The position numbers and the translations under genes were made by a program. Below are positions 1 through 64,000 of a DNA stretch of 64,000 nt, piece by piece. Each line of letters begins with the position of its first letter. Positions within the stretch are counted from its first letter, which is position 1. This DNA comes from Hyphomicrobiales bacterium (lineage in GTDB: Bacteria; Pseudomonadota; Alphaproteobacteria; Rhizobiales; Beijerinckiaceae). The stretch is from positions 1 through 64,000 of the forward strand of contig JAIXSM010000005.1 in NCBI GenBank assembly GCA_027484655.1, in the 5' to 3' direction. The notes beneath the pieces are model-generated. The model saw only the letters and a list, made by a program, of their open reading frames with translations, did not search any database and had not been told where the DNA came from.

Positions 1-1155
1 CACGGGCGCAAGGTCGCGGCCGATATCGCTTGCGCGCCAGCCGTTCTCATAAGCCGCGAGTTCGTCGCCGCTGCGCCCTTCCGCCAGCGCCTGCGCGACG
101 CTTTCGGCCGCCAGCATCCCCGAGAGCACGGCGTTGTGCGAACCCTTGATGCGCGCCACGTTGACGAAGCCTGCCGCGCACCCCAGCAGCGCGCCGCCTG
201 GGAAGACGAGCTTCGGCACGCTCTGCCAGCCGCCTTCCGTGATCGCCCGCGCCCCGTAGGCGACGCGGCGGCCGCCCTCGAACAGCGGCGCAATCATCGG
301 ATGGGTCTTGAACCGCTGAAGCTCATCGAAGGGAGAGAGAGTCGGATTCTCATAATTGAGATGGACCACCATCCCCACGAGAACCTGATTGTTTTCTATG
401 TGGTAGATGAAGCTGCCGCCGCCTGTGCGGTTGTCCAGCGGCCAGCCCATTGAATGTTGTACGAGGCCCTGCTTGTGCAAGGCGGGGTCGATGTCCCAGA
501 TCTCCTTCACGCCGATCGCGTACTTCTGCGGGTCGCGGCCCTCATCGAGCCGATAGCGCGCGATGGCCTGCTTGGAGAGCGAGCCGCGGGCGCCCTCCGC
601 CAGCAGCGTGTACTTGCCCACAAGCTCCATGCCGCGGGTGAAGGAGTCCTTGGGCTCGCCGTCGCGGCTCACCCCCATGTCGCCGGTGGCGACGCCGCGC
701 ACCGCGCCATTCTCGTCGAACAGCAGTTCGGTCGCCGCGAAGCCTGGATAGATCTCGACGCCCAGCGCCTCGGCGCGGGCGGCCAGATAGCGCGCCACGT
801 TGGCCAGCGAGCCAACGAAGCAGCCATGGTTGCTCATGAGCGGCGGCATCAGGCGCTGCGGCAGGCGCGCGCCGCCACCGGGGCCCAGCACGTACATCCG
901 GTCTTCCGTGACTTGCGTCTTCAGCGGCCGCGCGGCGTCTTCCCGCCAGTCCGGGAGCAGGCGGTCAAGGCCGATGGGGTCGATCACCGCGCCCGAAAGG
1001 ATGTGCGCGCCGGCTTCCGAGCCTTTTTCGACCACAACCACGGAGGCGTCCGGGGCGAGCTGCTTGAGGCGGATGGCGGCGGCGAGGCCTGCCGGCCCAG
1101 CGCCGACGACAACCACGTCGTATTCCATGCTCTCGCGCGGCGGCAGTTCGGCCAT
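1..1155 (-). CDS. Electron transfer flavoprotein-ubiquinone oxidoreductase (partial, C-terminus off window)
   Basis: This inner-membrane-associated FAD/4Fe-4S protein passes electrons from the electron transfer flavoprotein to ubiquinone, linking fatty-acid and amino-acid oxidation to respiration. The minus-strand reading (absent from the ORF track because it runs off the window) begins MAELPPRESMEYDVVVVG. It has the dinucleotide-binding GAGPAGL motif near residue 20, then EKGSEAGAHILSG and KEIWDIDP, all typical of ETF-QO. About 385 codons are present; the family is about 550 residues, so the C-terminal iron-sulfur part is missing here. It is divergent from the uracil-DNA glycosylase gene, 97 bp away. 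The family call is confident. Confidence 0.9.
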   Translation of the reverse strand, partial: MAELPPRESMEYDVVVVGAGPAGLAAAIRLKQLAPDASVVVVEKGSEAGAHILSGAVIDPIGLDRLLPDWREDAARPLKTQVTEDRMYVLGPGGGARLPQRLMPPLMSNHGCFVGSLANVARYLAARAEALGVEIYPGFAATELLFDENGAVRGVATGDMGVSRDGEPKDSFTRGMELVGKYTLLAEGARGSLSKQAIARYRLDEGRDPQKYAIGVKEIWDIDPALHKQGLVQHSMGWPLDNRTGGGSFIYHIENNQVLVGMVVHLNYENPTLSPFDELQRFKTHPMIAPLFEGGRRVAYGARAITEGGWQSVPKLVFPGGALLGCAAGFVNVARIKGSHNAVLSGMLAAESVAQALAEGRSGDELAAYENGWRASDIGRDLAPV

Positions 1156-1252
1156 GTGTTCGTTCCCTGATGGTCCTTGGGCTCCCGCATCCTGATTAGC
1201 CCATTCGCGCGGCGCTGCGAAAGACTGTTCCCCGCTGGCGCGTGCGACTACA

Positions 1253-2128
1253 ATGACAACCATGATCGACGCCGCCCAGCTCTCCCACGCCGAGCTAGAA
1301 GCCGTTCTCCGCTGGTACGCGGCGATGGGCGTCGACCAGCCGCTCGTGGACGCGCCTCGCAACCGCTTCGCGGAGTTCGAGCAGGAGGTCGCGCGCCGCG
1401 CCGCCCAGCCCGCCCCGCAGCCCGTCGCCGACGCGCCCCGTCGCTCGCCTGTCTCACCATTGCGCCCCCCGCCTGCGCCTCTGCCGCCGGCCCGGCCGGC
1501 GGCCATCAGCGCGGAGCAGGCTGTCCTCAAGGCGCAGGAGACTGCGGCGGCCGCCGCCACGCTCGACGAACTGCGCGCGGGGCGGGAGGCTTTCGACGGC
1601 GGCGGGCTCAAGCGCACCGCAAGCAAGCTCGTGTTCGCGGACGGGAATCCCGCCGCCCGCATCATGCTGGTCGGCGAGGCGCCGGGCGGCGATGAGGATC
1701 GGGAGGGCCGCCCCTTCGTCGGGCGCGCAGGCCGCCTGCTGGACCGGATGCTCGCGTCCATCGGGCTCGACCGGGAGCAAGTTTACATCGCCAACGTGGT
1801 TCCGTGGCGCCCGCCGGGCAATCGCACGCCCACGCCGCAGGAAATGGCGGTCTGCGAGCCGTTCATCCGCCGTCAGATCGAGCTTGTGAACCCCGATCAT
1901 CTGGTGTGCCTCGGCGCCGCCTCCGCAGCCGCGCTCCTTGGTGTGAAGGAGGGCATCACCCGGGCGCGGGGCCGGGCGTATGAATACGAAATCGGCAAAG
2001 GGGAGGGGGCGCGGCGTATTCATGCCTGCGCCATGCTCCACCCCGCCTACCTGATCCGCCAGCCGCTTCACAAGAAGCTCGCCTGGGCGGATTTGCGCAC
2101 GCTGAAAAAGGCGCTCGCGCCGGGTTGA
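1253..2128 (+). CDS. Uracil-DNA glycosylase, family 4-like
   Basis: Removes uracil from DNA as the first step of base-excision repair. A variable Pro/Ala-rich N-terminal part of about 100 residues precedes the UDG fold. The fold shows GEAPG near residue 141, the REGRPFVGRAGRLLD block, WRPPGNRTPTPQE and the C-terminal HPAYLIRQP motif. Family 4 enzymes carry a 4Fe-4S cluster. Here the two internal cysteines (AVCEPF and LVCLG) are present, but the Cys I would expect just before LVFADGNP reads FDGGGLK. An in-frame ATG three codons downstream (MIDAAQL) is an alternative start. The enzyme family is confident; cluster occupancy is not. Confidence 0.88.
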   Translation: MTTMIDAAQLSHAELEAVLRWYAAMGVDQPLVDAPRNRFAEFEQEVARRAAQPAPQPVADAPRRSPVSPLRPPPAPLPPARPAAISAEQAVLKAQETAAAAATLDELRAGREAFDGGGLKRTASKLVFADGNPAARIMLVGEAPGGDEDREGRPFVGRAGRLLDRMLASIGLDREQVYIANVVPWRPPGNRTPTPQEMAVCEPFIRRQIELVNPDHLVCLGAASAAALLGVKEGITRARGRAYEYEIGKGEGARRIHACAMLHPAYLIRQPLHKKLAWADLRTLKKALAPG

Positions 2129-2203
2129 CGCCGCCTCGCGCTGGCGGCTCGCCAGCAAGCTGCCTATGTTGAACAACCAACGCCTTCGCCGGAGACTTTG
2201 CGC

Positions 2204-3310
2204 ATGAACAGGTTCAGCGGCTGGCTCATGGCTGGCGCTCTCGTGCTGCTGGCGCTTTTCGTCGCCGAGCCGTACGTGGCGCGTCTCATGTACAGCGCCA
2301 CGGAGCCGCGCGCGGTGACCCCATCTGGGGGTTTGGCGCAGGGCGAGCAGCACACCATCGAGCTGTTCCGGCGCGCGTCGCCTTCCGTCGTGCATGTGTT
2401 CGCCGAGCCGCGCGGATCGCGCCTGCGCGAGCGTTTCAGCAGCCGCGAGAGCGAGGATGACCAGCGCCAGAGCGGCACGGGCCTTGTGTGGGATCAGGCG
2501 GGCCACATCGTCACCAACAACCACGTTGTGTCGGGCGCCGCGTCCTATCGTGTGCGCCTCGCCAACGGCGAGAACGTGCCGGCGACGCTCGTAGGCCGCG
2601 CCGAGGCGTACGATCTCGCGGTCCTGCGGCTGGGCCGCGTGTCGTCGCCCCCGCCGCCGCTGGCGCTGGGCACGTCCGCCGACTTGCAGGTGGGGCAGGC
2701 GGTGTACGCCATCGGCAACCCGTTCGGGCTCGACCAGACGCTCACAACCGGCATCATCAGCGCGCTGAGGCGGCGCGTGCCCACCGATGACGGTGGCGAA
2801 CTGTCCGACGTGATCCAGACGGACGCGGCGATCAATCCCGGCAATTCTGGCGGGCCACTGCTGGATTCGACAGGCCGGCTGATCGGCGTCAACACCGCGA
2901 TCTATTCGCCCAGCGGCGCGTCGGTGGGCATCGGCTTCGCAATACCGGTCGATGTGGTGAACCGTGTCGCGCCGCAGCTCATCAGGCAGGGGTCTGTTCC
3001 AACGCCCGGGATCGGCGTTCTTGTCGGCCACGAGGGCATGACCGCGCAGCTGGGCGTGGACGGGCTCATCATCATGCGGACCGTCGAGGGCTCACCTGCG
3101 GAGCGCGCCGGCCTGCGGGGGCTCGATCCGCGCACGGGAATGCTGGGCGACGTCATCGTCTCCGCCAACGGCAAGCCGGTGCGCAGGCTCGGCGATCTGG
3201 CGTCTGTGCTCCGCGAGATCGGGGTGGGAAAAACCGTGCGTCTGGGCGTGAGCCGCGGCGGTCGCGTGCTTCAGATGGATGTGGAGATCACCGACATCCG
3301 CGAGCGTTGA
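2204..3310 (+). CDS. HtrA/DegS-like trypsin-fold serine protease with PDZ domain
   Basis: Probable membrane-anchored periplasmic quality-control protease. A hydrophobic N-terminal segment (GWLMAGALVLLALFV) follows the start, with no obvious signal-peptidase site, so a DegS-like anchor is likely. The catalytic triad is visible: His in TNNHVV, Asp in AYDLAVLRL and Ser in NPGNSGGPLL. A single C-terminal PDZ domain begins around PTPGIGVLVG. The ORF track uses a TTG at 2198. I prefer the ATG at 2204, which sits 8 nt after GGAGA. At 368 aa it is the length of a one-PDZ HtrA. It ends just before a terminator shared with the convergent cold-shock gene. Confidence 0.9.
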   Translation: MNRFSGWLMAGALVLLALFVAEPYVARLMYSATEPRAVTPSGGLAQGEQHTIELFRRASPSVVHVFAEPRGSRLRERFSSRESEDDQRQSGTGLVWDQAGHIVTNNHVVSGAASYRVRLANGENVPATLVGRAEAYDLAVLRLGRVSSPPPPLALGTSADLQVGQAVYAIGNPFGLDQTLTTGIISALRRRVPTDDGGELSDVIQTDAAINPGNSGGPLLDSTGRLIGVNTAIYSPSGASVGIGFAIPVDVVNRVAPQLIRQGSVPTPGIGVLVGHEGMTAQLGVDGLIIMRTVEGSPAERAGLRGLDPRTGMLGDVIVSANGKPVRRLGDLASVLREIGVGKTVRLGVSRGGRVLQMDVEITDIRER

Positions 3311-3338
3311 ACCATCCCAGCACCGGGATAGTACTTAA

Positions 3339-3374
3339 GAAAAAACCCCTCCGCGCAGGGCGCGAAGGGGTTCA
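3339..3374 (-). terminator. Rho-independent terminator of the cold-shock gene
   Basis: A 7-bp stem (AACCCCT/AGGGGTT) with a GC-rich loop is followed, on the minus strand, by a run of T residues. It lies between the convergent protease and cold-shock genes and fits the cold-shock transcript best. Confidence 0.75.
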
Positions 3375-3394
3375 AAATCTCGCTGAGAGGTCGC

Positions 3395-3604
3395 TTACGC
3401 GGCCTGGAGATTGCCAGCCGACTGCTTGCCCGAGCGGCGATCCGTCTCGAGCTCGTAGGAGACCTTCTGGCCTTCGTTCAGCGTGCGCATGCCGGCGCGC
3501 TCAACGGCGGAGATGTGCACGAACACATCCTTGCCGCCCTGATCCGGCTGAATGAAGCCGTAGCCTTTTTCGGTGTTGAACCACTTCACTGTTCCCGTAG
3601 CCAT
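3395..3604 (-). CDS. Cold-shock protein, CspA family
   Basis: A 69-residue single OB-fold RNA chaperone. The RNP1-type motif KGYGFIQP and the RNP2-type motif DVFVHISAV are both intact, and the start [10 protein letters not shown] is standard. It binds single-stranded RNA/DNA and melts mRNA structure. About 260 bp upstream of it holds no gene, which leaves room for the long structured leader that is common in front of csp genes. It has its own terminator. Alphaproteobacteria carry several paralogues, so I give no gene symbol. Confidence 0.95.
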
Positions 3605-3865
3605 GGGACTATCCTTTGATCGTAAGTGCGCATGAGCGAGCGTTTTGACGCGCCGCCCGGGGTCGTCGAGTTTTGGTAGATGGACAGTCGTGCGCCGATC
3701 TCAGATAGGCGAAGCAGCCAAGTCGTCAGGCCAAAGTCGATGTCCCTCACATAGGGCATTGATCTGCCAATAGCAAGGTAGAGCGGCGCTGTTCGCAGGG
3801 CGCCTCTTGCCGCGACGGGCGCGAAAGCGGCGCCTGTCGCAACGTCAGAGCTGCAAGAGCGACAT
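3605..3865. other. Intergenic region, csp leader and promoter side
   Basis: This 261-bp gap lies between csp and the end of glyS, which are transcribed in the same direction. The open frame across it in the ORF track (3586..3933 minus) has no recognisable protein character. I see no confident promoter box and presume that the csp promoter and leader are here. Confidence 0.4.
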
Positions 3866-6025
3866 TCAGCCGCTGATCTTCGAGAAGTCCGCGACCGTGT
3901 GAACCGCGCCGCGCAGCGCGTTGAGCAGCGCAAGACGGTTGAGCCGGCGCGCGGGCTCGGGATCGTTCACGGTGACCTTCTCGAAGAACGCATCCACCGG
4001 CGCGCGCAGTTTTGACAGCGCGGACATGGCGGCGGCGAAATCCTCGCGCGCGATAGCCTGCGCGGCCTCCGCCTGCGCGCGCTCCAGCGTGAGGGCAAGC
4101 GCCTTTTCCTCATCGAGCACGAACGCGGATGCGTCGTAGGCCACGCCGAAGTCCGCGCCCTTTTCCTTCTTCTCTTCAGCGCGCACGATGTTGGCCGCGC
4201 GCTTGTAGCCGGCGAGCAGGTTCTTGCCGTCGTCGGTCTCAAGGAAGGAGCCCAGCGCCTCGACGCGCCGCACGATCATGAGCAGGTCGTCGCTCGCGCC
4301 GCCCGCGCCCAGCGCGGAGTCGATCAGATCATGCCGCGCGCCCTTGTCGCGCAGATACACCTTCAGGCGGTCGTGGATGAAGGAGAGGAGGTCGGCCGTG
4401 ACGTCCTCTGCCGAAGCCTTCAGCGCGACCCGCTGACCCATTGCAGCAAAATGAGAGCCGGCGAGCGATGCGAGCCCCACCCGCTTCTCATTCTCAAGAA
4501 CGAGACGGATCACGCCCAGCGCCGCGCGACGCAGCGCGTAAGGATCCTTCGAGCCCGTGGGCTTTTCATCAATGGCCCAGAAGCCCACAAGCGTATCGAT
4601 CTTGTCGGCCAGCGCCACCGCCACGGACACCGGGTTTGTTGGCGTTCTGTCGCTGGGGCCCAGCGGCTTGTAGTGCTCTTCAATCGCCGCGCACACGTCC
4701 GCGTGCTCGCCCTGAAGCTCCGCGTAACGGCGGCCCATGAGCCCCTGCGTCTCGGGAAACTCGCCGACGACTTCGGTCATCAGATCGGCCTTGGCGAGTT
4801 CCGCCGCACGCGCGGCAAGCGCAGGGTCAGCGCCCACAAGCGGGGCGATCTCCTGCGCCAGCGCCTTGATGCGCTGCACGCGTTCGCCTTGCGTGCCAAG
4901 CTTTTCGTGAAACACGATATTCAGCGCGTTCAGCTTGGCGAGGCGCTGGTCCAGCGGCTTGGCGCGGTTCTCATCGTTCGCGTAGTCGGGCAGGGGGCCC
5001 TGATCGGTCTTCCAGAAGTACAGCGCGTCGGACAGGCGCGCGCGCACCACGCGGCCGTTGCCCGCCGCAATCGCGTTGCCGCCATCGGTGGCGATGACGT
5101 TGGAGACGAGGATGAAGCGGTTGGCCAGCGCGCCGTCAGGGCGCCTCAGCACAAAGCACTTCTGGTTTGCGCGGATGGTGGCGCGGATCACCTCCGCCGG
5201 GATGTCGAGAAATTCCTGCTCGAACGCGCCCATGAGAGGCACAGGCCACTCGACAAGTCCGGCGACCTCATCAAGCAGGCCTTCGTCCTCAACAAGTTCA
5301 AGGCCCTGCGCAAAGGCGAGATCCTTGGCGTCCGCCATAATCATGTGCTTGCGGCGCTCGGGGTCGAGGACGACCTTCGCCTTCTCCAGCGCCTGCTGGT
5401 AGTCGTCGAACCGGCGCACGCGGATCGCCTGCGGCGCCAGAAAACGGTGGCCATAGGTCACATCGCCGGCGTGGATGCCATCCACCTCGAAGGGAACCAC
5501 GTCCGGGTCTTCGGTCTCGGGACCGAATGTTGCGACGATGGAATGGAGCGGGCGCACCCAGCGCAACGCGTCGGGCCGCGTGGAGGCCGCGCCCCAGCGC
5601 ATGGATTTGGGCCACGGGAACGTGCGGATAATGGCGGGCAGCACCTCGGCCAGCACATCAAGGGTGGCGGAGCCGGCCTTCTCGACCACGGCGACGTAGA
5701 ACTCGCCCTTGCCCTTGGGGTCGGCCTCGATTTTCGCCTGATCGAGCGACTGGAGTCCCGCTGCGCGCAAAAATCCCTGCACGGCGGCGTCGGGCGCGCC
5801 CACGCGCGGGCCTTTCTTCTCCTCGCGCACGTCGGGGCTGCGCTGGGGCAGGCCGGCCACATGCAGCGCGAGGCGCCGGGGCGTGGCGAAGGCGGCTGCG
5901 CCCTCGTAGGCGAGGCCGCGCTCCACCAGCGCGTTCGTGACGAGGCGCTTGAGGTCATCCGACGCCTGCTTCTGCATGCGCGCGGGAATTTCTTCGCTGA
6001 ACAGTTCGAGGAGAAGGTCGGGCAT
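3866..6025 (-). CDS. glyS: Glycyl-tRNA synthetase beta subunit
   Basis: The beta subunit of the tetrameric bacterial GlyRS, responsible for tRNA recognition. The N-terminus [18 protein letters not shown] and the block [17 protein letters not shown] are diagnostic. At about 719 aa it is full length. The ORF track starts at a TTG two codons earlier; I prefer the ATG at 6025, although no good ribosome site is visible. The alpha-subunit gene glyQ, usually directly upstream, is not there: the next gene upstream is an ABC transporter. glyQ must therefore be elsewhere in the genome. Confidence 0.96.
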
Positions 6026-6102
6026 GGCCAAGCGTTCGTTGTGTGATGGGGCTTGTTAGTCGCTGGCGGCGCGGATGTCACGCCACAGGCGCGCGCGCCC
6101 CA

Positions 6103-7767
6103 TCAGCCGGGTACGTCGCCGTGGTCACGCCCGAGGCAGGGCGCCCGTTTCTCCGCTGTCGCCTGCCCGCCGTCCTCGCGCAGCAGGTGAAGCTCCCGGT
6201 CGTGGAAACGTTCAAGCCCCGGCTGGGGGCAGACGTGGATCACGATGGCATGAGCCAGATCCCCGCGGAGAAAATCCATCATCCGCGCCTCGCTCTCCTC
6301 GTCGAGGGCCGAGGTAGGCTCATCCATCACGAGCACGTCGGGGGGCGCCAGCAGCACGCGGGCGAAGGCGACGCGCTGCTGTTCGCCGGCCGAGAGCGCG
6401 GTGCGCCAGTCGTCTGTCTCGTCGAGCCGCGCAATGAGGTGCGCGAGCCCACAGCGGGTCAGCGCGTCCGCGATCCGCTGTTGCGGTTCTTCGCGTTCAA
6501 AGTTCGGGTAGAGCAGCGCGGCGCGCAGGGAGCCCGGCGGAAAGTAAGGCTGCTGCGGCAGGAAGGCGACTTTTGCACGGGGCGGGATCTGTATCTCTCC
6601 CGATCCCCACGGCCACAGGCCTGCAATGGCGCGGATGAGCGTGCTTTTGCCGGAGCCGCAATCGCCGCGGACCAGCACTTTCTGGCCCGGCGCGATCACC
6701 GTTTCGGCGTCCCCGACGACGATGCGCCCGTCATGCTGGGTGATGCGGACATTGAACAGATGCACGCTGTCGTCCGGCGATGGCCGATGCGCCACCATGT
6801 CGCTGCGTCCGTGGCGGCTGATCGTCGCGTCGAGTCGGTCGAAAGCGTCGTTCAGCTCGCTGACGCGCCGGGCGGATGCGAACCAGTCCGCGAGGCGCAG
6901 CGCGTTTTCGGCGATCCAGTTGAGGGCCGCCTGCACTTGCACGAATGCGGCCGCAGCCTGCATCAGCGAGCCGAGGCTCATATCGCCCGCCAGATACTTC
7001 GGCGCGCCCAGCAGCAGGGGCGCGACGGGCGCAATCATCAGAGTGGCGGCGGTGATCCATGTCATGTGGCCCTGCTTCCACATCATGGCGCGCCAGCGGC
7101 GGATCACATCGGCGAAGGTGTGCGAAAGGCGGCTGCGCTCGTCCTCCTCCCCGCCGATGAGGGCGATGTTCTCGGCGCTCTCGCGCACCCGGGTCAACTC
7201 GTCGCGGAACCGGGCTTCGCCCGCAGTCTTGCGCTCCACCTCCTGCACCAGCAGCCGGCCCAGCACCGCCACGGCGAACGTCGTGACAGCCGAATAGAGC
7301 GCGCAGCCCAGCACCATGTAGCCGGGAATATAGACGCCGCCGACATGGATGCCGCCGCCCACCACCCACAGGACGCCAGCAAAGGAGATCACGGCGACGA
7401 TCGCGTTCAACGCGCCGACCGCGAAATCCACCAGCAGTTCGGTCGCCAGCCGCGCGTCTTCCGACATGCGCGCCTCCGGGTTCGCCGCCTCGCCGGACAC
7501 AATGCTGAGTTGATAAAAGCGGCGCCCGGACAGCCACCGGGCCATGAGCGCGCGCGTCAGCCATCGCCGCCAACGCACCTGCAGCCGGGTCCGCATGTGG
7601 ATGAGACCCATCGCCGCCAGCGCTGAGATCAGGACCAGACCAGCGATCAACGCGACGCCCGTCCAGAGGGTCGCCACATCCCGGCGCTCGAGAGCGTCGA
7701 AAAAGTACTTGTTCCAGCGATTGACCGCCAGCGCCGCGCCGACCACAGCCAGGACGAAGGCGATCAC
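6103..7767 (-). CDS. Fused ABC transporter permease/ATP-binding protein, SbmA/YddA-like
   Basis: An N-terminal membrane domain (NRWNKYFFDALE, then several hydrophobic helices) is joined to an ATPase domain with Walker A GDCGSGKST, signature LSAGEQQRVAFARVLL and Walker B VLVMDEPTSALDEE. The substrate is unknown; relatives move peptides or cofactors. The coordinate uses a GTG, but family-like sequence continues upstream in frame (FLKFSLGFWRGPERQR) to about 7926, where no start codon exists before a stop. An ATG at 7944 is in another frame and could be joined by a one-base change in a C5 run near 7900-7909. The N-terminus is therefore unresolved. Confidence 0.82.
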   Translation of the reverse strand: MIAFVLAVVGAALAVNRWNKYFFDALERRDVATLWTGVALIAGLVLISALAAMGLIHMRTRLQVRWRRWLTRALMARWLSGRRFYQLSIVSGEAANPEARMSEDARLATELLVDFAVGALNAIVAVISFAGVLWVVGGGIHVGGVYIPGYMVLGCALYSAVTTFAVAVLGRLLVQEVERKTAGEARFRDELTRVRESAENIALIGGEEDERSRLSHTFADVIRRWRAMMWKQGHMTWITAATLMIAPVAPLLLGAPKYLAGDMSLGSLMQAAAAFVQVQAALNWIAENALRLADWFASARRVSELNDAFDRLDATISRHGRSDMVAHRPSPDDSVHLFNVRITQHDGRIVVGDAETVIAPGQKVLVRGDCGSGKSTLIRAIAGLWPWGSGEIQIPPRAKVAFLPQQPYFPPGSLRAALLYPNFEREEPQQRIADALTRCGLAHLIARLDETDDWRTALSAGEQQRVAFARVLLAPPDVLVMDEPTSALDEESEARMMDFLRGDLAHAIVIHVCPQPGLERFHDRELHLLREDGGQATAEKRAPCLGRDHGDVPG

Positions 7768-8013
7768 CCCGATGGTGAGCAGCCACGCGCGCTGGCGTTC
7801 CGGACCGCGCCAGAAGCCGAGCGAGAACTTGAGGAAGCGGCCCGCACGCCCGTTCCGAAGGTCGGGGTGGGGAGCGCGCGTCGGCGCGTGGTCGTCAGGC
7901 AGGGGGCGGGTCAGTCGCAGCCTCGGCGTTGGAGCGTGTCATCCATAACGACGCCGGCACCTGAAGCGTTCAATTCGTCGCGCCCCTGTCAAAACCGATC
8001 GGGCGCCCTAGCT

Positions 8014-8034
8014 TTATGCTCGGAGCGAGTATAA
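8014..8034 (+). promoter_or_regulatory. Operator-like palindrome upstream of nadA, copy 1
   Basis: The 21-bp imperfect palindrome TTATGCTCG-GAG-CGAGTATAA recurs 62 bp downstream. It is a candidate binding site for an NAD-biosynthesis repressor; NadQ-type regulation of nad genes is known in alphaproteobacteria. Assigning NadQ is inference. Confidence 0.55.
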
Positions 8035-8075
8035 GAATTGCGCGCCGGCCCCCAGCCGGCTTTTGCAGGCGGCTC

Positions 8076-8096
8076 TTATGCTCGCAATGAGTAGAA
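8076..8096 (+). promoter_or_regulatory. Operator-like palindrome upstream of nadA, copy 2
   Basis: TTATGCTCG-CAA-TGAGTAGAA is the second copy of the motif at 8014. It overlaps two in-frame ATGs of the longer nadA reading. This supports the downstream ATG at 8108, which has its own GGGAAGAGG ribosome site. Confidence 0.5.
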
Positions 8097-8107
8097 GGGA
8101 AGAGGAC

Positions 8108-9190
8108 ATGGACGACACGAGCGCTCTCAACCAGACGTCGGCTGCAAAGCCCGCGCTCTCCGACGCCGCGCGCCGGTTCGGCGTCCTCCCCATGCCCGAT
8201 CTGGCGTGGACGCCCGAGGTCGAGCGCGAGACCGCGCACCTGTACGAGAAGGTCAAGGCCGTCGTGCCGCCGGTGGAGTGGCCGTTCCACGCCCCGTACG
8301 TGAAGGCCATCAACGATCTCAAGAAGCAGCGCAACGCCGTCATTCTGGCGCACAACTACCAGACGCCCGAGATCTACAACTGCGTGGCCGACGTGGTGGG
8401 GGACTCGCTGCAGCTCGCCAAGCTCGCCGCTGAATCCACCGCGGATGTCATCGTGCAGGGCGGCGTCCACTTCATGGCCGAGACGTCGAAGCTGCTCAAC
8501 CCGCACAAGACGGTGCTCATCCCCGATTCAAGGGCTGGCTGCTCGCTGGCGGAATCGATCACCGGCGCCGACGTGCGCCTGCTGCGCCAAAAGTATCCGG
8601 GTGTTCCGGTGGTCGCGTATGTGAACACGTCGGCCGAGGTGAAGGCGGAGGTGGACATCTGCTGCACGTCGTCGAACGCGCTCAAAGTGGTCGAGAGCCT
8701 TGGCGTTGACCGCGTGATCTTCCTGCCTGACCAATATCTGGCGAAGAACGTGCAGGCGCAGACCAAGGTGCAGATCATCTCATGGGCGGGCGCCTGCGAG
8801 GTGCATGAGCGCTTCACGGCGGAAGAGATGCTGCGCTATCGCGCCGACGATCCGTCGATCACCATCATCGCCCATCCGGAGTGCCCGCCGGAGGTGGTTG
8901 AGGTAAGCGACTTCGCCGGCTCCACCGCGGCGATGATCGACTTCGTGAAGACGAAGAAGCCCAAGCGCGTGCTGCTGGTGACCGAGTGCTCCATGGCCGA
9001 CAACATCGCCACGGAGACGCTGGGCGTCACCGAGTTCGTGCGGCCCTGCAACCTGTGCCCGCACATGAAGCGCATCACGCTGCCGAAGATTCTCGAAAGC
9101 CTCGTTTACATGCGCGAGGAGGTCGTCATCGACGCGGCGCTTGCCGAACGCGCCCGCCGCTCCGTGCAGCGGATGATCGATCTGGGGTGA
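8108..9190 (+). CDS. nadA: Quinolinate synthase A
   Basis: Condenses iminoaspartate with dihydroxyacetone phosphate to quinolinate in de novo NAD synthesis, using an oxygen-sensitive 4Fe-4S cluster. Candidate cluster cysteines are seen in [17 protein letters not shown] and [12 protein letters not shown]. The substrate-loop block [11 protein letters not shown] is intact. I chose the ATG at 8108 (MDDTSALNQ) because it follows GGGAAGAGGAC. The earlier starts in the ORF track lie inside an operator-like palindrome. The protein is 360 aa, the usual length. nadB and nadC are not adjacent, so this is a single-gene unit ended by the terminator at 9332. Confidence 0.96.
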
Positions 9191-9204
9191 GGCGGGCGCT
9201 TCCA

Positions 9205-9307
9205 TGGACCGCGCGCGTCCCCGCGCGCCACATCCCCGGACGCGAAGCGATCCGGGGCCCCGCGCGCTCTTGAGTGGGCCTGTGCGGGCGAGGACGCCCG
9301 CGGTCCA
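9205..9307. repeat. MITE-like intergenic element with inverted ends and internal hairpin
   Basis: Left end TGGACCGCGCGCGTCC (9205) and right end, read in reverse complement, TGGACCGCGGGCGTCC (to 9307) form about 25-bp imperfect terminal inverted repeats. Between them lies a hairpin CCCCGGA-N10-TCCGGGG. The core recurs in inverted orientation at 39088-39140, so this is a dispersed family. Confidence 0.6.
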
Positions 9308-9331
9308 GACCATCCTACGTCGAGCATAAAA

Positions 9332-9360
9332 AAAACCCCGGAGCAGCGCTCCGGGGTTTT
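9332..9360. terminator. Bidirectional terminator between nadA and atpF
   Basis: A perfect 13-bp stem, AAAACCCCGGAGC/GCTCCGGGGTTTT, has a 3-nt loop and T tracts on both strands. It serves the convergent nadA and atp operon transcripts. Confidence 0.9.
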
Positions 9361-9382
9361 GTCGTTTAGCCCTGCGGCTCAA

Positions 9383-9871
9383 TCAGTGGGCGAGGTTCAC
9401 GCGCACGTTGGCGATGTCGCGGCCCACCAGATCGGCGGCCACATCGCCCTTGACCTGCGCGCGCAGCACTTTTTCGGCGGCGAGCACAGCGGCGTCAGCG
9501 GCGGCGGCGCGCACGTCGTTGGTCGCCTGCGCTTCGGCCATGGCGATCTTCGCCTCCGCCTGCTTGGTGCGGCGGGCGACGAACTCTTCCATGCGGGTCG
9601 CAGTCTCGCGGGCGAGGGCTTCCGCCTCGTCGCGGGCCTGGGCGACGATGGCGTCTGCCTCGGCCTGCGCCTGGGCGGCGCGCGCCTTGTAGGAGGCGAG
9701 GACGGCCTCAGCCTCTTCACGGAGGCGGCGGGCCTCCTCGAGTTCGTCGGAGATCATCTGGCCGCGCTTGTCCAGCGCCCCCACAATGATCTTGTGCACG
9801 CCCAGATAGGCCAGCAGCAGGACGAAGAGGGAGAAGCCGACGGCGACGAAGAAACCGGAGTCGAAATGCAT
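9383..9871 (-). CDS. atpF: F0F1 ATP synthase subunit b
   Basis: One of the two stalk (stator) subunits of the F0 sector. A single N-terminal membrane helix (GFFVAVGFSLFVLLLAYLGV) is followed by a long charged coiled coil rich in Ala, Glu and Arg. Length is 162 aa. It is the last gene of the atpI-atpB-atpE-atpG-atpF operon, 10 bp after the b' gene, and is followed by the shared terminator. The F1 operon (atpHAGDC) is elsewhere, as is usual in alphaproteobacteria. Confidence 0.93.
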   Translation of the reverse strand: MHFDSGFFVAVGFSLFVLLLAYLGVHKIIVGALDKRGQMISDELEEARRLREEAEAVLASYKARAAQAQAEADAIVAQARDEAEALARETATRMEEFVARRTKQAEAKIAMAEAQATNDVRAAAADAAVLAAEKVLRAQVKGDVAADLVGRDIANVRVNLAH

Positions 9872-9881
9872 GTCAGTCTCC

Positions 9882-10424
9882 TCAGCCCGCCTTCACGGCG
9901 TCTTCGACAAGCTTGCGATCCGCGTCGCGGCCGGTGAGCTGGCGCACGATCGCCGAAGCCGCGTCGGCGGCGATGGCGGATACGTTGCCCATGGCCTGCG
10001 CCTTGGTGGCGGCGATCTGGCTTTCGGCGGCGGCGAGCTTCGCGTTCAGGTCCGCCTCAAGCGCCTTGCGCTTCGCGTCCGTCTCGGCGGTCAGCTTGTC
10101 GCGCAGATCCTGCACGGACTTCTGGGCGCCGGCCTTGGCGTCCGCGAGGGACTTCTCGTAAGCGGCGCCGGCGTCGTCCGCAGCCTTGCGGGCGGCGTTG
10201 GCGGCCTCGAGGTCGCTGGCGATGCGCGCGCTACGGGCCTCAAGGATCTCGGAGACGCGCGGCAGCGCCACCTTCGAGAGCATGTAGTAGAGCAGGCCGA
10301 ACGTGATCGCGAGCCAGAAGAGCTGCGAGGAGAACGTTGCGGTGTCGAACGGGGGGAATACGCCGGCGGCTCCGGAGGCGTTCGGTTGCGCCGCAGTGGC
10401 GGCAAGCGCTTGGGTGATGAACAT
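9882..10424 (-). CDS. atpG: F0F1 ATP synthase subunit b'
   Basis: The second stator subunit, which forms a b/b' heterodimer as in photosynthetic and many other alphaproteobacteria. A 40-residue N-terminal extension (Ala/Pro-rich, ending [16 protein letters not shown]) precedes the membrane helix [20 protein letters not shown] and a long coiled coil. Length is 180 aa. The position between the c and b genes settles the assignment. The symbol atpG follows alphaproteobacterial usage for b' and should not be confused with the gamma subunit. Confidence 0.92.
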
Positions 10425-10514
10425 CGTCTGGTCCCGGGTGGCTGCCCTGAATGGAAAGCGCCGCGCGCGGGGGCTGGATCAGAGGTCCGGCCCGGCCGCG
10501 CGCGGCGGAAGAAG

Positions 10515-10742
10515 TCAGACCACGAAAAGCAGCAGGATCGCGACGAGGAACGCGAAGATGCCGAGACCTTCCGCGAGCGCCGCGCCGATGAACGCGCGGC
10601 CGAACTGCGCGTCAGCCGCGGTCGGGTTGCGCAGGGCGCCGGAGAGGAAGTTGCCGAAGATGTTGCCCACGCCGAGAGCCGCGAGGCCCATGCCGATGGA
10701 AGCGATGCCGGCGCCGATGTACTTAGCTGCTACGGGATCCAT
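10515..10742 (-). CDS. atpE: F0F1 ATP synthase subunit c
   Basis: A 75-residue proteolipid of two membrane helices forming the proton-driven rotor ring. The Gly-rich first helix ([21 protein letters not shown]), polar loop RNPTA and second helix with the proton-carrying Glu in [16 protein letters not shown] are all present. It lies between the a and b' genes in the operon. Confidence 0.97.
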
Positions 10743-10796
10743 TGTTCGAACTCCTGTTCGAGATTGAAGGGCGACCGTCTGTTGTTGAGATGTTTA

Positions 10797-11558
10797 TCAG
10801 TGGCCCGGGTGAATTGCGTCGTTCAGATAGACGCAAGTTAGAATGGCGAACACGTAGGCCTGCAGCAGCGCCACGAGCAGCTCGAGCGCGTAGATCGCGA
10901 CGACGCCCATGAGCGGCAGCGGGGCCAGCGCAGCATAGGCGCCAGCGCCCAGCAGCATGGTGACGAATCCGCCGAAAACCTTGAGGGTGATGTGCCCGGC
11001 GAGCATGTTCGCGAAAAGACGAACTGACAGGGAGACCGGACGGGACAGGAAGGAGATGATCTCGATCAGCGTCACGAAGACGGTGAGCGCGGGATGCAGG
11101 CCCGACGGCACGAACAGGTGCAGGAAGTGCATGCCGTTCTTGTAGAAGCCGTACACGAGAACCGTGGTGATGATCATCGCCGCAAAGGCGAACGTCACGA
11201 CGATCTGGCTGGTGACCGTGAAGGAGTAGGGGATCAGGCCCGCCAGGTTCGAGAACAGCACGAACAGGAACAGCGAGAACACGAACGGGAAGAAGCGCAT
11301 TCCCTCGTTGCCGGCCGAGCCGCGCACGGTGGAGGCGACGAACTCGTACATCATCTCGGCGGCGGCCTGCAGGCGGCCGGGGACCAGCGACTTCTCGCGG
11401 GTGCCGTACACCATCAGCCCGAGGGCGAGGAGGAGCACGATCACCATCCACAGCGAGGCGTTGGTGAAGGACAGGTCGAGATCACCGATCCTCATCGGGA
11501 TGATCGTCTTCACTTCGAACTGAGGTATCGGATCGATCGCCTTGCCGGGAGCAGCCAC
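10797..11558 (-). CDS. atpB: F0F1 ATP synthase subunit a
   Basis: The proton-channel subunit of F0, a polytopic membrane protein of 253 aa. The conserved Arg that faces the c-ring is in [12 protein letters not shown], and the hydrophobic pattern gives five to six helices. The start is GTG ([10 protein letters not shown]), with only a weak ribosome site; no better start is available. It follows atpI by about 33 bp and precedes atpE. Confidence 0.96.
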
Positions 11559-11591
11559 GTCTTCACCCTTCGTCCGCGCGCAACGCGCGCA

Positions 11592-11942
11592 TCATTTCGA
11601 GCCATTCCTGGGCGCGCCGGTGGATCCGACGGCCAGCCGATATACGTTCCAGAAGCCGGTGGCCGTCCCAAGACCGATGAACACGATCAGGAACGCCGGC
11701 GACGTCGAGAATGCCTTGTCCAGCAGCCATCCAAGGAGGGCGCCGGCGATGATTCCCGCCGTGAATTCCGAAAGGACCCGCATCCCCAGAGACAGGGCGC
11801 GGCCCGTACTGCGCGCGGAGACGTCCACTTCGCCGCGTCTGGCGGGCGGCCTCAGGTCACGCTCCTCAAGGGCCTTTGCAAGCCGATCGAGACGCGCCTT
11901 CAGAGCCTCCTCGTCACCCTTGCCGTTTTCGGGACTGGTCAT
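11592..11942 (-). CDS. atpI: AtpI family protein, first gene of the F0 operon
   Basis: A small membrane protein (116 aa) thought to help assemble the c-ring or to handle Mg2+. A charged N-terminal third (ALKARLDRLAKALEERD) precedes two hydrophobic hairpin helices (EFTAGIIAGALLGWLLD and FLIVFIGLGTATGFW). The track ORF starts 63 codons earlier. I chose the ATG at 11942 because the upstream extension has no AtpI-like character and a promoter lies inside it at 12078. Confidence 0.85.
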   Translation of the reverse strand: MTSPENGKGDEEALKARLDRLAKALEERDLRPPARRGEVDVSARSTGRALSLGMRVLSEFTAGIIAGALLGWLLDKAFSTSPAFLIVFIGLGTATGFWNVYRLAVGSTGAPRNGSK

Positions 11943-12077
11943 GGCGATCACCTCGGCGCCCTGCGGCGCATGGATATGCCTCTGCCCATCACCCCGAAAG
12001 CAGGCCGGAAGACGACCCGGCGGGAGCCGGATCCAGCATCGAACGAAAACCGTTAGAACACCCCTGCGAGCGCGCGC

Positions 12078-12106
12078 ACCATATTGGCGAGGCGTAAGCG
12101 TGTCAA
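12078..12106 (-). promoter_or_regulatory. Sigma70-type promoter of the atp F0 operon
   Basis: The minus strand reads TTGACA, a 17-bp spacer, then TATGGT. It lies about 136 nt upstream of the chosen atpI start. The consensus -35, ideal spacing and position all agree. Confidence 0.75.
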
Positions 12107-12199
12107 GCGCCGCTCTTTTTGCCCAAGTCATTGAATAAAAGGGGAATTAGGCGCTTTCGCCGCGTCGCCTCGAAAGGTCGCAGGCGCCTCTCCACCGCT

Positions 12200-13009
12200 T
12201 CAGATCACCCAGTCGTCGGCGCGGGGCGCGGATTCCGGCGCGATGTCGGCTTTCACCCGGGCGCTCAGCTCCTGCAGCGCGAGGGAAAACCGCTTTCGCG
12301 GGCGCTCGATGTCCACCACGCGAATCGCCTTGGCCTCTCCCGGCTTGCCGGCGAGCGCCACGACCCGGTCAGCGAGGTAGACCGCCTCATCGATGTCGTG
12401 GGTGACGAAGATGATCGTCTTGCCCGTCTCCTGCCGGATGCGGATGAGCTCATCCTGCAAATTCTCGCGGGTGGCCACGTCCAGCGCCGAGAACGGCTCG
12501 TCCATCAGCAGGATAGAGGGGCGCACGGCGAGCGCGCGGGCGAGCGACACACGTTGGCGCTGGCCGCCCGAGAGCTGCCATGGCCAGCGGTCGGCGAGAT
12601 CGGCCAGACCCACGAGGCGCAGCGCGTCCATGGCTCGCCCGCGCCGCGCGGCCTTGTCGAGGCTTGTCTTCTCCAGCCCGAAGGCGACGTTGGAGATCAC
12701 GCGCCGCCACGGTAGCAGGCGGGAGTCCTGAAAGACGAGCGCCATCGGCCGGTCGGCGGCGGGGTCCGGGCGCACATGCACTTCGCCCGCAGTGGGCTTC
12801 GCGAGCCCCATCAGCACGCGCAGCAGCGTGGACTTGCCCACGCCCGACGCGCCCACGAGCGCGAGGAACTCGCCCGGCGCGAGCGCCAGGTTCAGGTCGC
12901 GCAGCACATCCGTGCGCTGGCCGTCCTGTTCAAAGGAGAGCGACAGGCCGACGATCTCGATGATCGGCGCGCGCCCATCGGGTTGCGGAGCGGCGGTCAC
13001 GGTCTCCAT
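12200..13009 (-). CDS. ABC transporter ATP-binding protein, SsuB/TauB-like
   Basis: The ATPase of a nitrate/sulfonate/taurine-type importer. Walker A GASGVGKST, Q-loop FQDSRLLPW, signature LSGGQRQRVSLARAL, Walker B ILLMDEPFSALD and the H-loop in VTHDIDEAVYL are all present. The start at 13009 (METVTAAPQ) overlaps the end of the permease gene by 13 bp, indicating translational coupling. The track ORF begins 58 codons earlier, inside the permease gene. The substrate cannot be read from the sequence. Confidence 0.92.
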   Translation of the reverse strand: METVTAAPQPDGRAPIIEIVGLSLSFEQDGQRTDVLRDLNLALAPGEFLALVGASGVGKSTLLRVLMGLAKPTAGEVHVRPDPAADRPMALVFQDSRLLPWRRVISNVAFGLEKTSLDKAARRGRAMDALRLVGLADLADRWPWQLSGGQRQRVSLARALAVRPSILLMDEPFSALDVATRENLQDELIRIRQETGKTIIFVTHDIDEAVYLADRVVALAGKPGEAKAIRVVDIERPRKRFSLALQELSARVKADIAPESAPRADDWVI

Positions 13010-13755
13010 TGCAGGAGCCTCCCCTGCGCGTACATGAAGATAGTGTCCATGATGCCGTACAGCGCGGCCATAGTGAGCATGTAGACGACCACGACGTCGG
13101 TCGCGAGCAGGCTGGAGGCCTGCATCATGCGGCTTCCCAGCCCGCTGACGCCGAAGATTTCCGCCGCCACCACCGCCATCCACGCCTGCCCCAACGCCGT
13201 GCGCAGGCCCACCAGAATGCCCGGCGTTGCCGCGGGCAGCATTACCTTGATGAGTCGCTCCGGCGCGCTTGTGAAGCCGAACGCGCTCGCCACCTCAACA
13301 AGATCCCGGTCCACGGCCCGGATCGCGCCGTGGGTGGCGAAATACACGATCCAGAACACGCCGATGGAGATGATGAACACCGCCGCGCCCTGATTGACGC
13401 CGAACCAGATGATGGCGAACGGCACCCACGCAAGGCCCGGAATCGGGCGCAGCACGCGGTTGTTCCATGACATCAGGCCTTCGGCGACCCGCGACATGCC
13501 GGTAAGCACGCCCAAGCCCACGCCCGCGGCGGAGCCCACGAAGAGGCCCATCGTGTAGTGCGACAGGCTCTGGTTCATGGAGCGAAGCCACATGCCGCTG
13601 TTGATCTCGCGCATGAGCGCGCCGGGCAGGTCGCTCGGCGGCGGCAGCAGCACACGCGGGAACAGCCCCAGACGCGGGGCAGCCTCCCAGATCAGCAGGA
13701 AAGCGACCAGACCCGCGAGCGGCAGCAGGGCGTGGAGGGGACTGCGTGCGCTCAT
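12997..13755 (-). CDS. ABC transporter permease, SsuC/TauC-like
   Basis: A 252-aa inner-membrane permease with the BPD_transp_1 fold. Hydrophobic helices start at LHALLPLAGLVAFLLIW, and the cytoplasmic coupling loop EVASAFGFTSAPERLIKVMLPAATPGI contains the EAA-like segment. It lies between the binding-protein gene (34 bp upstream) and the ATPase gene (overlapping). The three form one importer operon. Confidence 0.92.
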   Translation of the reverse strand: MSARSPLHALLPLAGLVAFLLIWEAAPRLGLFPRVLLPPPSDLPGALMREINSGMWLRSMNQSLSHYTMGLFVGSAAGVGLGVLTGMSRVAEGLMSWNNRVLRPIPGLAWVPFAIIWFGVNQGAAVFIISIGVFWIVYFATHGAIRAVDRDLVEVASAFGFTSAPERLIKVMLPAATPGILVGLRTALGQAWMAVVAAEIFGVSGLGSRMMQASSLLATDVVVVYMLTMAALYGIMDTIFMYAQGRLLQWRP

Positions 13756-13789
13756 GGGCGGCTCACGACTTCCGTCACTGGACGATTCG

Positions 13790-14815
13790 TCACTTCCCGA
13801 CAGCCTTCAGATAGAAGGAGTGGTCGAACAGCCCCTCCAGCGAGGCCGCCTTGTCCAGCGTGCCGATGGAGACCTGATACTTCTGCATGGCGTCCGTCGA
13901 TTCGACGATCACCCGTGGGTCGGCAACGAACTTCGAGGCCGGCGAGCCCAGCGCCTTGAGGATCGTCGCGGTGTCCACGAGGCCCTTGCCCAGCGCCGCC
14001 TCGATGTGGGGCGCGACGCGGGCGGGCTCCTTGTTGATAAGATCGACAGCCTTCACCATGGCGTCGGCGATGGCCTGGGCCGCCTGCGGATTGCGCTTCA
14101 GGAAAGCTTCCGAGACCGCAACAACCGTGCCCGGCTGGTTGGGGAACATCTCGCCGCCCAGCGCCACGATCCTGATGCGCGGATTGCGCCCCTGAACGAT
14201 GGCGACGGTCGGCTCGCGGATGGTGGCGCCGTCGACCGCCCCGGCGAGCAACGCCTGCTGGGTCGCGTCGATGCCCATGGGCAGGATCTCCACGTCAGCC
14301 TTGTCGGTCTTCGTCACCTCGAAGAGCCAGTGCAGCAGCGTCGTGTGCGGCACCGATCCCGGGGGCTGGGTGGCGATGCGCGCCGCCTTGCCGGTTTTCG
14401 CGCGGAACGCCTTGAACGCCTCGGCGGCCCGTACGCCGGGGGTAAAGTAGGGCGCCAGAGAGGCGCCCGCCGCGACGGTCATCTCCTCGACGGCGGTCGC
14501 CGTCAGCACTACGGCGTTGATGCCCTTCGAGCGGGCCACCGCCAGCGGCGCGACGCCGGCGACGTACACATCCAGCGTGCCGGAGGCGAGCGCGGAAATC
14601 ATGTTGGGGCCGGATTCGAACGTCGTCATCCGGAATTCGAGGCCGGCGGCTTTCCCCAAGCCTTCCTTGTCGGCGACGAACAGCGGCGCTGCGCCAAGAA
14701 TCGGAATGTAGCCGACGCGGACCGGCACAGCCTGCTGGGCGAAGGCGCGGGAGCCCGGGGCCATGAAAGCCGAGGCCAGAGCGGCGCCGAGGAAAGCGCG
14801 GCGGGAAGACAGCAT
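13790..14815 (-). CDS. ABC transporter substrate-binding protein, SsuA/NMT1-like, Tat signal
   Basis: A periplasmic binding protein of the nitrate/sulfonate/taurine class. A twin-arginine leader (SSRRAFLGAALASAF, then APGSRAFAQQ) precedes VRVGYIPILGAAPLFVADKEGLG, the typical first lobe. I place the start at ATG 14815, after AAAGGA, rather than the TTG seven codons upstream. It is the first gene of the three-gene importer operon and is divergent from the dehydrogenase gene. The ligand is unknown; the dehydrogenase next door suggests an organic acid or a compound degraded to one, but this is inference. Confidence 0.88.
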   Translation of the reverse strand: MLSSRRAFLGAALASAFMAPGSRAFAQQAVPVRVGYIPILGAAPLFVADKEGLGKAAGLEFRMTTFESGPNMISALASGTLDVYVAGVAPLAVARSKGINAVVLTATAVEEMTVAAGASLAPYFTPGVRAAEAFKAFRAKTGKAARIATQPPGSVPHTTLLHWLFEVTKTDKADVEILPMGIDATQQALLAGAVDGATIREPTVAIVQGRNPRIRIVALGGEMFPNQPGTVVAVSEAFLKRNPQAAQAIADAMVKAVDLINKEPARVAPHIEAALGKGLVDTATILKALGSPASKFVADPRVIVESTDAMQKYQVSIGTLDKAASLEGLFDHSFYLKAVGK

Positions 14816-14859
14816 GGGCGCGGATCCTTTGTTCAAGCTGGGAGTGTGATTATCCCGTC

Positions 14860-14914
14860 AATTCGCATTTGTAAATGTGTATTTTATTAATTCACATATG
14901 TATTTTGCATATAG
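14860..14914. promoter_or_regulatory. AT-rich divergent control region with two palindromes
   Basis: In a GC-rich genome this stretch is strikingly AT-rich. CATTTGTAAATG (14866-14877) and ACATATGT (14894-14901) are centred 26 bp apart, and the block ATGTGTATTTT / ATGTATTTT is repeated. It lies between the divergent importer operon and the dehydrogenase operon, so a shared regulator is likely. Confidence 0.5.
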
Positions 14915-14995
14915 CCCGCTGGACAGACGCCGGCGCCGCTTTTAGGCTTCGGCGCCAAGGTCGGGTGAACCGGCTGCTCCGGAGGAACGCGCCGC

Positions 14996-16171
14996 ATGGG
15001 TCGGCTTGATCGCTGCTACAACATCGCCGACCTGCGGGACGTCGCCCGCCGTCGCCTGCCCAAAGGTGTGTTTGAGTATCTCGACAAGGGGACCGAGGAT
15101 CAGATCTCGCTGTCGGGCAACCGTCGTCGGCTGGACGAGACGAAGCTGCTCAACCGCGTGCTGGTGGACGTGTCCGACGTGCGCCTCGACGCCAATATTC
15201 TCGGACAATCAGCCGCCATGCCGCTGGTGATCGCGCCAACGGGCATCGCGGGGCTGACATGGCACGAGGGTGAGTTTGAACTCGCCAAGGCCGCTGCGGC
15301 GGCGGGCGTCCCGTTCACGCTCGCCACCGGCTCCAACACGCCCATGGAGAAGGTGGCGCAGGAATCCGGCGCCCGGGCCTGGTTCCAGCTCTACATGTGG
15401 CGCGAAAAAGAACTCTCCTATGATCTTGTGCGCCGCGCCGCGGGCGCCGGCTTCGAGGCGCTGGTGTGGACGGTCGACATCGGCCACGGCGCCAACCGGG
15501 AGCACAATCTGCGCAATGGCTTTGCGACGCCCTACCGGTTCAACGCCCGCAGCGCCGTGGACATGCTTACGCATCCCGAATGGCTGCTCACTGTGATGGG
15601 CCGCTACATGCTTGGGGGCGGAATGCCCGAGCATGTCAACTATCCCGAACAGTTCCGCACCAGCATCACGCAGGGCGGTGAGAAGAAAGGCGCGCCGAAA
15701 ACGAAAGCGATGCGCGCCGACAAGGTGTCGTGGGAGGATGTGGATCGCCTGCGCGACATCTGGCCCGGCAAGCTCATCATCAAGGGCATCATGCGCGTCG
15801 ATGACGCCCAGCGCGCTGTGGAGCACGGCGCCGACGCCATCGTTGTGTCCAACCATGGCGGGCGCAACATGGACAGCGCGCCGGCCACCATTGCGGTGTT
15901 GCCGGGCATCGTTGCGGCGGTGGGCGACCGCACCGAGGTGATCGTGGATTCCGGCGTGCGCCGCGGCAGCGACATTGTGAAGTGCCTCGCGCTGGGCGCG
16001 AAAGCGGTGCTCACAGGGCGCGCGACGCTGTACGGAACCGCCGCCGGTGGCCAGGCCGGCGCGGAGAAGGCGTTGTCAATTCTCAAGAACGAGATGCGAC
16101 GCACCATGGCTTACGTGGGCGTTCAACGTCCGCGCGATATCAACAACGACATCATCTGGCGCGGCGACTGA
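14996..16171 (+). CDS. FMN-dependent alpha-hydroxy acid dehydrogenase (LldD/mandelate dehydrogenase family)
   Basis: Oxidises an L-2-hydroxy acid to the 2-oxo acid using FMN. This is a TIM-barrel protein of 391 aa with the N-terminal block YNIADLRDVARRRLPKGVFEYLDKG, the catalytic His in VSNHGGRNMD and the phosphate-binding end VDSGVRRGSD. GGAGGAACGC lies before the ATG. The exact substrate (lactate, mandelate, glycolate or another) cannot be fixed from sequence alone. It is followed by a second solute-binding protein gene 32 bp downstream, so uptake and oxidation are probably linked. Confidence 0.9.
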   Translation: MGRLDRCYNIADLRDVARRRLPKGVFEYLDKGTEDQISLSGNRRRLDETKLLNRVLVDVSDVRLDANILGQSAAMPLVIAPTGIAGLTWHEGEFELAKAAAAAGVPFTLATGSNTPMEKVAQESGARAWFQLYMWREKELSYDLVRRAAGAGFEALVWTVDIGHGANREHNLRNGFATPYRFNARSAVDMLTHPEWLLTVMGRYMLGGGMPEHVNYPEQFRTSITQGGEKKGAPKTKAMRADKVSWEDVDRLRDIWPGKLIIKGIMRVDDAQRAVEHGADAIVVSNHGGRNMDSAPATIAVLPGIVAAVGDRTEVIVDSGVRRGSDIVKCLALGAKAVLTGRATLYGTAAGGQAGAEKALSILKNEMRRTMAYVGVQRPRDINNDIIWRGD

Positions 16172-16203
16172 AGACCGCGCACGGATCAAGAAGGGAGAGA
16201 AAC

Positions 16204-17193
16204 ATGAAACTACGCACACTCGCTGCGGCTGCGCTTTTCGCCGCCGCCGGCGCAGGCGGGCCGGCCGCCGCCCAACAGACCATTGAGGTGGTGCTCTTCG
16301 CCGGCACCAGCGCCATGCCGGTCTACGTCGCGCAGGACAAGGGCTTCTTTGCCCGCGAGGGCCTGAAGGTGAATGTCACGCCGACGCCGAACTCCGGCTT
16401 CCAGATGACGAACCTCATCTCCGGCAAGTTTCACATCGCCGGCACCGCCATCGACAACCTGATTGCCTACATGGAAGGGCAGGGCACCGCGAAGGTGGAT
16501 CGCGAGCCCGATCTCATCACCATCATGGGCCTGTCCTCCACCGAGCTGAGCCTCGTCGCGCAGCCCGACATCAAGAGCATCTCGGAACTGCGCGGCAGGG
16601 ACTTCGCGCTGGACTCCCCGTCAACCGGCTACGCGTTCGTGCTGCGGCATATGCTGGAGAAGAACGGGCTGGGCCCCAACGACTACAAGTTCGTGCCCTT
16701 CGGCGGCACGCGCGAACGCCTCGTCGCCCTGCGCGAGAAGAAGGCCGCGGCTGCCATGATCAGCGAGCCCTTCACCACGCAGGCGCGTCAGGAAGGTTTC
16801 GCCATTCTCGGCGAGGGCGTCGCGACGGTGGGCCCCTACCAGGCCAACGTGCAGATCGCGAACCGTCCGTGGGCGAAGCAGAACGAAGAAGCGGTGGTGA
16901 AGTACATCCGCGCGCTGCTGTCGGCCATCGACTGGATCTACGATCCGGCGAACAAGGCCGAGTCTGTGAAGATCCTCGCCGCCAACGCGAAGATTCCGGA
17001 ATCGGCTGCGGCGCCGAGCGTCGATGGGTTGACCGTCGGCCAGGCTGCCGTGGACCGCAAGGGCCAGCTCAACATGGAGGGGCTGCGCAACGTCATCGCG
17101 CTGCGTGAGAAGTACGGCCAGCCGCAGAAGAAGATGGGCGCGCCGGAAAAGTACTACGATCCCACGTGGTACAACCGCGCGATCGCCCGCTGA
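16204..17193 (+). CDS. ABC transporter substrate-binding protein, NMT1/SsuA-like
   Basis: A secreted periplasmic binding protein of 329 aa. Signal peptide MKLRTLAAAALFAAAGAGGPAAAQ is followed by the first lobe TIEVVLFAGTSAMPVYVAQDKGFFAREGL, typical of NMT1-like proteins. AAGGGAGAG lies before the ATG at 16204; the longer track ORF is an upstream artefact. No permease or ATPase accompanies it on this strand, so it may feed the divergent importer or one encoded elsewhere. Confidence 0.88.
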   Translation: MKLRTLAAAALFAAAGAGGPAAAQQTIEVVLFAGTSAMPVYVAQDKGFFAREGLKVNVTPTPNSGFQMTNLISGKFHIAGTAIDNLIAYMEGQGTAKVDREPDLITIMGLSSTELSLVAQPDIKSISELRGRDFALDSPSTGYAFVLRHMLEKNGLGPNDYKFVPFGGTRERLVALREKKAAAAMISEPFTTQARQEGFAILGEGVATVGPYQANVQIANRPWAKQNEEAVVKYIRALLSAIDWIYDPANKAESVKILAANAKIPESAAAPSVDGLTVGQAAVDRKGQLNMEGLRNVIALREKYGQPQKKMGAPEKYYDPTWYNRAIAR

Positions 17194-17205
17194 TCGAACG
17201 CAATG

Positions 17206-17231
17206 CTTCTCCCCGCGCCCGCGGGGAGAAG
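17206..17231. terminator. Hairpin between convergent binding-protein gene and panB
   Basis: A perfect 11-bp stem, CTTCTCCCCGC/GCGGGGAGAAG, has a 4-nt loop but no clear T tract. It probably ends both convergent transcripts. Confidence 0.55.
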
Positions 17232-17239
17232 TCCCTGCC

Positions 17240-18055
17240 TCAGTAGCAATTCTCCGGCGCGGGGAACGTCCCGCCCTTCACGGCCTGCACATAGGCCGTG
17301 ACTGCCGCCTCGATGCTGGCGGCGCCTTGCATGAAATCCTTCGTGAAGCGCGGCTTCTTGCCGGGATACACGCCCAGCATGTCATGCAGCACGAGCACCT
17401 GTCCGTCGCAGTCGGGGCCGGCGCCGATGCCGATGGTGGCCATTGTGGCGAGACTTTTCGTGATCTGCGCGCCCAGCGTCGCAGGGATCATCTCGATCAC
17501 CATGAACGCAGCGCCCGCATCCTCCAGCGCTTTCGCATCGGCGCGCAAGCGCGCTGCGGAATCCTCCGTCGCGCCCTGCACGCGATAGCCGCCGAGCTGG
17601 TTCACAGCCTGCGGCGTCAGGCCCGTATGGGCGCACACGGGCACGCCGCGCTCCACAAGGAAGCGCACGGTCTCCGCCATGTAGGCGCCGCCCTCCAGCT
17701 TCACCATGTGCGCGCCGGCCGCCATGAGGCGAGCGGCGTTGCGCATGGCCTGCGCGGGGCTCTCCTGATAGGAGCCGAAGGGCATATCGGCGATGATGAA
17801 CGAGCGGGAGGCTCCGCGCGCCACGCAGCCGGTGTGATACTCCATGTGCTCCATGGTGACGGGCAGGGTCGAGCCATGCCCCTGCAACACGTTGCCCAGC
17901 GAGTCGCCCACCAGCAGCACTTCCACGCCCGCTCGATCAAGCAGCGCCGCGAAGCTTGAATCGTAGCAGGTGAGCATGGCGATCTTGTCGCCGGCCGCGC
18001 GCATTTTCGCGAAGTCGCCGAGCTTCAGGGGCTTGCGATCCGCCAGATAGGCCAT
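17240..18055 (-). CDS. panB: 3-methyl-2-oxobutanoate hydroxymethyltransferase
   Basis: Makes ketopantoate from 2-oxoisovalerate and methylene-THF, the first committed step of pantothenate synthesis. It is a TIM-barrel protein of 271 aa with [35 protein letters not shown] and [12 protein letters not shown], all signature blocks. The ATG follows immediately on the TGA of panC, so the two genes are translationally linked. Confidence 0.97.
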
Positions 18056-18925
18056 TCAGCTCTCCTTCGCCGGTCGGGGCGCGTCGATGTTGTCGATGAG
18101 CCGCGTTGCGCCGATGCGGGCCGCCACCAGCAGCCGCAGGGCGCCATCGCCCGAAGGTTCCGCCGGGGCGAGCGTGGCTGCGTCGCGCAGTTCGAGATAA
18201 TCCAGCTGGAAGCCCGCGGCTTCGATCCGTGCGCGCCCGTCCGCCAGCGTGGGCTCGAACGCCTCGCCTGCGGCGATGGCGCGGGCGCACGCCTGCAACG
18301 TTGCGTGCAGCGTTGGGGCCGCAGCGCGCTCGGCGGCGCTGAGATACACATTGCGCGATGACATCGCCAGCCCGTCGGCCTCGCGCATGGTGGGCGCGCC
18401 GATGATCTCGACCGGCAGGTCGAGGTCGCGCGCCATGGCGCGGATCACGGCGAGCTGCTGAAAATCCTTCTGGCCGAAGATCGCTGCATCCGGCTGCGCC
18501 TGAATGAGCAGCTTGGCGACCACGGTCGCCACGCCCGCGAAGTGCGTGGGGCGGAACGCATCCTCCAGCCCGGCCTTCGCGGGTCCGTCCAGCGAGATCG
18601 TGGTGACGAAGCCCGGCGGATACATGATGTCCGGGGTGGGGGCGAACACGCCGTCGCAGCCCGCTGCCGCCAGCTTCTCCACGTCCGCCGCGAAGGTGCG
18701 GGGATACTTGGCGAAGTCCTCGTTGGGCGCGAACTGGGTCGGGTTCACGAAAATCGATGTGATGACCCGCTCCGCGCGCTCCCGCGCCAGCCGGACAAGC
18801 GAGATGTGGCCCGCATGAAGCGCGCCCATGGTCGGCACAAGGGCGACGCGTTCGCCCGCCGCCCGCCAGCGGGCGGTCGTGGCGCGAAGGTCTGCGACGG
18901 TGCGGACGATGATGGGTTCGCTCAT
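18056..18925 (-). CDS. panC: Pantothenate synthetase
   Basis: Condenses pantoate with beta-alanine using ATP. The nucleotide motif PTMGALHAGHISLV, the KDFQQLAVIRAMARDLDLPVEI block and SSRNVYLS are intact. Start MSEPIIVRTVADLR at 18925 gives 289 aa, the family length; the track ORF is extended by 41 unrelated codons. It forms a two-gene operon with panB, with no gap between stop and start. Confidence 0.97.
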   Translation of the reverse strand: MSEPIIVRTVADLRATTARWRAAGERVALVPTMGALHAGHISLVRLARERAERVITSIFVNPTQFAPNEDFAKYPRTFAADVEKLAAAGCDGVFAPTPDIMYPPGFVTTISLDGPAKAGLEDAFRPTHFAGVATVVAKLLIQAQPDAAIFGQKDFQQLAVIRAMARDLDLPVEIIGAPTMREADGLAMSSRNVYLSAAERAAAPTLHATLQACARAIAAGEAFEPTLADGRARIEAAGFQLDYLELRDAATLAPAEPSGDGALRLLVAARIGATRLIDNIDAPRPAKES

Positions 18926-18977
18926 TCTGCTGCGGATGTAGGGAGGAAGGGACGGATTTGGAACGCTGCCGTGCAGG

Positions 18978-19646
18978 TCAGTCGTTGAGCCGGAGCAGTT
19001 CGTCAAGGCCCCGGATGATTCTGGCGGGCGGCAGGTCGGCGTATTCATCGCTCTGGCCGGCGCGGTTCACCCACACCGTGCGGAAGCCGAACAAGCTCGC
19101 GCCGGCGATGTCCCACCGGTTCGAGGACTGGAACGACACTTGCGCCGGCGAAACGCCGAAGCGCTCTGTCGCCAGCGCATACACCTGCGGCGCGGTCTTG
19201 TAGATGCGCAGGGCGTCCACGGAGAGAACCGCGTCGAACAGGTCGCCGAAGCCCCCCGCGTCCACGGCCTGCGCCAGCATGTCCGGCGAGCCGTTGGAGA
19301 GGATCGCGAGCCTCGCGCCGTGCGCTTTCAAGGCCTCCAGCGCCCCGCGCGCGTCGGGGTAGGGCGCCAGCGCATCGTAGGCGGCGAGAAGTTTCTCGCG
19401 AAGGCCCGGCGCCAGCCCGCCAGTCGCAGCGGCGGCAAAGTCGAGCGCCTCCGCGGTCAGCGCCCGAAAATCCCGGTACGGCGCGCCGGCCAGCGAGCGC
19501 ACCCATGTGTATTCGAGTTGCTTCGTGCGCCACAGCTCGGACAGGCGCGCCGCCTGCGGCCCGGCCTCGGCGGCGTGGCGGGCGACAGCGGCGTGCACGT
19601 CAAACAACGTGCCGTAAGCGTCGAAAACGTAGACGGCGAAGGTCAT
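18978..19646 (-). CDS. Haloacid dehalogenase, type II (HAD superfamily)
   Basis: Predicted hydrolase of L-2-haloacids or a related small substrate. The nucleophile Asp is in VFDAYGTLFD, motif II Ser/Asn in AILSNGSPDML, the Lys motif in RIYKTAPQVY and the C-terminal motif in SSNRWDIAGA, which matches the type II haloacid dehalogenase pattern. Start MTFAVYVFDAY at 19646 gives 222 aa. It lies 52 bp upstream of panC in the same direction. No functional link to pantothenate is evident. Confidence 0.9.
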   Translation of the reverse strand: MTFAVYVFDAYGTLFDVHAAVARHAAEAGPQAARLSELWRTKQLEYTWVRSLAGAPYRDFRALTAEALDFAAAATGGLAPGLREKLLAAYDALAPYPDARGALEALKAHGARLAILSNGSPDMLAQAVDAGGFGDLFDAVLSVDALRIYKTAPQVYALATERFGVSPAQVSFQSSNRWDIAGASLFGFRTVWVNRAGQSDEYADLPPARIIRGLDELLRLND

Positions 19647-19728
19647 GGCGCCGCCCTCCCGGTGCCGGCATCGGCGCACATTTTCCCCGCCGGGAGGCTG
19701 GAGGGAACCCGGACTTTGGTCGCCGCGC

Positions 19729-21297
19729 TCATTCGGGTTTGGTCTCCGCCCTGCGCAGCGGCCGCAACCGGCCCGGGCGCACGCCCAGCGCCAGCAGCAG
19801 GCCCGCCAGCGCGGCGAGGTAGGCGACGCCGCCCAGCGTCGCGAGGGCCATCAGCGCCGCTTCGTTGGTGAACGATGGGAAGAGGCTCGCGGCGAGCCCC
19901 GCGATGGGCGCCCGGCCGAAGATCGCCAGCGCCGCCAGCGCAGCGCTCGCGACGGCGCTCGCCAGAATGGTCTTGCCCAGCAGGGCGTCAGGGCGCATGT
20001 CGCCCCGCCGCGCCGCCAGCGCGACGAGCAGCGCGACGTTGAGCCACGCGCCCACGGCGGTGGCGAGCGCAAGGCCGGGTGCGCCCAGCGGCTCGAACAG
20101 CACGATCTTCAGGGCGACGTTCACCGCGACCGCGCCCAGCGAGATGATCATCGGCGCAAAGGTGTCGCCGCGCGCCTGAAAGCTGGCCACCGCCGAGCGG
20201 ATGAGCACCACCGCCAGGAGGCCCGAGCCGTAGGCGGTGAGCACCGCCGCAGACTGCGCGGCGGCCTCCGCCGTGAAGGCGCCGCGCTGGAACACGCCCG
20301 CCATGATGAGGTCGGAGATCGTCAGAAACGCCACGAAGAACGGCGCCGACAGCGCGATGGTGAGCGCCATGGCGCGGTTCTGCGCGTCGTAGGCGCGCGC
20401 GTCCTCGCCTGCAGCGAAGCGCCGGCTCATTTCCGGCAGCAGCACCGTGCCGACCGCAATGCCGATGACGCCTACGGGCAACTGGTAGAGCCTGTCCGCG
20501 TAGTAGATCGATGACAGCCCGCCCGTGGGCAGCATCGAGCCGATGATGGTGTCGGCGAAGAGCGCGATCTGCACGCCCGCCGAGCCAATGACGGCGGGCA
20601 GGAACGCCGTGAAGAATTTCTTCACGTCGGCGCCGAACTCCGGCCGCGCAAACCACGCGAACACGCCCGCGCGCCGCGCCGCGACGATCATCAGCGCGAG
20701 TTCGAGCACGCCTGCGATGAGCACGCCTGTGGCGGCCGCCACGCCTGCATCGGGAAACAGAAACCACACGGCGAGACAGGCGATGATGGACAGGTTCAGC
20801 AGCACCGGCGCGAAGGCGGCCGCCGCGAAGCGCCCGTGAGCGTTGAGCGTGCCCGCGATGAGCGTGACCAGCGTCACGCAGAGCAAGTAAGGAAACGTGA
20901 CCCGCGTCATGAACAGCGCGTGGGCGAGCTTTTCGGGATCTCGCTCAAGGCCCGGCGCCAGCAGCGCCAGCAACTCGCGGGTGAAGACAAGCGCAAGCAG
21001 CAGCAGCACGACCTGCGAGCCAAGCAGCAGGGTGAAAAGCTGCGCGGAGAATTGCTTCGCCTTCTCCGGCCCCTGTTGCTCCAGCACGCGGGCATAGGCC
21101 GGCACGTAGGCGGCGTTGAACGCGCCTTCCCCGAAGATCGCCCGAAAGTGGTTGGGCAGCCGCAAGGCGATGGTGAACGCGTCTGCGAGCATTCCCGCGC
21201 CCAGCGTCGCGCCCATCACCACGTCGCGCGCGAAGCCCGTCGCCCGCGACAGCAGCGTGAAGCCGCCGACCGACGCGAGGCTGCGGGCGAGACTCAC
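19729..21297 (-). CDS. murJ: Lipid II flippase MurJ (MviN family)
   Basis: Moves lipid II across the inner membrane for peptidoglycan synthesis. It is 522 aa with about 14 helices. The N-terminus SLARSLASVGGFTLLSRATGFARDVVMGATLG and the central GLSSIYYADRLYQLPVGVIGIAVGTVLLPEMSR are signature segments. The GTG start at 21297 overlaps the TGA of the upstream glycosyltransferase (GTGA), so translation is coupled. The track ORF runs much further upstream in an unrelated frame. Confidence 0.95.
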   Translation of the reverse strand: MSLARSLASVGGFTLLSRATGFARDVVMGATLGAGMLADAFTIALRLPNHFRAIFGEGAFNAAYVPAYARVLEQQGPEKAKQFSAQLFTLLLGSQVVLLLLALVFTRELLALLAPGLERDPEKLAHALFMTRVTFPYLLCVTLVTLIAGTLNAHGRFAAAAFAPVLLNLSIIACLAVWFLFPDAGVAAATGVLIAGVLELALMIVAARRAGVFAWFARPEFGADVKKFFTAFLPAVIGSAGVQIALFADTIIGSMLPTGGLSSIYYADRLYQLPVGVIGIAVGTVLLPEMSRRFAAGEDARAYDAQNRAMALTIALSAPFFVAFLTISDLIMAGVFQRGAFTAEAAAQSAAVLTAYGSGLLAVVLIRSAVASFQARGDTFAPMIISLGAVAVNVALKIVLFEPLGAPGLALATAVGAWLNVALLVALAARRGDMRPDALLGKTILASAVASAALAALAIFGRAPIAGLAASLFPSFTNEAALMALATLGGVAYLAALAGLLLALGVRPGRLRPLRRAETKPE

Positions 21298-22331
21298 AGA
21301 CGCTCGCCCTGCGCCAGCGGCGGGGGCAACGGCGAGGCGGTCTCCTCCATGCCCACGCGCTCGCCCACCAGATACAGCGGCCGGCGCTTCACCTCCGCGA
21401 AGATGCGGCCAATGTACTCGCCCAGAATGCCAAGCGACATGAGCTGCACGCCCGCGAAGAACATGATCGACACGATCAGCGAGGCGTAGCCCGGCACGTC
21501 CGCGCCATGGGCCATGGTGCGAAAGATGAAGAACACCGCGGTGGCCAGCGCGAAGATCGAAATGATAGTGCCCACGTACGTCCACACCTTCAGCGGCAGG
21601 GTGGAGAACGACATCAGCCCATCAAGCGCGAAGCGGGTGAGCTTGCGATAACTGAACTTGGATGTGCCAAACGCGCGCTCGGCCACCTCGAAGGGCACGC
21701 CGATGGAGCGGAACCCGATCCATGCGTAGAGCCCCTTCGAGAAGCGCGCGCGCTCCGGCATGGCGCGCAGGGCGTCCACGGCCTTGCGATCCAGCAGGCG
21801 GAAATCGCCGGCGCCGGGCGGCAGGCTTGTTTCGCCAAAACTCTCGAACAGCCGGTAAAAGCGCATGGTGAGCGCCCGGCGCATGGGCGAGTCGCCGGTG
21901 CGATCCACCCGCTGGCCGTAGACGTTCTGGTAGCCCTCGCGCCAGCGGGCCATGAACGTCTCGATCATGTGCGGGGGATGCTGCAGATCGGCGTCCATGA
22001 TGACCACCGCGTCGCCGCGCGCGTGGTCGAGGCCAGCGGCGATGGCGATCTCCTTGCCGAAGTTGCGGCTGAACGACACCGTGCGCAGGCGCGGGTCGGC
22101 GTCATTGGCGCGGCGCAGCGCCTCAAGCGTGCCGTCGCTGGAGCCGTCGTCTACAAAAACCACCTCGAAGGAGGCGGCGCAGCGCTCCAGCACCGGGGTC
22201 AGCGTCTCCACCAGCAGCGCCAGATTGTCCGCCTCGTTGAACATCGGGATGACGACCGACAGCTCGGGGCGCTCGCTTGCGGCGGAGGCGGCGAGGGCGG
22301 CGGCGCGGGGGTCGTCCAGCGTATGGCTCAT
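21294..22331 (-). CDS. Family 2 glycosyltransferase with two C-terminal helices (GtrB/DPM-like)
   Basis: Transfers a sugar, probably to undecaprenyl phosphate, on the cytoplasmic face of the membrane. The GT2 fold starts at ELSVVIPMFNEADNLALLVE, with VVFVDDGSSDGT and the metal site VIMDADLQHPP. Two hydrophobic helices near residues 235-310 (VWTYVGTIISIFALATAVFFIF and ASLIVSIMFFAGVQLMSLGILGEYIGR) match GtrB. I start at 22331 (MSHTLDDP). It overlaps murJ downstream and is divergent from the ChbG-like gene. Confidence 0.9.
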   Translation of the reverse strand: MSHTLDDPRAAALAASAASERPELSVVIPMFNEADNLALLVETLTPVLERCAASFEVVFVDDGSSDGTLEALRRANDADPRLRTVSFSRNFGKEIAIAAGLDHARGDAVVIMDADLQHPPHMIETFMARWREGYQNVYGQRVDRTGDSPMRRALTMRFYRLFESFGETSLPPGAGDFRLLDRKAVDALRAMPERARFSKGLYAWIGFRSIGVPFEVAERAFGTSKFSYRKLTRFALDGLMSFSTLPLKVWTYVGTIISIFALATAVFFIFRTMAHGADVPGYASLIVSIMFFAGVQLMSLGILGEYIGRIFAEVKRRPLYLVGERVGMEETASPLPPPLAQGERL

Positions 22332-22479
22332 GCGGGTCTTTCGTTCGCCGGGTCCGGTTCCGTCGCGGCCCGTCCGGCAGACGTATGCCGAACGCGCCGC
22401 CGGTTGCAAGCAGGCGCTCCGGGCGACCAGCCGGCGCGGCCTGTGGTAAAAGGGCGCCAGCCAACCTTGGGAAACGCAC

Positions 22480-23325
22480 GTGCTCAGCTCCCGCATCATT
22501 CTTTGCGCCGATGATTATGGCCTTTCGCCGGCGGTGAGCGCCGGCATTCTGGAAGCGCTGGAGGCCGGGCGCCTCAGCGCGACAGGCGCCATGACCAACC
22601 GTCCGGACTGGCGGCGCGCCGCGCGTGATCTTGCGCCGCTGGAAGGGCGCGCCAGCTTTGGCGTGCATCTCAACCTGACGGCGGGCGCCCCGCTTGGCGC
22701 GGCGCCGAACCTCGCGCCCCATGGAAGCCTGCCGCCGCTCGCCACCTATCTGCGCGGGCGGCTGTCCCGCGAGGCGATTGCGGAGACCGCGGCCGAGATC
22801 GCCCGCCAGTTCGACTCGTTCGAGGACGCCATGGGCCGCGCGCCGGATTTCATCGACGGCCATCAGCATGTGCATGTGCTGGAGCCCGTGCGTACTTTCG
22901 TCATTGAGGAGGCGGCGCGGCGCGGCTGGGCTGGGCGCGTGTGGTTTCGCAACAGCGCCGACCGGCCGGATCGCATTCTGCGCCGTCGTGTGGAAACGCC
23001 GAAAGCGCTTGGGCTCGCATGGTTCGCCCGCGGCTTCGCGCGCGATGCGACCGCCGCGGGGTTTTCCACGAATGAGGGATTTTCAGGCTTCTCGGCGTTC
23101 GACGCTGGCCGCGACTACGGCGCCGATTTCGAGCGCTATCTTGTCGCGCCCGGCGCGCGCCATCTCATCATGTGCCATCCGGGGCATGTGGACGATGAAC
23201 TGGCGAGCGTCGATCCGGTCACCACGTCGCGCGAGAACGAGTTGGCGTTCCTGCTCTCGTCCCGTTTCGAGGACGCGATGGGGCGCGCGGGCGCCATCCT
23301 GTCGGCGGGGCCTGTGGTCGCATGA
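22480..23325 (+). CDS. ChbG/YdjC family carbohydrate deacetylase
   Basis: Predicted metal-dependent deacetylase of acetylated sugars. The DD metal motif is in LCADDYGLSPAVSAGI and the HxxH motif in FIDGHQHVHVLEP; GVHLNLTAG and the late CHPGHVD block are also family features. The start is GTG at 22480. Members next to polyprenyl-phosphate glycosyltransferases often form part of the same glycan-modification pathway, and here the GT2 gene is directly divergent (148 bp apart). The substrate is unknown. Confidence 0.9.
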   Translation: MLSSRIILCADDYGLSPAVSAGILEALEAGRLSATGAMTNRPDWRRAARDLAPLEGRASFGVHLNLTAGAPLGAAPNLAPHGSLPPLATYLRGRLSREAIAETAAEIARQFDSFEDAMGRAPDFIDGHQHVHVLEPVRTFVIEEAARRGWAGRVWFRNSADRPDRILRRRVETPKALGLAWFARGFARDATAAGFSTNEGFSGFSAFDAGRDYGADFERYLVAPGARHLIMCHPGHVDDELASVDPVTTSRENELAFLLSSRFEDAMGRAGAILSAGPVVA

Positions 23326-23682
23326 CGCTTTGAAGTTTGCGGCGGCAAGCTTGATCTATACTTTAAATTAACTCTGTTCCGCGATTTTCGTCGTCAAGTG
23401 AAATTGCGTTTCAGGGGTTTTCAATGTTGGTTTTTCGATTGACGTTCGCTGCGCCCGCATGCGCCCCGAACGATGTCACCAACGTCAAGCGCCACGTCAC
23501 GGCTCATGACGTTTTCCGCGTGCGATGTCCCGAAATCGGGACGATGCTGACGCCCGCCGTCAAGCGCCTGTTCTAGACTCGCTCCATCCTGCTAGCGCTA
23601 TCCAGATACACTCCGTCCCATTTGTGCGATGCGGGGAACGACTTTTCACGCCTGCTATTGGCTTTTTTCAAGAGGCTTTTCC
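23326..23682. other. Intergenic region upstream of the outer-membrane protein gene
   Basis: This 357-bp stretch is non-coding. It contains an AT-rich part (ACTTTAAATTAACTC near 23360), a perfect hairpin GTCCCGAAATCGGGAC near 23527 and several GACGTT/AACGTC half-sites (23450-23560). This looks like a regulated promoter region for the porin-like gene, but I cannot fix a promoter. Confidence 0.4.
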
Positions 23683-24618
23683 ATGAAGCGACTCCTTGCG
23701 GCGGCTCTCGCCTCCCTCAGTTTTCAATCAGCCTGGGCTGCGGATTACCGACTGCCCTACATGCCGCCCCCGCTGGAGTCGGTCGCCCCCATCGTCCCGC
23801 CTGCAGACAAGCGCGCGTTCGACTGGAGTCGCTGCTATGCAGGCTTGCAGGCGGGCATGAAGATCGTAGACAACCAGATGAAGTTCGGCCGGACCGAATG
23901 GTACGTCGCTGAGCAGATCAAGACCACCAGCGACACTCTTCCGGGCCCTGTGATCGGCGGTCAGGCGGGCTGTAATTATGTGTTCGGCGGCGGCTTTCTC
24001 GCGGGCTTCGAGTTTGAGGGCCTCTGGGGGCCGAAGAAGCAGATCGATTGTGCCGCCCAGCTTGATCCCGTCGCGCAGTGCATTGAGTTGCACAAGCGCA
24101 TTGAAGGCTTCGCGAGCTTGCGCCTGGGCTATGTGGTCGACAACTCCTTCCTGTGCGATTGCCTCAATGGTTTGATGCTCTATGGGCGACTGGGCGTCGG
24201 CTACACGCAAACGGACGTGAATATGAACGTCAACACTGTGTCGTACTGGCATGTTCCTAACACCGCGACAGGTGCGCCGACAGGTTCGACGGTCCCTCAA
24301 TACGCGCAGGACTACAATCTTGCCGGCTCTGCCGGAATGTTCGGCCCGCTGATCGGCTTCGGTTTCGAGCGCGCTATCGGCCATAACTGGACGGCCCGTG
24401 TGGACCTTTCGGCCATGGCGCTTATGAGGAAAGACCCCAACCTCCGCGTCACGGATGGCAGGTTTTACGGCGCGACTGATAGATCGCGCCAGGCCGGCGG
24501 AGATCTGCCGAAAGACGCCACCGGACTCGACCGCAACCCAAGGATCGGTGAAATCCTTCCGGCCAAGATGCAGGAGGTCGAAACGCGGCTGACGTTCGGT
24601 GTGAACCGCCTGTTCTGA
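23683..24618 (+). CDS. Outer-membrane beta-barrel protein, porin family
   Basis: Predicted surface beta-barrel of 311 aa. Signal peptide MKRLLAAALASLSFQSAWA precedes ADYRLPYMPP. The mature part has alternating patterns (CYAGLQAGMKI, GCNYVFGGGFLAGFEFEG, ASLRLGYVVDN, LMLYGRLGVGYT) and ends in Phe (RLTFGVNRLF), as barrel proteins do. It resembles the Omp25/Omp31-like barrels of Hyphomicrobiales. It is unusual in having six cysteines in the mature part, suggesting disulfides in loops. Upstream starts in the track are rejected because they break the signal peptide. Confidence 0.8.
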   Translation: MKRLLAAALASLSFQSAWAADYRLPYMPPPLESVAPIVPPADKRAFDWSRCYAGLQAGMKIVDNQMKFGRTEWYVAEQIKTTSDTLPGPVIGGQAGCNYVFGGGFLAGFEFEGLWGPKKQIDCAAQLDPVAQCIELHKRIEGFASLRLGYVVDNSFLCDCLNGLMLYGRLGVGYTQTDVNMNVNTVSYWHVPNTATGAPTGSTVPQYAQDYNLAGSAGMFGPLIGFGFERAIGHNWTARVDLSAMALMRKDPNLRVTDGRFYGATDRSRQAGGDLPKDATGLDRNPRIGEILPAKMQEVETRLTFGVNRLF

Positions 24619-24642
24619 GCCGCGCGCTTTCTGCAAAATAAA

Positions 24643-24677
24643 ACGCGGGCCGCTTGCGCAGCCCGCGTCGATTTTTT
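24643..24677. terminator. Terminator between outer-membrane protein gene and sodB
   Basis: Stem ACGCGGGC/GCCCGCGT with a 10-nt loop is followed by CGATTTTTTT on the plus strand, and there is an A-rich stretch upstream for the minus strand. It serves convergent genes. Confidence 0.85.
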
Positions 24678-24690
24678 TCAAGACAGGTTC

Positions 24691-25290
24691 TTACTTGGTC
24701 GCGGCGGCGTACATCTGCGCCACGTAGTCCCAGTTCACCATGTTCTCGATGAACGCCTTCACGTAGTCGGGACGGCGGTTGCGATAATCGATGTAGTACG
24801 AGTGCTCCCACACGTCGCAACCCAGGATCGGCGTGGCGCCGTGCACCAGCGGGCTTTCGCCGTTGGCGCTCTTCGAGACGATCACCTTGCCGTTCTGCAC
24901 GGCAAGCCAGCACCAGCCGGAGCCGAACTGCGTGACGCCGGCCTGGATGAAATCTTCCTTCATCTTGGCGACCGAACCGCAGCCGTCGATGATGGCCTTC
25001 TCCAGCTCGCCGGGAATGGCGCCGCCGCCGTTGGGCTTCATCCAGTTCCAGAAGTGCAGGTGGTTATAGTGCTGGCCGGCGTTGTTGAAGAGGCCGGCGT
25101 TCTTGCCGAACGAGCCCTTCACGATGTCTTCCAGCGACTTGCCTTCCCACTCCGTGCCCTTGAGCAGGTTGTTGCCGTTGGTCACATAGGCGAGGTGATG
25201 CTTGTCGTGGTGATACTCCAGCGTCTCCTTCGACATGTAGGGCTGCAGGGCGTCGTAGGCGTAGGGAAGATCGGGAAGCGTGAAGGACAT
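24691..25290 (-). CDS. sodB: Superoxide dismutase (Fe/Mn family, Fe-type)
   Basis: Converts superoxide to hydrogen peroxide and oxygen. Metal ligands are seen in EYHHDKHHLAYV, QHYNHLHFWNWM and DVWEHSYYIDYRNRRPDY. The FNNAGQHYNH and GSGWCWL segments and the 199-aa length fit FeSOD. It is a single-gene unit with a terminator. The intergenic DNA upstream (25291-25517) is shared with the divergent membrane-protein gene. Confidence 0.95.
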   Translation of the reverse strand: MSFTLPDLPYAYDALQPYMSKETLEYHHDKHHLAYVTNGNNLLKGTEWEGKSLEDIVKGSFGKNAGLFNNAGQHYNHLHFWNWMKPNGGGAIPGELEKAIIDGCGSVAKMKEDFIQAGVTQFGSGWCWLAVQNGKVIVSKSANGESPLVHGATPILGCDVWEHSYYIDYRNRRPDYVKAFIENMVNWDYVAQMYAAATK

Positions 25291-25517
25291 CTTGGCGCCT
25301 TTCGTTATGACGACGAACCGTTTGTGACGACGACGTGACCCGCCGCTGGCGGCTCCCAGGTCCGGCCAGCCCGGCGGCGTCGGTACCAGAGGGCATACTT
25401 TCGATCAGGTCCCGAATCAATCCTGCGCGCCGGCGGCTCCGCGGTCCCGGCTTTGCCTTTCTCGGCCCGGAGGCTTACCTTGCCCCCAGCGGGGCCAAGC
25501 GAGGAGCAGCGGCCGGG

Positions 25518-26057
25518 ATGAAGTGGCTTGTCGTCGTGGCGGGGATCGGTCTGGTCGCCTGGGGCGGGTATCTCCATTGGACCGGATGGCTGATCGTGCA
25601 GGTTGAGCGCGGCTGGAGCAGCGTCATCGCGGGCGCCGTGTTCCTGAGCGCCGGCATGGTGATGTTCGCGGCGGCGGCTCTCATGAGCCGCCTTGACCGT
25701 ATTGCCCGCTCCTTGAGCCAGTCCGGATCCGGCGGCCCTCCCCAGCAGGCGCCTGCGCCCGTGAAGCCGCCTGCGCCCGCAAAGCCGCCCGAGCCTGCAA
25801 AGCCGCCCGAGCCCAAGCCCTCAAAAGACCGGCCGCTGCGCGAGGCGCCTTCGCTCTTTCCCCGTGGTCCAGCGTTCGGCGAGCCGCCACCGCGCCCGCA
25901 AAACCCCTCCCGCGTCACGCGGCGCTACGAATCGCAGGGCGTGCAGTACACGCTCTATGAGGATGGATCGATCGACGCGGAAGCGGACGGCTCGCGCCAT
26001 CACTTCGCGTCGATTACCGAGTTGCGCGCCCATCTCGACCGAAACCGAAGGGGCTGA
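25518..26057 (+). CDS. Conserved membrane protein of unknown function, Pro-rich linker
   Basis: A 179-aa protein with two N-terminal membrane helices (MKWLVVVAGIGLVAWGGYLHW and VIAGAVFLSAGMVMFAAAALM). These are followed by a Pro-rich repeat (PAPAKPPEPAKPPEPKP) and a short C-terminal domain (YESQGVQYTLYEDGSIDAEADG) that looks like a small beta-fold. Start MKWLVVV at 25518 follows GGAGCAGCGGCC. It is convergent with oligopeptidase B, only 7 bp away. I do not recognise a function. Confidence 0.7.
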   Translation: MKWLVVVAGIGLVAWGGYLHWTGWLIVQVERGWSSVIAGAVFLSAGMVMFAAAALMSRLDRIARSLSQSGSGGPPQQAPAPVKPPAPAKPPEPAKPPEPKPSKDRPLREAPSLFPRGPAFGEPPPRPQNPSRVTRRYESQGVQYTLYEDGSIDAEADGSRHHFASITELRAHLDRNRRG

Positions 26058-26064
26058 GGCCGGA

Positions 26065-28302
26065 TCAGGCGCTCGCGTCCGCGGCGGCGTCCTCCATGGC
26101 CCGCCGCGCCGCCCAGATCGCGAAGGCGTACTCCACCGCGATTTCCTTCAGCCGGTCGAAGCGGCCTGAGGCGCCGCCGTGGCCGGCCTCCATGTTGGTG
26201 CGCAGCAGGACAGGTCCGCCCCCGGTCATGGTGGCGCGCAGGCGCGCGGCCCACTTCGCCGGCTCCCAGTAGGTGACGCGCGGATCGGTCAGGCCCGCTT
26301 CGATGAGCATGGCGGGATAGCGCTGCGGCTTCACGTTGTCATAGGGCGAGTAAGACCGGATGAGCCGGAACGCCTCCGCGTCGAGCAGGGGGTTGCCCCA
26401 CTCGAGCCATTCCGGCGGGGTCAGCGGCAGCGTGTCGTCCAGCATGGTGTTGAGCACATCGACGAACGGCACGTCCGCGATGACGCCGGCGAACAGTTCT
26501 GGCGCCATGTTGGCCACGGCGCCCATGAGCATTCCGCCGGCCGAGCCGCCCAGCGCGACGATGCGCCCCTCGCGGGTGTAGCGTTCGGCCGCGAGCTTGT
26601 GCGCGCAGGCGATGAAATCCTGGAACGTGTTCGTCTTGCGTGAGAGCTTGCCGTCGAGATACCAGCTCCAGCCCTTGTCCGAGCCGCCGCGCACATGGGC
26701 TATGGCGTAAACGAAGCCCCTGTCCACCAGCGAAAACCGCGACGCGGAGAAGTGCGCCTCGAACGCATATCCATAGGCGCCGTAGGCTTCGAGCAGCAGC
26801 GGCGCGGAGCCGTCGATTGGCGTATTCCGACGATGCAGGATCGAGACGGGGACGATGGCCCCGTCATGGGAGCGCGCGAAAATGCGCCGCGTCACATAGT
26901 CATCCGGAATATGCCCGGAGGGAATCTCCTGACGCTTCACGAGCGTGCGCTCGCGGGTCGCCATATCATAGTCCCACACCTCGCCGGGCGTCTTCAGCGA
27001 CGAGTAGCCGAAGCGCATCACGTTGGTGTCGAACTCAAGCACCTCTTCAAGGTCGAGATCGTAAGCCTCTTCGTCGAAGGCGATGGCGTGCTCGGCGCCG
27101 GTGGCGATGTCACGCACGATGATGCGCGGCAGCCCGTCCTCAAGTTCGGTGCGCACCATGTGGCGCGCGAATACGGCGAAGCCTGTAATCATGCGGCCCC
27201 GTTTGTGGGGCACAACATCCTTCCAGTGCGCCTTGTCGGGCGTGGCCAAAGGCGCTTCAACGATCTTGAAATCCTCGCAGCCTTCGGCGTTGGTCAGGAT
27301 GAGCAGCTTCTCGCCGTGGTGCTCGACCTCATACTGCAGCCCCGCGTGGCGATGCTCTACCACGCGGGCGCGCGCGCGCTTGTCGGCGAGGTCGAGGATC
27401 CATGTCTCCGACGTTTCGTGATCCTCGATCTCAAGGATCGCGTAATCGCCCGATTGCGTTTGTCCCACGCGCACGAACCAGCGTGGATCCAGCTCCTCGA
27501 GGATGAGATCGTCGTCGCGGGCGTCCGTGCCCAGCCGATGGCGGAAGATCTGGCAGGAGCGATGGTTCTCGTCCACGCGCACGTAGTAGAAGCTTGATGA
27601 GTCCGAACTCCACACCACGTCGCCGTCAGTGTCGATGGTTTCATCGGGCAGGTCGCGTCCGCTGGCGATATCGCGCACACGCACGGTGTAGTATTCGGAG
27701 CCCTTGAGATCGACGCTCCAGGCGAGCAGTGTGTGGTCGGGCGAATGGGCGGCGCTTTCAAGATCGAAGAAGCGCTTGCCCTTGGCCAGTTTCTCGCAAT
27801 CGAGCATGATCGTCTCGCGGCCGCCCTCGCGCCGCTTGCGACAGATCAGCGGATGCTCGTCTCCCTTGCGGTAGCGTGTGTAGTAGCTCCATGGTCCGTC
27901 CGCCGCGGGGGGCGTGGCGTCATCTTCCCGGATGCGGCCCCGCATCTCCTTGAGCAGTTCCTTGCGCAAACCGTCCACGGGCTTGAGAACCGCTTCAGCG
28001 TATGTGTTTTCGCGAACCAGATAGTTTCGGATCGATCGGGGCAGGGCGGAGGGCGCACGCAGCACCTGCCGCCAGTTGGGCGCACGCAGCCACTCGTAAT
28101 CATCCTGGACGCGCTCGCCATGAAACACGCGCTCCACGGCTTTGCGTCGCGCAGGCGGCGGCGGCGTCTCCGCGGAGACGCCCGCGCGCGCGGATTTCGC
28201 TGCGGGGCGGGGCTTGCGGGCGTTTGCCCCGGCAGGTATGCGCTTGCCGGCCCGCGGGCGGGCGGGTGCGCGTGTCTTGCCCTCGGCGGGGGGCTCGGTC
28301 AT
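26065..28302 (-). CDS. Oligopeptidase B, S9 family serine peptidase
   Basis: A cytoplasmic prolyl-oligopeptidase-type enzyme that cleaves short peptides after basic residues. The N-terminal beta-propeller (DDYEWLRAPNW, DVVWSSDSSSFYYVRVDENHR) is followed by the alpha/beta-hydrolase domain. That domain has the nucleophile in LGGSAGGMLMG, the block IADVPFVDVLNTMLDDTLPLTPPEW and the catalytic His in AGHGGASGRFD. Length is 745 aa, longer than usual because of a 60-residue Ala/Lys/Arg/Pro-rich N-terminal extension that may be disordered or mis-started. Confidence 0.92.
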   Translation of the reverse strand: MTEPPAEGKTRAPARPRAGKRIPAGANARKPRPAAKSARAGVSAETPPPPARRKAVERVFHGERVQDDYEWLRAPNWRQVLRAPSALPRSIRNYLVRENTYAEAVLKPVDGLRKELLKEMRGRIREDDATPPAADGPWSYYTRYRKGDEHPLICRKRREGGRETIMLDCEKLAKGKRFFDLESAAHSPDHTLLAWSVDLKGSEYYTVRVRDIASGRDLPDETIDTDGDVVWSSDSSSFYYVRVDENHRSCQIFRHRLGTDARDDDLILEELDPRWFVRVGQTQSGDYAILEIEDHETSETWILDLADKRARARVVEHRHAGLQYEVEHHGEKLLILTNAEGCEDFKIVEAPLATPDKAHWKDVVPHKRGRMITGFAVFARHMVRTELEDGLPRIIVRDIATGAEHAIAFDEEAYDLDLEEVLEFDTNVMRFGYSSLKTPGEVWDYDMATRERTLVKRQEIPSGHIPDDYVTRRIFARSHDGAIVPVSILHRRNTPIDGSAPLLLEAYGAYGYAFEAHFSASRFSLVDRGFVYAIAHVRGGSDKGWSWYLDGKLSRKTNTFQDFIACAHKLAAERYTREGRIVALGGSAGGMLMGAVANMAPELFAGVIADVPFVDVLNTMLDDTLPLTPPEWLEWGNPLLDAEAFRLIRSYSPYDNVKPQRYPAMLIEAGLTDPRVTYWEPAKWAARLRATMTGGGPVLLRTNMEAGHGGASGRFDRLKEIAVEYAFAIWAARRAMEDAAADASA

Positions 28303-28436
28303 CAGGCGGCTCCAGTGTTCCCGCGTTCACGGGCATGGCCACAGGTAATGGGGCGGGCGGTCTCCGGCAAGGCGTTGCGTCGGCCAGCGTGCGTGAAGTG
28401 TCGTAAAAGGAAACACATATCCAGCTCAAGATGTCG

Positions 28437-28465
28437 CGCGAGGATTACTTGCTGCGATCCTCGCG
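28437..28465. promoter_or_regulatory. Nested inverted repeat upstream of mucR
   Basis: CGCGAGGAT-N11-ATCCTCGCG, flanked outside by ATATCCA and TGGATAT. It is followed directly by TATAGT (28471), a possible -10. Its position about 75 bp before mucR suggests autoregulation, which is known for MucR proteins, but the link is inference. Confidence 0.45.
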
Positions 28466-28538
28466 ATGGATATAGTGGTTCGACGAATCGGACGCCCCAG
28501 GACGATTTTTTACGAAACAAGAATGATCGGTAGACTTC

Positions 28539-28979
28539 ATGGACATGGATAAGCGCGAGGGCGTGCAGGACATGGCGACGCAACCTTCAGCTCTCATTGA
28601 ACTCGCCGCCGACATCGTGTCAGCGTACGTGAGCAACAACACGGTCGCTGCGTCCGAGCTGCCCACGCTCATCCGCGATGTTCACGCCGCCCTTGCCCGC
28701 GTCCATGTCGGGCAGCAAACGCCTGCGGTGGAAGCGCCGAAGCCGGCCGTCGCCGCCCGTCGGTCCATTCACGACGATTACATCATCTGTCTTGAGGACG
28801 GGAAGAAGTTCAAGTCGCTCAAGCGCCACCTGCGCACCCAGTACAACATGACGCCCGAGCAGTACCGCGAGAAGTGGGGCCTGCCGCCGGACTATCCCAT
28901 GGTTGCGCCAAACTACGCCAAGGCGCGCTCCGCGCTGGCCAAGGAAATGGGCCTGGGCCAGAACCGGTCGCGCGCCTGA
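28539..28979 (+). CDS. MucR/Ros family transcriptional regulator
   Basis: A zinc-finger-type H-NS-like regulator of exopolysaccharide, motility and virulence genes in Hyphomicrobiales. The 146-aa protein has the family core [49 protein letters not shown]. The finger is degenerate: only one Cys (ICLEDG) and one His (KRHLRTQY) of the usual set are visible, so metal binding is doubtful. A second in-frame ATG ([10 protein letters not shown]) is possible. A strong terminator follows. Confidence 0.93.
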
Positions 28980-29118
28980 ATCGCAATCCGGCCGGAGCGA
29001 AGCGAGGGTCGGAACAATTGCGCGTTCAAAGCGAGTTCTGGAGCAGTCACATCGATCCAATGTGGTCGAGGCCGCTCCAGAGCTGAGCGCGCGCGAGGCG
29101 CTGTCAGGTAGATTTTTT

Positions 29119-29164
29119 CGGGGACTCAGGGCAGAGCTGCCCTGCGGTCCCCGTTTTCGTTTTT
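29119..29164 (+). terminator. Terminator downstream of mucR
   Basis: A stacked stem, CGGGGAC and CAGGGCA pairing with TGCCCTG and GTCCCCG, is followed by TTTTCGTTTTT. It lies at the convergence of mucR and a small minus-strand gene. Confidence 0.8.
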
Positions 29165-29499
29165 CAGCTTTTTGCTTCCCAGTTTTTTGCTTCCCAGCTT
29201 TTTGCTTGCCGGCTTTCCGCTTCCCAAGCCTGCGTCAGGGCGAGGTGCTTGTTGAGATCGTAGGCCCAGTGGCCCGCGCGGCCCAGACGCCGCTCGCGCC
29301 GTATCGCGTCGGCGAGCTTGCGCACGATGAGACGCGTGGTTTCGGGCTCCGGCCCATGGCAGTGCCCGGCGAGCATCGGCAGCACCCGCGGTAGGCAGCG
29401 CGCGCGCTCATAGGCCCGGGCGCCGTCACGAATGACGCCGAAGGCGGCGGCGCGGGCGTGGCGCGTCACGCGCGCCGGAATATAGGATTTCTCACCCAA
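29164..29499 (-). CDS. Conserved hypothetical protein with short C-terminal repeats
   Basis: A basic protein of about 111 aa (GEKSYIPARVTRHARAAAFGVIRDGARAYERARCLPRVLP, then ARKLADAIRRERRLGRAGHWAYDLNKHLALTQAW). I choose a TTG start at 29499 because GGAGGG lies 6 nt before it; the longer track ORF has no ribosome site. The C-terminus is built from repeats of SWEAK/NWEAK type, encoded by four near-identical 14-15-bp DNA units (29168-29228). It lies between mucR and the DUF6456 locus, a place where related genomes carry small uncharacterised proteins. Function unknown. Confidence 0.6.
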   Translation of the reverse strand: MGEKSYIPARVTRHARAAAFGVIRDGARAYERARCLPRVLPMLAGHCHGPEPETTRLIVRKLADAIRRERRLGRAGHWAYDLNKHLALTQAWEAESRQAKSWEAKNWEAKS

Positions 29500-29667
29500 A
29501 ATGATCCCTCCAATTGGCGCCCCGAGTATGGCGGCGGGCCGGGGGGACGGGCGGAAGTCGAATTTATCGAATAAAATCAATCTCGGATCAGAATAGGAAA
29601 AAAATCTTGACGCCAGCCGCTCCATGCTTAGTCTTCACCACGCGGCGTGAAGGCGTGGAGCGGATCA

Positions 29668-30039
29668 ATGGACAGCAGACTTTCAGGACGGGCTGGCGAG
29701 GAGGCCGCATCGGCGGACGCCTCTTGGGCGACCCTCTCGGGCGGCGTGGCCGCAGGCGTGTGCGGCGTGCCGGCGGCGGCGATTCCGGGGCGCAATCGCG
29801 CCGACGCCTGTCAGCGGGCGAGGCGCCTCGGGCTGCATCTCTCCCATGTGGGGCTCGGCGTTTCCATGACGCGCTGCGCCGCGCTTTTTGGCCGCCACCG
29901 TGCGGCGGCGCGGCGGGCGTGCGCGCGCATTGAGGACGGGCGCGAGCGGCTTGCGTGGGATTGCGCCCTTGATCGCCTCGAACGGGCTTTGCGCGTCTGG
30001 CGGGCGGCGTTTTCACAGGTTGTGGAGGCGGGCCAATGA
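29668..30039 (+). CDS. DnaA-like helix-turn-helix protein
   Basis: A 123-aa protein. The central segment (GLGVSMTRCAALFGRHRAAARRACARIEDGR) has the layout of the DnaA domain IV helix-turn-helix used for DnaA-box recognition, but without the ATPase. Start ATG 29668 follows GGAGCGG. Its stop overlaps the start of the DUF6456 gene (ATGA), so the two are translated together. Pairs of this kind are common in alphaproteobacteria. A role in DNA binding is likely; the target is unknown. Confidence 0.65.
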   Translation: MDSRLSGRAGEEAASADASWATLSGGVAAGVCGVPAAAIPGRNRADACQRARRLGLHLSHVGLGVSMTRCAALFGRHRAAARRACARIEDGRERLAWDCALDRLERALRVWRAAFSQVVEAGQ

Positions 30040-30860
30040 AGGCGCCCCCGAAAGACAGCGCGCTGACGCGCGCCGAGGTCCGCCTGCTTGAGGCGCTGGC
30101 CGCTCTTGCCGCCTATGCGGCGGAGGACGAGCTTGGCCCTGGACTCGTCATCGTGGCGCAGCGTGGCGGCGCCTCATCGCCTGCAGGACGGGCGACGGCG
30201 CAGGCGGGCGCTGCGCTGGCGGCGCGTGATCTCGCGTGCTGGTCCACGGGCCGCGCGTCGGGACGCCGCCGCCTCACCATCACGGACGCTGGCCGCGCGG
30301 CGCTCGCTCGCGCCATGGCGCCGAGCACGGACGCGGCGTTTCTTGCGCAGCACACAACCCTTGAGCGACGTGGCGCGACGCTGATCGACGCCGAGGAGAG
30401 CCCGCTGGCGTGGCTCGCCCGGCGCAAGTTGGTCGATGCGGCGGAGTTTGAGGCGGGAGAGCGCCTGCGCCGTGATCTGGAGATCGGCGCCATCCTCCCG
30501 CGGGTGACGGCGAACTGGTCGTCCAGCGTTGCGTCAGGGGCGCGCGGCGCCGGTCCCGGCCATGTCACAGATCTGGCGCTTGCTGCGCGCCAGCGGGTCT
30601 CTGCTGCGATGACGGCGGCGGGGCCGGAGTTTGCCGGCCTGCTCATGGACGTGTGCGGTTTTCTGAAGGGGCTGGAGACCATCGAGGCGGAGCGCAACTG
30701 GCCGCAGAGATCCGCCAAGGTGGTGTTGCGCATGGCCCTGGCGACGCTGGCGCGACATTACGGCGTCGCGCCGGAGGCGCTGGGGCCGGGGCGGTCCCGT
30801 GGCGTGCGCCATTGGGGCGCCGAGGATTACCGACCACGAATCGGGCCGCTCGAAGGCTAA
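30036..30860 (+). CDS. DUF6456 domain protein
   Basis: A 274-aa alphaproteobacterial protein. The N-terminal half looks like a winged-helix region (LTRAEVRLLEALAAL and GRRRLTITDAGRAALARA). The DUF6456 domain at the C-terminus begins ESPLAWLARRKL and includes RLRRDLEIGAILPRVTANWS and LMDVCGFLKGLETIEAERNWPQRSAKVVLRMALATLARHYG. It is coupled to the upstream DnaA-like gene by an ATGA overlap. It is probably a DNA-binding regulator; the molecular role is not established to my knowledge. Confidence 0.82.
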   Translation: MKAPPKDSALTRAEVRLLEALAALAAYAAEDELGPGLVIVAQRGGASSPAGRATAQAGAALAARDLACWSTGRASGRRRLTITDAGRAALARAMAPSTDAAFLAQHTTLERRGATLIDAEESPLAWLARRKLVDAAEFEAGERLRRDLEIGAILPRVTANWSSSVASGARGAGPGHVTDLALAARQRVSAAMTAAGPEFAGLLMDVCGFLKGLETIEAERNWPQRSAKVVLRMALATLARHYGVAPEALGPGRSRGVRHWGAEDYRPRIGPLEG

Positions 30861-30925
30861 GCCGCTCTCACCCTAAGCCGTTCTTGGCTTAAGCCGCTCT
30901 TGGGTCAAGCCGCTCTTGGCTCAAG
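30849..30925. repeat. Short tandem repeat, about 16-17 bp unit x 4-5
   Basis: Units of the form (C/T)AAGCCGCTCTTGGCT follow one another between the ends of the DUF6456 gene and sufE. They slightly enter both reading frames (last codons of DUF6456, C-terminal Gln/Ala of SufE). It looks like slippage-prone intergenic DNA at a convergent junction. Confidence 0.7.
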
Positions 30926-31346
30926 CTGCTTGGGCCGCCGCCATGGCGTCCCGGCGGATGCGCTCCACCATGGAGCGAACGCCGTTGGAGCGCTGCGGCG
31001 TCAGGTGTTCGACGAGCCCCAGCTTGCCGAACACCTCCATGGCGTCGGTCGTGAGGATGTCCCGCGCGGTCTTGCCCGAGTAGAGCGAGAGGATGATGGC
31101 GACGAGCCCGCGCACGATGTGGGCGTCGCTGTCGCCTCGGAAGGTGAGGGCGGCCTCCCCGCGCTCATTCTTCCCCACGGTTGTTTCAAGCCACACCTGG
31201 CTGGCGCACCCGCGCACGCGGTTGTCTTCCGAGCGCGCAGACTCGGGCAACTCGGGCAAACGTTTGCCGAGTTCGATCACGTAACGGTAGCGCTCCTCCC
31301 AGTCGTCGATGAGGGCGAAGTCGTCAATGAGATCGTCGATGGTCAT
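30921..31346 (-). CDS. SufE family sulfur acceptor
   Basis: Accepts persulfide sulfur from a cysteine desulfurase (SufS) for iron-sulfur cluster assembly. The active Cys is in VRGCASQVWLET near residue 51. The N-terminus IDDLIDDFALIDDWEERYRYVIELGKRLP and the segment FRGDSDAHIVRGLVAIILSLYSGKTA are typical. Length is 141 aa. It stands alone here, not in a suf operon. The last few codons lie in a tandem-repeat tract. Confidence 0.93.
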   Translation of the reverse strand: MTIDDLIDDFALIDDWEERYRYVIELGKRLPELPESARSEDNRVRGCASQVWLETTVGKNERGEAALTFRGDSDAHIVRGLVAIILSLYSGKTARDILTTDAMEVFGKLGLVEHLTPQRSNGVRSMVERIRRDAMAAAQAA

Positions 31347-31412
31347 GGCGCGTCCAGGGCTTCGTGAGGCCCTATATGGAAGGCCGGGCGGGCGGGCGCC
31401 AGCGAAAAACCG

Positions 31413-31691
31413 TTACCGCGCGGGGGCTCGCCATGGCGTAGCGCGGTCGGCGGCTGCGAGAGTGTCGGCGCCGGACCGGCCGCTCAGCAGCGCGGCCGCC
31501 TCGAGGCAGGCTTGCGTGCGCTCAAGGCAAAGTCGTCCGGCGTCGGCGGCCATCTGTCCCGCAGAGTCGACCGCGGCGTCGCGCGCCTCGCGCACGATGC
31601 GGCTCCCCGTTTCGCCACGGGGGTCGCCGGGCGTCGGCAGAAAGACGAACACAAGCCCAAGCCAGAAGGCGCTTCGCAGGAGGAAGAACAT
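31413..31691 (-). CDS. DUF5330 family small protein
   Basis: A 92-aa protein with an N-terminal hydrophobic segment (FFLLRSAFWLGLVFVFLPTPG), followed by a short helical region with two Cys (CLERTQACLEAAALL). The LRSAFWLGLVFVFLP start is the hallmark of DUF5330 proteins, found beside sufE in Hyphomicrobiales. Probably membrane-anchored and periplasmic. Function unknown. Confidence 0.75.
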   Translation of the reverse strand: MFFLLRSAFWLGLVFVFLPTPGDPRGETGSRIVREARDAAVDSAGQMAADAGRLCLERTQACLEAAALLSGRSGADTLAAADRATPWRAPAR

Positions 31692-31992
31692 GTCGCGCTC
31701 CGATCAGTGAACCCACTATGCATTGGGATCGCTGCAAAAAGCGCGAAACTTTCCGGTCAAATGCTTCCCCGCGTGTTCATGGATCGTTCACCATGGCGGC
31801 GTACTCGCTTGAGGCGGGCGTTTTGGCAATCGACTGTCAACCATGCCGGTCGAAACCCGCCTGATCGTCTGCGATATCGGGGCATTTTCGCCATCGGGGC
31901 GGCTTTGTGGCCGGGGTGCTTAGGGTTCACTTAAGGGGCTCCTGCGAGTTTGTCTGAACCGGAGCGCGTTTGGCTCCCAAAGGTTGCGTGGC
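31692..31992. other. Intergenic region between DUF5330 and histidine kinase genes
   Basis: This divergent 301-bp region has no gene-like frame. The only clear signal is a CtrA-like box at 31920-31934, listed separately. Confidence 0.5.
31920..31934 (+). promoter_or_regulatory. CtrA-like box upstream of the histidine kinase
   Basis: TTAG-GGTTCAC-TTAA differs from the CtrA consensus TTAA-N7-TTAA at one position. It lies about 60 bp before the kinase start. Kinases of this PleC/DivJ type act in the CtrA pathway, so cell-cycle control is plausible. Confidence 0.4.
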
Positions 31993-33780
31993 GTGAAAAC
32001 AACGGTGCAGGTGTGGGATCAGGTGGCGGCGCTCGCGCACGAGAGCGTGACGCGCGCCGAAGAGCGGGCGACCCATGGCGTTTTCGCCGCGCGTCAGCTT
32101 GTTCTGTGCGCCTTGGCCTTGGCTGCCGCCCCGTTCGCCGTCGCGCTTGGTGGCGCGCCTTCGCTGAGCGCCTGCTTTGCGTTCGCGCTCGCCCTTTTGC
32201 CGATCCTCGTGTTTCTGGCCGTCACGCGCACTGGTGACCTTCGTCGCGCCGCCGCGATGTCGGCTGCGGCGTTTCTTGCTTTCGCGCTGGCGCTCGCCTT
32301 CGCCGCGCCGTCTCTGGCGGGCGTGGCCACGGCGTTCGCGGCGCTCGCCCCGCTGGAGGCGTTGTTCGCCGGTGGGCTCGCGCTGGCGGGGATCGCGGGC
32401 GCCGCCGCGGTTGTCGTTATTCTCGCGTGCGCCGCGCTTGCTCAAGACTCGGGCGCAGCGCCGTTTCTGGGGTTCCCGTTCGTCCTGGTGGCGGGCGTCG
32501 CCTGTCTTCACGCGCTCACCACGGCCTGCGGCGTCGCGCGCATCATGGCGCTGCGCAGCGCCGATGGGGCGCACGTGAACGCTGAACGCAGCGGACTGGC
32601 CGCGCTGTTTGATGACTTTGTGGTGCGGCTTGATCGCACCGGCGCCGTGCTCGGCGCGGTGAATCCCGGCGCGGGCGTTCTCGGGCTGGCTGGCGCTGAC
32701 CTGATGGGCCGCGGCCTGTTTGAGCGCGTGCACGTGGCGGACCGGCCGCTGTTCCTCAAGACTGTCTCGGACGCGTTCGCCGCCGGCGCGGTTTTCGAGG
32801 CTGACATGCGCGTGCGCGCCGCCACCACCGGCGACGGCGTCTGCTTCGGTCTGGTCCGGCTGCGTGTGTCGCCCGTGCAGAACGGCGTCAACGAGCGCAC
32901 GTTGCTGGCCGCTCTGGCGGATGTCGGCGAGCGCAGGGCGCAGGAGGAGAAACTCGCGGACGCCTGCACGGCTGCGGCGGAGAGCAGCGCCTCGCGCGAC
33001 CGCTTTCTCGCCAACATCAGCCACGAACTGCGCACGCCGCTCAACGCGATCATCGGCTTCTCGGAAATCCTCGGCAGCGACATGATGCCGCTGGATCCCG
33101 CCCGACGGCGCGAATACGCCGGAATCATCAATTCATCGGGCCAGCATCTGCTGCAGGTGGTGAACTCGATTCTCGACATGTCGAAGATCGAGTCCGGAAG
33201 CTTCCAGCTCGCCGCCGAGCACTTTGAACTCACGCCCCTCGTCGATCAGTGCTGCGACATGATGCGGCTGAAGGCCGAAGAGGCGCAGGTGATCCTCACC
33301 CGCGAGACGCCGGCGAGCCTGCCCGAAATCGTCGGCGACAAGCGCGCGGTGAAGCAGATTCTCATCAACCTCGTGTCGAACGCGGTGAAGTTCGCCGGGC
33401 CCGGCGGCGCCGTCGCCGTGCGCGCGCGGCTTGCGGGCGCTGGGGTCGCCATCGAGGTCGAGGACAATGGCATCGGCGTTGGCGCGCGCGACCTTGGCCG
33501 CCTCGGGGATCCCTTCTTCCAGGCCCAGGACGCCTATGACCGACCCTACGAGGGCACGGGGCTCGGCCTCTCCGTGGTGCGTGGTCTGGTGGGCCTGCAC
33601 GGCGGCGCCATTCGCATCGAAAGCGCCCCGGGAGAAGGCACGCGCGTGACCATCACGCTGCCGCTCGACTACCGCGCCGCGCCAGCGTTCTCCAAAGGGC
33701 GGGTCGCCCGCATTGAAACGATTACGCGCGGCCCTTGCCGCCCTGCCGCCCCCGACGAGAAGGTGAAGCAAATTGCGTGA
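31993..33780 (+). CDS. Membrane sensor histidine kinase, PleC/DivJ/PdhS-like
   Basis: A two-component kinase of 595 aa. The N-terminal part has about six hydrophobic helices. A PAS-like domain follows (AALFDDFVVRLDRTGAVLGAVNPGA), then HisKA with the phospho-accepting His in FLANISHELRTPLNAIIGFSEILG (near residue 344). The HATPase domain has NLVSNAVKFA, VEDNGIGVG and GTGLGLSVV. The H-box resembles those of cell-cycle kinases that act on DivK/PleD. I use GTG 31993, 9 nt after AAAGG, instead of the TTG at 31984. The end overlaps the next gene by 8 nt. Confidence 0.9.
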   Translation: MKTTVQVWDQVAALAHESVTRAEERATHGVFAARQLVLCALALAAAPFAVALGGAPSLSACFAFALALLPILVFLAVTRTGDLRRAAAMSAAAFLAFALALAFAAPSLAGVATAFAALAPLEALFAGGLALAGIAGAAAVVVILACAALAQDSGAAPFLGFPFVLVAGVACLHALTTACGVARIMALRSADGAHVNAERSGLAALFDDFVVRLDRTGAVLGAVNPGAGVLGLAGADLMGRGLFERVHVADRPLFLKTVSDAFAAGAVFEADMRVRAATTGDGVCFGLVRLRVSPVQNGVNERTLLAALADVGERRAQEEKLADACTAAAESSASRDRFLANISHELRTPLNAIIGFSEILGSDMMPLDPARRREYAGIINSSGQHLLQVVNSILDMSKIESGSFQLAAEHFELTPLVDQCCDMMRLKAEEAQVILTRETPASLPEIVGDKRAVKQILINLVSNAVKFAGPGGAVAVRARLAGAGVAIEVEDNGIGVGARDLGRLGDPFFQAQDAYDRPYEGTGLGLSVVRGLVGLHGGAIRIESAPGEGTRVTITLPLDYRAAPAFSKGRVARIETITRGPCRPAAPDEKVKQIA

Positions 33781-34630
33781 AGCCGCCGCCCGCGTCGATT
33801 ATGACTACGCCGACGATCCGCCGCCCCGTCGCCAGCGCCCGCGCCATGTGGAGCCGACGATCGCCGCAGCGCCGCGTCCGCCGGCGCGCAGCCAGCCCCT
33901 CGCCGGGGGCGCTCGCGGCGTCTTTCACGCCGTGCTGCGCAGGCCGATGCTCAGCCTCGCCATTTTCAGCGGCGCCGCGCTGTCGATCGGCTTCTTCGCC
34001 AACGCGCTGTTCATGCAGAGCGGCCCGCATCCGGCTCCGTTGTTCGCCAGCAAGGACGCGCCGAGGCCGAATCCTGCGCCTGCGCCGGCTCCGCGACAGG
34101 GGCAGGCCGCCGCGCCGGCCGACGCCGTGAACGCCGGGCGCGCGCAGTCCCAGACGGCGCAGTCGTCGCCCGTCGCTGCGCCACGGTCGGCGCCCCCGGC
34201 CGTCGCGCCCATGCCGTCGGGCCCTGTGCCCTCCGGGGCCGCCCCTGCGGCTGCCCTGCCCACCGCGCCGCCGGCGCCTCCCCAGCGCGGCCAGCCCGCG
34301 CGCGCGGCGGAGGCCGAACAGAAGTTTGATCCGATCACCCAGTTCCTGCGGTCCGGCTCGGCCCCGCCCGCCGCGCCGCTTGCGCCCGCAACCACTGCGA
34401 GCACAGCCACCGCCAGCACGACGCCCGATCCCGGCCCGCGCCGGGTGATGGCCGCCCAGCGCGCGTTGTCGAAACTTGGCCACAAGGTTGAGGCCGATGG
34501 CCTCTCCGGCCCGTCCACCCGGGCGGCCATCCAGGCGTTTGAGCGCGAGGCGCGCCTGCCTGTCACCGGCGAGCTGAACCCGCGCACGATGAGGGAGCTG
34601 GCGTCCCGCTCGGGCCTCCAGATTCAATGA
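33773..34630 (+). CDS. Membrane-anchored peptidoglycan-binding domain protein
   Basis: A 285-aa protein with a basic N-terminus and one membrane helix (PMLSLAIFSGAALSIGFFANALFM). A long Ala/Pro-rich linker follows, then a C-terminal PG_binding_1 domain (RVMAAQRALSKLGHKVEADGLSGPSTRAAIQAFE). It probably ties the envelope to the cell wall. The start is a TTG overlapping the kinase stop, preceded by GAGAAGG. The kinase, this gene and the DUF1491 gene form one tight operon. Confidence 0.85.
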   Translation: MREAAARVDYDYADDPPPRRQRPRHVEPTIAAAPRPPARSQPLAGGARGVFHAVLRRPMLSLAIFSGAALSIGFFANALFMQSGPHPAPLFASKDAPRPNPAPAPAPRQGQAAAPADAVNAGRAQSQTAQSSPVAAPRSAPPAVAPMPSGPVPSGAAPAAALPTAPPAPPQRGQPARAAEAEQKFDPITQFLRSGSAPPAAPLAPATTASTATASTTPDPGPRRVMAAQRALSKLGHKVEADGLSGPSTRAAIQAFEREARLPVTGELNPRTMRELASRSGLQIQ

Positions 34631-34631
34631 G

Positions 34632-34979
34632 ATGAGCGCGCGTCTTCGCGCGGATCTGTGGGTGGCGGCGCACCTGCGCCGCTGCGCGGTGGAGGGCGCT
34701 TACGCCGTCTTGCGTCGGCGCGGCTCGCCGGAAGCCGGCGCGATCTTCGTGGTTGTGGATCGTCTCGACGGCCGCATGGCCGTATGGGGTCCGGCGCCAC
34801 AAAGCGAGGCGGGGGACGATGGCGTGCGCCGGTTCGCCCGGCTGCACGGGGACGAGTGGATCGATCCGCCGACCGCCGCAGAGCGCATCGCCAAAGAGAT
34901 GCGCTTCGATCCCGACCTGTGGATTGTCGATGTGGAGGATCGCGCGGGGCGATCCTTTCTGGAGACCGTCGCGCCTTAG
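34632..34979 (+). CDS. DUF1491 family protein
   Basis: A 115-aa protein with the family pattern LRADLWVAAHLRRCAVEGAYAVLRRRGSPEAGAIFVVVDRLDG and the end DPDLWIVDVEDRAGRSFLETV. It starts 2 nt after the stop of the peptidoglycan-binding gene. Conserved in alphaproteobacteria beside the kinase/peptidoglycan-binding pair. Function unknown. Confidence 0.87.
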   Translation: MSARLRADLWVAAHLRRCAVEGAYAVLRRRGSPEAGAIFVVVDRLDGRMAVWGPAPQSEAGDDGVRRFARLHGDEWIDPPTAAERIAKEMRFDPDLWIVDVEDRAGRSFLETVAP

Positions 34980-34981
34980 GT

Positions 34982-36097
34982 TCAGCGCTGGATGCGCCGC
35001 AAGGCGTCGGTCGCGCTGTCGTGTCTTTGCTGCTCGCGCGGGGTGTCGCGGCGCTCAACGCGGCGTCTGCCGTTGTCCTGCGGCCGCGCGTTCGTGGCGA
35101 GGCGCGGACGCACGCCGCCCATGGCGAGCACAAGCGCGCCTGCGACGTTGGGCGGCACGTCTGCGGCGAGGTCCGTGAGCTCCTGGATTCGGGCGTAGGA
35201 GTGCGAGACCGCCTCGTCGCAGAACAGCAGGATGCGCACCGTGTTCTCGCGACTGGCGCCCACGCACGCCAGCAAAAGGGCGAGGGGCTCGCCCTCCGGA
35301 TCTTGCGTCATGCGCAGCGCCAGTTCGCGCGGAATAGACAGCGCGCGAGCAACCGCCTCCGCAAAGCTGCTCCAGTCGCGGTTCATGGCGTGCCCCGAGA
35401 TTGTCTCGATCAGCCGCGCGTCGGGAACCACTGGCGCGTGGGGCGCGCCGATGGCTGCGCGTCGCGCGCTGGCGATCAGGCGCTGGCGATCAAGTCTTGA
35501 GGCTTCGAAAAAGCGCGCGGGATCGACGCCGGGCTCCGGCGAGCGCGCGTCCAGCGCGGCGGCGAGCTGGCGGTCGGAGCGTCCGGGCGCTGCGACGGCG
35601 CGCAGGCTTTCGCGTGAGACGACAGCCGTTGCATTGTCGGCGACGGCTTTCGTGACCACCGGATCGTTGCGTTGCACCAGCGCGGCGCTCACTTCTGGCG
35701 GGAGGCCCTTGCGGGCTGCGAGCAGACTTGCAAGCCGGCGATCGCCCTTGTGCGCGATGTCGATCTGCGCCGCGAGCGGCAGATTGATCGCGTGTTGTGT
35801 GAGCACCTGCCGGCAGGCGGCGTCCTCGCGGGCGAGGTAATCGAGCACGGCGCCGGGCGCGCCCGCATGCCTTGCGAGACGGGCGGCCACGTACATGCGC
35901 GTCGAGGGGCCGGTCTCCGGCAGCAGTTCGAGCGCGAGCGCGCTGAAGTTCTCGATCTCCTCGGGCAGCGGGTCAGTTCTCAGACAGAAAAAATCAACGA
36001 GACTGCGCAGCACCGCGGGTTTTGCGCGCATCGTCTCCCCGGCGCCGGAGTGAGCAGCCGCCGTCTTGAACCTTGAAAGGGGCGTTGAATCGGCCAT
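34982..36097 (-). CDS. DUF2336 family protein
   Basis: A 371-aa, largely helical alphaproteobacterial protein. The DUF2336-like stretch includes RSLVDFFCLRTDPLPEEIENFSALALELLPETGPSTRMYVAARLARH and the repeat-like DPVVTKAVADNATAVVSRESLRAVA. It probably forms a helical-repeat scaffold. Start MADSTPLSRFKT at 36097. The C-terminal 40 residues are very basic (RRRVERRDTPREQQRHD). Convergent with DUF1491. Function unknown. Confidence 0.82.
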   Translation of the reverse strand: MADSTPLSRFKTAAAHSGAGETMRAKPAVLRSLVDFFCLRTDPLPEEIENFSALALELLPETGPSTRMYVAARLARHAGAPGAVLDYLAREDAACRQVLTQHAINLPLAAQIDIAHKGDRRLASLLAARKGLPPEVSAALVQRNDPVVTKAVADNATAVVSRESLRAVAAPGRSDRQLAAALDARSPEPGVDPARFFEASRLDRQRLIASARRAAIGAPHAPVVPDARLIETISGHAMNRDWSSFAEAVARALSIPRELALRMTQDPEGEPLALLLACVGASRENTVRILLFCDEAVSHSYARIQELTDLAADVPPNVAGALVLAMGGVRPRLATNARPQDNGRRRVERRDTPREQQRHDSATDALRRIQR

Positions 36098-36239
36098 GTG
36101 GCGCACCGGCAAAAAAATAACTTCAACTAAACTTTTATACGCGCTCCTTTATTGACGAACCCTTAACCATGTCGGACATTCAATCGGTCTCGTTCTGAAT
36201 TTCGCGGCAGTCCTGCCGGACATTACCGGAGAGACGACG

Positions 36240-36416
36240 ATGGGCTTGTTACTGAATTTTTCTCCACGACGAAAACCAAGGGATGCTGGAGACTCCGCGC
36301 CAAAAGGACCGGCGCAGGTGCTCTTTTTTACAGGCGTCCGGTATGAGCGACATGGGCTCGCAAAGCCCCGCAAGCCGCGCAATCGCCGCCCCGATGGAGG
36401 CAAGCGGAGCGCCTGA
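36240..36416 (+). CDS. Conserved small protein with FFTGVRYERH motif
   Basis: This 58-aa gene is too short for the ORF track. It starts ATG 36240 after GGAGAG and reads MGLLLNFSPRRKPRD, then QVLFFTGVRYERHG and a basic tail, ending 2 bp before the DUF1254 stop. I recall small proteins with a near-identical (I/V)LFFTGVRYERH core in many Hyphomicrobiales, which supports it being real. The DNA in front is AT-rich (36110-36170), as expected of a promoter. Function unknown. Confidence 0.7.
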   Translation: MGLLLNFSPRRKPRDAGDSAPKGPAQVLFFTGVRYERHGLAKPRKPRNRRPDGGKRSA

Positions 36417-36418
36417 CG

Positions 36419-36994
36419 TCACCGCGCGGGTTGTGTGGCGCACGAGACGCCCGCGAGGCGCCGGCGCGCGTTTTCCTCGTCGGTTGGATCCACGATCACG
36501 CTGCGCGCCAGCACGAAGCCCTCTGTCGTCGGGCTTGCGAGACGCAGCTCCTGCACCGGCTCGTCGTCGGGCGTGTCCTCGTCGAGCGTTGCAAGTTGCG
36601 CCCGCGTGACGATCAGCGCGTCGAGCCGCCCGCGCAAGCCTCCGCGGTCCGTGAGGCCGTAAAACGTGGCTCCATGGCGATCATGGAACGACATCACCAC
36701 AAGTCCGTCGCTTGAGAAGTCCGCGCGAACGCGCACGGGCCCGTTGCTGATGTCGTATCTGCACACTGCGATGAACGTGCGCGGATCCTCGAAGGGCAGG
36801 GGCAGTTCGCCGTTCGCCCCGCGCTCGATCAGCGTGAAGCGGTTGAGCGGCCCCGCGCCGGCGAGGCGGTCCCAGGCGTCGAGGGTCGACAGGCGCGGCA
36901 CCACGAGGATTGCGATGATGTGGACGATGGCCGCAATCGTCAGCGCTGCGAGGGCGGGCGGCAGCCATTCCATCAGCAGGTCACGGTCCTTCAT
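36419..36994 (-). CDS. DUF1254 domain protein (single-domain type)
   Basis: A 191-aa membrane-anchored protein with an N-terminal helix (WLPPALAALTIAAIVHIIAILVVP) followed by the DUF1254 region (RFTLIERGANGELPLPFEDPRTFIAVCRYDISNGPVRVRADF). In larger proteins DUF1254 and DUF1214 are joined; here they are two adjacent genes overlapping by 4 bp, with DUF1214 first. The pair probably forms one envelope complex. Function unknown. Confidence 0.85.
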   Translation of the reverse strand: MKDRDLLMEWLPPALAALTIAAIVHIIAILVVPRLSTLDAWDRLAGAGPLNRFTLIERGANGELPLPFEDPRTFIAVCRYDISNGPVRVRADFSSDGLVVMSFHDRHGATFYGLTDRGGLRGRLDALIVTRAQLATLDEDTPDDEPVQELRLASPTTEGFVLARSVIVDPTDEENARRRLAGVSCATQPAR

Positions 36995-37629
36995 GCGCAG
37001 CGCCCCCGTCGCAGGCCCGGCATCTGGTCGCCCGTCATCACTCCGGCCGCGGCGCTGCCGCTGGTGTCGTACAGGCGCAACATGAGCACGAAGGCGCCCG
37101 AGGCTGGTAGCGGCAGCCAGTTGCCCGGACGGGCGCGCGCGGACGCGATGATGTCGAAGCCGCCCGCATGATCGCGCACGATTTCAGCGGAGCTGATTGA
37201 CGTGCGCGTTGCAGTCGCGTGGGTGGGCTGCCCATCCGGCGTCATGGCGCTCAGGGTCCACAGGCGCGCGGGCGGCATGGGGCCCGAGATGACATAGTCG
37301 CAACGCGGATCCAGCGGGCTTCCGTCCGCCGAGGCGGTTGCGAAGAACAGCAAGCCCTCGCCCTGGCTGAGCGGGACGTCCCCCATCCGGGCGCGATGGG
37401 CGCGCGTGTAGGGATCAGCGTCGGCGTAGGCCGCTCGGGGATTGTGAATCCACGGCCCTAGCCGGGTCTCGCCGAATGTGACGTTGCGCTCCAGCGCGAG
37501 CCATGTCGCCGCAAGGCCGAGACATGCGCCAATCACCGCCGCGAGGATCGCTTTGAGGAGTCCGATCAAGTGGTGTTTCGCGCCGCGTCCCGAGGCGCCC
37601 CGGTTGGTGAAGCCTCTCACGCATCGCAT
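36991..37629 (-). CDS. DUF1214 domain protein (single-domain type)
   Basis: A 212-aa protein with an N-terminal helix (LKAILAAVIGACLGLAATWLAL). The DUF1214 region includes GPWIHNPRAAYADADPYTRAHRARMGDVPLSQGEGLLFFA, CDYVISGPMPPARLWTL and ARARPGNWLPL. It is upstream of and coupled to the DUF1254 gene. The true start may lie about 10-20 codons inside the chosen ATG. Confidence 0.85.
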   Translation of the reverse strand: MRCVRGFTNRGASGRGAKHHLIGLLKAILAAVIGACLGLAATWLALERNVTFGETRLGPWIHNPRAAYADADPYTRAHRARMGDVPLSQGEGLLFFATASADGSPLDPRCDYVISGPMPPARLWTLSAMTPDGQPTHATATRTSISSAEIVRDHAGGFDIIASARARPGNWLPLPASGAFVLMLRLYDTSGSAAAGVMTGDQMPGLRRGRCA

Positions 37630-37707
37630 TCCAGACGCTCATGCGCAAGAGCGCGTCTTGGGTCAGCAAGAGCGCGCCGTGGGCCGCCGGCAGGATCAGG
37701 CCGGGGC

Positions 37708-37735
37708 TTGGCCTGCGGCGGCGACGGGCTATAAG
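37708..37735 (+). promoter_or_regulatory. Possible promoter of the binding-protein gene
   Basis: TTGGCC, a 16-bp spacer and TATAAG lie about 30 bp before the start of the gene at 37766. The -10 is good and the -35 weak. Confidence 0.4.
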
Positions 37736-37765
37736 GATGCAGCCTTCCGGAGGAGACGACACAAC

Positions 37766-38794
37766 ATGCTCAAGGCGCTTCGAAACTGCGCAGGCTTCGC
37801 TGCTCTTCTGCTTGCTGCGGCTCTCGCCGCCCAGCCGGCGAGCGCTCAGAGCGCGGCTGCATTCTACAAGGGCAAGACCGTGCGTTTTGTTGTGGGGGTC
37901 GGCGTCGGCGGCGGCTTCGACGCCTACGCCCGGATGATTGCGCCCTATCTCGCCCGCAACCTCGACGCCACCGTGGTGGTGGAGAATCAGCTCGGCGCCG
38001 GCGGCCTTGTCGCCCTCAACCGCATCTCGACGGCGCAGCCCGACGGCCTGAACCTGATGATCGTCAATGGCACGCCTGCCGCGCTGGGCCAGCTCCTCGA
38101 TCAGCAGAACGTGCGCTACGACCTCACAAAGCTTGAGCATCTGGGCGTCATCGCCGCCTACCCGTGGATCTGGCTGGTGAACAACCAGTCCCCAGTGAAG
38201 ACCCCCGCCGACGCGCAGAACGTGCGGCTTCGCTGGGGCGGCGTCGGGCCGACCGACGGCCCGGCCGATGGCGCGCGCATCACCTGCCACGCCCTGAAGA
38301 TCGGCTGTCAGATTGTGCTCGGCTACAAGGGCAGCGCCGACATCGCGCTCGCCATGGAGCGCGGCGAGATGGACGCGCTCTACGTGTCGGATTCGTCCGC
38401 GGCGCAATATGTGAAGAGCGGTCAGGCGCGCGCGGTCGCCTCCATGGGCGACAAGCGTTCCGAATTGCTTCCCGACGTTCCCACGATCTTTGAGTCCACG
38501 AAGCTGGACGACGAGCAGCGCTGGTGGCTCGAGTTCCGCATGAGCATCAACGACCTTGGCCGCATTCTCGTGACCACGCCGGGCGTTCCTGCGGACAGGC
38601 TGGAGTTTTTGCGCGCGGCGGTGCGCAAGGCGCTCACCGATCCCGAGTTGATCGCGGAAGGCGAGAAGACTGGCCGCTTCGTCAGCTTCCAGGAGCCGGA
38701 GGTCGCCCGCGGACTGGCGCTGAAGGCGCTGGGGCAGGCGACCCCCGACATGCGCGAGCGCGTGCGTCGCGTGGTGCTTCCCGAAGAGAAGTGA
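37766..38794 (+). CDS. Tripartite tricarboxylate transporter (Bug family) substrate-binding protein
   Basis: A secreted periplasmic receptor of 342 aa. Signal peptide MLKALRNCAGFAALLLAAALAAQPASAQ precedes AAAFYKGKTVRFVVGVGVGGGFDAYARMIAPYLARNL and VVENQLGAGGLVALN, the TctC/Bug signature. Start ATG 37766 follows AGGAGAC; the track ORF starts far upstream. TctA/TctB membrane partners are not adjacent, so it is an orphan receptor, which is common for this family. Ligand unknown, probably a carboxylate. Confidence 0.92.
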   Translation: MLKALRNCAGFAALLLAAALAAQPASAQSAAAFYKGKTVRFVVGVGVGGGFDAYARMIAPYLARNLDATVVVENQLGAGGLVALNRISTAQPDGLNLMIVNGTPAALGQLLDQQNVRYDLTKLEHLGVIAAYPWIWLVNNQSPVKTPADAQNVRLRWGGVGPTDGPADGARITCHALKIGCQIVLGYKGSADIALAMERGEMDALYVSDSSAAQYVKSGQARAVASMGDKRSELLPDVPTIFESTKLDDEQRWWLEFRMSINDLGRILVTTPGVPADRLEFLRAAVRKALTDPELIAEGEKTGRFVSFQEPEVARGLALKALGQATPDMRERVRRVVLPEEK

Positions 38795-38860
38795 GGGTTC
38801 ACCCCCTCCCCGGCGCCGCAGTGGCCAAATAGTGCGTGTTAGTTTATGCGCCACCCTCGC

Positions 38861-38948
38861 CGTCATCCCGGCGACGGCCGGGATCCACGATAGGCCGCAG
38901 GGCCGGAGCGTTTGCCTGTCGTGGATGCCGACCTTCGTCGGCATGACG
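38861..38948. repeat. REP/MITE-like long palindrome
   Basis: CGTCATCCCGGC-GAC-GGCCGGGATCCACGA on the left and TCGTGGATGCCGAC-CTTC-GTCGGCATGACG on the right form two small hairpins that also pair with each other. Elements of this CGTCATCCCGGC type are scattered in many alphaproteobacterial genomes. Confidence 0.75.
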
Positions 38949-39087
38949 CTGTGGGGAGATGGGCGCCAACCACGATCATTCAGCCTGTGTAATCAAGCGC
39001 AAACCAACGTGCGCGCATCCCTCCACCACAACGTGGGGGAGGGTGGCTGGCGGAGCCAGCCGGGAGGGGGCGCTGTTTACAATTTAT

Positions 39088-39140
39088 GCGCGCGGGGCCC
39101 CGGATCGCCTTCGGCGTCCGGGGAGGTGGCGCGCGGTCCA
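39088..39140. repeat. Inverted copy of the 9205-9307 element core
   Basis: Read in reverse complement: TGGACCGCGCGCCACC, TCCCCGGACGCCGAAGGCG, ATCCGGGGCCCCGCGCGC. This matches the left half and hairpin of the element at 9205 with small differences. Confidence 0.6.
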
Positions 39141-39209
39141 CGGTAGCCCCCTCCCCATCGCGGCCCTGTCCATGTAGGTTCCCACGGGTCACGAACCGCA
39201 TGAGGATTT

Positions 39210-40028
39210 ATGGGCGTCCTGTCGCTTGCCGCGCTTTCCATTCTCGACGCTGGCCCCATTGGTCAGGTCTATGCCGCCAAGGCCGGCGGCTTTCGCAGCG
39301 TTGGCCTGCGCCTGCAGCCTCTGCTCGCCACCGATCAGGCGATCGTGGGTGACGCGGAGCGTGAGGCCGCGTTGCTTGCGGCGCTGGCGCAGACGGGGCT
39401 CAGCGTCCTTGAGATCGGCGTGTTTCCTCTCAAGGCGGACACCCGCGTTTCCGATTTCGAGCCCGTTGTGGCGTTTTCCGCCCGCATCGGCGCGCGCTAC
39501 CTCGTCTGCCCCATCGAGGATGAGGACGAGGCCCGGCGCGTGCGCACGTTTGCTGCGATGTGCGACCTTGCCGCCCGTTACGGCATGGAGGCGCTGGTCG
39601 AGTTCAATCCGTACTCCGGCTGCCGCAGCCTCGCCGATGCGGCGGCGCTGGCCGCAGCCGCCGGGAGACACAACGGCAAGTTGCTGATTGACGTGCTGCA
39701 TCTGTCGCGCTCGGGCGGGTCGCCTGCGGACGTGCGGGCAATTGATCCCGCCAGCGTTCCCCTCGTGCATTTCTGCGACGCGCCGCCGCCTCCCGCGCAG
39801 GGCCGCAGCGTGGACGAACTGCGCAAGGAATCGCGCACGGCGCGGCTGCTTCCCGGCGAGGGATCGCTCTGGCTCGACGAACTGCTCGACGCGCTGGCGC
39901 CCGATGTGGCGATCAGCGTGGAGGCGCCGTCCGCGCGCCATGCGCATCTGCCTGCCGCTGCGCGCGCGCGCTTGGCGTTCGAGGCGACGCAGGCCCTGCT
40001 GGGGGCACGGAGCGGAGCGCAGGGGTGA
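39210..40028 (+). CDS. Sugar phosphate isomerase/epimerase family TIM-barrel protein
   Basis: A 272-aa protein of the AP-endonuclease-2-like barrel family. LEIGVFPLKADTRVSDFEPVVAFSARIGARYLVC, LVEFNPYSGCRSLADAAAL and LLIDVLHLSRSGG carry the metal-binding Glu and Asp/His typical of the fold. Substrate unknown; related proteins act on sugars, inosose or hydroxypyruvate. It follows the repeat-rich region and overlaps (GTGA) a tiny frame at its end. Confidence 0.82.
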   Translation: MGVLSLAALSILDAGPIGQVYAAKAGGFRSVGLRLQPLLATDQAIVGDAEREAALLAALAQTGLSVLEIGVFPLKADTRVSDFEPVVAFSARIGARYLVCPIEDEDEARRVRTFAAMCDLAARYGMEALVEFNPYSGCRSLADAAALAAAAGRHNGKLLIDVLHLSRSGGSPADVRAIDPASVPLVHFCDAPPPPAQGRSVDELRKESRTARLLPGEGSLWLDELLDALAPDVAISVEAPSARHAHLPAAARARLAFEATQALLGARSGAQG

Positions 40029-40117
40029 CGCCGCAGGCCAAGGATATCGCCCTTCTGCGCGCGGAGGACGCCGACCGTCTCGCCGCCGAGATCGAACGGC
40101 TCAACCAGATCGTTTGA
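40025..40117 (+). CDS. Tiny 30-aa open frame coupled to the isomerase gene
   Basis: GTG at 40025 overlaps the isomerase stop (GTGA), and the frame encodes a helical, charged 30-mer ([28 protein letters not shown]). It overlaps the convergent YcgN gene end by 17 bp. It could be a real micro-protein or the remnant of a longer C-terminus. Low confidence. Confidence 0.25.
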
Positions 40118-40694
40118 CAGCGCGACCACGGGACGCCGGGGGGCGGGGCGTTTCTGGAGCGTCGGCCGCCGTCGCCTTCGCCTTCGCTGGAATCCGCCCC
40201 GGCCAAAGGACGATGTAGTCGAGCACGTCATCGAACGGCACCTCGTCCTCCATCGCCGCCACGCGCCCGCGCACCGACACGCCCGCCTTGTGCACAGTCT
40301 CCCGCGACCCGGACACAAGGTGATGCCACCACGGCAGATCCTGCCCCTCCGCCACCAGCCTGTAGGCGCAGGTGGGCGGCAGCCATGGAATCTCGCGAAC
40401 GCGACGCGGCGTTAGCTTGATGCAATCTGGCACCTTGGCTTTGCGGCCCGCATAATCGCTGCACTGGCAGGACTTTTTGTCCAGCAGCCGGCAGGCTATC
40501 GACGTGTGGTGGATGCGCCCGTCATCCTCATCCTCGAGTTTCACGAGGCAGCAGCGTCCGCAGCCGTCGCACAAGGCTTCCCACTGGCCGCGGGTGAGCG
40601 ATTCCAGCGGTTTCTTCCAGAACGGGGCGGCGGAACCCTCGCCATCGGACGCCGTTGGCCGGGCGGTGGCTGACTTGCCGCGGGATGTGGTCAT
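40101..40694 (-). CDS. YcgN family cysteine-cluster protein
   Basis: A 197-aa UPF0260-type protein. Two Cys clusters are visible, [14 protein letters not shown] and [14 protein letters not shown], plus a later Cys in PDCIKL. This fits the putative metal-binding CxxCxxCC family. Start ATG 40694 (MTTSRGKSA) is preferred over the track start 22 codons upstream. Divergent from the penicillin-binding protein gene. Function is not established. Confidence 0.87.
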
Positions 40695-40781
40695 GGATGT
40701 CTCCAGCGTCCCATTTTGGGACGCTTCTTTGGGCATGAGCCTTGCGGCGAGCGTCGTCAAGCCGGTTGCTCATGTGTTAAC

Positions 40782-43067
40782 GTGAACCATTCGGCGTTTT
40801 TGCGGCTTCGAGATCTCAACGTGTTCGAAGGATTGAAAGGCAGACAGTGGGGCCCGCGCATCCGGCGCGCGCTGCTGTCGTTCGACTCGTGGGTCGACAC
40901 CACGTTCCATGAAAGCGGTCAGCGCTCGCGGGATCGGTGGGAGCGTTTTTCCACGTTCATGGACCGCTTTCACGTCTCCGGCTGGCGCCGCGGCGCTGTG
41001 GAGCTGGCGTGCGAGGGCTTGACCATGGGCGCGGCCGGCGCGGTGCTCATGCTCTCGCTGGCGACGCTGGCGATGCAGGAAACCTCCGACGACTGGTTGA
41101 AGAAGCAGGATCTGGCGGTCAACTTTCTGGATCGCCATGGCCAGCCTGTCGGCCATCGCGGCATTCGCCACGACGACTCGCTGCCGCTGACGCAGTTTCC
41201 CGAGATTGTGCTTCAGGCCGTGCTCGCCACCGAGGACCGGCGCTTCTACGAGCACTGGGGCATCGACCCCATCGGCCTCATGCGCGCGCTGACGGTCAAC
41301 GCCCGATCCTCCAACGTGGTGCAGGGCGGGTCCACCATCACCCAGCAGCTCGCCAAGAACCTGTTCCTGTCCAACGAGCGCACCATTGATCGAAAGGTGC
41401 GCGAGGCGTTTCTCGCCGTGTGGCTCGAGTTCCGCCTGAGCAAGAACGAGATTTTGAAGCTCTATCTTGATCGAGCGTACATGGGCGGCGGGGCTTTTGG
41501 CATTCAGGCGGCGGCGGAGTTTTACTTTGGCAAGTCTGTGCGCGACGTCACCCTCGCCGAGGGCGCCATGCTGGCCGGCCTGTTCAAGGCGCCGTCCCGC
41601 TTTGCGCCGCACGTAAACCTGCCGGCCGCCCGCGGGCGCGCCAACGATGTGCTGCAGGCCATGGTGAACGCGGGTTTCCTCACCCAGGGGCAGATTTTCG
41701 CCGCGCGGCAGAACCCGGCGACGCCTGTGGAGCGCGGGCGCGATCTCGCGCCCAACTGGTATCTCGATTACGCCTTCGAGGAAGTGAAGCGCCTCGCCGC
41801 CAGCGGCAAGCTGGGCGCCGACCGCGTGCTCACCGTGCGCACCGCGCTGGACACAGGGCTGCAACGCCACGCCGATGATGTGGTCGAGGATATTCTGCGC
41901 CAGTTCGGTCGCCAGTTCGGCGCGGAGCAGGGCGGGGTGGTGGTGATGGAGCCCAACGGCGCCGTGCGCGCCATCGTCGGCGGCCGCGACTATGGCCAAA
42001 GCCAGTTCAACCGCGCCACGGACGCCTCGCGCCAGCCAGGCTCGTCGTTCAAGCCGTTCGTCTATCTCGCCGCTCTCATGACCGGGCGTTTCAAGGCCGA
42101 CAGCGTTGTGGACGGATCGGCGATCTGCATCGGCAACTGGTGCCCCGGCAACTACGGCGGCGCCTCCGCCGGACGCGTGAGCATGGTCAACGCGCTCCAG
42201 CGCTCGCTCAACACCGCGGCGGTGTGGCTGACCATGAAGGTGGGCGAGGCGCACTGGCCGCGGGGCGTGGGTCATCATCAGGCCCGAGTCTCAGCTTTGG
42301 GACGCGCGAAGGTTGTCGAGCTTGCGCGCGCCATGGGCGTGGTCCACACGCCGCTTAACGACACGGTCTCGCTGCCGCTGGGGGCGGCGGAGGTTCGCAT
42401 CATCGACATGGCCGCCGCCAACGCGGTGCTGGCCAACGGCGGCATGAGCGTCACGCCGTGGGCCGCTATCGAGATCCGCAATTCGCAGGATCAGGTGATC
42501 TATCGCCACGAAACGGACGGGCCGCCCTCCGTGCGTGTGGCGCCGGCGGAGGCCGTGGCCGCACTCAACAACATGATGAAGGAAGTGGTGAACGCCGGCA
42601 CCGCGCGCGCCGCCATGCTGCCGGGCGTGCAGGCGGCGGGCAAGACCGGCACCACCAACGCCTACAAGGATGCGTGGTTCAACGGCTACACCGGAAACTT
42701 CGCCGCCGCAGTGTGGTACGGCAACGACGACTCCACCTCCACGCGCAACATGACCGGCGGCTCGCTGCCCGCGCGCACGTTCCGGGCGATCATGGAATAC
42801 GCCCACGCCGGCGTGGAGTTGAAGAACCCCTACGGCGTGGGAGATGCGGCGATCCCCACCGCATCGATTGCGCGACCGGCCGGCGCCTCCAGCCTTGGCC
42901 CGGCGCAGCGGCCGGCGTTGCTGTCGCGCCGGTCCAGCGAGACGCTGGGCTCCATTGAAGCCATGATGCGCGGCGCGGCCGAAAAACAACTCGGCCGTCG
43001 CGCCGACAACGATCAGCTCGGCCCGCCCGGACGTATCGAGACCATCGGCGCCGCCACGGCGCGATAG
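40782..43067 (+). CDS. Class A penicillin-binding protein (transglycosylase/transpeptidase)
   Basis: A bifunctional cell-wall synthase of about 761 aa. A cytoplasmic N-terminus and membrane helix (GLTMGAAGAVLMLSLATLAM) precede the GT51 transglycosylase (ATEDRRFYEHWGID, GGSTITQQLAKNLFL). The transpeptidase follows with catalytic SxxK in PGSSFKPFVYL, SLN in QRSLNTAA and AGKTGTTNAYKDAWF. Start choice is uncertain: I take GTG 40782, but GTG 40821 is also possible and no ribosome site decides. It lies immediately before the AT-rich island. Confidence 0.92.
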   Translation: MNHSAFLRLRDLNVFEGLKGRQWGPRIRRALLSFDSWVDTTFHESGQRSRDRWERFSTFMDRFHVSGWRRGAVELACEGLTMGAAGAVLMLSLATLAMQETSDDWLKKQDLAVNFLDRHGQPVGHRGIRHDDSLPLTQFPEIVLQAVLATEDRRFYEHWGIDPIGLMRALTVNARSSNVVQGGSTITQQLAKNLFLSNERTIDRKVREAFLAVWLEFRLSKNEILKLYLDRAYMGGGAFGIQAAAEFYFGKSVRDVTLAEGAMLAGLFKAPSRFAPHVNLPAARGRANDVLQAMVNAGFLTQGQIFAARQNPATPVERGRDLAPNWYLDYAFEEVKRLAASGKLGADRVLTVRTALDTGLQRHADDVVEDILRQFGRQFGAEQGGVVVMEPNGAVRAIVGGRDYGQSQFNRATDASRQPGSSFKPFVYLAALMTGRFKADSVVDGSAICIGNWCPGNYGGASAGRVSMVNALQRSLNTAAVWLTMKVGEAHWPRGVGHHQARVSALGRAKVVELARAMGVVHTPLNDTVSLPLGAAEVRIIDMAAANAVLANGGMSVTPWAAIEIRNSQDQVIYRHETDGPPSVRVAPAEAVAALNNMMKEVVNAGTARAAMLPGVQAAGKTGTTNAYKDAWFNGYTGNFAAAVWYGNDDSTSTRNMTGGSLPARTFRAIMEYAHAGVELKNPYGVGDAAIPTASIARPAGASSLGPAQRPALLSRRSSETLGSIEAMMRGAAEKQLGRRADNDQLGPPGRIETIGAATAR

Positions 43068-43097
43068 GAAATTAGGCTGTTTTTCCGATTTAGGGAA

Positions 43098-43168
43098 ATA
43101 GTCCTTGACACCGTCGCGCTGCCGGGGTAGAAGAAGCGCATGCTCCACAAGTGTGCGGGGTGCGGGGG
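43098..43168 (+). repeat. 71-bp direct repeat with promoter, copy 1
   Basis: Identical to 44246-44316 except at three positions. Contains TTGACA (43105-43110), a 17-bp spacer and TAGAAG (43128-43133). It is followed about 250 bp later by the zinc-ribbon gene. No tRNA, rRNA or ORF is recognisable between them. Confidence 0.9.
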
Positions 43169-43383
43169 GCGTATTTACCTTCGGCTCCGCTTGAGTTAGA
43201 TACTACGCAATCCGTGGTGCGGGAGGCGTGCCGTTGGCTGCGAGATCCGATTCTGTCTGCCGCTTCAGCTGCGAACGCGGCTTTTAATCTTTCCAATGGT
43301 GAACTCCGCCATCGGCAGGTCGGGATTTTGGCCAGCGAAATTGCCTCTGCGTGTCGTTCTCCTTGGCGCGAGTGAGGGAATAC

Positions 43384-43686
43384 ATGGCCGATAGCCTAGA
43401 CCCAGGGCCACACCGAGGTCTGACCGAAAATCAGAAGAAGCGCATTCAACAGTGGAGCAGAGAGAAGACCTCTCAGGGTTTCACCTGCTCAGTCTGCGGT
43501 GATAGAAACTGGCAATTATTGCCGGAAATGCTCGCGCCTCCAGCTTTTCACGGCAATACTCTAGTTCTTGGCGGATCCAGCTATCCCCACTTTGCGCTCC
43601 TTTGCACAAATTGCGGCAACACTCTTTTGTTTAACGCAGTAGCGACCGGCGTTCTTGACCCTCCTACGGAGGGCGGTAATGGCTGA
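43384..43686 (+). CDS. Small zinc-ribbon protein
   Basis: A 100-aa protein whose first helix (TENQKKRIQQWSREKT) precedes a four-Cys zinc site, FTCSVCGDRNWQLLP and FALLCTNCGNTLLFNAVATGV. I have seen this layout (CxxCG..W then CxxCG...FFNA) in small bacterial and prophage proteins, but no function comes with it. Start ATG 43384 follows GAGGGA. The stop overlaps the next gene by 8 nt. Codon use is visibly less GC-rich than the flanking core genes, which suggests transfer. Confidence 0.75.
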   Translation: MADSLDPGPHRGLTENQKKRIQQWSREKTSQGFTCSVCGDRNWQLLPEMLAPPAFHGNTLVLGGSSYPHFALLCTNCGNTLLFNAVATGVLDPPTEGGNG

Positions 43687-44089
43687 ACTGAACTTCGATG
43701 CGCCGACTATCGCATTATCACTCCCGACACAGATTGAAATGCATATGATTCAGAACTGGGAGCTGACGACCCTGAAGGAGGGCGGCAAGGATCGGTCCTT
43801 CGAGATAGCCTTGGCAACGGGCGGCGCTGCTGCCGGTTTCTTCCAAAACGCCTTGAGCGTCGCGAGGTCCGTTTATAGCAAAGAGATGGTTGCAATGTCT
43901 GATCTTCTCCTAGCCACTGTGTTTGTAGTGTTCGTTACGTGTTCGGTGGTCCTTCTTCTGAAATCCCGGGGGCTGAGTTCAAAGATTGATGAAATTGTTG
44001 AGGAAATCAAAGCTCGCCCAATCCAAAAGGGCAGTTCGCAAAAGGCAAAACTTGGCTCTTCTGAAACCTCTCCAATCGGCGTCCCTTGA
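43679..44089 (+). CDS. Membrane protein coupled to the zinc-ribbon gene
   Basis: A 136-aa protein with a polar N-terminus (NFDAPTIALSLPTQIEMHM), a weakly hydrophobic Gly/Ala stretch (IALATGGAAAGFFQNAL) and a strong membrane helix (LLLATVFVVFVTCSVVLLL). A charged C-terminal tail (SKIDEIVEEIKARP) follows. ATG 43679 lies inside the end of the zinc-ribbon gene, so both are made together. A two-component envelope or sensing unit is possible. I recognise no family. Confidence 0.7.
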   Translation: MAELNFDAPTIALSLPTQIEMHMIQNWELTTLKEGGKDRSFEIALATGGAAAGFFQNALSVARSVYSKEMVAMSDLLLATVFVVFVTCSVVLLLKSRGLSSKIDEIVEEIKARPIQKGSSQKAKLGSSETSPIGVP

Positions 44090-44245
44090 TTTTCATCTCG
44101 CGAGCTTCCGCCTCTGTTTGCCGTGACCGCAGAAACCGGCGAGAGGCGCGGTGATTTTACAGCCATGTCTTGCTAAATCGATTGCGCATCGTGCATTAGG
44201 CATATTTAGCTAACTACATTTTTGGCAACCGGTAGTATCAGGAAT

Positions 44246-44316
44246 ATAGTCCTTGACACCGTCGCGCTGCCGGGGTAGAAGAAGCGCATCCTCCACAAGT
44301 GTGCGGGGGACGGGGG
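44246..44316 (+). repeat. 71-bp direct repeat with promoter, copy 2
   Basis: Second copy of 43098-43168, three mismatches, same TTGACA-N17-TAGAAG (44253-44281). It precedes the GNAT-like gene by about 305 bp, again with no recognisable RNA gene between. Confidence 0.9.
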
Positions 44317-44559
44317 ATTGGGGCTACGGTCTGGTCTCTCCAGAACCGCGCCGGAAAGCCCGGAAGTTCGCTCGGTCCACTATCACCTCACCTCATGCTG
44401 CTATGTTCCAGTCTACGCTGACGAAGTGGCGTGGCGAGCGGGTCATCGCCGGGTAAGCTGCTGCCCTCCAGTATCTGTTGGCGACGAATGCCGCGCTGGC
44501 GCATCCTGCGAGCCAAGAATGGGAAGGTTCTTGGCAGTAGGCATGAGCTTTGCCATTAT

Positions 44560-44579
44560 CTCCGGCGTAGACGCCGGAG
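44560..44579 (+). promoter_or_regulatory. Hairpin overlapping the ribosome site of the GNAT-like gene
   Basis: CTCCGGCGT-AG-ACGCCGGAG is a perfect 9-bp stem. The GGAG of its right arm is the only ribosome-binding sequence for the GTG at 44586 and would be sealed by the CTCC of the left arm. Translational control is likely, though the 2-nt loop implies that some closing pairs open. Confidence 0.5.
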
Positions 44580-44585
44580 CGGGAA

Positions 44586-45152
44586 GTGATTCAGTCGAAA
44601 CATGCCTATTATTACGGGCTCAAAACAGCGGCGAGAACCATTGTCGTTCAAGATTTTCTCAAGCGGATCAGGGCTGGCGGGACCGGCATATCTAATTGGC
44701 ATGGGATGGTGCTTGGGTCTATCGACGGGCCAGCTTTGGAACATGCAAGCCGGCATTGGCCGAAGTACTATTCGGAGCAAACACACAGCGGGTTTTCTTG
44801 CAGCTGGGAAAGTCTTCACAGGAAGTTCCTGCCAATCCCTTCGTTTTTTGATCTCGCGGTTTGGCAACGAGTGGGGCCTGAGCGCTTTTTGCAGGGGCTG
44901 GCGCTCGGCAAGCCGTCAGATGGTAAAACCCACCTGACCATCAACTGGGTGGAAAGAAGTTTCGCCCCAACCTACATGAGGGGCGGTATCCTTCTCCCGA
45001 TCTTGGCATGTGCCGAGGAATATGCGAGGCTACTCGGATGCAGACGAGTTCTTATCAAAAATCCTGTTGAACCTTCCAAGTACGCTCGGTACGGATACGA
45101 GACGTACCGGTTACGCCGTGTATCGGCTGCTTACCTGTGCAAGGAACTTTGA
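44586..45152 (+). CDS. GNAT-like acyltransferase fold protein
   Basis: A 188-aa protein. The second half has the layout of an acetyltransferase: HLTINWVERSFAPTYMRGGILLPILACAEEYARLLGCRRVLIKNPVEPSKYARYGYETYRL (beta strand, helix, beta strand and final Tyr-containing loop). The catalytic details and substrate cannot be read. GTG 44586 is the only start after an in-frame TAG. It ends 1 bp before the 86-aa gene, so the two form one operon. Base composition differs from the core genes. Low to moderate confidence on the fold. Confidence 0.55.
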   Translation: MIQSKHAYYYGLKTAARTIVVQDFLKRIRAGGTGISNWHGMVLGSIDGPALEHASRHWPKYYSEQTHSGFSCSWESLHRKFLPIPSFFDLAVWQRVGPERFLQGLALGKPSDGKTHLTINWVERSFAPTYMRGGILLPILACAEEYARLLGCRRVLIKNPVEPSKYARYGYETYRLRRVSAAYLCKEL

Positions 45153-45153
45153 G

Positions 45154-45414
45154 ATGAACGCCGTTTTGAAAGCGACCGATATCGTTGATGTTGCTGACGA
45201 TTATCAGGCAGAGCTTTCTTCCGCAATTCATGCGGAGTTTGCCGCTGCGATAGATCACGCCCAGCGTTTTTATAGCTCTGGTCGGCGGAGTATGGTTGCT
45301 TCCATTGGAGCGACAGAGCTGTTTGGTTGGGATGGGACGGACGAGGCCGCGCTTGTCTCTGACCCTGATGGAATAGATCCGACTGAAGAGATGCTGGCCC
45401 ACACAGCTCCATAA
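45154..45414 (+). CDS. Small acidic protein downstream of the GNAT-like gene
   Basis: An 86-aa protein (NAVLKATDIVDVADDYQAEL, AIDHAQRFYSSGRRSMVASIGATELFGW, then an acidic tail). ATG 45154 is one base after the stop of the GNAT-like gene. The length and acidic character resemble an antitoxin or a dedicated partner. In known GNAT toxin-antitoxin pairs, however, the antitoxin usually precedes the toxin and has a DNA-binding domain, which I do not see here. Function unknown. Confidence 0.6.
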   Translation: MNAVLKATDIVDVADDYQAELSSAIHAEFAAAIDHAQRFYSSGRRSMVASIGATELFGWDGTDEAALVSDPDGIDPTEEMLAHTAP

Positions 45415-45435
45415 GCTCTTGGCTTATCTTCCTGA

Positions 45436-45468
45436 AAGGCCCCGTAAGCGGGGCCTTTTGCGTTTTCG
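45436..45468 (+). terminator. Terminator closing the island
   Basis: A perfect 9-bp stem, AAGGCCCCG/CGGGGCCTT, has a TAAG loop followed by TTGCGTTTT. It separates the island transcript from the GTA cluster. Confidence 0.9.
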
Positions 45469-45589
45469 AACGCCGGGCTTAACAGCCCGGCCCCGCAGCG
45501 AAAAAGAAACCGAATAAAACGCTGCCGCACAACTGATGTTCAGCACCGTGCCGCCCCTGCGCACGAACCCGGCCTGACCCGGAGCCCCC

Positions 45590-46270
45590 ATGCCCATTTC
45601 CATCACAGAAGCGCGCGCGTTGTATGACGCGGGCGCGCCGGTCGCGCGCGTCGCGGATCAACTTGGCGTTAGTTTGCGGGCGTTCCGCGATCTGCGGATC
45701 GCCAATGGCTGGCCGCTGCGCGAGCCCGTCGCCAAACCGGCTCCAGTAACTGCGTCTGCGATTGCGAAACCCAGGCGCGCTGCGGGCGCAAAGACGTCCG
45801 CGAAAGGAAAGAAGTCCTCGCGTCAGGCGGGGCGCGGCTCGCGCGCCGCGGTCAAACCTCCCCCGGGGAAGCGCGCCACGGCGCGCGCGCAGCCGCCCGC
45901 TAAGTCCCCTCGGGCGCCGCGCGTCGCCAATGATGAAACCTCTCGGGACACGCGGCAGGATCCCGCGCCCGCCGGCGCGCCGGTGGATGCGCGCGCCCTG
46001 CGCCGCCAACTGGAGGGGCGCCTGCATCGTGAGATTTCAAGCGCTGGCGCAAGGCTCGCCTCCGCGTCGGACGACGCCGCCGAGCGCGCCGCGCGCACGT
46101 TGGCGAGTCTTGTGAAATCGCTCGCCGAATTACGGCGCCTTGAAACGCTCGATCCTTCAACCGCGGGCCAAACCGGAGACGCCGATGCGTGCGACGAACG
46201 CCCCCCGCGGGATCTCGACACCCTGCGCGAAGAGCTGGCGCGCGCTCTTGAGAGATTGTCGCCCGCCTGA
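45590..46270 (+). CDS. GTA g1, small terminase-like DNA-binding protein
   Basis: A 226-aa protein. The N-terminus (ITEARALYDAGAPVARVADQLGVSLRAFRDLRIANGW) is a helix-turn-helix. A Lys/Arg/Ala/Pro-rich middle and a helical C-terminus with RTLASLVKSLAELRRLETLDP follow. In RcGTA g1 is the small terminase subunit that helps package random host DNA. It precedes and overlaps the large terminase gene by 86 nt. Confidence 0.82.
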   Translation: MPISITEARALYDAGAPVARVADQLGVSLRAFRDLRIANGWPLREPVAKPAPVTASAIAKPRRAAGAKTSAKGKKSSRQAGRGSRAAVKPPPGKRATARAQPPAKSPRAPRVANDETSRDTRQDPAPAGAPVDARALRRQLEGRLHREISSAGARLASASDDAAERAARTLASLVKSLAELRRLETLDPSTAGQTGDADACDERPPRDLDTLREELARALERLSPA

Positions 46271-47576
46271 GGCGCGCGCTCTCCTGCAGGCCTTTCTCGA
46301 TGCGCTGCACCCGCGCGAACTGGAAGCGCTGCTCGCCGCCTGGCCGCTCGCCGCCCGGGCCGACCAGTGGCCGCCGAATGCGGCGCAGGGCGGCGGGCCC
46401 TGGTCGGTCTGGCTGGTGATGGGCGGACGCGGCGCCGGCAAGACACGCACCGGCGCGCAATGGGTGCGCGGGCTGGCGCTGGGCGAACCTGACTTCGCGG
46501 CGCGGCCCGTAGGCCGCATCGCCCTTGTGGGCGAGACAGCAGCCGACGTGCGCGATGTGATGATTGAAGGCGTGTCCGGCATTCTGGCGGTCCACAACAG
46601 GGCCGAGCGGCCCACGTGGGAGCCATCGCGGCGTAGGCTCGAATGGCCAAACGGCGCGATCGCGCAGGCGTTTTCGGCGGAAGATCCCGAGAGCCTGCGC
46701 GGCCCGCAATTCGAGTGCGCCTGGCTGGATGAATTCGCCAAGTGGCGCCATGCGCAGGAGACGTTCGACATGCTGCAATTCGGCTTGAGGCTGGGCGAGC
46801 GTCCGCGCCAGCTTGTCACCACCACGCCGCGCCCCACGGAGGCGCTGCGGCGCCTCATGCAAAATCCCCGCACCGCTTTGTCGCGGGCGTCAACCTACGC
46901 CAACGCGGAAAACCTCGCGCCGTCCTTCATTGAGGCGATTGTGGGCCGTTACGCCGGCACGCGCCTTGGTCGCCAAGAGCTTGAGGGCGAGGTCGTTGAG
47001 GACGCGGAAGGCGCCCTGTGGACCCGCGATCTCATCGAAGCCGCGCGCGAAGAGGCTGCGCCCGCGCTGTGCCGGGTTGTGGTGGCCGTCGATCCGCCCG
47101 CCTCGTCCTCGGGCCGGGCCGACCGCTGCGGCATCGTCGCCGCGGGGCTCGACGCGGACGGCGTGGTGCACGTGCTGGAAGATTGCTCGCTGGGCGCGGC
47201 CCGGCCCGCCAAATGGGCGCGCGCGGCCATCGCGTGCTGCCATCGCCACGAGGCCGACGGCATCGTCGCGGAGGTGAACCAGGGCGGCGACATGGTGAGC
47301 GCCGTGATCCACGAAGCTGACGCCTCAGTGCTTGTGCGGCAGGTGCGCGCCACGCGCGGCAAGTATCTGCGCGCCGCGCCCGTGGCGCAGCTCTATGAGC
47401 AGGGCAGGGTGCGCCATGCAGGCGCGTTCCCTGCGCTGGAAGACGAGATGTGCGCCTTCACCGCCGGAGGCCTCCCGGGCGGCCGCAGCCCCGACCGCCT
47501 CGACGCGCTGGTGTGGGCAGTGACCGCGCTGGCGCTCTCCTCACGCCAGGCGCAGCCGAAAGTGCGGCGGGTCTAA
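46185..47576 (+). CDS. GTA g2, large terminase
   Basis: The packaging ATPase and nuclease, 463 aa. Walker A is GGRGAGKTRTGAQW, Walker B CAWLDEFAKW and the coupling motif QLVTTTPRPT. The RNase H-like nuclease domain begins VVVAVDPPASSSGRADRCGIV, with later acidic residues EVNQGGD and DRLDALVWA. I choose ATG 46185 because GGAGACGCCG precedes it; this places the start well inside g1 and implies coupling. The track start (TTG 46140) has no ribosome site. Confidence 0.93.
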   Translation: MRATNAPRGISTPCAKSWRALLRDCRPPEARALLQAFLDALHPRELEALLAAWPLAARADQWPPNAAQGGGPWSVWLVMGGRGAGKTRTGAQWVRGLALGEPDFAARPVGRIALVGETAADVRDVMIEGVSGILAVHNRAERPTWEPSRRRLEWPNGAIAQAFSAEDPESLRGPQFECAWLDEFAKWRHAQETFDMLQFGLRLGERPRQLVTTTPRPTEALRRLMQNPRTALSRASTYANAENLAPSFIEAIVGRYAGTRLGRQELEGEVVEDAEGALWTRDLIEAAREEAAPALCRVVVAVDPPASSSGRADRCGIVAAGLDADGVVHVLEDCSLGAARPAKWARAAIACCHRHEADGIVAEVNQGGDMVSAVIHEADASVLVRQVRATRGKYLRAAPVAQLYEQGRVRHAGAFPALEDEMCAFTAGGLPGGRSPDRLDALVWAVTALALSSRQAQPKVRRV

Positions 47577-47599
47577 TTATACATCAGTAAGGACATCCA

Positions 47600-48832
47600 A
47601 TGCCCTCTTTTTTCTCCCGCCTGTTGGGCGCGGGGACGCGCGCGCGCGCGCCTCACGACGCCAAAGCCTCCCGCACCGGCGCCTTGCTGGCGCTGCATTC
47701 GCTTGGCCGCCCGCGCTGGACGCAACGCGTCGGCGCAGAACTTACGCGCGAAGGTTTTGAGCGCAACGCAATCGTTTATCGCTGCGTGCGCCTCATCGCC
47801 GAGAACGCGGCGAGCGTGCCATGGCTTGTGTATGAGGATGGCGTGGATGACGCCGCGCATCCGCTCGCGCAACTTCTGGCGCGACCAAACCCCGGCGAGG
47901 CGGGGCCCGCGCTTCTTGAGGGCGTCTTCACCAACCTCGCGCTGTTTGGCAACGCATATGTGGAGGCGGTGTCGCTGAACGGCTTCCCGCGCGAGCTTTA
48001 TTCGCTGCGGCCTGACCGCATGGCCGTTGCGCCCGGCCCGCGCGGCTGGCCCGCCGCGTTCGAGTATCGGCTGGGCGCGGATGTGGTGCGCTACGAGGTG
48101 GAGGCGGACGGACGTTCGCCCATTCTGCATCTCAAACTCTTTCACCCGCTGGATGATCATTATGGTTTTGCGCCGCTGGCCGCCGCGCAAACCCCGCTGG
48201 ATGTCCACAACGCCGCATCCGCCTGGAGCAAGGCGCTGCTTGACAACTCCGCGCGGCCCTCCGGCGCGCTTGTTTATGCAGGCGCTGACGGCGCCTTGTC
48301 GGAAGAACAGTTTGAACGGCTCAAGAAAGAGCTGGACGAAAACTTTGCCGGCGCGCGCAACGCAGGCCGGCCACTGCTGCTCGAAGGCGGGCTTGATTGG
48401 AAGGCGCTGTCGCTCACGCCCAAGGACATGGATTTCGCGCAAGCCAAGCATGATGCGGCGCGCGAAATCGCGCTCGCCTTCGGCGTGCCGCCGCTGCTTC
48501 TGGGATTGCGCGGCGACAACACCCACGCCAACTACGCGGAGGCCAATCGCGCTTTCTGGCGCCAGACGATTCTGCCGCTGGTGCAGCGCACGCAAAAAAG
48601 CTTTGAGCACTGGCTTGCAGCGGCTTTTCCAGGCGCGACGCTCACCGCAGATCTCGACAAACTCGACGCGTTGGCCGATGAGCGCGAAGCCGAATGGCGG
48701 CGCATCGGCGCGGCGAGCTTTCTCAGCGATGACGAAAAGCGCGCGGCGGTGGGGTATGGCAGCGCGGTAAGCTCGGCTCCCATTGCGCGTCGCTACTCGC
48801 CCGACCAACCGCGCGACCAGAACGGGAGATGA
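47600..48832 (+). CDS. GTA g3, portal protein (HK97 family)
   Basis: Forms the dodecameric DNA gate of the head, 410 aa. Family features are NAIVYRCVRLIAENAASVPWLVYED, HPLAQLLARPNP, FTNLALFGNAYVEAV, LKLFHPLDDHYGFAPLAAA and ALAFGVPPLLLGLRGDNTHANYAEANRAFWRQTILPLV. It ends with TGA at 48830-48832. Right after it, in the same frame, an open stretch continues to 49117 (see the toxin-like remnant). Confidence 0.93.
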   Translation: MPSFFSRLLGAGTRARAPHDAKASRTGALLALHSLGRPRWTQRVGAELTREGFERNAIVYRCVRLIAENAASVPWLVYEDGVDDAAHPLAQLLARPNPGEAGPALLEGVFTNLALFGNAYVEAVSLNGFPRELYSLRPDRMAVAPGPRGWPAAFEYRLGADVVRYEVEADGRSPILHLKLFHPLDDHYGFAPLAAAQTPLDVHNAASAWSKALLDNSARPSGALVYAGADGALSEEQFERLKKELDENFAGARNAGRPLLLEGGLDWKALSLTPKDMDFAQAKHDAAREIALAFGVPPLLLGLRGDNTHANYAEANRAFWRQTILPLVQRTQKSFEHWLAAAFPGATLTADLDKLDALADEREAEWRRIGAASFLSDDEKRAAVGYGSAVSSAPIARRYSPDQPRDQNGR

Positions 48833-49117
48833 ACTTCGTCAGGCAGTGCAGATGCAGCCCATCGCGCGCCGTCGGGAGTTGATGCGCCAGAGACTTTCAG
48901 GGTCGCAGGGAACAGCGGGGGATTCGCGCCAGAGGATCTAGGGATCACAGTGCAGGAGTTCGTGTCCCTGCGATGTCTTGGCAAAATACATAGAGAGTTG
49001 CCTGGCCAATTCATGGATACTAAATTGGAAGACCTGTTGAGCCTCAGGGCGCAGGGAAACAGAGCTGCAGGACAATGCTACAAGCTGCTTAATGAGGGTC
49101 GCTTCAGAAAAAAATGA
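48833..49117 (+). pseudogene. Toxin C-terminus-like open frame directly after the portal stop
   Basis: Not in the ORF track. The 94 codons run in the portal frame from its TGA to the stop at 49115. They read GSADAAHRAPSGVDAPETFRVAG, then ITVQEFVSLRCLGKIHRELP and MDTKLEDLLSLRAQGNRAAGQ, ending KLLNEGRFRKK. The ending (ELPGQF, KLEDLL, AxKLLNxxRFRK) is like the last residues of many polymorphic-toxin C-terminal domains as I remember them. No proper start exists; only GTG codons near 48949/48961 or ATG 49013 are available. It is probably a displaced toxin tip or remnant. It is followed by immunity-like genes. Confidence 0.5.
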
Positions 49118-49141
49118 TCATAGCCGAGAAAGGATTTTGTC

Positions 49142-49381
49142 ATGGACATCAAGCCCGGCCTGCCTGGCCTTCTGGCGTTTCTTACGTTTCTGACGCGGAA
49201 TGGCGTTGACTATTATCTTCTGAACACCAGTCCAAACGACGTTCTCGTTTGCTTCGCCAGCCCCGGCGTTCGCATCGAAGTGCGCTTCCAGGAAGATCAG
49301 GTCGATTTCGCGACATTCCACGGCCATGAGGAATGCCGCGACGATTTCGACGCGCTTGAGGATTACATCGTCGACAAGTAG
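49142..49381 (+). CDS. Immunity-like small protein, paralogue A
   Basis: A 79-aa protein (MDIKPGLPGLLAFLTFLTRN, YYLLNTSPNDVLVCFASPGVRIEVRFQEDQ, ECRDDFDALEDYI). The pattern of one helix, then strands ending PGxRIEVRF and an acidic tail, resembles very small immunity proteins of polymorphic-toxin loci. ATG 49142 follows AAAGGATTTTGTC. It starts 24 bp after the toxin-like frame. A diverged second copy lies at 50039. Confidence 0.6.
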   Translation: MDIKPGLPGLLAFLTFLTRNGVDYYLLNTSPNDVLVCFASPGVRIEVRFQEDQVDFATFHGHEECRDDFDALEDYIVDK

Positions 49382-49393
49382 GGGCGTCGCGAC

Positions 49394-49459
49394 ATGCGCC
49401 CCTCGGATGCGCGCTTTTTCAAGCTTGTCGAATTGGTGCGACAGCACGATGAGGGATGA
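49394..49459 (+). other. 21-codon open frame abutting the next small frame
   Basis: ATG 49394 reads MRPSDARFFKLVELVRQHDEG and stops at 49459, directly before the ATG of the next frame. It is probably a fragment of a decayed gene in the cassette. Weak support. Confidence 0.3.
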
Positions 49460-49603
49460 ATGCCCGATATCTTCGAGCGGCTTGCGGACCCGCGCTTCGA
49501 GCGCGAAATATCGGCGTTTCTGGACGGTTATGTGGGGCGCGGCGACACCAGGCTGAAGGCCGCGGACCTCCGGGCCATATACAAGGAAGCCGGCAAACGC
49601 TAA
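49460..49603 (+). CDS. 47-aa helical protein in the cassette
   Basis: Too short for the ORF track. ATG 49460 follows a TGA directly and reads MPDIFERLADPRFEREISAFLDGYV, then TRLKAADLRAIYKEAGKR. GAGGGATGA upstream gives a usable ribosome site. It may be a small partner protein or the end of a second toxin-like gene; it has no family I recognise. Confidence 0.4.
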   Translation: MPDIFERLADPRFEREISAFLDGYVGRGDTRLKAADLRAIYKEAGKR

Positions 49604-49664
49604 TCTGACAGTGTTGAAGTCGTTTAGCTGTCTAGATTGTTCCAAGACATTGTCAGGAGGCCAC

Positions 49665-49988
49665 ATGCGCATGTCTGCTCGCGCCGAGGCGAAAATCAGG
49701 GAGATTCTGCAGGAAGAGGCCGAAATGATCGCGCAGGAAAACTATGTTCCTGCCATCGGCTGGATTTTCAACCGCAGGGGCAACGAGGATGATCCCGGCC
49801 CGACGCTGTGTTTTTTCGAGCGCTCCCGCGTTGAGCGGATGCAGCCTTATGAGGACACGGAGCTTCTGATCTACGACAGCCTTCCCCAGTGGCTGGCTGA
49901 CTCAGTGCAGGGCGCTGAGCTCGACCTCGTCGAGGGGAGTTTCAACTTCGTCCGCGATGGCGTCATCATTCGCCCTCTTGAGGTGTGA
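49665..49988 (+). CDS. Immunity-like protein of 107 aa
   Basis: AGGAGG precedes ATG 49665 (an alternative ATG lies at 49671). The N-terminal helix SARAEAKIREILQEEAEMIAQ is followed by an alternating beta pattern (VPAIGWIFNR, PTLCFFERSRVERM, ELLIYDSLPQWL, GSFNFVRDGVIIRPLEV). It is acidic. By context, between two immunity-like paralogues, it may also be an immunity protein, but no named family comes to mind. Confidence 0.5.
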   Translation: MRMSARAEAKIREILQEEAEMIAQENYVPAIGWIFNRRGNEDDPGPTLCFFERSRVERMQPYEDTELLIYDSLPQWLADSVQGAELDLVEGSFNFVRDGVIIRPLEV

Positions 49989-50038
49989 GGGCGACGGAGT
50001 TTAATCGCGGCCCATCATTTCAAACGGACGCTGATTGC

Positions 50039-50278
50039 ATGGACATCAAGCCCGGCCTTTCTGGCCTTCTCGCATTCCTGGCGCTTCTCCAGGAAAAGCA
50101 TCTGGAATATTATCTTTATCACACTAGCCCAGACGACATCACCGTCTGCTTCACCTTGCCGGGCTCCCGCATCGAGGTGCGGTTTGAGGAGACTGTCGTG
50201 GACTGGAGCATCTTTGAAGGAAACGAGGACTGCCGTCGGGACTTCGATACGCTTGACGCGCTGATCTCCGGCAAGTGA
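50039..50278 (+). CDS. Immunity-like small protein, paralogue B
   Basis: A 79-aa protein, clearly homologous to 49142-49381: the same MDIKPGL.GLLAFL start, YYLYHTSPDDITVCFTLPGSRIEVRFEE core and ECRRDF-like end (DCRRDFDTLDALI). The two share length, start and motif order but differ at many positions. This suggests duplication and divergence to meet different partners. It is the last gene before the cassette terminator. Confidence 0.62.
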   Translation: MDIKPGLSGLLAFLALLQEKHLEYYLYHTSPDDITVCFTLPGSRIEVRFEETVVDWSIFEGNEDCRRDFDTLDALISGK

Positions 50279-50364
50279 TCTTTCTTGCTGACGCCTTGCG
50301 CCAACAGCAAGCACATTGCGCGCGCTGAACTCTGACTTCGGCGCACTACGCGCGCCAGAAACCC

Positions 50365-50402
50365 AAGGCCTGACCGCGCCAAGCTGACGCGCGGCAGGCC
50401 TT
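50365..50402 (+). terminator. Terminator closing the cassette inside the GTA cluster
   Basis: AAGGCCTG/CAGGCCTT outer arms and CCGCGC/GCGCGG inner arms are followed by TTGTTCATTT. It would stop cassette transcripts before g3.5. Confidence 0.65.
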
Positions 50403-50431
50403 GTTCATTTCTCAAGCATGGATCAACTCAC

Positions 50432-50620
50432 ATGTCCGACGTCGCCGGCCACATCGCCGAGCGCGGCGATCTCGCACATCTCGCGCTGTTCCTGTGGGCC
50501 ACCGGCGCCACGGGATTGCTGGGATTTCTGGTGCGCGAACTTGCCGCCGCCAACCGCCGCTTTGACGCCTTCGTGCGCGAGCTTGCCAGATTCAACCGCA
50601 CCTATGGAGGAGATGAATGA
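50432..50620 (+). CDS. GTA g3.5-like small membrane protein
   Basis: A 62-aa protein with VAGHIAERGDLAHLALFLWATGATGLLGFLVREL, one membrane-like helix and a basic C-terminus. Small proteins of this type sit between portal and protease genes in GTA clusters of Hyphomicrobiales. Its stop overlaps (ATGA) a further tiny gene. Confidence 0.7.
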   Translation: MSDVAGHIAERGDLAHLALFLWATGATGLLGFLVRELAAANRRFDAFVRELARFNRTYGGDE

Positions 50621-50757
50621 AGCTGTTTGTCATTCCCCGCGCGCGCAGCCGATGGGCGGGCGCCCCCGCCGATTGTGTATTCCGCGCCTTCGTTCAGGCT
50701 CTGGCGCGCCTGCGCGCGAGAGGAGCTTCCCCGGTTGCCCATCGGGCGCCACGATGA
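50617..50757 (+). CDS. 46-aa coupled open frame between g3.5 and g4
   Basis: ATG 50617 is preceded by GGAGG and overlaps the g3.5 stop; its own TGA overlaps the g4 ATG. It reads MKLFVIPRARSRWAGAPAD, then CVFRAFVQALARLRARG. The double ATGA overlap makes it likely that ribosomes pass through it, whether or not the peptide has a role. Confidence 0.45.
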   Translation: MKLFVIPRARSRWAGAPADCVFRAFVQALARLRARGASPVAHRAPR

Positions 50758-51332
50758 CGCCGGCGCGCAGTTCACGCCACGCGGCGCTTGAGATGAAACG
50801 CGCGTCGCGCGGCCTCGCCAGCGTCGATGAGACAGGCGTATTTGAAGGCTACGCGAGCGTCTTCGGCGAGGTAGATCTCGGCGGCGATATTGTGATGCCG
50901 GGCGCATTCGCGCAAACGTTGCGCAGCCGCGCGGCGTCTGCGGTGCGAATGCTCTGGCAGCACGAAGCCGGCGAGCCTATTGGCGCCTGGCTTTCTCTCA
51001 TTGAGGACAGCGTGGGCCTTAAGGCGCGCGGCCGGCTCAATCTTGATGTTGCGCGCGGGCGCGAGGCGCTTGCGCTGCTGCGGCAGGGCGCGGTGGATGG
51101 GTTGTCCATCGGCTTTCGCGCCGGGCGCGTGAGCCGGGATCGCAAGAGCGGCGAGCGGCGCATTCACACGCTGGAGCTTGTCGAGATCTCCATCGTCACG
51201 TTTCCCATGGCGCCGCAGGCGCGGGTGCATGCTGTGAAGCGCGCATCTGTGGCTGCCGCGCCGGCGTTTGCGCGGCTTGAATGGTTGACAGCCGCCGCAT
51301 CTTTCGGCGCCGCGCTTGATCGCGCGCGCTGA
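50754..51332 (+). CDS. GTA g4, prohead protease (HK97 family)
   Basis: Cleaves the scaffold part of the capsid protein during head maturation, 192 aa. The core is FEGYASVFGEVDLGGDIVMPGAFAQTL, MLWQHEAGEPIG, GAVDGLSIGFRAGR and LELVEISIVTFPMAPQARV. The His in the WQH segment and Ser in DGLSIGF fit the catalytic site. Start ATG 50754, or 50793 (MKRASRGLAS), follows the ATGA overlap. The track ORF starts far upstream in a shadow region. Confidence 0.92.
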   Translation: MTPARSSRHAALEMKRASRGLASVDETGVFEGYASVFGEVDLGGDIVMPGAFAQTLRSRAASAVRMLWQHEAGEPIGAWLSLIEDSVGLKARGRLNLDVARGREALALLRQGAVDGLSIGFRAGRVSRDRKSGERRIHTLELVEISIVTFPMAPQARVHAVKRASVAAAPAFARLEWLTAAASFGAALDRAR

Positions 51333-51395
51333 CCTGTTGGCGCGCCGCCGTCGCGCGTTCGCATTCTTCGACGGTCGTTCTCACAAGGAGTTGTC

Positions 51396-52619
51396 ATGAC
51401 TGCTATTGAAACCAAAGGCGCGGACGCGTTCGGCGACCTTCATCGCGCATTCGCATCGTTCCGCGAGGCCAACGATGAGCGTCTCGGCCAGATCGAACGC
51501 CGTCTCGGCGCCGATGTCATCACGGAGGAGAAGCTTGCGCGCATCGATCGCGCGCTCGATGAGACGCAGCGCCGCCTGGATCAGCAGCTGATCCAGAAAT
51601 CGCGGCCGTTGCTGATGGCCGAAGGCGGCCGCGACAGTGGCGTTGAGCGCGAGCACAAAGCCGCCTTCCGCGCTTACATGCGTTGCGGCGAGAGCCACGG
51701 CCTGAAGGGCATGGAAGAGAAAAACATGAACGCCGCCTCCGGCCCGGATGGCGGCTTTCTTGTGCCGCAGCCCGCTGAGCGGGAAATCCTCATGCGCATG
51801 GCGTCTGTGTCGCCGATCCGCGCCATCGCGTCCGTGCGTGAGATTTCGACCGCGACCTTTCGCAAGGCGTTTCCCGTGACGGGGCCTGTTTCAGGCTGGA
51901 CAGCGGAGATGGACGCGCGCAACCGCACCACAGGGCCACAACTCGCGGACATGACCTTCCCGGCCATGGAGCTGTTCGCGATGCCGGCAGCGACGCAGAC
52001 CATGCTCGATGACGCCGCGGTGGATGTGGAGCAGTGGCTCGCGGAAGAGGTGAACACCGTGTTCGCCGAGCAGGAGGGCGCGGCGTTTGTCGGTGGCGAC
52101 GGGGTGAACCGGCCCACAGGTTTCCTCTCCTATCCGGTTTCCACGCAGGCCGCCTGGAGCTGGGGGCGCATCGCGTATGTGCCAACTGGCGCCGCCGGCG
52201 CCTTCGCCGCCGCCAACCCGTCCGATCAGCTTGTCGATCTGATTTATGCGCTGCGCGCCGGCTATCGCCAGAACGCGCGGTTTGTCATGAACCGCAGAAC
52301 GCAAGCTGCTGTGCGCAAGTTGAAGGCCACCACCGGCGAGTATCTGTGGCAGCCGCCCGCAAGCGCAGACCAGAACGCGACCCTCATGGGCTTTTCTGTC
52401 ACCGAAGCAGAGAACATGCCTGACATTGGGCCGGACGCCCGCGCGATCGCCTTTGGCGATTTCAAGCGCGGTTACCTCGTTGTTGATCGCATGGGCGTGC
52501 GCATTCTGAGGGATCCTTACTCCGTGAAGCCCTTCGTCTGCTTCTACACCACGAAGCGGGTTGGCGGCGGCGTGCAGGATTTTGATGCGATCAAGTTCCT
52601 GCGCTTCTCCGTAGCGTAA
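51396..52619 (+). CDS. GTA g5, major capsid protein (HK97 fold)
   Basis: A 407-aa capsid subunit. The N-terminal about 110 residues are a coiled-coil delta domain (FRELDHRAFASFREANDER-like, RLGADVITEEKLARIDRALDETQRRLDQQL) that is removed by the g4 protease. The HK97 fold starts near NAASGPDGGFLVPQPAEREIL. DDAAVDVEQWLAEEVNTVFAEQEGAAFVGGDGVNRPTGFLSYP is typical. It ends 5 bp before the antiparallel serine protease gene. Confidence 0.95.
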   Translation: MTAIETKGADAFGDLHRAFASFREANDERLGQIERRLGADVITEEKLARIDRALDETQRRLDQQLIQKSRPLLMAEGGRDSGVEREHKAAFRAYMRCGESHGLKGMEEKNMNAASGPDGGFLVPQPAEREILMRMASVSPIRAIASVREISTATFRKAFPVTGPVSGWTAEMDARNRTTGPQLADMTFPAMELFAMPAATQTMLDDAAVDVEQWLAEEVNTVFAEQEGAAFVGGDGVNRPTGFLSYPVSTQAAWSWGRIAYVPTGAAGAFAAANPSDQLVDLIYALRAGYRQNARFVMNRRTQAAVRKLKATTGEYLWQPPASADQNATLMGFSVTEAENMPDIGPDARAIAFGDFKRGYLVVDRMGVRILRDPYSVKPFVCFYTTKRVGGGVQDFDAIKFLRFSVA

Positions 52620-52624
52620 GCGCC

Positions 52625-53365
52625 TCAGCGGCTCCACTTCGCCAGAACGCCGTCGATCCAGCCGCGCTGCGGCTGGATCAGGGCCGCCTGGGTGATGGCG
52701 CCGCACGTGCGCTTGCCTTCGCCCGTTGACCACGTGGTGATGGCGATGACGGCGCCATCGCGGGCGAAGATCGGCCCGCCTGAATCGCCCGTGCATGCGC
52801 CAAAACCTTGCTGCCTGGGATCAGACGCCCACAGCAGTATGTTCGACAAGGGCGCACGCGCCGTCAGCGCGCCCATCCGCAGATGGCCGGCTGATTGCTC
52901 GTCGCCCTCACGGGTCAGTCCAAAGCCCGCGATGGTGAACTCCTGGCCTGTCGCCACGCGGCTCTCGCCTGACAGGCGGGCGGGCGTGATAGCAGCGCGC
53001 AGAGGCTCCTTGAGGCGGACCAGCGCGAGATCGATGGAGCGCGCGCGCTTGCGCGCTGCGTCGCGCACGAACTCGGGGTGCACCTCGACGGTTGAAACGT
53101 CGATCAATCGCGGCCGCCCATATGCGCCGTCATTCACAGCGAGCGCAGATGCGCCGTCCACGCAATGCGCCGCTGTCAGCACAACTGTGCGGGACAACGC
53201 GACGCCCGTGCAGAAAGCAGCGGCCTGGCGGCTCTGCTTGAGCACCATCACCGTTTGCGCCGCAATGTGCGCATCCGCGGGTTGCGAGGGGCCGACGAGC
53301 GCCTGCGCCGGAGCGCCCAGCGCTGCGGACGCGGCAAGGATCAACACAGCGCTTCGCCTGTTCAC
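52625..53365 (-). CDS. Secreted trypsin-like (S1) serine protease inside the GTA cluster
   Basis: A 246-aa protein. GTG 53365 is preceded by GGAG and gives a signal peptide (NRRSAVLILAASAALGAPAQA). The catalytic triad is intact: His in VVLTAAHCVDG, Asp in SIDLALVRL and Ser in ACTGDSGGPIF. It is antiparallel between g5 and g6, which are otherwise adjacent in GTAs. I recall similar proteases at this spot in some Hyphomicrobiales, so it may be a conserved extra. Whether it serves the particle or the host is open. Confidence 0.88.
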   Translation of the reverse strand: MNRRSAVLILAASAALGAPAQALVGPSQPADAHIAAQTVMVLKQSRQAAAFCTGVALSRTVVLTAAHCVDGASALAVNDGAYGRPRLIDVSTVEVHPEFVRDAARKRARSIDLALVRLKEPLRAAITPARLSGESRVATGQEFTIAGFGLTREGDEQSAGHLRMGALTARAPLSNILLWASDPRQQGFGACTGDSGGPIFARDGAVIAITTWSTGEGKRTCGAITQAALIQPQRGWIDGVLAKWSR

Positions 53366-53391
53366 GCTTCGCTCCAAAGGATTTGACGACC

Positions 53392-53964
53392 ATGACTCCC
53401 ATACTCATTGCGCCGCCAGCCGTCGAGCCTTTGTCGCTGGCTGAGGCGAAAGTCTGGCTGCGCGTTGACACAACATCCGACGATGATGTGATCGGCGCGC
53501 TCATCGCCTCCGCACGGCTCGTGGTGGAGGCGCTCGTGCGTCGCGTGCTGGTGGCGCAGACATGGCGCATCGCGCTGGACAGCGCGCCCGCGAGCGGCTT
53601 TTTGCTTCCGATTTCGCCGGTGCGCTCCATTGCGGCTGTGCGCGTGTTTCCTCTTGCAGGGCCTGCGCAGACGTTGCCCGCCGACATGTATGCCCTCGAT
53701 CAGGATCTGGGAACCGGGCGCCTCGTGTTCAACACGACGCCGCCATCGCCCGGACGCTTGCGTGATGGCTTCGAGATCGATTTCGTCGCAGGGTTCTCCG
53801 ATACCGCGGCGGGTGTGCCCGCGCCGCTGCGGCAAGCGATGCGTATCCTCATCGCGCGCTGGTATGAAAACCGCGGGGATGTGGAGGCCGATGCGGATAT
53901 GGCGCGGACGCCTGCTTCCGTCGCCGCGCTTGTCGCGCCCTATCGGCGCGTGAGGCTCGCATGA
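53392..53964 (+). CDS. GTA g6, head-tail connector (gp6-like)
   Basis: A 190-aa adaptor that binds under the portal. Features: PLSLAEAKVWLRVDTTSDDDVIGALIASARLVVEALVRRVLVAQTWR, a pattern of the phiE125 gp8/gp6 connector family, and GVPAPLRQAMRILIARWYENRGD. ATG 53392 is preferred over TTG 53383. Its ribosome site lies in the region shared with the divergent protease start. It overlaps g7 by ATGA. Confidence 0.9.
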   Translation: MTPILIAPPAVEPLSLAEAKVWLRVDTTSDDDVIGALIASARLVVEALVRRVLVAQTWRIALDSAPASGFLLPISPVRSIAAVRVFPLAGPAQTLPADMYALDQDLGTGRLVFNTTPPSPGRLRDGFEIDFVAGFSDTAAGVPAPLRQAMRILIARWYENRGDVEADADMARTPASVAALVAPYRRVRLA

Positions 53965-54287
53965 GGCGCGCGCGCGTTGGCGAACTCAATCTGCGCTTCG
54001 CGATTGAGCGCCCTGTCGATGCGGCCGATGACATCGGCGGCGCTTCGCGCACGTGGGCCAGCGTCGCGACCGTGTGGGGCCGGCTGGAGACGCTGGGCGG
54101 CGAGGCTGCGTTCATCGCGCAGCGTCCCGAGACTCAGGGGCCACACCGCATCGTTATTCGTTGGCGCCCGGATGTCACTGCGGCCCTGCGGCTTCGGCTT
54201 GGCGCACGCGTATTTGTCATCAATGCGGCGACCGACGCCGATGGGCGCCGACGCTTCCTGCGCCTGCAATGCGACGAGATCGCGTGA
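53961..54287 (+). CDS. GTA g7, head closure protein
   Basis: A 108-aa protein of the phage head-tail joining family (GELNLRFAIERPVDAADDIGGASRTWASVATVWGRLETLGG, VIRWRPDVTAALRLRLGARVFVINAATDADGRRRFLRLQCDE). It starts within the g6 stop (ATGA). Confidence 0.9.
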   Translation: MRRARVGELNLRFAIERPVDAADDIGGASRTWASVATVWGRLETLGGEAAFIAQRPETQGPHRIVIRWRPDVTAALRLRLGARVFVINAATDADGRRRFLRLQCDEIA

Positions 54288-54297
54288 GGAGACCGCA

Positions 54298-54708
54298 ATG
54301 ACGTTTGCTCATGAAATCGCGTTGCGCAAGGCGGTGCGAGACCGGTTGCTCGCAAATGCCGCGCTGGTCGCGCGCCTTGGCGGCGCGCGCGTCCACGACC
54401 AGGCGCCCCGCGATGCGCCCACGCCCTACGTGGTTATAGCGCAGTCGCAGGTGCGCGACTGGTCGACAATGACCGAGCGCGGCGGCGAACACATGCTGTT
54501 TCTCGATGTCTGGTCGCAGAGCCCCGGCGCGCGGGAGGCGCTCGAGATCATGGCGCTCATCGCAGATGCGCTGAACGATGCGCAACTGACGTTGCCGGGC
54601 GCGACGTGCGTGCTTGTGCGTGTTCTCGATACGCAAACCACCCGTGAGGTTGGCGGGCGTTTCGCGCGCGGACGACTGCGCGTGCGCGCTCTTGTGGAAA
54701 CTGTTTAA
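54298..54708 (+). CDS. GTA g8, tail terminator (DUF3168)
   Basis: A 136-aa protein that caps the tail tube below the head. ALRKAVRDRLLANAALVARLGGARVHDQAPRDAPTPYVVIAQSQVRDWST and the end ARGRLRVRALVETV are typical of DUF3168. ATG 54298 follows AGGAGAC; the track ORF starts 107 codons earlier in another gene. Confidence 0.92.
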   Translation: MTFAHEIALRKAVRDRLLANAALVARLGGARVHDQAPRDAPTPYVVIAQSQVRDWSTMTERGGEHMLFLDVWSQSPGAREALEIMALIADALNDAQLTLPGATCVLVRVLDTQTTREVGGRFARGRLRVRALVETV

Positions 54709-54729
54709 CCCAACCCGGCGGAGATCATC

Positions 54730-55140
54730 ATGGCCGCACAAAAAGGCAAAGACCTGCTCCTCAAGGTTGAGGACGGGGCAGGGCAGTTCGTCACGGTGGC
54801 GGGACTGCGCACCCATCGCTTTGCGCTGAACGCCGACACTGTCGATATCACGCATATGGAGTCCGCCGGCCGCTGGCGGGAGTTGCTTGCAGGCGCCGGC
54901 GTCAAACGCGCCAGCATCGCAGGCGCCGGCGTGTTCAAGGATGTGGCGTCAGACGCGCTGATCCGCGCCACGTTCTTCGAGGGGATCATCCGTGGATGGC
55001 AGGTGATTGTTCCCTCGTTCGGGGTGATCGAGGGAGATTTTCATATCTCCAGTCTCGATTACCGCGGCGAACATTCCGGCGAGGTGACATTTGAACTGTC
55101 GCTTGAATCCGCCGGGCCGCTCACGTTCACGGTGGCTTGA
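54730..55140 (+). CDS. GTA g9, major tail tube protein
   Basis: A 136-aa tail-tube subunit. AAQKGKDLLLKVEDGAGQFVTVAGLRTHRFALNADTVDITHMESAGRWRELLAGAGVKRASI matches the TP901-1-like major tail proteins of GTAs, and SLDYRGEHSGEVTFELSLESAG is the usual C-terminus. 2 bp separate its stop from the g10 start. Confidence 0.95.
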   Translation: MAAQKGKDLLLKVEDGAGQFVTVAGLRTHRFALNADTVDITHMESAGRWRELLAGAGVKRASIAGAGVFKDVASDALIRATFFEGIIRGWQVIVPSFGVIEGDFHISSLDYRGEHSGEVTFELSLESAGPLTFTVA

Positions 55141-55142
55141 CC

Positions 55143-55499
55143 ATGGCTAATCGCAGACGCGGCGACGTCGACGCCATTCTCGGCGGCAAACGTTACACCT
55201 TGCGCCTGACGCTTGGCGCGCTGGCGGAACTTGAGGATGCGTTCGGCGCAGGCGACCTCATGGAGCTTGCGCAGCGTTTTGAGAGCGGGCGCCTTGGCGC
55301 GCGTGATCTCCTGCACATTATCGGCGCGGGCCTGCGTGGCGGGGGCGCGCAGATCAGCGACGCGGAGGCTGCAAACCTTGCCGCTGACAATGGCCTTAGC
55401 GATTACGTCCGCATCGTCGCGGATCTTCTGGCTGCGACATTCGGCGAACCGGATGCGGAGGGTTGCAGCCCGCACCCTCCGCAGCCGCAGGACGCCTGA
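55143..55499 (+). CDS. GTA g10, tail assembly chaperone-like protein
   Basis: A 118-aa protein (GGKRYTLRLTLGALAELEDAFGAGDLMELAQRFESGRLGARDLLHIIGAGLRGGG) matching the GTA gp10 family. It is probably a tail assembly chaperone working with the g10.1 product, which overlaps its 3' end in another frame. ATG 55143 is preferred over TTG 55137. Confidence 0.9.
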   Translation: MANRRRGDVDAILGGKRYTLRLTLGALAELEDAFGAGDLMELAQRFESGRLGARDLLHIIGAGLRGGGAQISDAEAANLAADNGLSDYVRIVADLLAATFGEPDAEGCSPHPPQPQDA

Positions 55500-55732
55500 G
55501 CGCCGAAAGCGCCTCCAGCGGAGCGAGATCCGCTCCGCCGCCCTTCCCCTGGCGTGAGGCGATGGCTTTCGGGCTGGGCGTCCTGCGGCTTGACGCGGCG
55601 GCCTTCTGGTCGCTGACGCCGCGCGAACTTGCGAGCGCCCACGAAGGCGTGTTCGGCGCGGCGCCAAAGGCGATGGGTCGCGGCGTTCTCGATGCGCTGA
55701 TGCGCGACTTTCCCGATGGAGCATGTGAATGA
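55463..55732 (+). CDS. GTA g10.1, small conserved phage protein
   Basis: The recognisable part is PFPWREAMAFGLGVLRLDAAAFWSLTPRELASAHEGVFG, the pattern of the GTA small protein between g10 and g11. The start is unclear: TTG 55463 overlaps g10 by 37 nt, while ATG 55562 would remove the conserved FPW segment. A programmed frameshift from g10, as in other tail chaperones, is also possible. It ends with an ATGA overlap with g11. Confidence 0.75.
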   Translation: MQPAPSAAAGRLSAESASSGARSAPPPFPWREAMAFGLGVLRLDAAAFWSLTPRELASAHEGVFGAAPKAMGRGVLDALMRDFPDGACE

Positions 55733-56292
55733 CACAGATGGATGGAGGCTTCGCCGCGCAGGACGCCGACGATGTGCGCGCCGGCCTGGACCGCGTGGAG
55801 GCGTCGGCGCAACGCATGTCGCGCACGCTGACGCGCGCTTTCGCCAGCGCTGTGGTGAGCGGAAAATCATTTGAGGACACGCTGAAGGGTGTCGCGCTCG
55901 CGCTCTCGAAAATGGCGCTCAACAGCGCGATGAAGCCGCTTCAACAGGGCGTATCGTCATCGCTTAACGCGCTGATGTCAGCGTTTTCATCATCAGGCGG
56001 ATCGCCGGCCATCACTCCGTTCGCCGATGGCGGCGTTGTGGCGCGCCCCACTTTCTTCGGCGCGCAAGGCGGTCTTGGCCTCATGGGCGAGCGCGGCGCG
56101 GAAGCGATCATGCCGCTGGCGCGCGGGGCGGACGGACGCCTGGGCGTGGCGATGACCGGCGGCGGCGGAGCGCGCGCGCCTATTGTTAATGTCACCATCA
56201 ACACGCCGGATGCGGAGAGTTTCCGCCGCTCGCAGGTGGAAGTGTCCGCCGCTCTCGCGCGCGCCGTTGGCCGCGGCCGGCGCGGGCTGTAA
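55729..56292 (+). CDS. GTA g11, short tape-measure-like protein
   Basis: A 187-aa protein. FAAQDADDVRAGLDRVEASAQRMSRTLTRAFASAVVSGKSFEDTLKGVALALSKMALN is the family pattern. A Gly/Ser-rich middle and the block FADGGVVARPTFFGAQGGLGLMGERGAEAIMPLARGADG follow. The short length agrees with the stubby tail of GTA particles. It starts within the g10.1 stop. Confidence 0.9.
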   Translation: MTQMDGGFAAQDADDVRAGLDRVEASAQRMSRTLTRAFASAVVSGKSFEDTLKGVALALSKMALNSAMKPLQQGVSSSLNALMSAFSSSGGSPAITPFADGGVVARPTFFGAQGGLGLMGERGAEAIMPLARGADGRLGVAMTGGGGARAPIVNVTINTPDAESFRRSQVEVSAALARAVGRGRRGL

Positions 56293-56293
56293 C

Positions 56294-56530
56294 TTACGCG
56301 CGCAGCATCGTTGCGATTTCGTCTTTCAGGCGCAGGCGCTGCTTCTTGAGCTCCTCAAGAAAGTCATCGCTTGTGGGCTCCACCTCCACCTCGGCGCGAT
56401 GAATCGCGCGGTTCACGTCGTGGTAGCGCTCGGCGAGCCGCGCGAAGTGGTTGTCGTTCATCTTCAGCGTGCGGATGCGCTCGCCATGCTGCGGAAACTC
56501 CTCGTTCAGGTCATGAGGAACGTGGCTCAT
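56294..56530 (-). CDS. YdcH/DUF465 family protein inside the GTA cluster
   Basis: A 78-aa coiled-coil protein (SHVPHDLNEEFPQHGERIRTLKMNDNHFARLAERYHDVNRAIHRAEVEVEPTSDDFLEELKKQRLRLKDEIATML), a full match to the DUF465 layout. It is antiparallel between g11 and g12. ATG 56530 is preferred; the track start adds 25 unrelated codons. The cellular role of DUF465 is unclear. It may be a host gene trapped in the cluster. Confidence 0.88.
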   Translation of the reverse strand: MSHVPHDLNEEFPQHGERIRTLKMNDNHFARLAERYHDVNRAIHRAEVEVEPTSDDFLEELKKQRLRLKDEIATMLRA

Positions 56531-56610
56531 GGCGTCCTTCTCCTTGACTGTTGCGGCAGGCATCACCTTAGGCCTTCGCCGCGCCCTCTCATTGCTCTGG
56601 ATCAATCCTC

Positions 56611-57246
56611 ATGAGTTTTCATGAAATCCTTTTTCCCACGGGCATCTCGCTGGGCGCGCGCGGCGGGCCGGAGCGCCTCACGGAGGTGGTTCTCACCGGC
56701 TCGGGGCGCGAGGAGCGAAACCAGCGCTGGCGCCGCTCCCGACGCAAATGGAACGCTGGATATGGCGTGCGGCGCCTGTCGGACATCGACCAGGTTGTGG
56801 CGTTCTTCGAAGAGCGACGCGGCAGGCTCTTTGGCTTTCGCTGGCGCGATCCGCTTGATCATCGCTCCTGCGCGCCGGGCGTTGCTCCGGGCCCGCGCGA
56901 TCAAGCGCTCGGGATCGGCAACGGGTCACGGACGCAGTTTCAACTCGTGAAGACCTATGGGCAGGCATTCGCCCCTTACGTGCGCGACATCAGCAAGCCT
57001 GTGACGGGTTCTGTTCGCGTTGCGGTAGGGGGCGTTGAGCGCCCCGTTGCAGACTTCGCGGTCAATACCGCCACGGGCGTCGTCACATTCGTTGCCGGGC
57101 GCGCGCCCGCTGCGGGACAGACCGTGACGGCGGGCTTTTTGTTCGATACGCCCGCGCGCTTCGACGCCGATTATCTTGAGGCGGATGTGGCGTCTTTCCA
57201 GGCTGGCGAAATCCCCGTGATCCCCATCATCGAAGTTTTTGTGTGA
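56611..57246 (+). CDS. GTA g12, distal tail protein (DUF2460)
   Basis: A 211-aa protein with FHEILFPTGISLGARGGPERLTEVVLTGSGREERNQRWRRSRRKWNAGYGVRRLSDIDQVVAFFEERRGRLFGFRWRDP, diagnostic of DUF2460. It forms the distal tail ring. No good ribosome site precedes the ATG, consistent with the recent arrival of the antiparallel gene upstream. Confidence 0.95.
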   Translation: MSFHEILFPTGISLGARGGPERLTEVVLTGSGREERNQRWRRSRRKWNAGYGVRRLSDIDQVVAFFEERRGRLFGFRWRDPLDHRSCAPGVAPGPRDQALGIGNGSRTQFQLVKTYGQAFAPYVRDISKPVTGSVRVAVGGVERPVADFAVNTATGVVTFVAGRAPAAGQTVTAGFLFDTPARFDADYLEADVASFQAGEIPVIPIIEVFV

Positions 57247-57252
57247 GGCTCC

Positions 57253-58125
57253 ATGCGCCAGATCTCATCGGCTTTTCGCGCGCGTCTTGACGCCGGGGCG
57301 ACAACGCTGTGCGCGTGCTGGCGCGTGGTGCGTCGCGACGGCGTCGTGCAGGGGTTCACCGACCACGACGTCGATATTGTGTTTGATGGCGTGACGTACT
57401 CGGCCGCGTCGGGCCTCGATGGCTCCGGGTTCGAGACAGACCTCGGGTTCGCTGTCGGCGGCGCGGAGGCTGCCGGCGCGTTGTCGTCCGCCTCCATCAC
57501 CGAGCGCGATCTTCTGAATGGCGCATGGGATGGCGCGCGCGTTGAGATCTGGCGCGTTGACTGGGCGGCGCCCGAACATCGCGTGCTCATGCAGAGCGGC
57601 GTGGTGGGCGAGGTGCGCCGCGATGGCGCGCGCTTCGTGGCGGAACTGCGCTCGCTGGCGCACGCGCTCGATCAGGAGAGGGGGCGGCTGTTCGGCGCCC
57701 ACTGCGACGCCGACCTGGGCGATGTGCGTTGCCGCTTTGCGTTAAGCGCGTCGCCTTTCGTCCATGAGACAGTCGTCGCCGGATATGGCGACCTTGGCGT
57801 GCGCGCTCCGCTTCCGCGTGTGGCGGATGGCTTTTACGCCAACGGGCGCATCACGTTTGTGAGCGGCGCGAACGCGGGCGCGTCGCACACTGTGCGCGCG
57901 CATCGCGATGGCGTGCTGACCCTGTGGACGGCGCCCACGTTGGCGCCGGCCAGCGGCGACCGCATCCGCATTCACGCAGGTTGCGACAAGACGTTCGCCA
58001 CCTGCCGCGACACGTTTCGCAATATCGGCAATTTTCGCGGATTTCCGCACCTGCCCGGCAATGACGAGCTGTTCGCGCCGGCCTTGTCAGGACCGCAGCT
58101 TGATGGCGGGAGCTTGTTTCGATGA
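57253..58125 (+). CDS. GTA g13, hub protein (DUF2163)
   Basis: A 290-aa protein with RQISSAFRARLDAGATTLCACWRVVRRDGVVQGFTDHDVDIVFDGVTYSA and, near the end, CDKTFATCRDTFRNIGNFRGFPHLPGNDEL, the signature of DUF2163 phage proteins with conserved cysteines. It is part of the baseplate hub. Its stop overlaps g14 (ATGA). Confidence 0.95.
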   Translation: MRQISSAFRARLDAGATTLCACWRVVRRDGVVQGFTDHDVDIVFDGVTYSAASGLDGSGFETDLGFAVGGAEAAGALSSASITERDLLNGAWDGARVEIWRVDWAAPEHRVLMQSGVVGEVRRDGARFVAELRSLAHALDQERGRLFGAHCDADLGDVRCRFALSASPFVHETVVAGYGDLGVRAPLPRVADGFYANGRITFVSGANAGASHTVRAHRDGVLTLWTAPTLAPASGDRIRIHAGCDKTFATCRDTFRNIGNFRGFPHLPGNDELFAPALSGPQLDGGSLFR

Positions 58126-58559
58126 GCCTGCGCCGCAGCGACATCGTGCGCGCGGCCCGCGCGTGGATCGGCACGCCCTACGCCCATCAATGCTCGACGC
58201 TTGGCGCAGGCTGCGATTGCCTCGGCCTCGTGCGGGGCGTCTGGCGCGCGTGCGTCGGCCCCGAGCGGGAGGAGATTGGCCCGTACACGCCGGACTGGGC
58301 GGAGGCGAGCGGCGAGGAACGCCTGGCGCAAGCCGCTTTCCGGCATCTGGCGCCGGTCGCCGTCGATGCGTTCGGCCCCGGCGACGTGTTGCTGTTTCGC
58401 TGGCGCGACGGGGCGCCAGCCAAGCACTGCGCCATAGCATCTTCGCCCGCGTCGATGATCCACGCCCACGATGGCGCATGCGTCTGCGAGGTTGCGATCT
58501 CGCCGTTCTGGCGCCGGCGCATCGCCTATGCGTTCGCGTTTCCCAACATCGTTGATTGA
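58122..58559 (+). CDS. GTA g14, NlpC/P60 cell-wall peptidase
   Basis: A 145-aa baseplate peptidase that opens the recipient cell wall. The catalytic Cys is in GAGCDCLGLVRGVW, and the second active residue His in SMIHAHDGACVCEVAI or AKHCAIAS. The fold length is standard. It starts within the g13 stop and is followed by the megatron gene. Confidence 0.94.
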   Translation: MSLRRSDIVRAARAWIGTPYAHQCSTLGAGCDCLGLVRGVWRACVGPEREEIGPYTPDWAEASGEERLAQAAFRHLAPVAVDAFGPGDVLLFRWRDGAPAKHCAIASSPASMIHAHDGACVCEVAISPFWRRRIAYAFAFPNIVD

Positions 58560-58583
58560 TCTCGTTTCACAGCAAGGTGCGTC

Positions 58584-61500
58584 ATGGCGACAGTCGTTCT
58601 TCAAACGGTGGGCGCGGCTGTCGGGCAATTTCTCGGTGGACCCATTGGCGCCATTATCGGCCAAACGGTTGGCGCGGTCGCTGGCTCCGCCATCGATCAG
58701 CGCCTGTTCGGACCCAAGGCGCCTGATGGGCCGCGGCTCAACACGATGCCTGCGCTCGCCTCCACAGAGGGCGCGCCCATTCCCGTTGTGTACGGACGTG
58801 CGCGCGTGGGCGGGCAGGTGATCTGGGCGACGCGGTTTGAAGAGACCACGTCGCGCGGCTCTGGAGGCGGCAAGGGCGTCGGCGGCAAGAAGCCAAAGAC
58901 GTTTAACTATTTTGCAAACTTCGCGGTTGGTTTGTGCGAGGGGCCCGTCGGCGGCGTCCGGCGCATCTGGGCCGATGGGCGCGAGCTGGACCAGACGCGG
59001 TTCACGCTTCGCATCTATGACGGAAGCGAGACGCAGCAGGCCGATCCGCTGATCGTCGCCAAGGAAGGCGCGGACAACGCGCCCGCATATCGCGGCCTAG
59101 CCTACGTGGTGTTCGAGCGGATGCCGCTGGCCGATTTCGGCAATCGCATTCCGCAACTTTCCTTCGAGGTGATCCGTCCGACAAGCCGGCTGGCCACGAT
59201 GATCCGCGGCGTCGATATCATCCCTGGCGCCGGCGAGTCCGTTTACGCGAAGGCGCCTGTCTTTGTGCGCGGATCGCTCGGCTCGAGCGTCGCGGAGAAC
59301 CGCAATACGTTCCTTGCGGCGACAGACTTCACAGCGTCCATGAACGCGCTGGAGCAGACATTGCCGAACGCAAAGAGCGCCGCGCTGGTGGTGAGCTGGT
59401 TCGGCGATGATCTGCGCGCGGGCGCCTGCACCATTGCGCCCCGCGTTGAGGGCGCCTCGCGGCAGCCGTCAAGCCGCTGGTCTGTCGCAGGTGTGGAGCG
59501 GGGTCGCGCGCGCGCGGTCAGCGCTCATGACGGCAAGCCCGCGTACGGCGGCACGCCGTCGGACGCCGATGTGATCGCCGCTATTGGCGACCTGCGCGCG
59601 CGCGGTTTGTCGGTCGTGTTCTATCCCTTCGTCATGATGGACGTGCCGGCGACAAACAGCTTGCCCGATCCGTGGAGCGGCGGCGCCTCGCAGCCCGCTT
59701 ATCCCTGGCGCGGGCGCATCACATGCGATCCGGCGCCCGGTCGCGCGGGCTCGCCCGATGGAGCGACGGGCGCCGCCGCGCAAGTTGGTGCGTTCTTCGG
59801 ATCAGCGACGCCCGGCGCGGGCGAGTGGTCCTATCGCAGGTTCATCCTGCATTACGCGCATTTGTGCGCGCGCGCAGGCGGCGTCGATGCGTTTCTCATC
59901 GGCTCCGAGCTGCCGGGCCTCACGCGCGTGCGCTCTGCGGCTGGCGTCTATCCGGCCGTAGACGCGCTGATCACGCTCGCAGCCGAGGTAAAGGCGATTG
60001 TGGGCGCAGCCTGCAAGGTGTCCTACGCGGCGGACTGGACCGAGTATGGCGCCCATGTGCCGGGAAATGGCGCGGAAGTGCGTTTTCCGCTCGACAAGCT
60101 CTGGGGCGCGCCGGCGGTCGATTTCGTCGGAATCGACTTTTATGCGCCGCTGAGTGACTGGCGCGATGGCGATAGGCATCTCGACGCTGCGGAGGCGACC
60201 TCTGTTTATGATCCCGCTTATCTGCGTCGGCGCGTCGCTGGCGGCGAGGCGTTCGACTGGTTCTACAGGGATGCGGCTGCGCGGGCGGCGCAAACGCGTT
60301 CGCCTATCGTCGATGGCTTGCGCGGCCAGCACTGGATGTTCCGCCAGAAGGATCTCGTGGGCTGGTGGTCCAACCCCCATGTGGAGCGCGTGGGCGGCGT
60401 CGAGGCGCCAGCGCGCACCGCTTGGGTTCCGTCCTCCAAGCCGATCTGGCTTGTCGAGATCGGGTGCCCGGCGGTTGATCGCGGCGCCAACGCGCCCAAC
60501 GTCTTTCCGGATCCAAAATCGTCGGAAAGCGCGCTGCCCCACTTCTCGCGCGGCCACCGCGACGACCTCATGCAGGCGCGCGCGCTGGAGGCGCTGATTT
60601 CGCGCTTCGATCCTGCTGCAGACGGTTTTGAGGATAGTTTCAATCCGGTGTCGCCGCTTTATGGCGGGCGGATGGTGGACCCTGCGCGCATTCACGTGTG
60701 GGCGTGGGACGCGCGGCCGTGGCCTGCCTTTCCGCAGCGCCCGGATGTGTGGAGCGATTGCGCCCAGTGGGCCACGGGCCACTGGATCAACGGCCGCGTG
60801 GAAGGCGCCAGTCTCGATGTCGTCATCAGCGAGATCTGCGCGCGGACGCCGGGGATTGACCCGCGCAGCGTGCGGCCGCACGTGGCCGCGTGGATCGACG
60901 GTTTCATCATCGACCGGCCGATGTCGGCCCGGCGCGCGCTGGAGCCGCTGGCGGACCTGTTCGCCTTCGACGGCGTTGTGTCCGGCGGGGCTATCCGTTT
61001 CGAGCCGCGCGGGCGCGCTCGGCCGCGCGTTCTGAGCGAGGACGATGTGGCGCCCGACGAGAGCGGCGTCCTGCACTCGCTCACCCGCGCGCAGGAAAGC
61101 GAACTGCCCCGGCGCCTTGCGCTGTCGTTTCATGACGGCGAGCGCGAGTACCGGCCCGCCAGCGTTCACTCCCGCAGGCTTGAAACGGGCTCTGCGCGCG
61201 AGCTTTCAACCGATGTTCCGATTGTGTTGACCCGGGCGCAAGCCCAGCACCGATGTGACGTCGCGTTGCAGGATGTGTGGTCGGCGCGCGAGCGGATGCG
61301 GATGCGGGTGCGCCCGGGCCTTCTGGATGTGGAGGTCGGAGACGTGATCGCATTGCCGGGCGCGCCGGAGCGGCTGTTTCGCGTGGGCCGAACCGTTGAG
61401 CGCGGGTTGATCGAGATTGACGCGCACGGATGCGAGCCGGCGATCTACGATCACGCGCCGCCCAGACTCGCGCCGGCGACGTTGCCGGCGGAGCGAACGG

Positions 61501-62426
61501 CCGGGCCCGCGCGCGTTGACGTGCTCGATCTGGCGTTGGTTCGTCCGGGGTTGTCCGCGTTGCAGTATGCGGCGATCTACGCCGATCCCTGGCCCGGCGC
61601 GTTCGCCGTGTGGCGGCGCGTGGGCGAGAGTTTTGAGTTCGAGCGGCTGATCGAAAGCCGCGCCGTGGTGGGCGAAACGCTTGACCCGCTCGGCCCCGGC
61701 GTGACCTCGCGCTATGACCGCGCCAACAGCCTGCGCGTACGCTTTTCCGGGGCGCTGTCCTCCCTGGATGAGGCGGCGGCTTTGTCGGGCGCGAACGCGC
61801 TGGCGATCTGTGGGCAGGATGGCGCCTGGGAGGCGTTCCTCTACGCGGACGCCGAACTTGTGGAGCGCGGCGTCTACAGGCTCAGCCGCCTTGTGCGTGG
61901 GCTGGGCCAGGATGAGCTTTCGCGAAGGACCGTGCCCGCCGGCGCGGCGGTGGTGCTGCTCAACGAAGCGGTCGTCCCGCTGGTCACGGATGTGGGCCTG
62001 ATCGGCTCAACATGCGTGTGGCGTTTCGCGCCGGCGTCCACCGATTTCGCGGATGATCTCGCCGTTGAAGTCACCGCGCCCGTTTCGGCGCTGGCCCTGC
62101 GCCCGCTGGCGCCGGTGCGTGCGCGCGCGCGTCGGGTTGCGGAGGGCGTGGCGATTACATTCATCCGGCGCGGGCGCATCGACGCCGACGGTTGGGGGCT
62201 CGCCGAGATTCCACTTGGCGAGGATGCCGAACGCTATCGCATCGATGTGCTTGGCGGCGGCGACGTGAAGCGCACGCTCATCGCCGAGGGCTCGCCGCGA
62301 GCCATCTACACGCACGAGCTCGCGGACTTCGGAGCGCAACAAGCGACGCTCTCCGTCCGCATTGCGCAGATCAGCCCCGTGGTCGGGGATGGTTTCTCCC
62401 GCACGTTCACGTTGCCCATCAACTGA
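58584..62426 (+). CDS. GTA g15, baseplate megatron protein with TIM-barrel domain
   Basis: A 1280-aa protein. The N-terminal membrane-like segment QTVGAAVGQFLGGPIGAIIGQTVGAVAGSAIDQRLFG is followed by PIPVVYGRARVGGQVIWATRFEE. The glycoside-hydrolase-like TIM barrel (YRRFILHYAHLCARAGGVDAFLIGSELPGLTRVRS, WTEYGAHVPG, VDFVGIDFYAPLSDWRDG) comes next, then phage tail domains (SARRALEPLADLFAFDGV). It forms the central hub and penetration device. Full length. Confidence 0.96.
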   Translation: MATVVLQTVGAAVGQFLGGPIGAIIGQTVGAVAGSAIDQRLFGPKAPDGPRLNTMPALASTEGAPIPVVYGRARVGGQVIWATRFEETTSRGSGGGKGVGGKKPKTFNYFANFAVGLCEGPVGGVRRIWADGRELDQTRFTLRIYDGSETQQADPLIVAKEGADNAPAYRGLAYVVFERMPLADFGNRIPQLSFEVIRPTSRLATMIRGVDIIPGAGESVYAKAPVFVRGSLGSSVAENRNTFLAATDFTASMNALEQTLPNAKSAALVVSWFGDDLRAGACTIAPRVEGASRQPSSRWSVAGVERGRARAVSAHDGKPAYGGTPSDADVIAAIGDLRARGLSVVFYPFVMMDVPATNSLPDPWSGGASQPAYPWRGRITCDPAPGRAGSPDGATGAAAQVGAFFGSATPGAGEWSYRRFILHYAHLCARAGGVDAFLIGSELPGLTRVRSAAGVYPAVDALITLAAEVKAIVGAACKVSYAADWTEYGAHVPGNGAEVRFPLDKLWGAPAVDFVGIDFYAPLSDWRDGDRHLDAAEATSVYDPAYLRRRVAGGEAFDWFYRDAAARAAQTRSPIVDGLRGQHWMFRQKDLVGWWSNPHVERVGGVEAPARTAWVPSSKPIWLVEIGCPAVDRGANAPNVFPDPKSSESALPHFSRGHRDDLMQARALEALISRFDPAADGFEDSFNPVSPLYGGRMVDPARIHVWAWDARPWPAFPQRPDVWSDCAQWATGHWINGRVEGASLDVVISEICARTPGIDPRSVRPHVAAWIDGFIIDRPMSARRALEPLADLFAFDGVVSGGAIRFEPRGRARPRVLSEDDVAPDESGVLHSLTRAQESELPRRLALSFHDGEREYRPASVHSRRLETGSARELSTDVPIVLTRAQAQHRCDVALQDVWSARERMRMRVRPGLLDVEVGDVIALPGAPERLFRVGRTVERGLIEIDAHGCEPAIYDHAPPRLAPATLPAERTAGPARVDVLDLALVRPGLSALQYAAIYADPWPGAFAVWRRVGESFEFERLIESRAVVGETLDPLGPGVTSRYDRANSLRVRFSGALSSLDEAAALSGANALAICGQDGAWEAFLYADAELVERGVYRLSRLVRGLGQDELSRRTVPAGAAVVLLNEAVVPLVTDVGLIGSTCVWRFAPASTDFADDLAVEVTAPVSALALRPLAPVRARARRVAEGVAITFIRRGRIDADGWGLAEIPLGEDAERYRIDVLGGGDVKRTLIAEGSPRAIYTHELADFGAQQATLSVRIAQISPVVGDGFSRTFTLPIN

Positions 62427-62447
62427 ACGCAACCATCAGGTGACATC

Positions 62448-63923
62448 ATGAGCGATAGCCCAAACCTGGGCCTGCCTTTCATCGAGGCGGCGCAGGCGCA
62501 GAAGCACGTCACGCATAATGAGGCGCTCGCGATGCTGGACGCCTTCGTCCAGACCACGGTGCTGGCAATGAGTGCGACGGCGCCGCCTGCGCCGCCTGTT
62601 GAAGGCGCCCGTGTGGTGGTCGGCGCCGGCGCTGCGGGCGCGTTCGCCGGCCGCGAAGGGCGCCTTGCGATGTATGACGCGGGCGCCTGGCGCTTCTTTG
62701 CGCCGCGCGCGGGCTGGCTCGTGTGGTCTACCGCCGACCGCTGCGCGTTCGTTCACGACGGCGCTGCGTGGGTTCGCTTCGATGCGAGCATCAGCCGTTT
62801 GCAGCAGCTTTCGCTGCTGGGCGTGGGAACCACGGCGGACGCCACCAATCCGCTGGCGGTGAGCGCCGGCAACGCGCTGTTCACCGCGCGCTCTTCGGGC
62901 GAGGGCGGCGACGGCAGCCTGCGCTTCAAACTCAACAAGGAGGCTGCCGGGCGAACCGTCTCGCAACTGTATCAGACAAACTGGAGCGGTCGCGCCGAGA
63001 CGGGCCTTGTGGGCGACGACCGCTGGCGGGTGCGCGTTTCCGGCGACGGGCAGGCGTGGAGCGATCCGCTGATCGCCTCCACGAGCGGCGTGGAGATTGG
63101 CGGGCAGTTGACGGTCGCCGGCGGGGTGCGCGCGTCTGCGGCGCCCTGGGTCGATCTCTCGTGCGTCTGGAACAACGTCGCCGTCACGTTTGTGGCGGCG
63201 CGGCTTGCGCTCACGGACACAGCGTCCGCCGCCGCCTCGCGCTTTGTGGAATACTGGCGCAACGGCGCGGCGGTGTACGCCGTATCGAAAGCCGGCGCGC
63301 TGCTCAGCGCCAGCGGCGCCAACGCGGCGCCGGGACAGTCGTTCATCGCCGACCCGGATACGGGTTTCACGAACCCCGCCGCCGATACGATTGGCCTCGT
63401 GGTGGGCGGCGTCGAGCAGGCGCGTCTCACCGCGGGCGGCACGTTCGCCGTGGGCTCCGCGGGCGCGGACTTTGGCCGCGTCTGGAAAGCCGTTTTCTCG
63501 GGCAACGTCGCAACCGTCGTGCAGGCAGGCGTCGTGAACGGGAACACAGGCGCCACCGCCTCCGCCTTAATCTCCCTCATATCGGGCGCGCCCAACGTGT
63601 TCGTGAACATGGAGGTGAACAACGGCGCCGGTAATGGTTTCGGCCAGGAGACCTTCGGGGCAGGCGTCACCTCGCACCGCGTCGTCTTCGGCGGCTCTGA
63701 GCGCTTCCGGTTCGCCGCCTCCGGCGACCTGCAGATGGGCGGCGCGAACACGGTGCTCACCGCCGCGCGTCATCTCGTTCTGCGCGCCTACCCACGCACG
63801 GCGGCGCCGGCGGGCTCCATCGTGGGCGAGACGATCTTCATCACCAACCCGGCCTCCGGCTCGCCGCGGCCATTCCACTGGACGGGCGCCGCGTGGCTCG
63901 ACGGCGCGGGCGTCGCTTTCTGA
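62448..63923 (+). CDS. DUF2793 tail-fibre-like protein
   Basis: A 491-aa protein. The N-terminal DUF2793 domain runs from SPNLGLPFIEAAQAQKHVTHNEALAMLDAFVQTTVLAMSA to about residue 115. The rest is repetitive beta structure, including DPDTGFTNPAADTIGLVVGGVEQARLTAGGTF, seen in phage fibre proteins. It follows the megatron gene by 21 bp and probably provides receptor binding for the GTA particle. Rich in Ala and Gly, with no frameshift. Confidence 0.88.
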   Translation: MSDSPNLGLPFIEAAQAQKHVTHNEALAMLDAFVQTTVLAMSATAPPAPPVEGARVVVGAGAAGAFAGREGRLAMYDAGAWRFFAPRAGWLVWSTADRCAFVHDGAAWVRFDASISRLQQLSLLGVGTTADATNPLAVSAGNALFTARSSGEGGDGSLRFKLNKEAAGRTVSQLYQTNWSGRAETGLVGDDRWRVRVSGDGQAWSDPLIASTSGVEIGGQLTVAGGVRASAAPWVDLSCVWNNVAVTFVAARLALTDTASAAASRFVEYWRNGAAVYAVSKAGALLSASGANAAPGQSFIADPDTGFTNPAADTIGLVVGGVEQARLTAGGTFAVGSAGADFGRVWKAVFSGNVATVVQAGVVNGNTGATASALISLISGAPNVFVNMEVNNGAGNGFGQETFGAGVTSHRVVFGGSERFRFAASGDLQMGGANTVLTAARHLVLRAYPRTAAPAGSIVGETIFITNPASGSPRPFHWTGAAWLDGAGVAF

Positions 63924-63958
63924 TTTCCATCCCCAGCAGAGAGAAGGAGACACACAGC

Positions 63959-64000
63959 ATGAGCGCAAAGATGACCGTGGCGCCCCCGGCGCTGACTGAA
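63959..64000 (+). CDS. Start of a further gene (partial)
   Basis: ATG 63959 follows AGAAGGAGAC, a strong ribosome site, and the window ends after 14 codons (SAKMTVAPPALTE). Same direction as the DUF2793 gene, 35 bp later. Too short to name. Confidence 0.5.
   Translation, partial: MSAKMTVAPPALTE

Follow-up and report, generated by a model that had tools for sequence, protein, structure and literature searches.

The RexAB system of phage lambda, Sbash gp30/31 and RexABpp are pairs of a cytosolic and a membrane protein (PMC6426596, PMC7542560, PMC12894663). RexAB and RexABpp are located behind CI, and the RexAB-type pair is dosage-sensitive, with membrane depolarisation proposed as its action (PMC6426596, PMC12894663). 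The two small genes analyzed here, which we call ZnR and TM, share with RexAB of lambda and with the RexAB-type pairs (Sbash gp30/31, CarolAnn gp44/43, RexABpp) the combination of a soluble protein and a small inner-membrane protein.

Gene transfer agents (GTAs) are domesticated viruses that ship host DNA from cell to cell. In Caulobacter crescentus, the CARD-NLR-like defence system LypABC serves GTA release, and a defence-like system can therefore be needed for GTA lysis (PMC13236601). The ZnR-TM pair resembles LypABC as a defence-like system linked to GTA control. However, LypABC is made of unrelated proteins (peptidases, ATPase) and has its own repressor, CdxB, whereas ZnR-TM lies inside the GTA promoter region.

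The locus lies in the window, by which we mean the whole stretch of 64,000 nucleotides that was analyzed. Its features follow one another in the order P1, ZnR, TM, P2, GNAT-like gene, acidic ORF, terS and terL:

43092-43168, + strand: P1, first copy of a GTA promoter-like element, a 77-nt direct repeat (TCCTTGACACCGTCGCGCTG-N6-TAGAAG)
43384-43686, + strand: ZnR, ORF of 100 aa, four-Cys zinc ribbon (CxxC...CxxC) with an N-terminal helix
43679-44089, + strand: TM, ORF of 136 aa, probable two-helix hairpin with a charged cytoplasmic tail (from hydropathy)
44240-44316, + strand: P2, the downstream copy of the same promoter-like element, a 77-nt direct repeat
44586-45152, + strand: GNAT-like gene (by eye, no Pfam match), first gene of a second accessory module, after P2
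45154-45414, + strand: acidic ORF of 86 aa, second gene of that module, immediately behind the GNAT-like gene
45590-46270, + strand: gene in the terS position (GTA small terminase), ancestrally the first to follow the promoter, 43% identical to the G006 gene
46203-47576, + strand: terL, GTA large terminase (terminase PHROGs), which opens the GTA structural cluster

Architecture and coupling of the two genes

A preliminary description of this DNA had proposed a compact four-Cys ribbon whose gene overlaps by 8 nt that of a single-pass membrane protein, and had recognised no known family. The ribbon is well supported. In an alignment of nine homologues the four Cys, Trp43, Pro68 and a CGNT motif are all invariant. 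The structure model of ZnR (pLDDT 70) shows a helix and a beta ribbon, and a fold search with it gave weak matches to TFIIS/RPB9-like folds. Neither protein has a sequence match in Pfam, NCBIfam, PADLOC or PDB, in agreement with the preliminary description, and we found no published account of the pair in open-access papers.

TM is a membrane protein as proposed, but the single pass is doubtful. Besides a strong helix at residues 76-94 (hydropathy 2.93), the protein has a weaker hydrophobic segment at 43-61 (hydropathy 1.21), and a low-confidence model (pLDDT 57) contains two long helices (39-65 and 68-112). Because hydropathy gives two clear hydrophobic segments in most homologous partners, TM is probably a two-helix hairpin rather than a single-pass protein. 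Even with loose thresholds it matched none of the known small-effector 2TM families.

The two ORFs, both on the + strand, overlap by the 8 nt ATGGCTGA, and a GGAGG ribosome-binding sequence stands immediately 5' of the TM start. The same 8-nt overlap is found at six loci on unrelated carriers (the window, L002, L015, L019, L022 and L027), and the TM partners at these loci are just 8-25% identical to the TM protein of the window. We also assessed whether the two families co-occur, as the preliminary description had proposed. For 11 out of 12 readable ribbon loci, the next ORF after the ribbon encodes a hydrophobic helix and starts between -11 and +1 nt (the window, L002, L015, L019, L022, L024, L027, L028, L083, L084 and L087). 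At the twelfth locus, L017, a candidate membrane gene stands upstream of the ribbon instead. L082 was left out of this count, since its contig stops too early downstream of the ribbon. The invariant ribbon residues and the recurring overlap argue that the pairing is not due to chance. Since co-occurrence and overlap are kept despite the low identity of the TM proteins, there is strong evidence at the sequence level that ZnR-TM is a functional unit with coupled translation.

Distribution of the ribbon and mobile carriers

The ZnR-TM family is a rare, mobile cassette. The ribbon was found in ~1% of the genomes searched, a figure that, like the other prevalence figures given here, describes samples of genomes. 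Own genome aside, one of 60 relatives was positive, and the same-genus genomes searched contained no second one with the ribbon. We obtained two matches (one weak) among 398 genomes of the order and five further matches (three weak) among 385 genomes of the class; in a phylum sample of 399 genomes the ribbon occurred in the own genome only. The viral contigs scanned contained seven carriers, and the named phage genomes were not matched by any ribbon query. Further scans using the ribbons of P0003, L084 and L082 gave no new loci, and the matches L018, L020, L021 and L090 were set aside as weak or unrelated. Because the family is so rare and patchy, a housekeeping zinc ribbon, an identity that the preliminary description had considered, can be ruled out.

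Nearly all identifiable carriers outside the window are mobile. For instance, at L002 and L015 the pair sits inside an IS1595-type element, facing a transposase that carries the domains PF12760 and PF12762, as in IS1595-family transposons with passengers. Terminal inverted repeats surround the pair (L002 138-1883; L015 7916-9691), and exact 8-bp target duplications, GCCTTGAA and GCCGTTCT, flank the two elements (both by eye). In E. coli and Salmonella, the pair is the sole evident cargo of 2.7-kb mobilizable plasmids and its ribbons form a separate branch; 14 of 5426 E. coli genomes carry it, on plasmids only. One plasmid copy of the pair is at NZ_CP011435.1 825-1498. In three temperate phages (L022, L084 and L087) the pair is directly behind (3' of) a CI-type S24 repressor, which is the position of rexAB. 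At L028 it is flanked by a holin-like and an Rz1-like ORF, at L019 it stands amid tail genes, and the L082 ribbon is in the late region of a prophage (all by eye). At L027 the pair is at a prophage edge, next to host ligD. A few hundred bases past the L027 pair, positions 2301-3188 encode a protein that appears nucleotide-binding or TIR-like by eye (phrog_3634) and is possibly another defence gene.

The preliminary description had likened the pair to small defence systems that join a cytosolic sensor to a membrane effector, and had proposed a test for enrichment near defence or mobile genes. The co-occurrence, the mostly mobile carriers and the three CI-adjacent sites fit this picture. However, the defence-protein models of PADLOC-DB gave no convincing match for the pair, and no classical defence island surrounds it.

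Comparison with RexAB-type pairs

In several phages, though not in the window, ZnR-TM is found like RexAB directly behind a CI-type repressor. The two systems differ in both partners. On the soluble side, ZnR-TM has a zinc ribbon of 100 aa instead of a DUF4747/RexA-type protein, and no ribbon homologue matched RexA (DUF4747-like) in Pfam, NCBIfam or PDB sequences. The membrane partners all have one or two hydrophobic segments, compared to four helices in RexB, and none has a Pfam match. The carriers also differ, as those of ZnR-TM include IS1595 elements, plasmids and a GTA cluster. Given the lack of a RexA-type sequence and the smaller number of helices, we rejected the assignment of ZnR-TM to RexAB itself.

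GTA promoter context in the window

In the window, the pair is found in a GTA promoter context and not in a defence locus; it follows the GTA promoter element P1, with no CI repressor in front. P1 and P2, which are 94% identical, bracket the pair as a direct repeat, and P1 is upstream of it on the same strand, as for an accessory of the GTA regulon. Downstream, the GTA structural cluster runs from terL through to the window end, and terL has orthologues in 28 of 36 relatives.

We searched for the element elsewhere using P1 as the blastn query. It is also present in same-genus genomes, where it is upstream of the GTA terminase genes, and the own genome contains no strong copy besides P1 and P2. 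The core TCCTTGACAnCG..CGCTG..TAGG is at the expected place in 16 out of 20 GTA upstream regions of relatives, usually 560-1040 nt before terL with just terS between, and the TTGAC, CGCT and TAG blocks are invariant in the alignment. For instance, G006 has a single promoter, and its terS-position gene, the one 43% identical to that of the window, starts ~120 nt behind it. This position upstream of terS/terL and the invariant blocks identify P1 and P2 as copies of the lineage's GTA promoter element, whose promoter activity we infer. The pair may also have a promoter of its own within the 215-nt leader between P1 and ZnR. The leader contains a 74-aa ORF (43151-43375) that matched nothing.

In G010, a related species (L070, reversed strand, 3046 and 3331), the element occurs as two tandem copies at a spacing of 285 nt and without any cargo, so promoter duplication occurs on its own.

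The copy in the window is not a current IS1595 element. In contrast to L002 and L015, the window has no IS1595 ends, terminal repeat or transposase, and no IS1595 transposase was found in the own genome.

A second accessory module behind P2

The GNAT-like gene and the acidic ORF, which make up a second mobile module, have relatives in just three viral contigs (L110, L111 and L112), and the module was found in no other of 288 genomes of the class. In L110 (5001-5805), the GNAT-like relative is 70% identical and adjoins a phage CI-type S24 repressor, and orf79, behind it, is 34-41% identical to the acidic ORF. In L111 (4360-5185) and L112 (407-1286), the GNAT-like relative is 55% identical and, together with its small acidic ORF, stands between portal and capsid genes. 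As terL of L111 and the portal and capsid proteins of both contigs are 52-53% identical to those of the GTA in the window, L111 and L112 are probably GTA clusters binned as viral. Thus, two phage-style accessory modules entered the GTA locus of the window, and the GNAT-like module also entered other GTA-type clusters, at a different site.

Possible roles of the pair

The explanation that we favor, with a probability of roughly 45%, is that ZnR-TM acts as an exclusion pair of the RexAB-like kind and that its capture placed it under GTA control. This explanation rests on position and architecture: the ribbon with a hairpin, the fixed ratio, the mobile carriers and the sites behind CI make a RexAB-like way of working the most plausible. 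The cytosolic ZnR would recognise a nucleic acid or protein produced by an infecting or activated other phage-like element. It would then open or assemble the TM membrane hairpin, and this putative pore formation would depolarise the cell and abort the intruder. The fixed 8-nt overlap would couple translation and hold the ZnR:TM ratio. As the cassette stands between two GTA promoter copies, we would expect its co-transcription with the GTA operon, which would make it a moron-like GTA accessory, and GTA promoter control would restrict the pair to GTA-producing cells. There it could shield producers from phages, or aid release as LypABC does (PMC13236601). Against the RexAB-like reading, there is no sequence or fold link to RexA or RexB, some sites (L028, L019 and L027) are outside immunity regions, and both structure models are weak (pLDDT 70 for ZnR and 57 for TM).

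If this reading is true, an unnamed two-gene family joins the RexAB-like exclusion pairs and moves on transposons, plasmids and phages. A GTA, usually viewed as a locked-in domesticated phage, would have acquired phage-style cargo under a duplicate of the promoter that it uses itself. Alongside LypABC, this case would make repeated recruitment of defence-like modules by GTAs testable, and the 2.7-kb E. coli plasmids are a ready source of the pair for tests. A wider version, in which GTA clusters gather moron-like exclusion or cell-death modules under their own promoter copies, and the pair is made only in producers and excludes phages or aids cell death and particle release, seems to us rather unlikely.

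A toxin-antitoxin or addiction system is an unlikely alternative. The ribbon, encoded first, would be the antitoxin or regulator, TM would be a depolarising toxin, the overlap would balance the two, and the cassette would persist by addiction on IS elements, plasmids, phages and the GTA. Two small overlapping genes, sporadic on mobile carriers that include a tiny plasmid, are consistent with this idea, as is a weak similarity of the L017 ribbon to YgiT-type fingers, although at E 0.03 it is below the cut-off. On the other hand, we found no toxin-antitoxin family match above the cut-off, the ribbon has no DNA-binding HTH, and a location behind CI is more familiar from exclusion genes.

Alternatively, an exclusion-type membrane pair may have been co-opted as a release or lysis module that kills or permeabilises the GTA producer, in parallel to LypABC in Caulobacter, where a defence-like system is required for GTA lysis (PMC13236601). 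The pair is on the coding strand between two GTA promoter copies, and the own genome lacks the GH108 endolysin that G006 and G002 carry on the GTA contig, ~16-18 kb downstream of terL. However, the GTA cluster retains holin-like and Rz/Rz1-like ORFs at its end (L106 1494-2351), and five genomes with terL but no GH108 (G003, G009, G016, G020 and G022) also lack the pair. With the holin-like and spanin-like ORFs intact and such relatives present, a release role is quite improbable. The cluster's own holin-like and spanin-like ORFs also weaken the more specific idea that the pair replaces the GTA holin.

Finally, the pair may be passive passenger DNA stranded by the GTA promoter through recombination, with no selected role here; its relatives that are IS1595 passengers, the absence of the ribbon from the other same-genus genomes searched and the cargo-free duplication in G010 agree with this, but we consider it very doubtful, given that both ORFs are intact with the overlap and ribosome-binding site retained, no IS ends or transposase remain, and a second intact accessory module that recurs in other GTA-type clusters stands behind P2.

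The promoter-like element in other GTA clusters

The -35/-10 reported for PgtaT of C. crescentus differs from the TCCTTGACAnCG element (PMC11150451). In several families of the order, the GTA terminase genes are preceded by the conserved sequence TCCTTGACAnCG..CGCTG..TAGGTTT (L059-L077).
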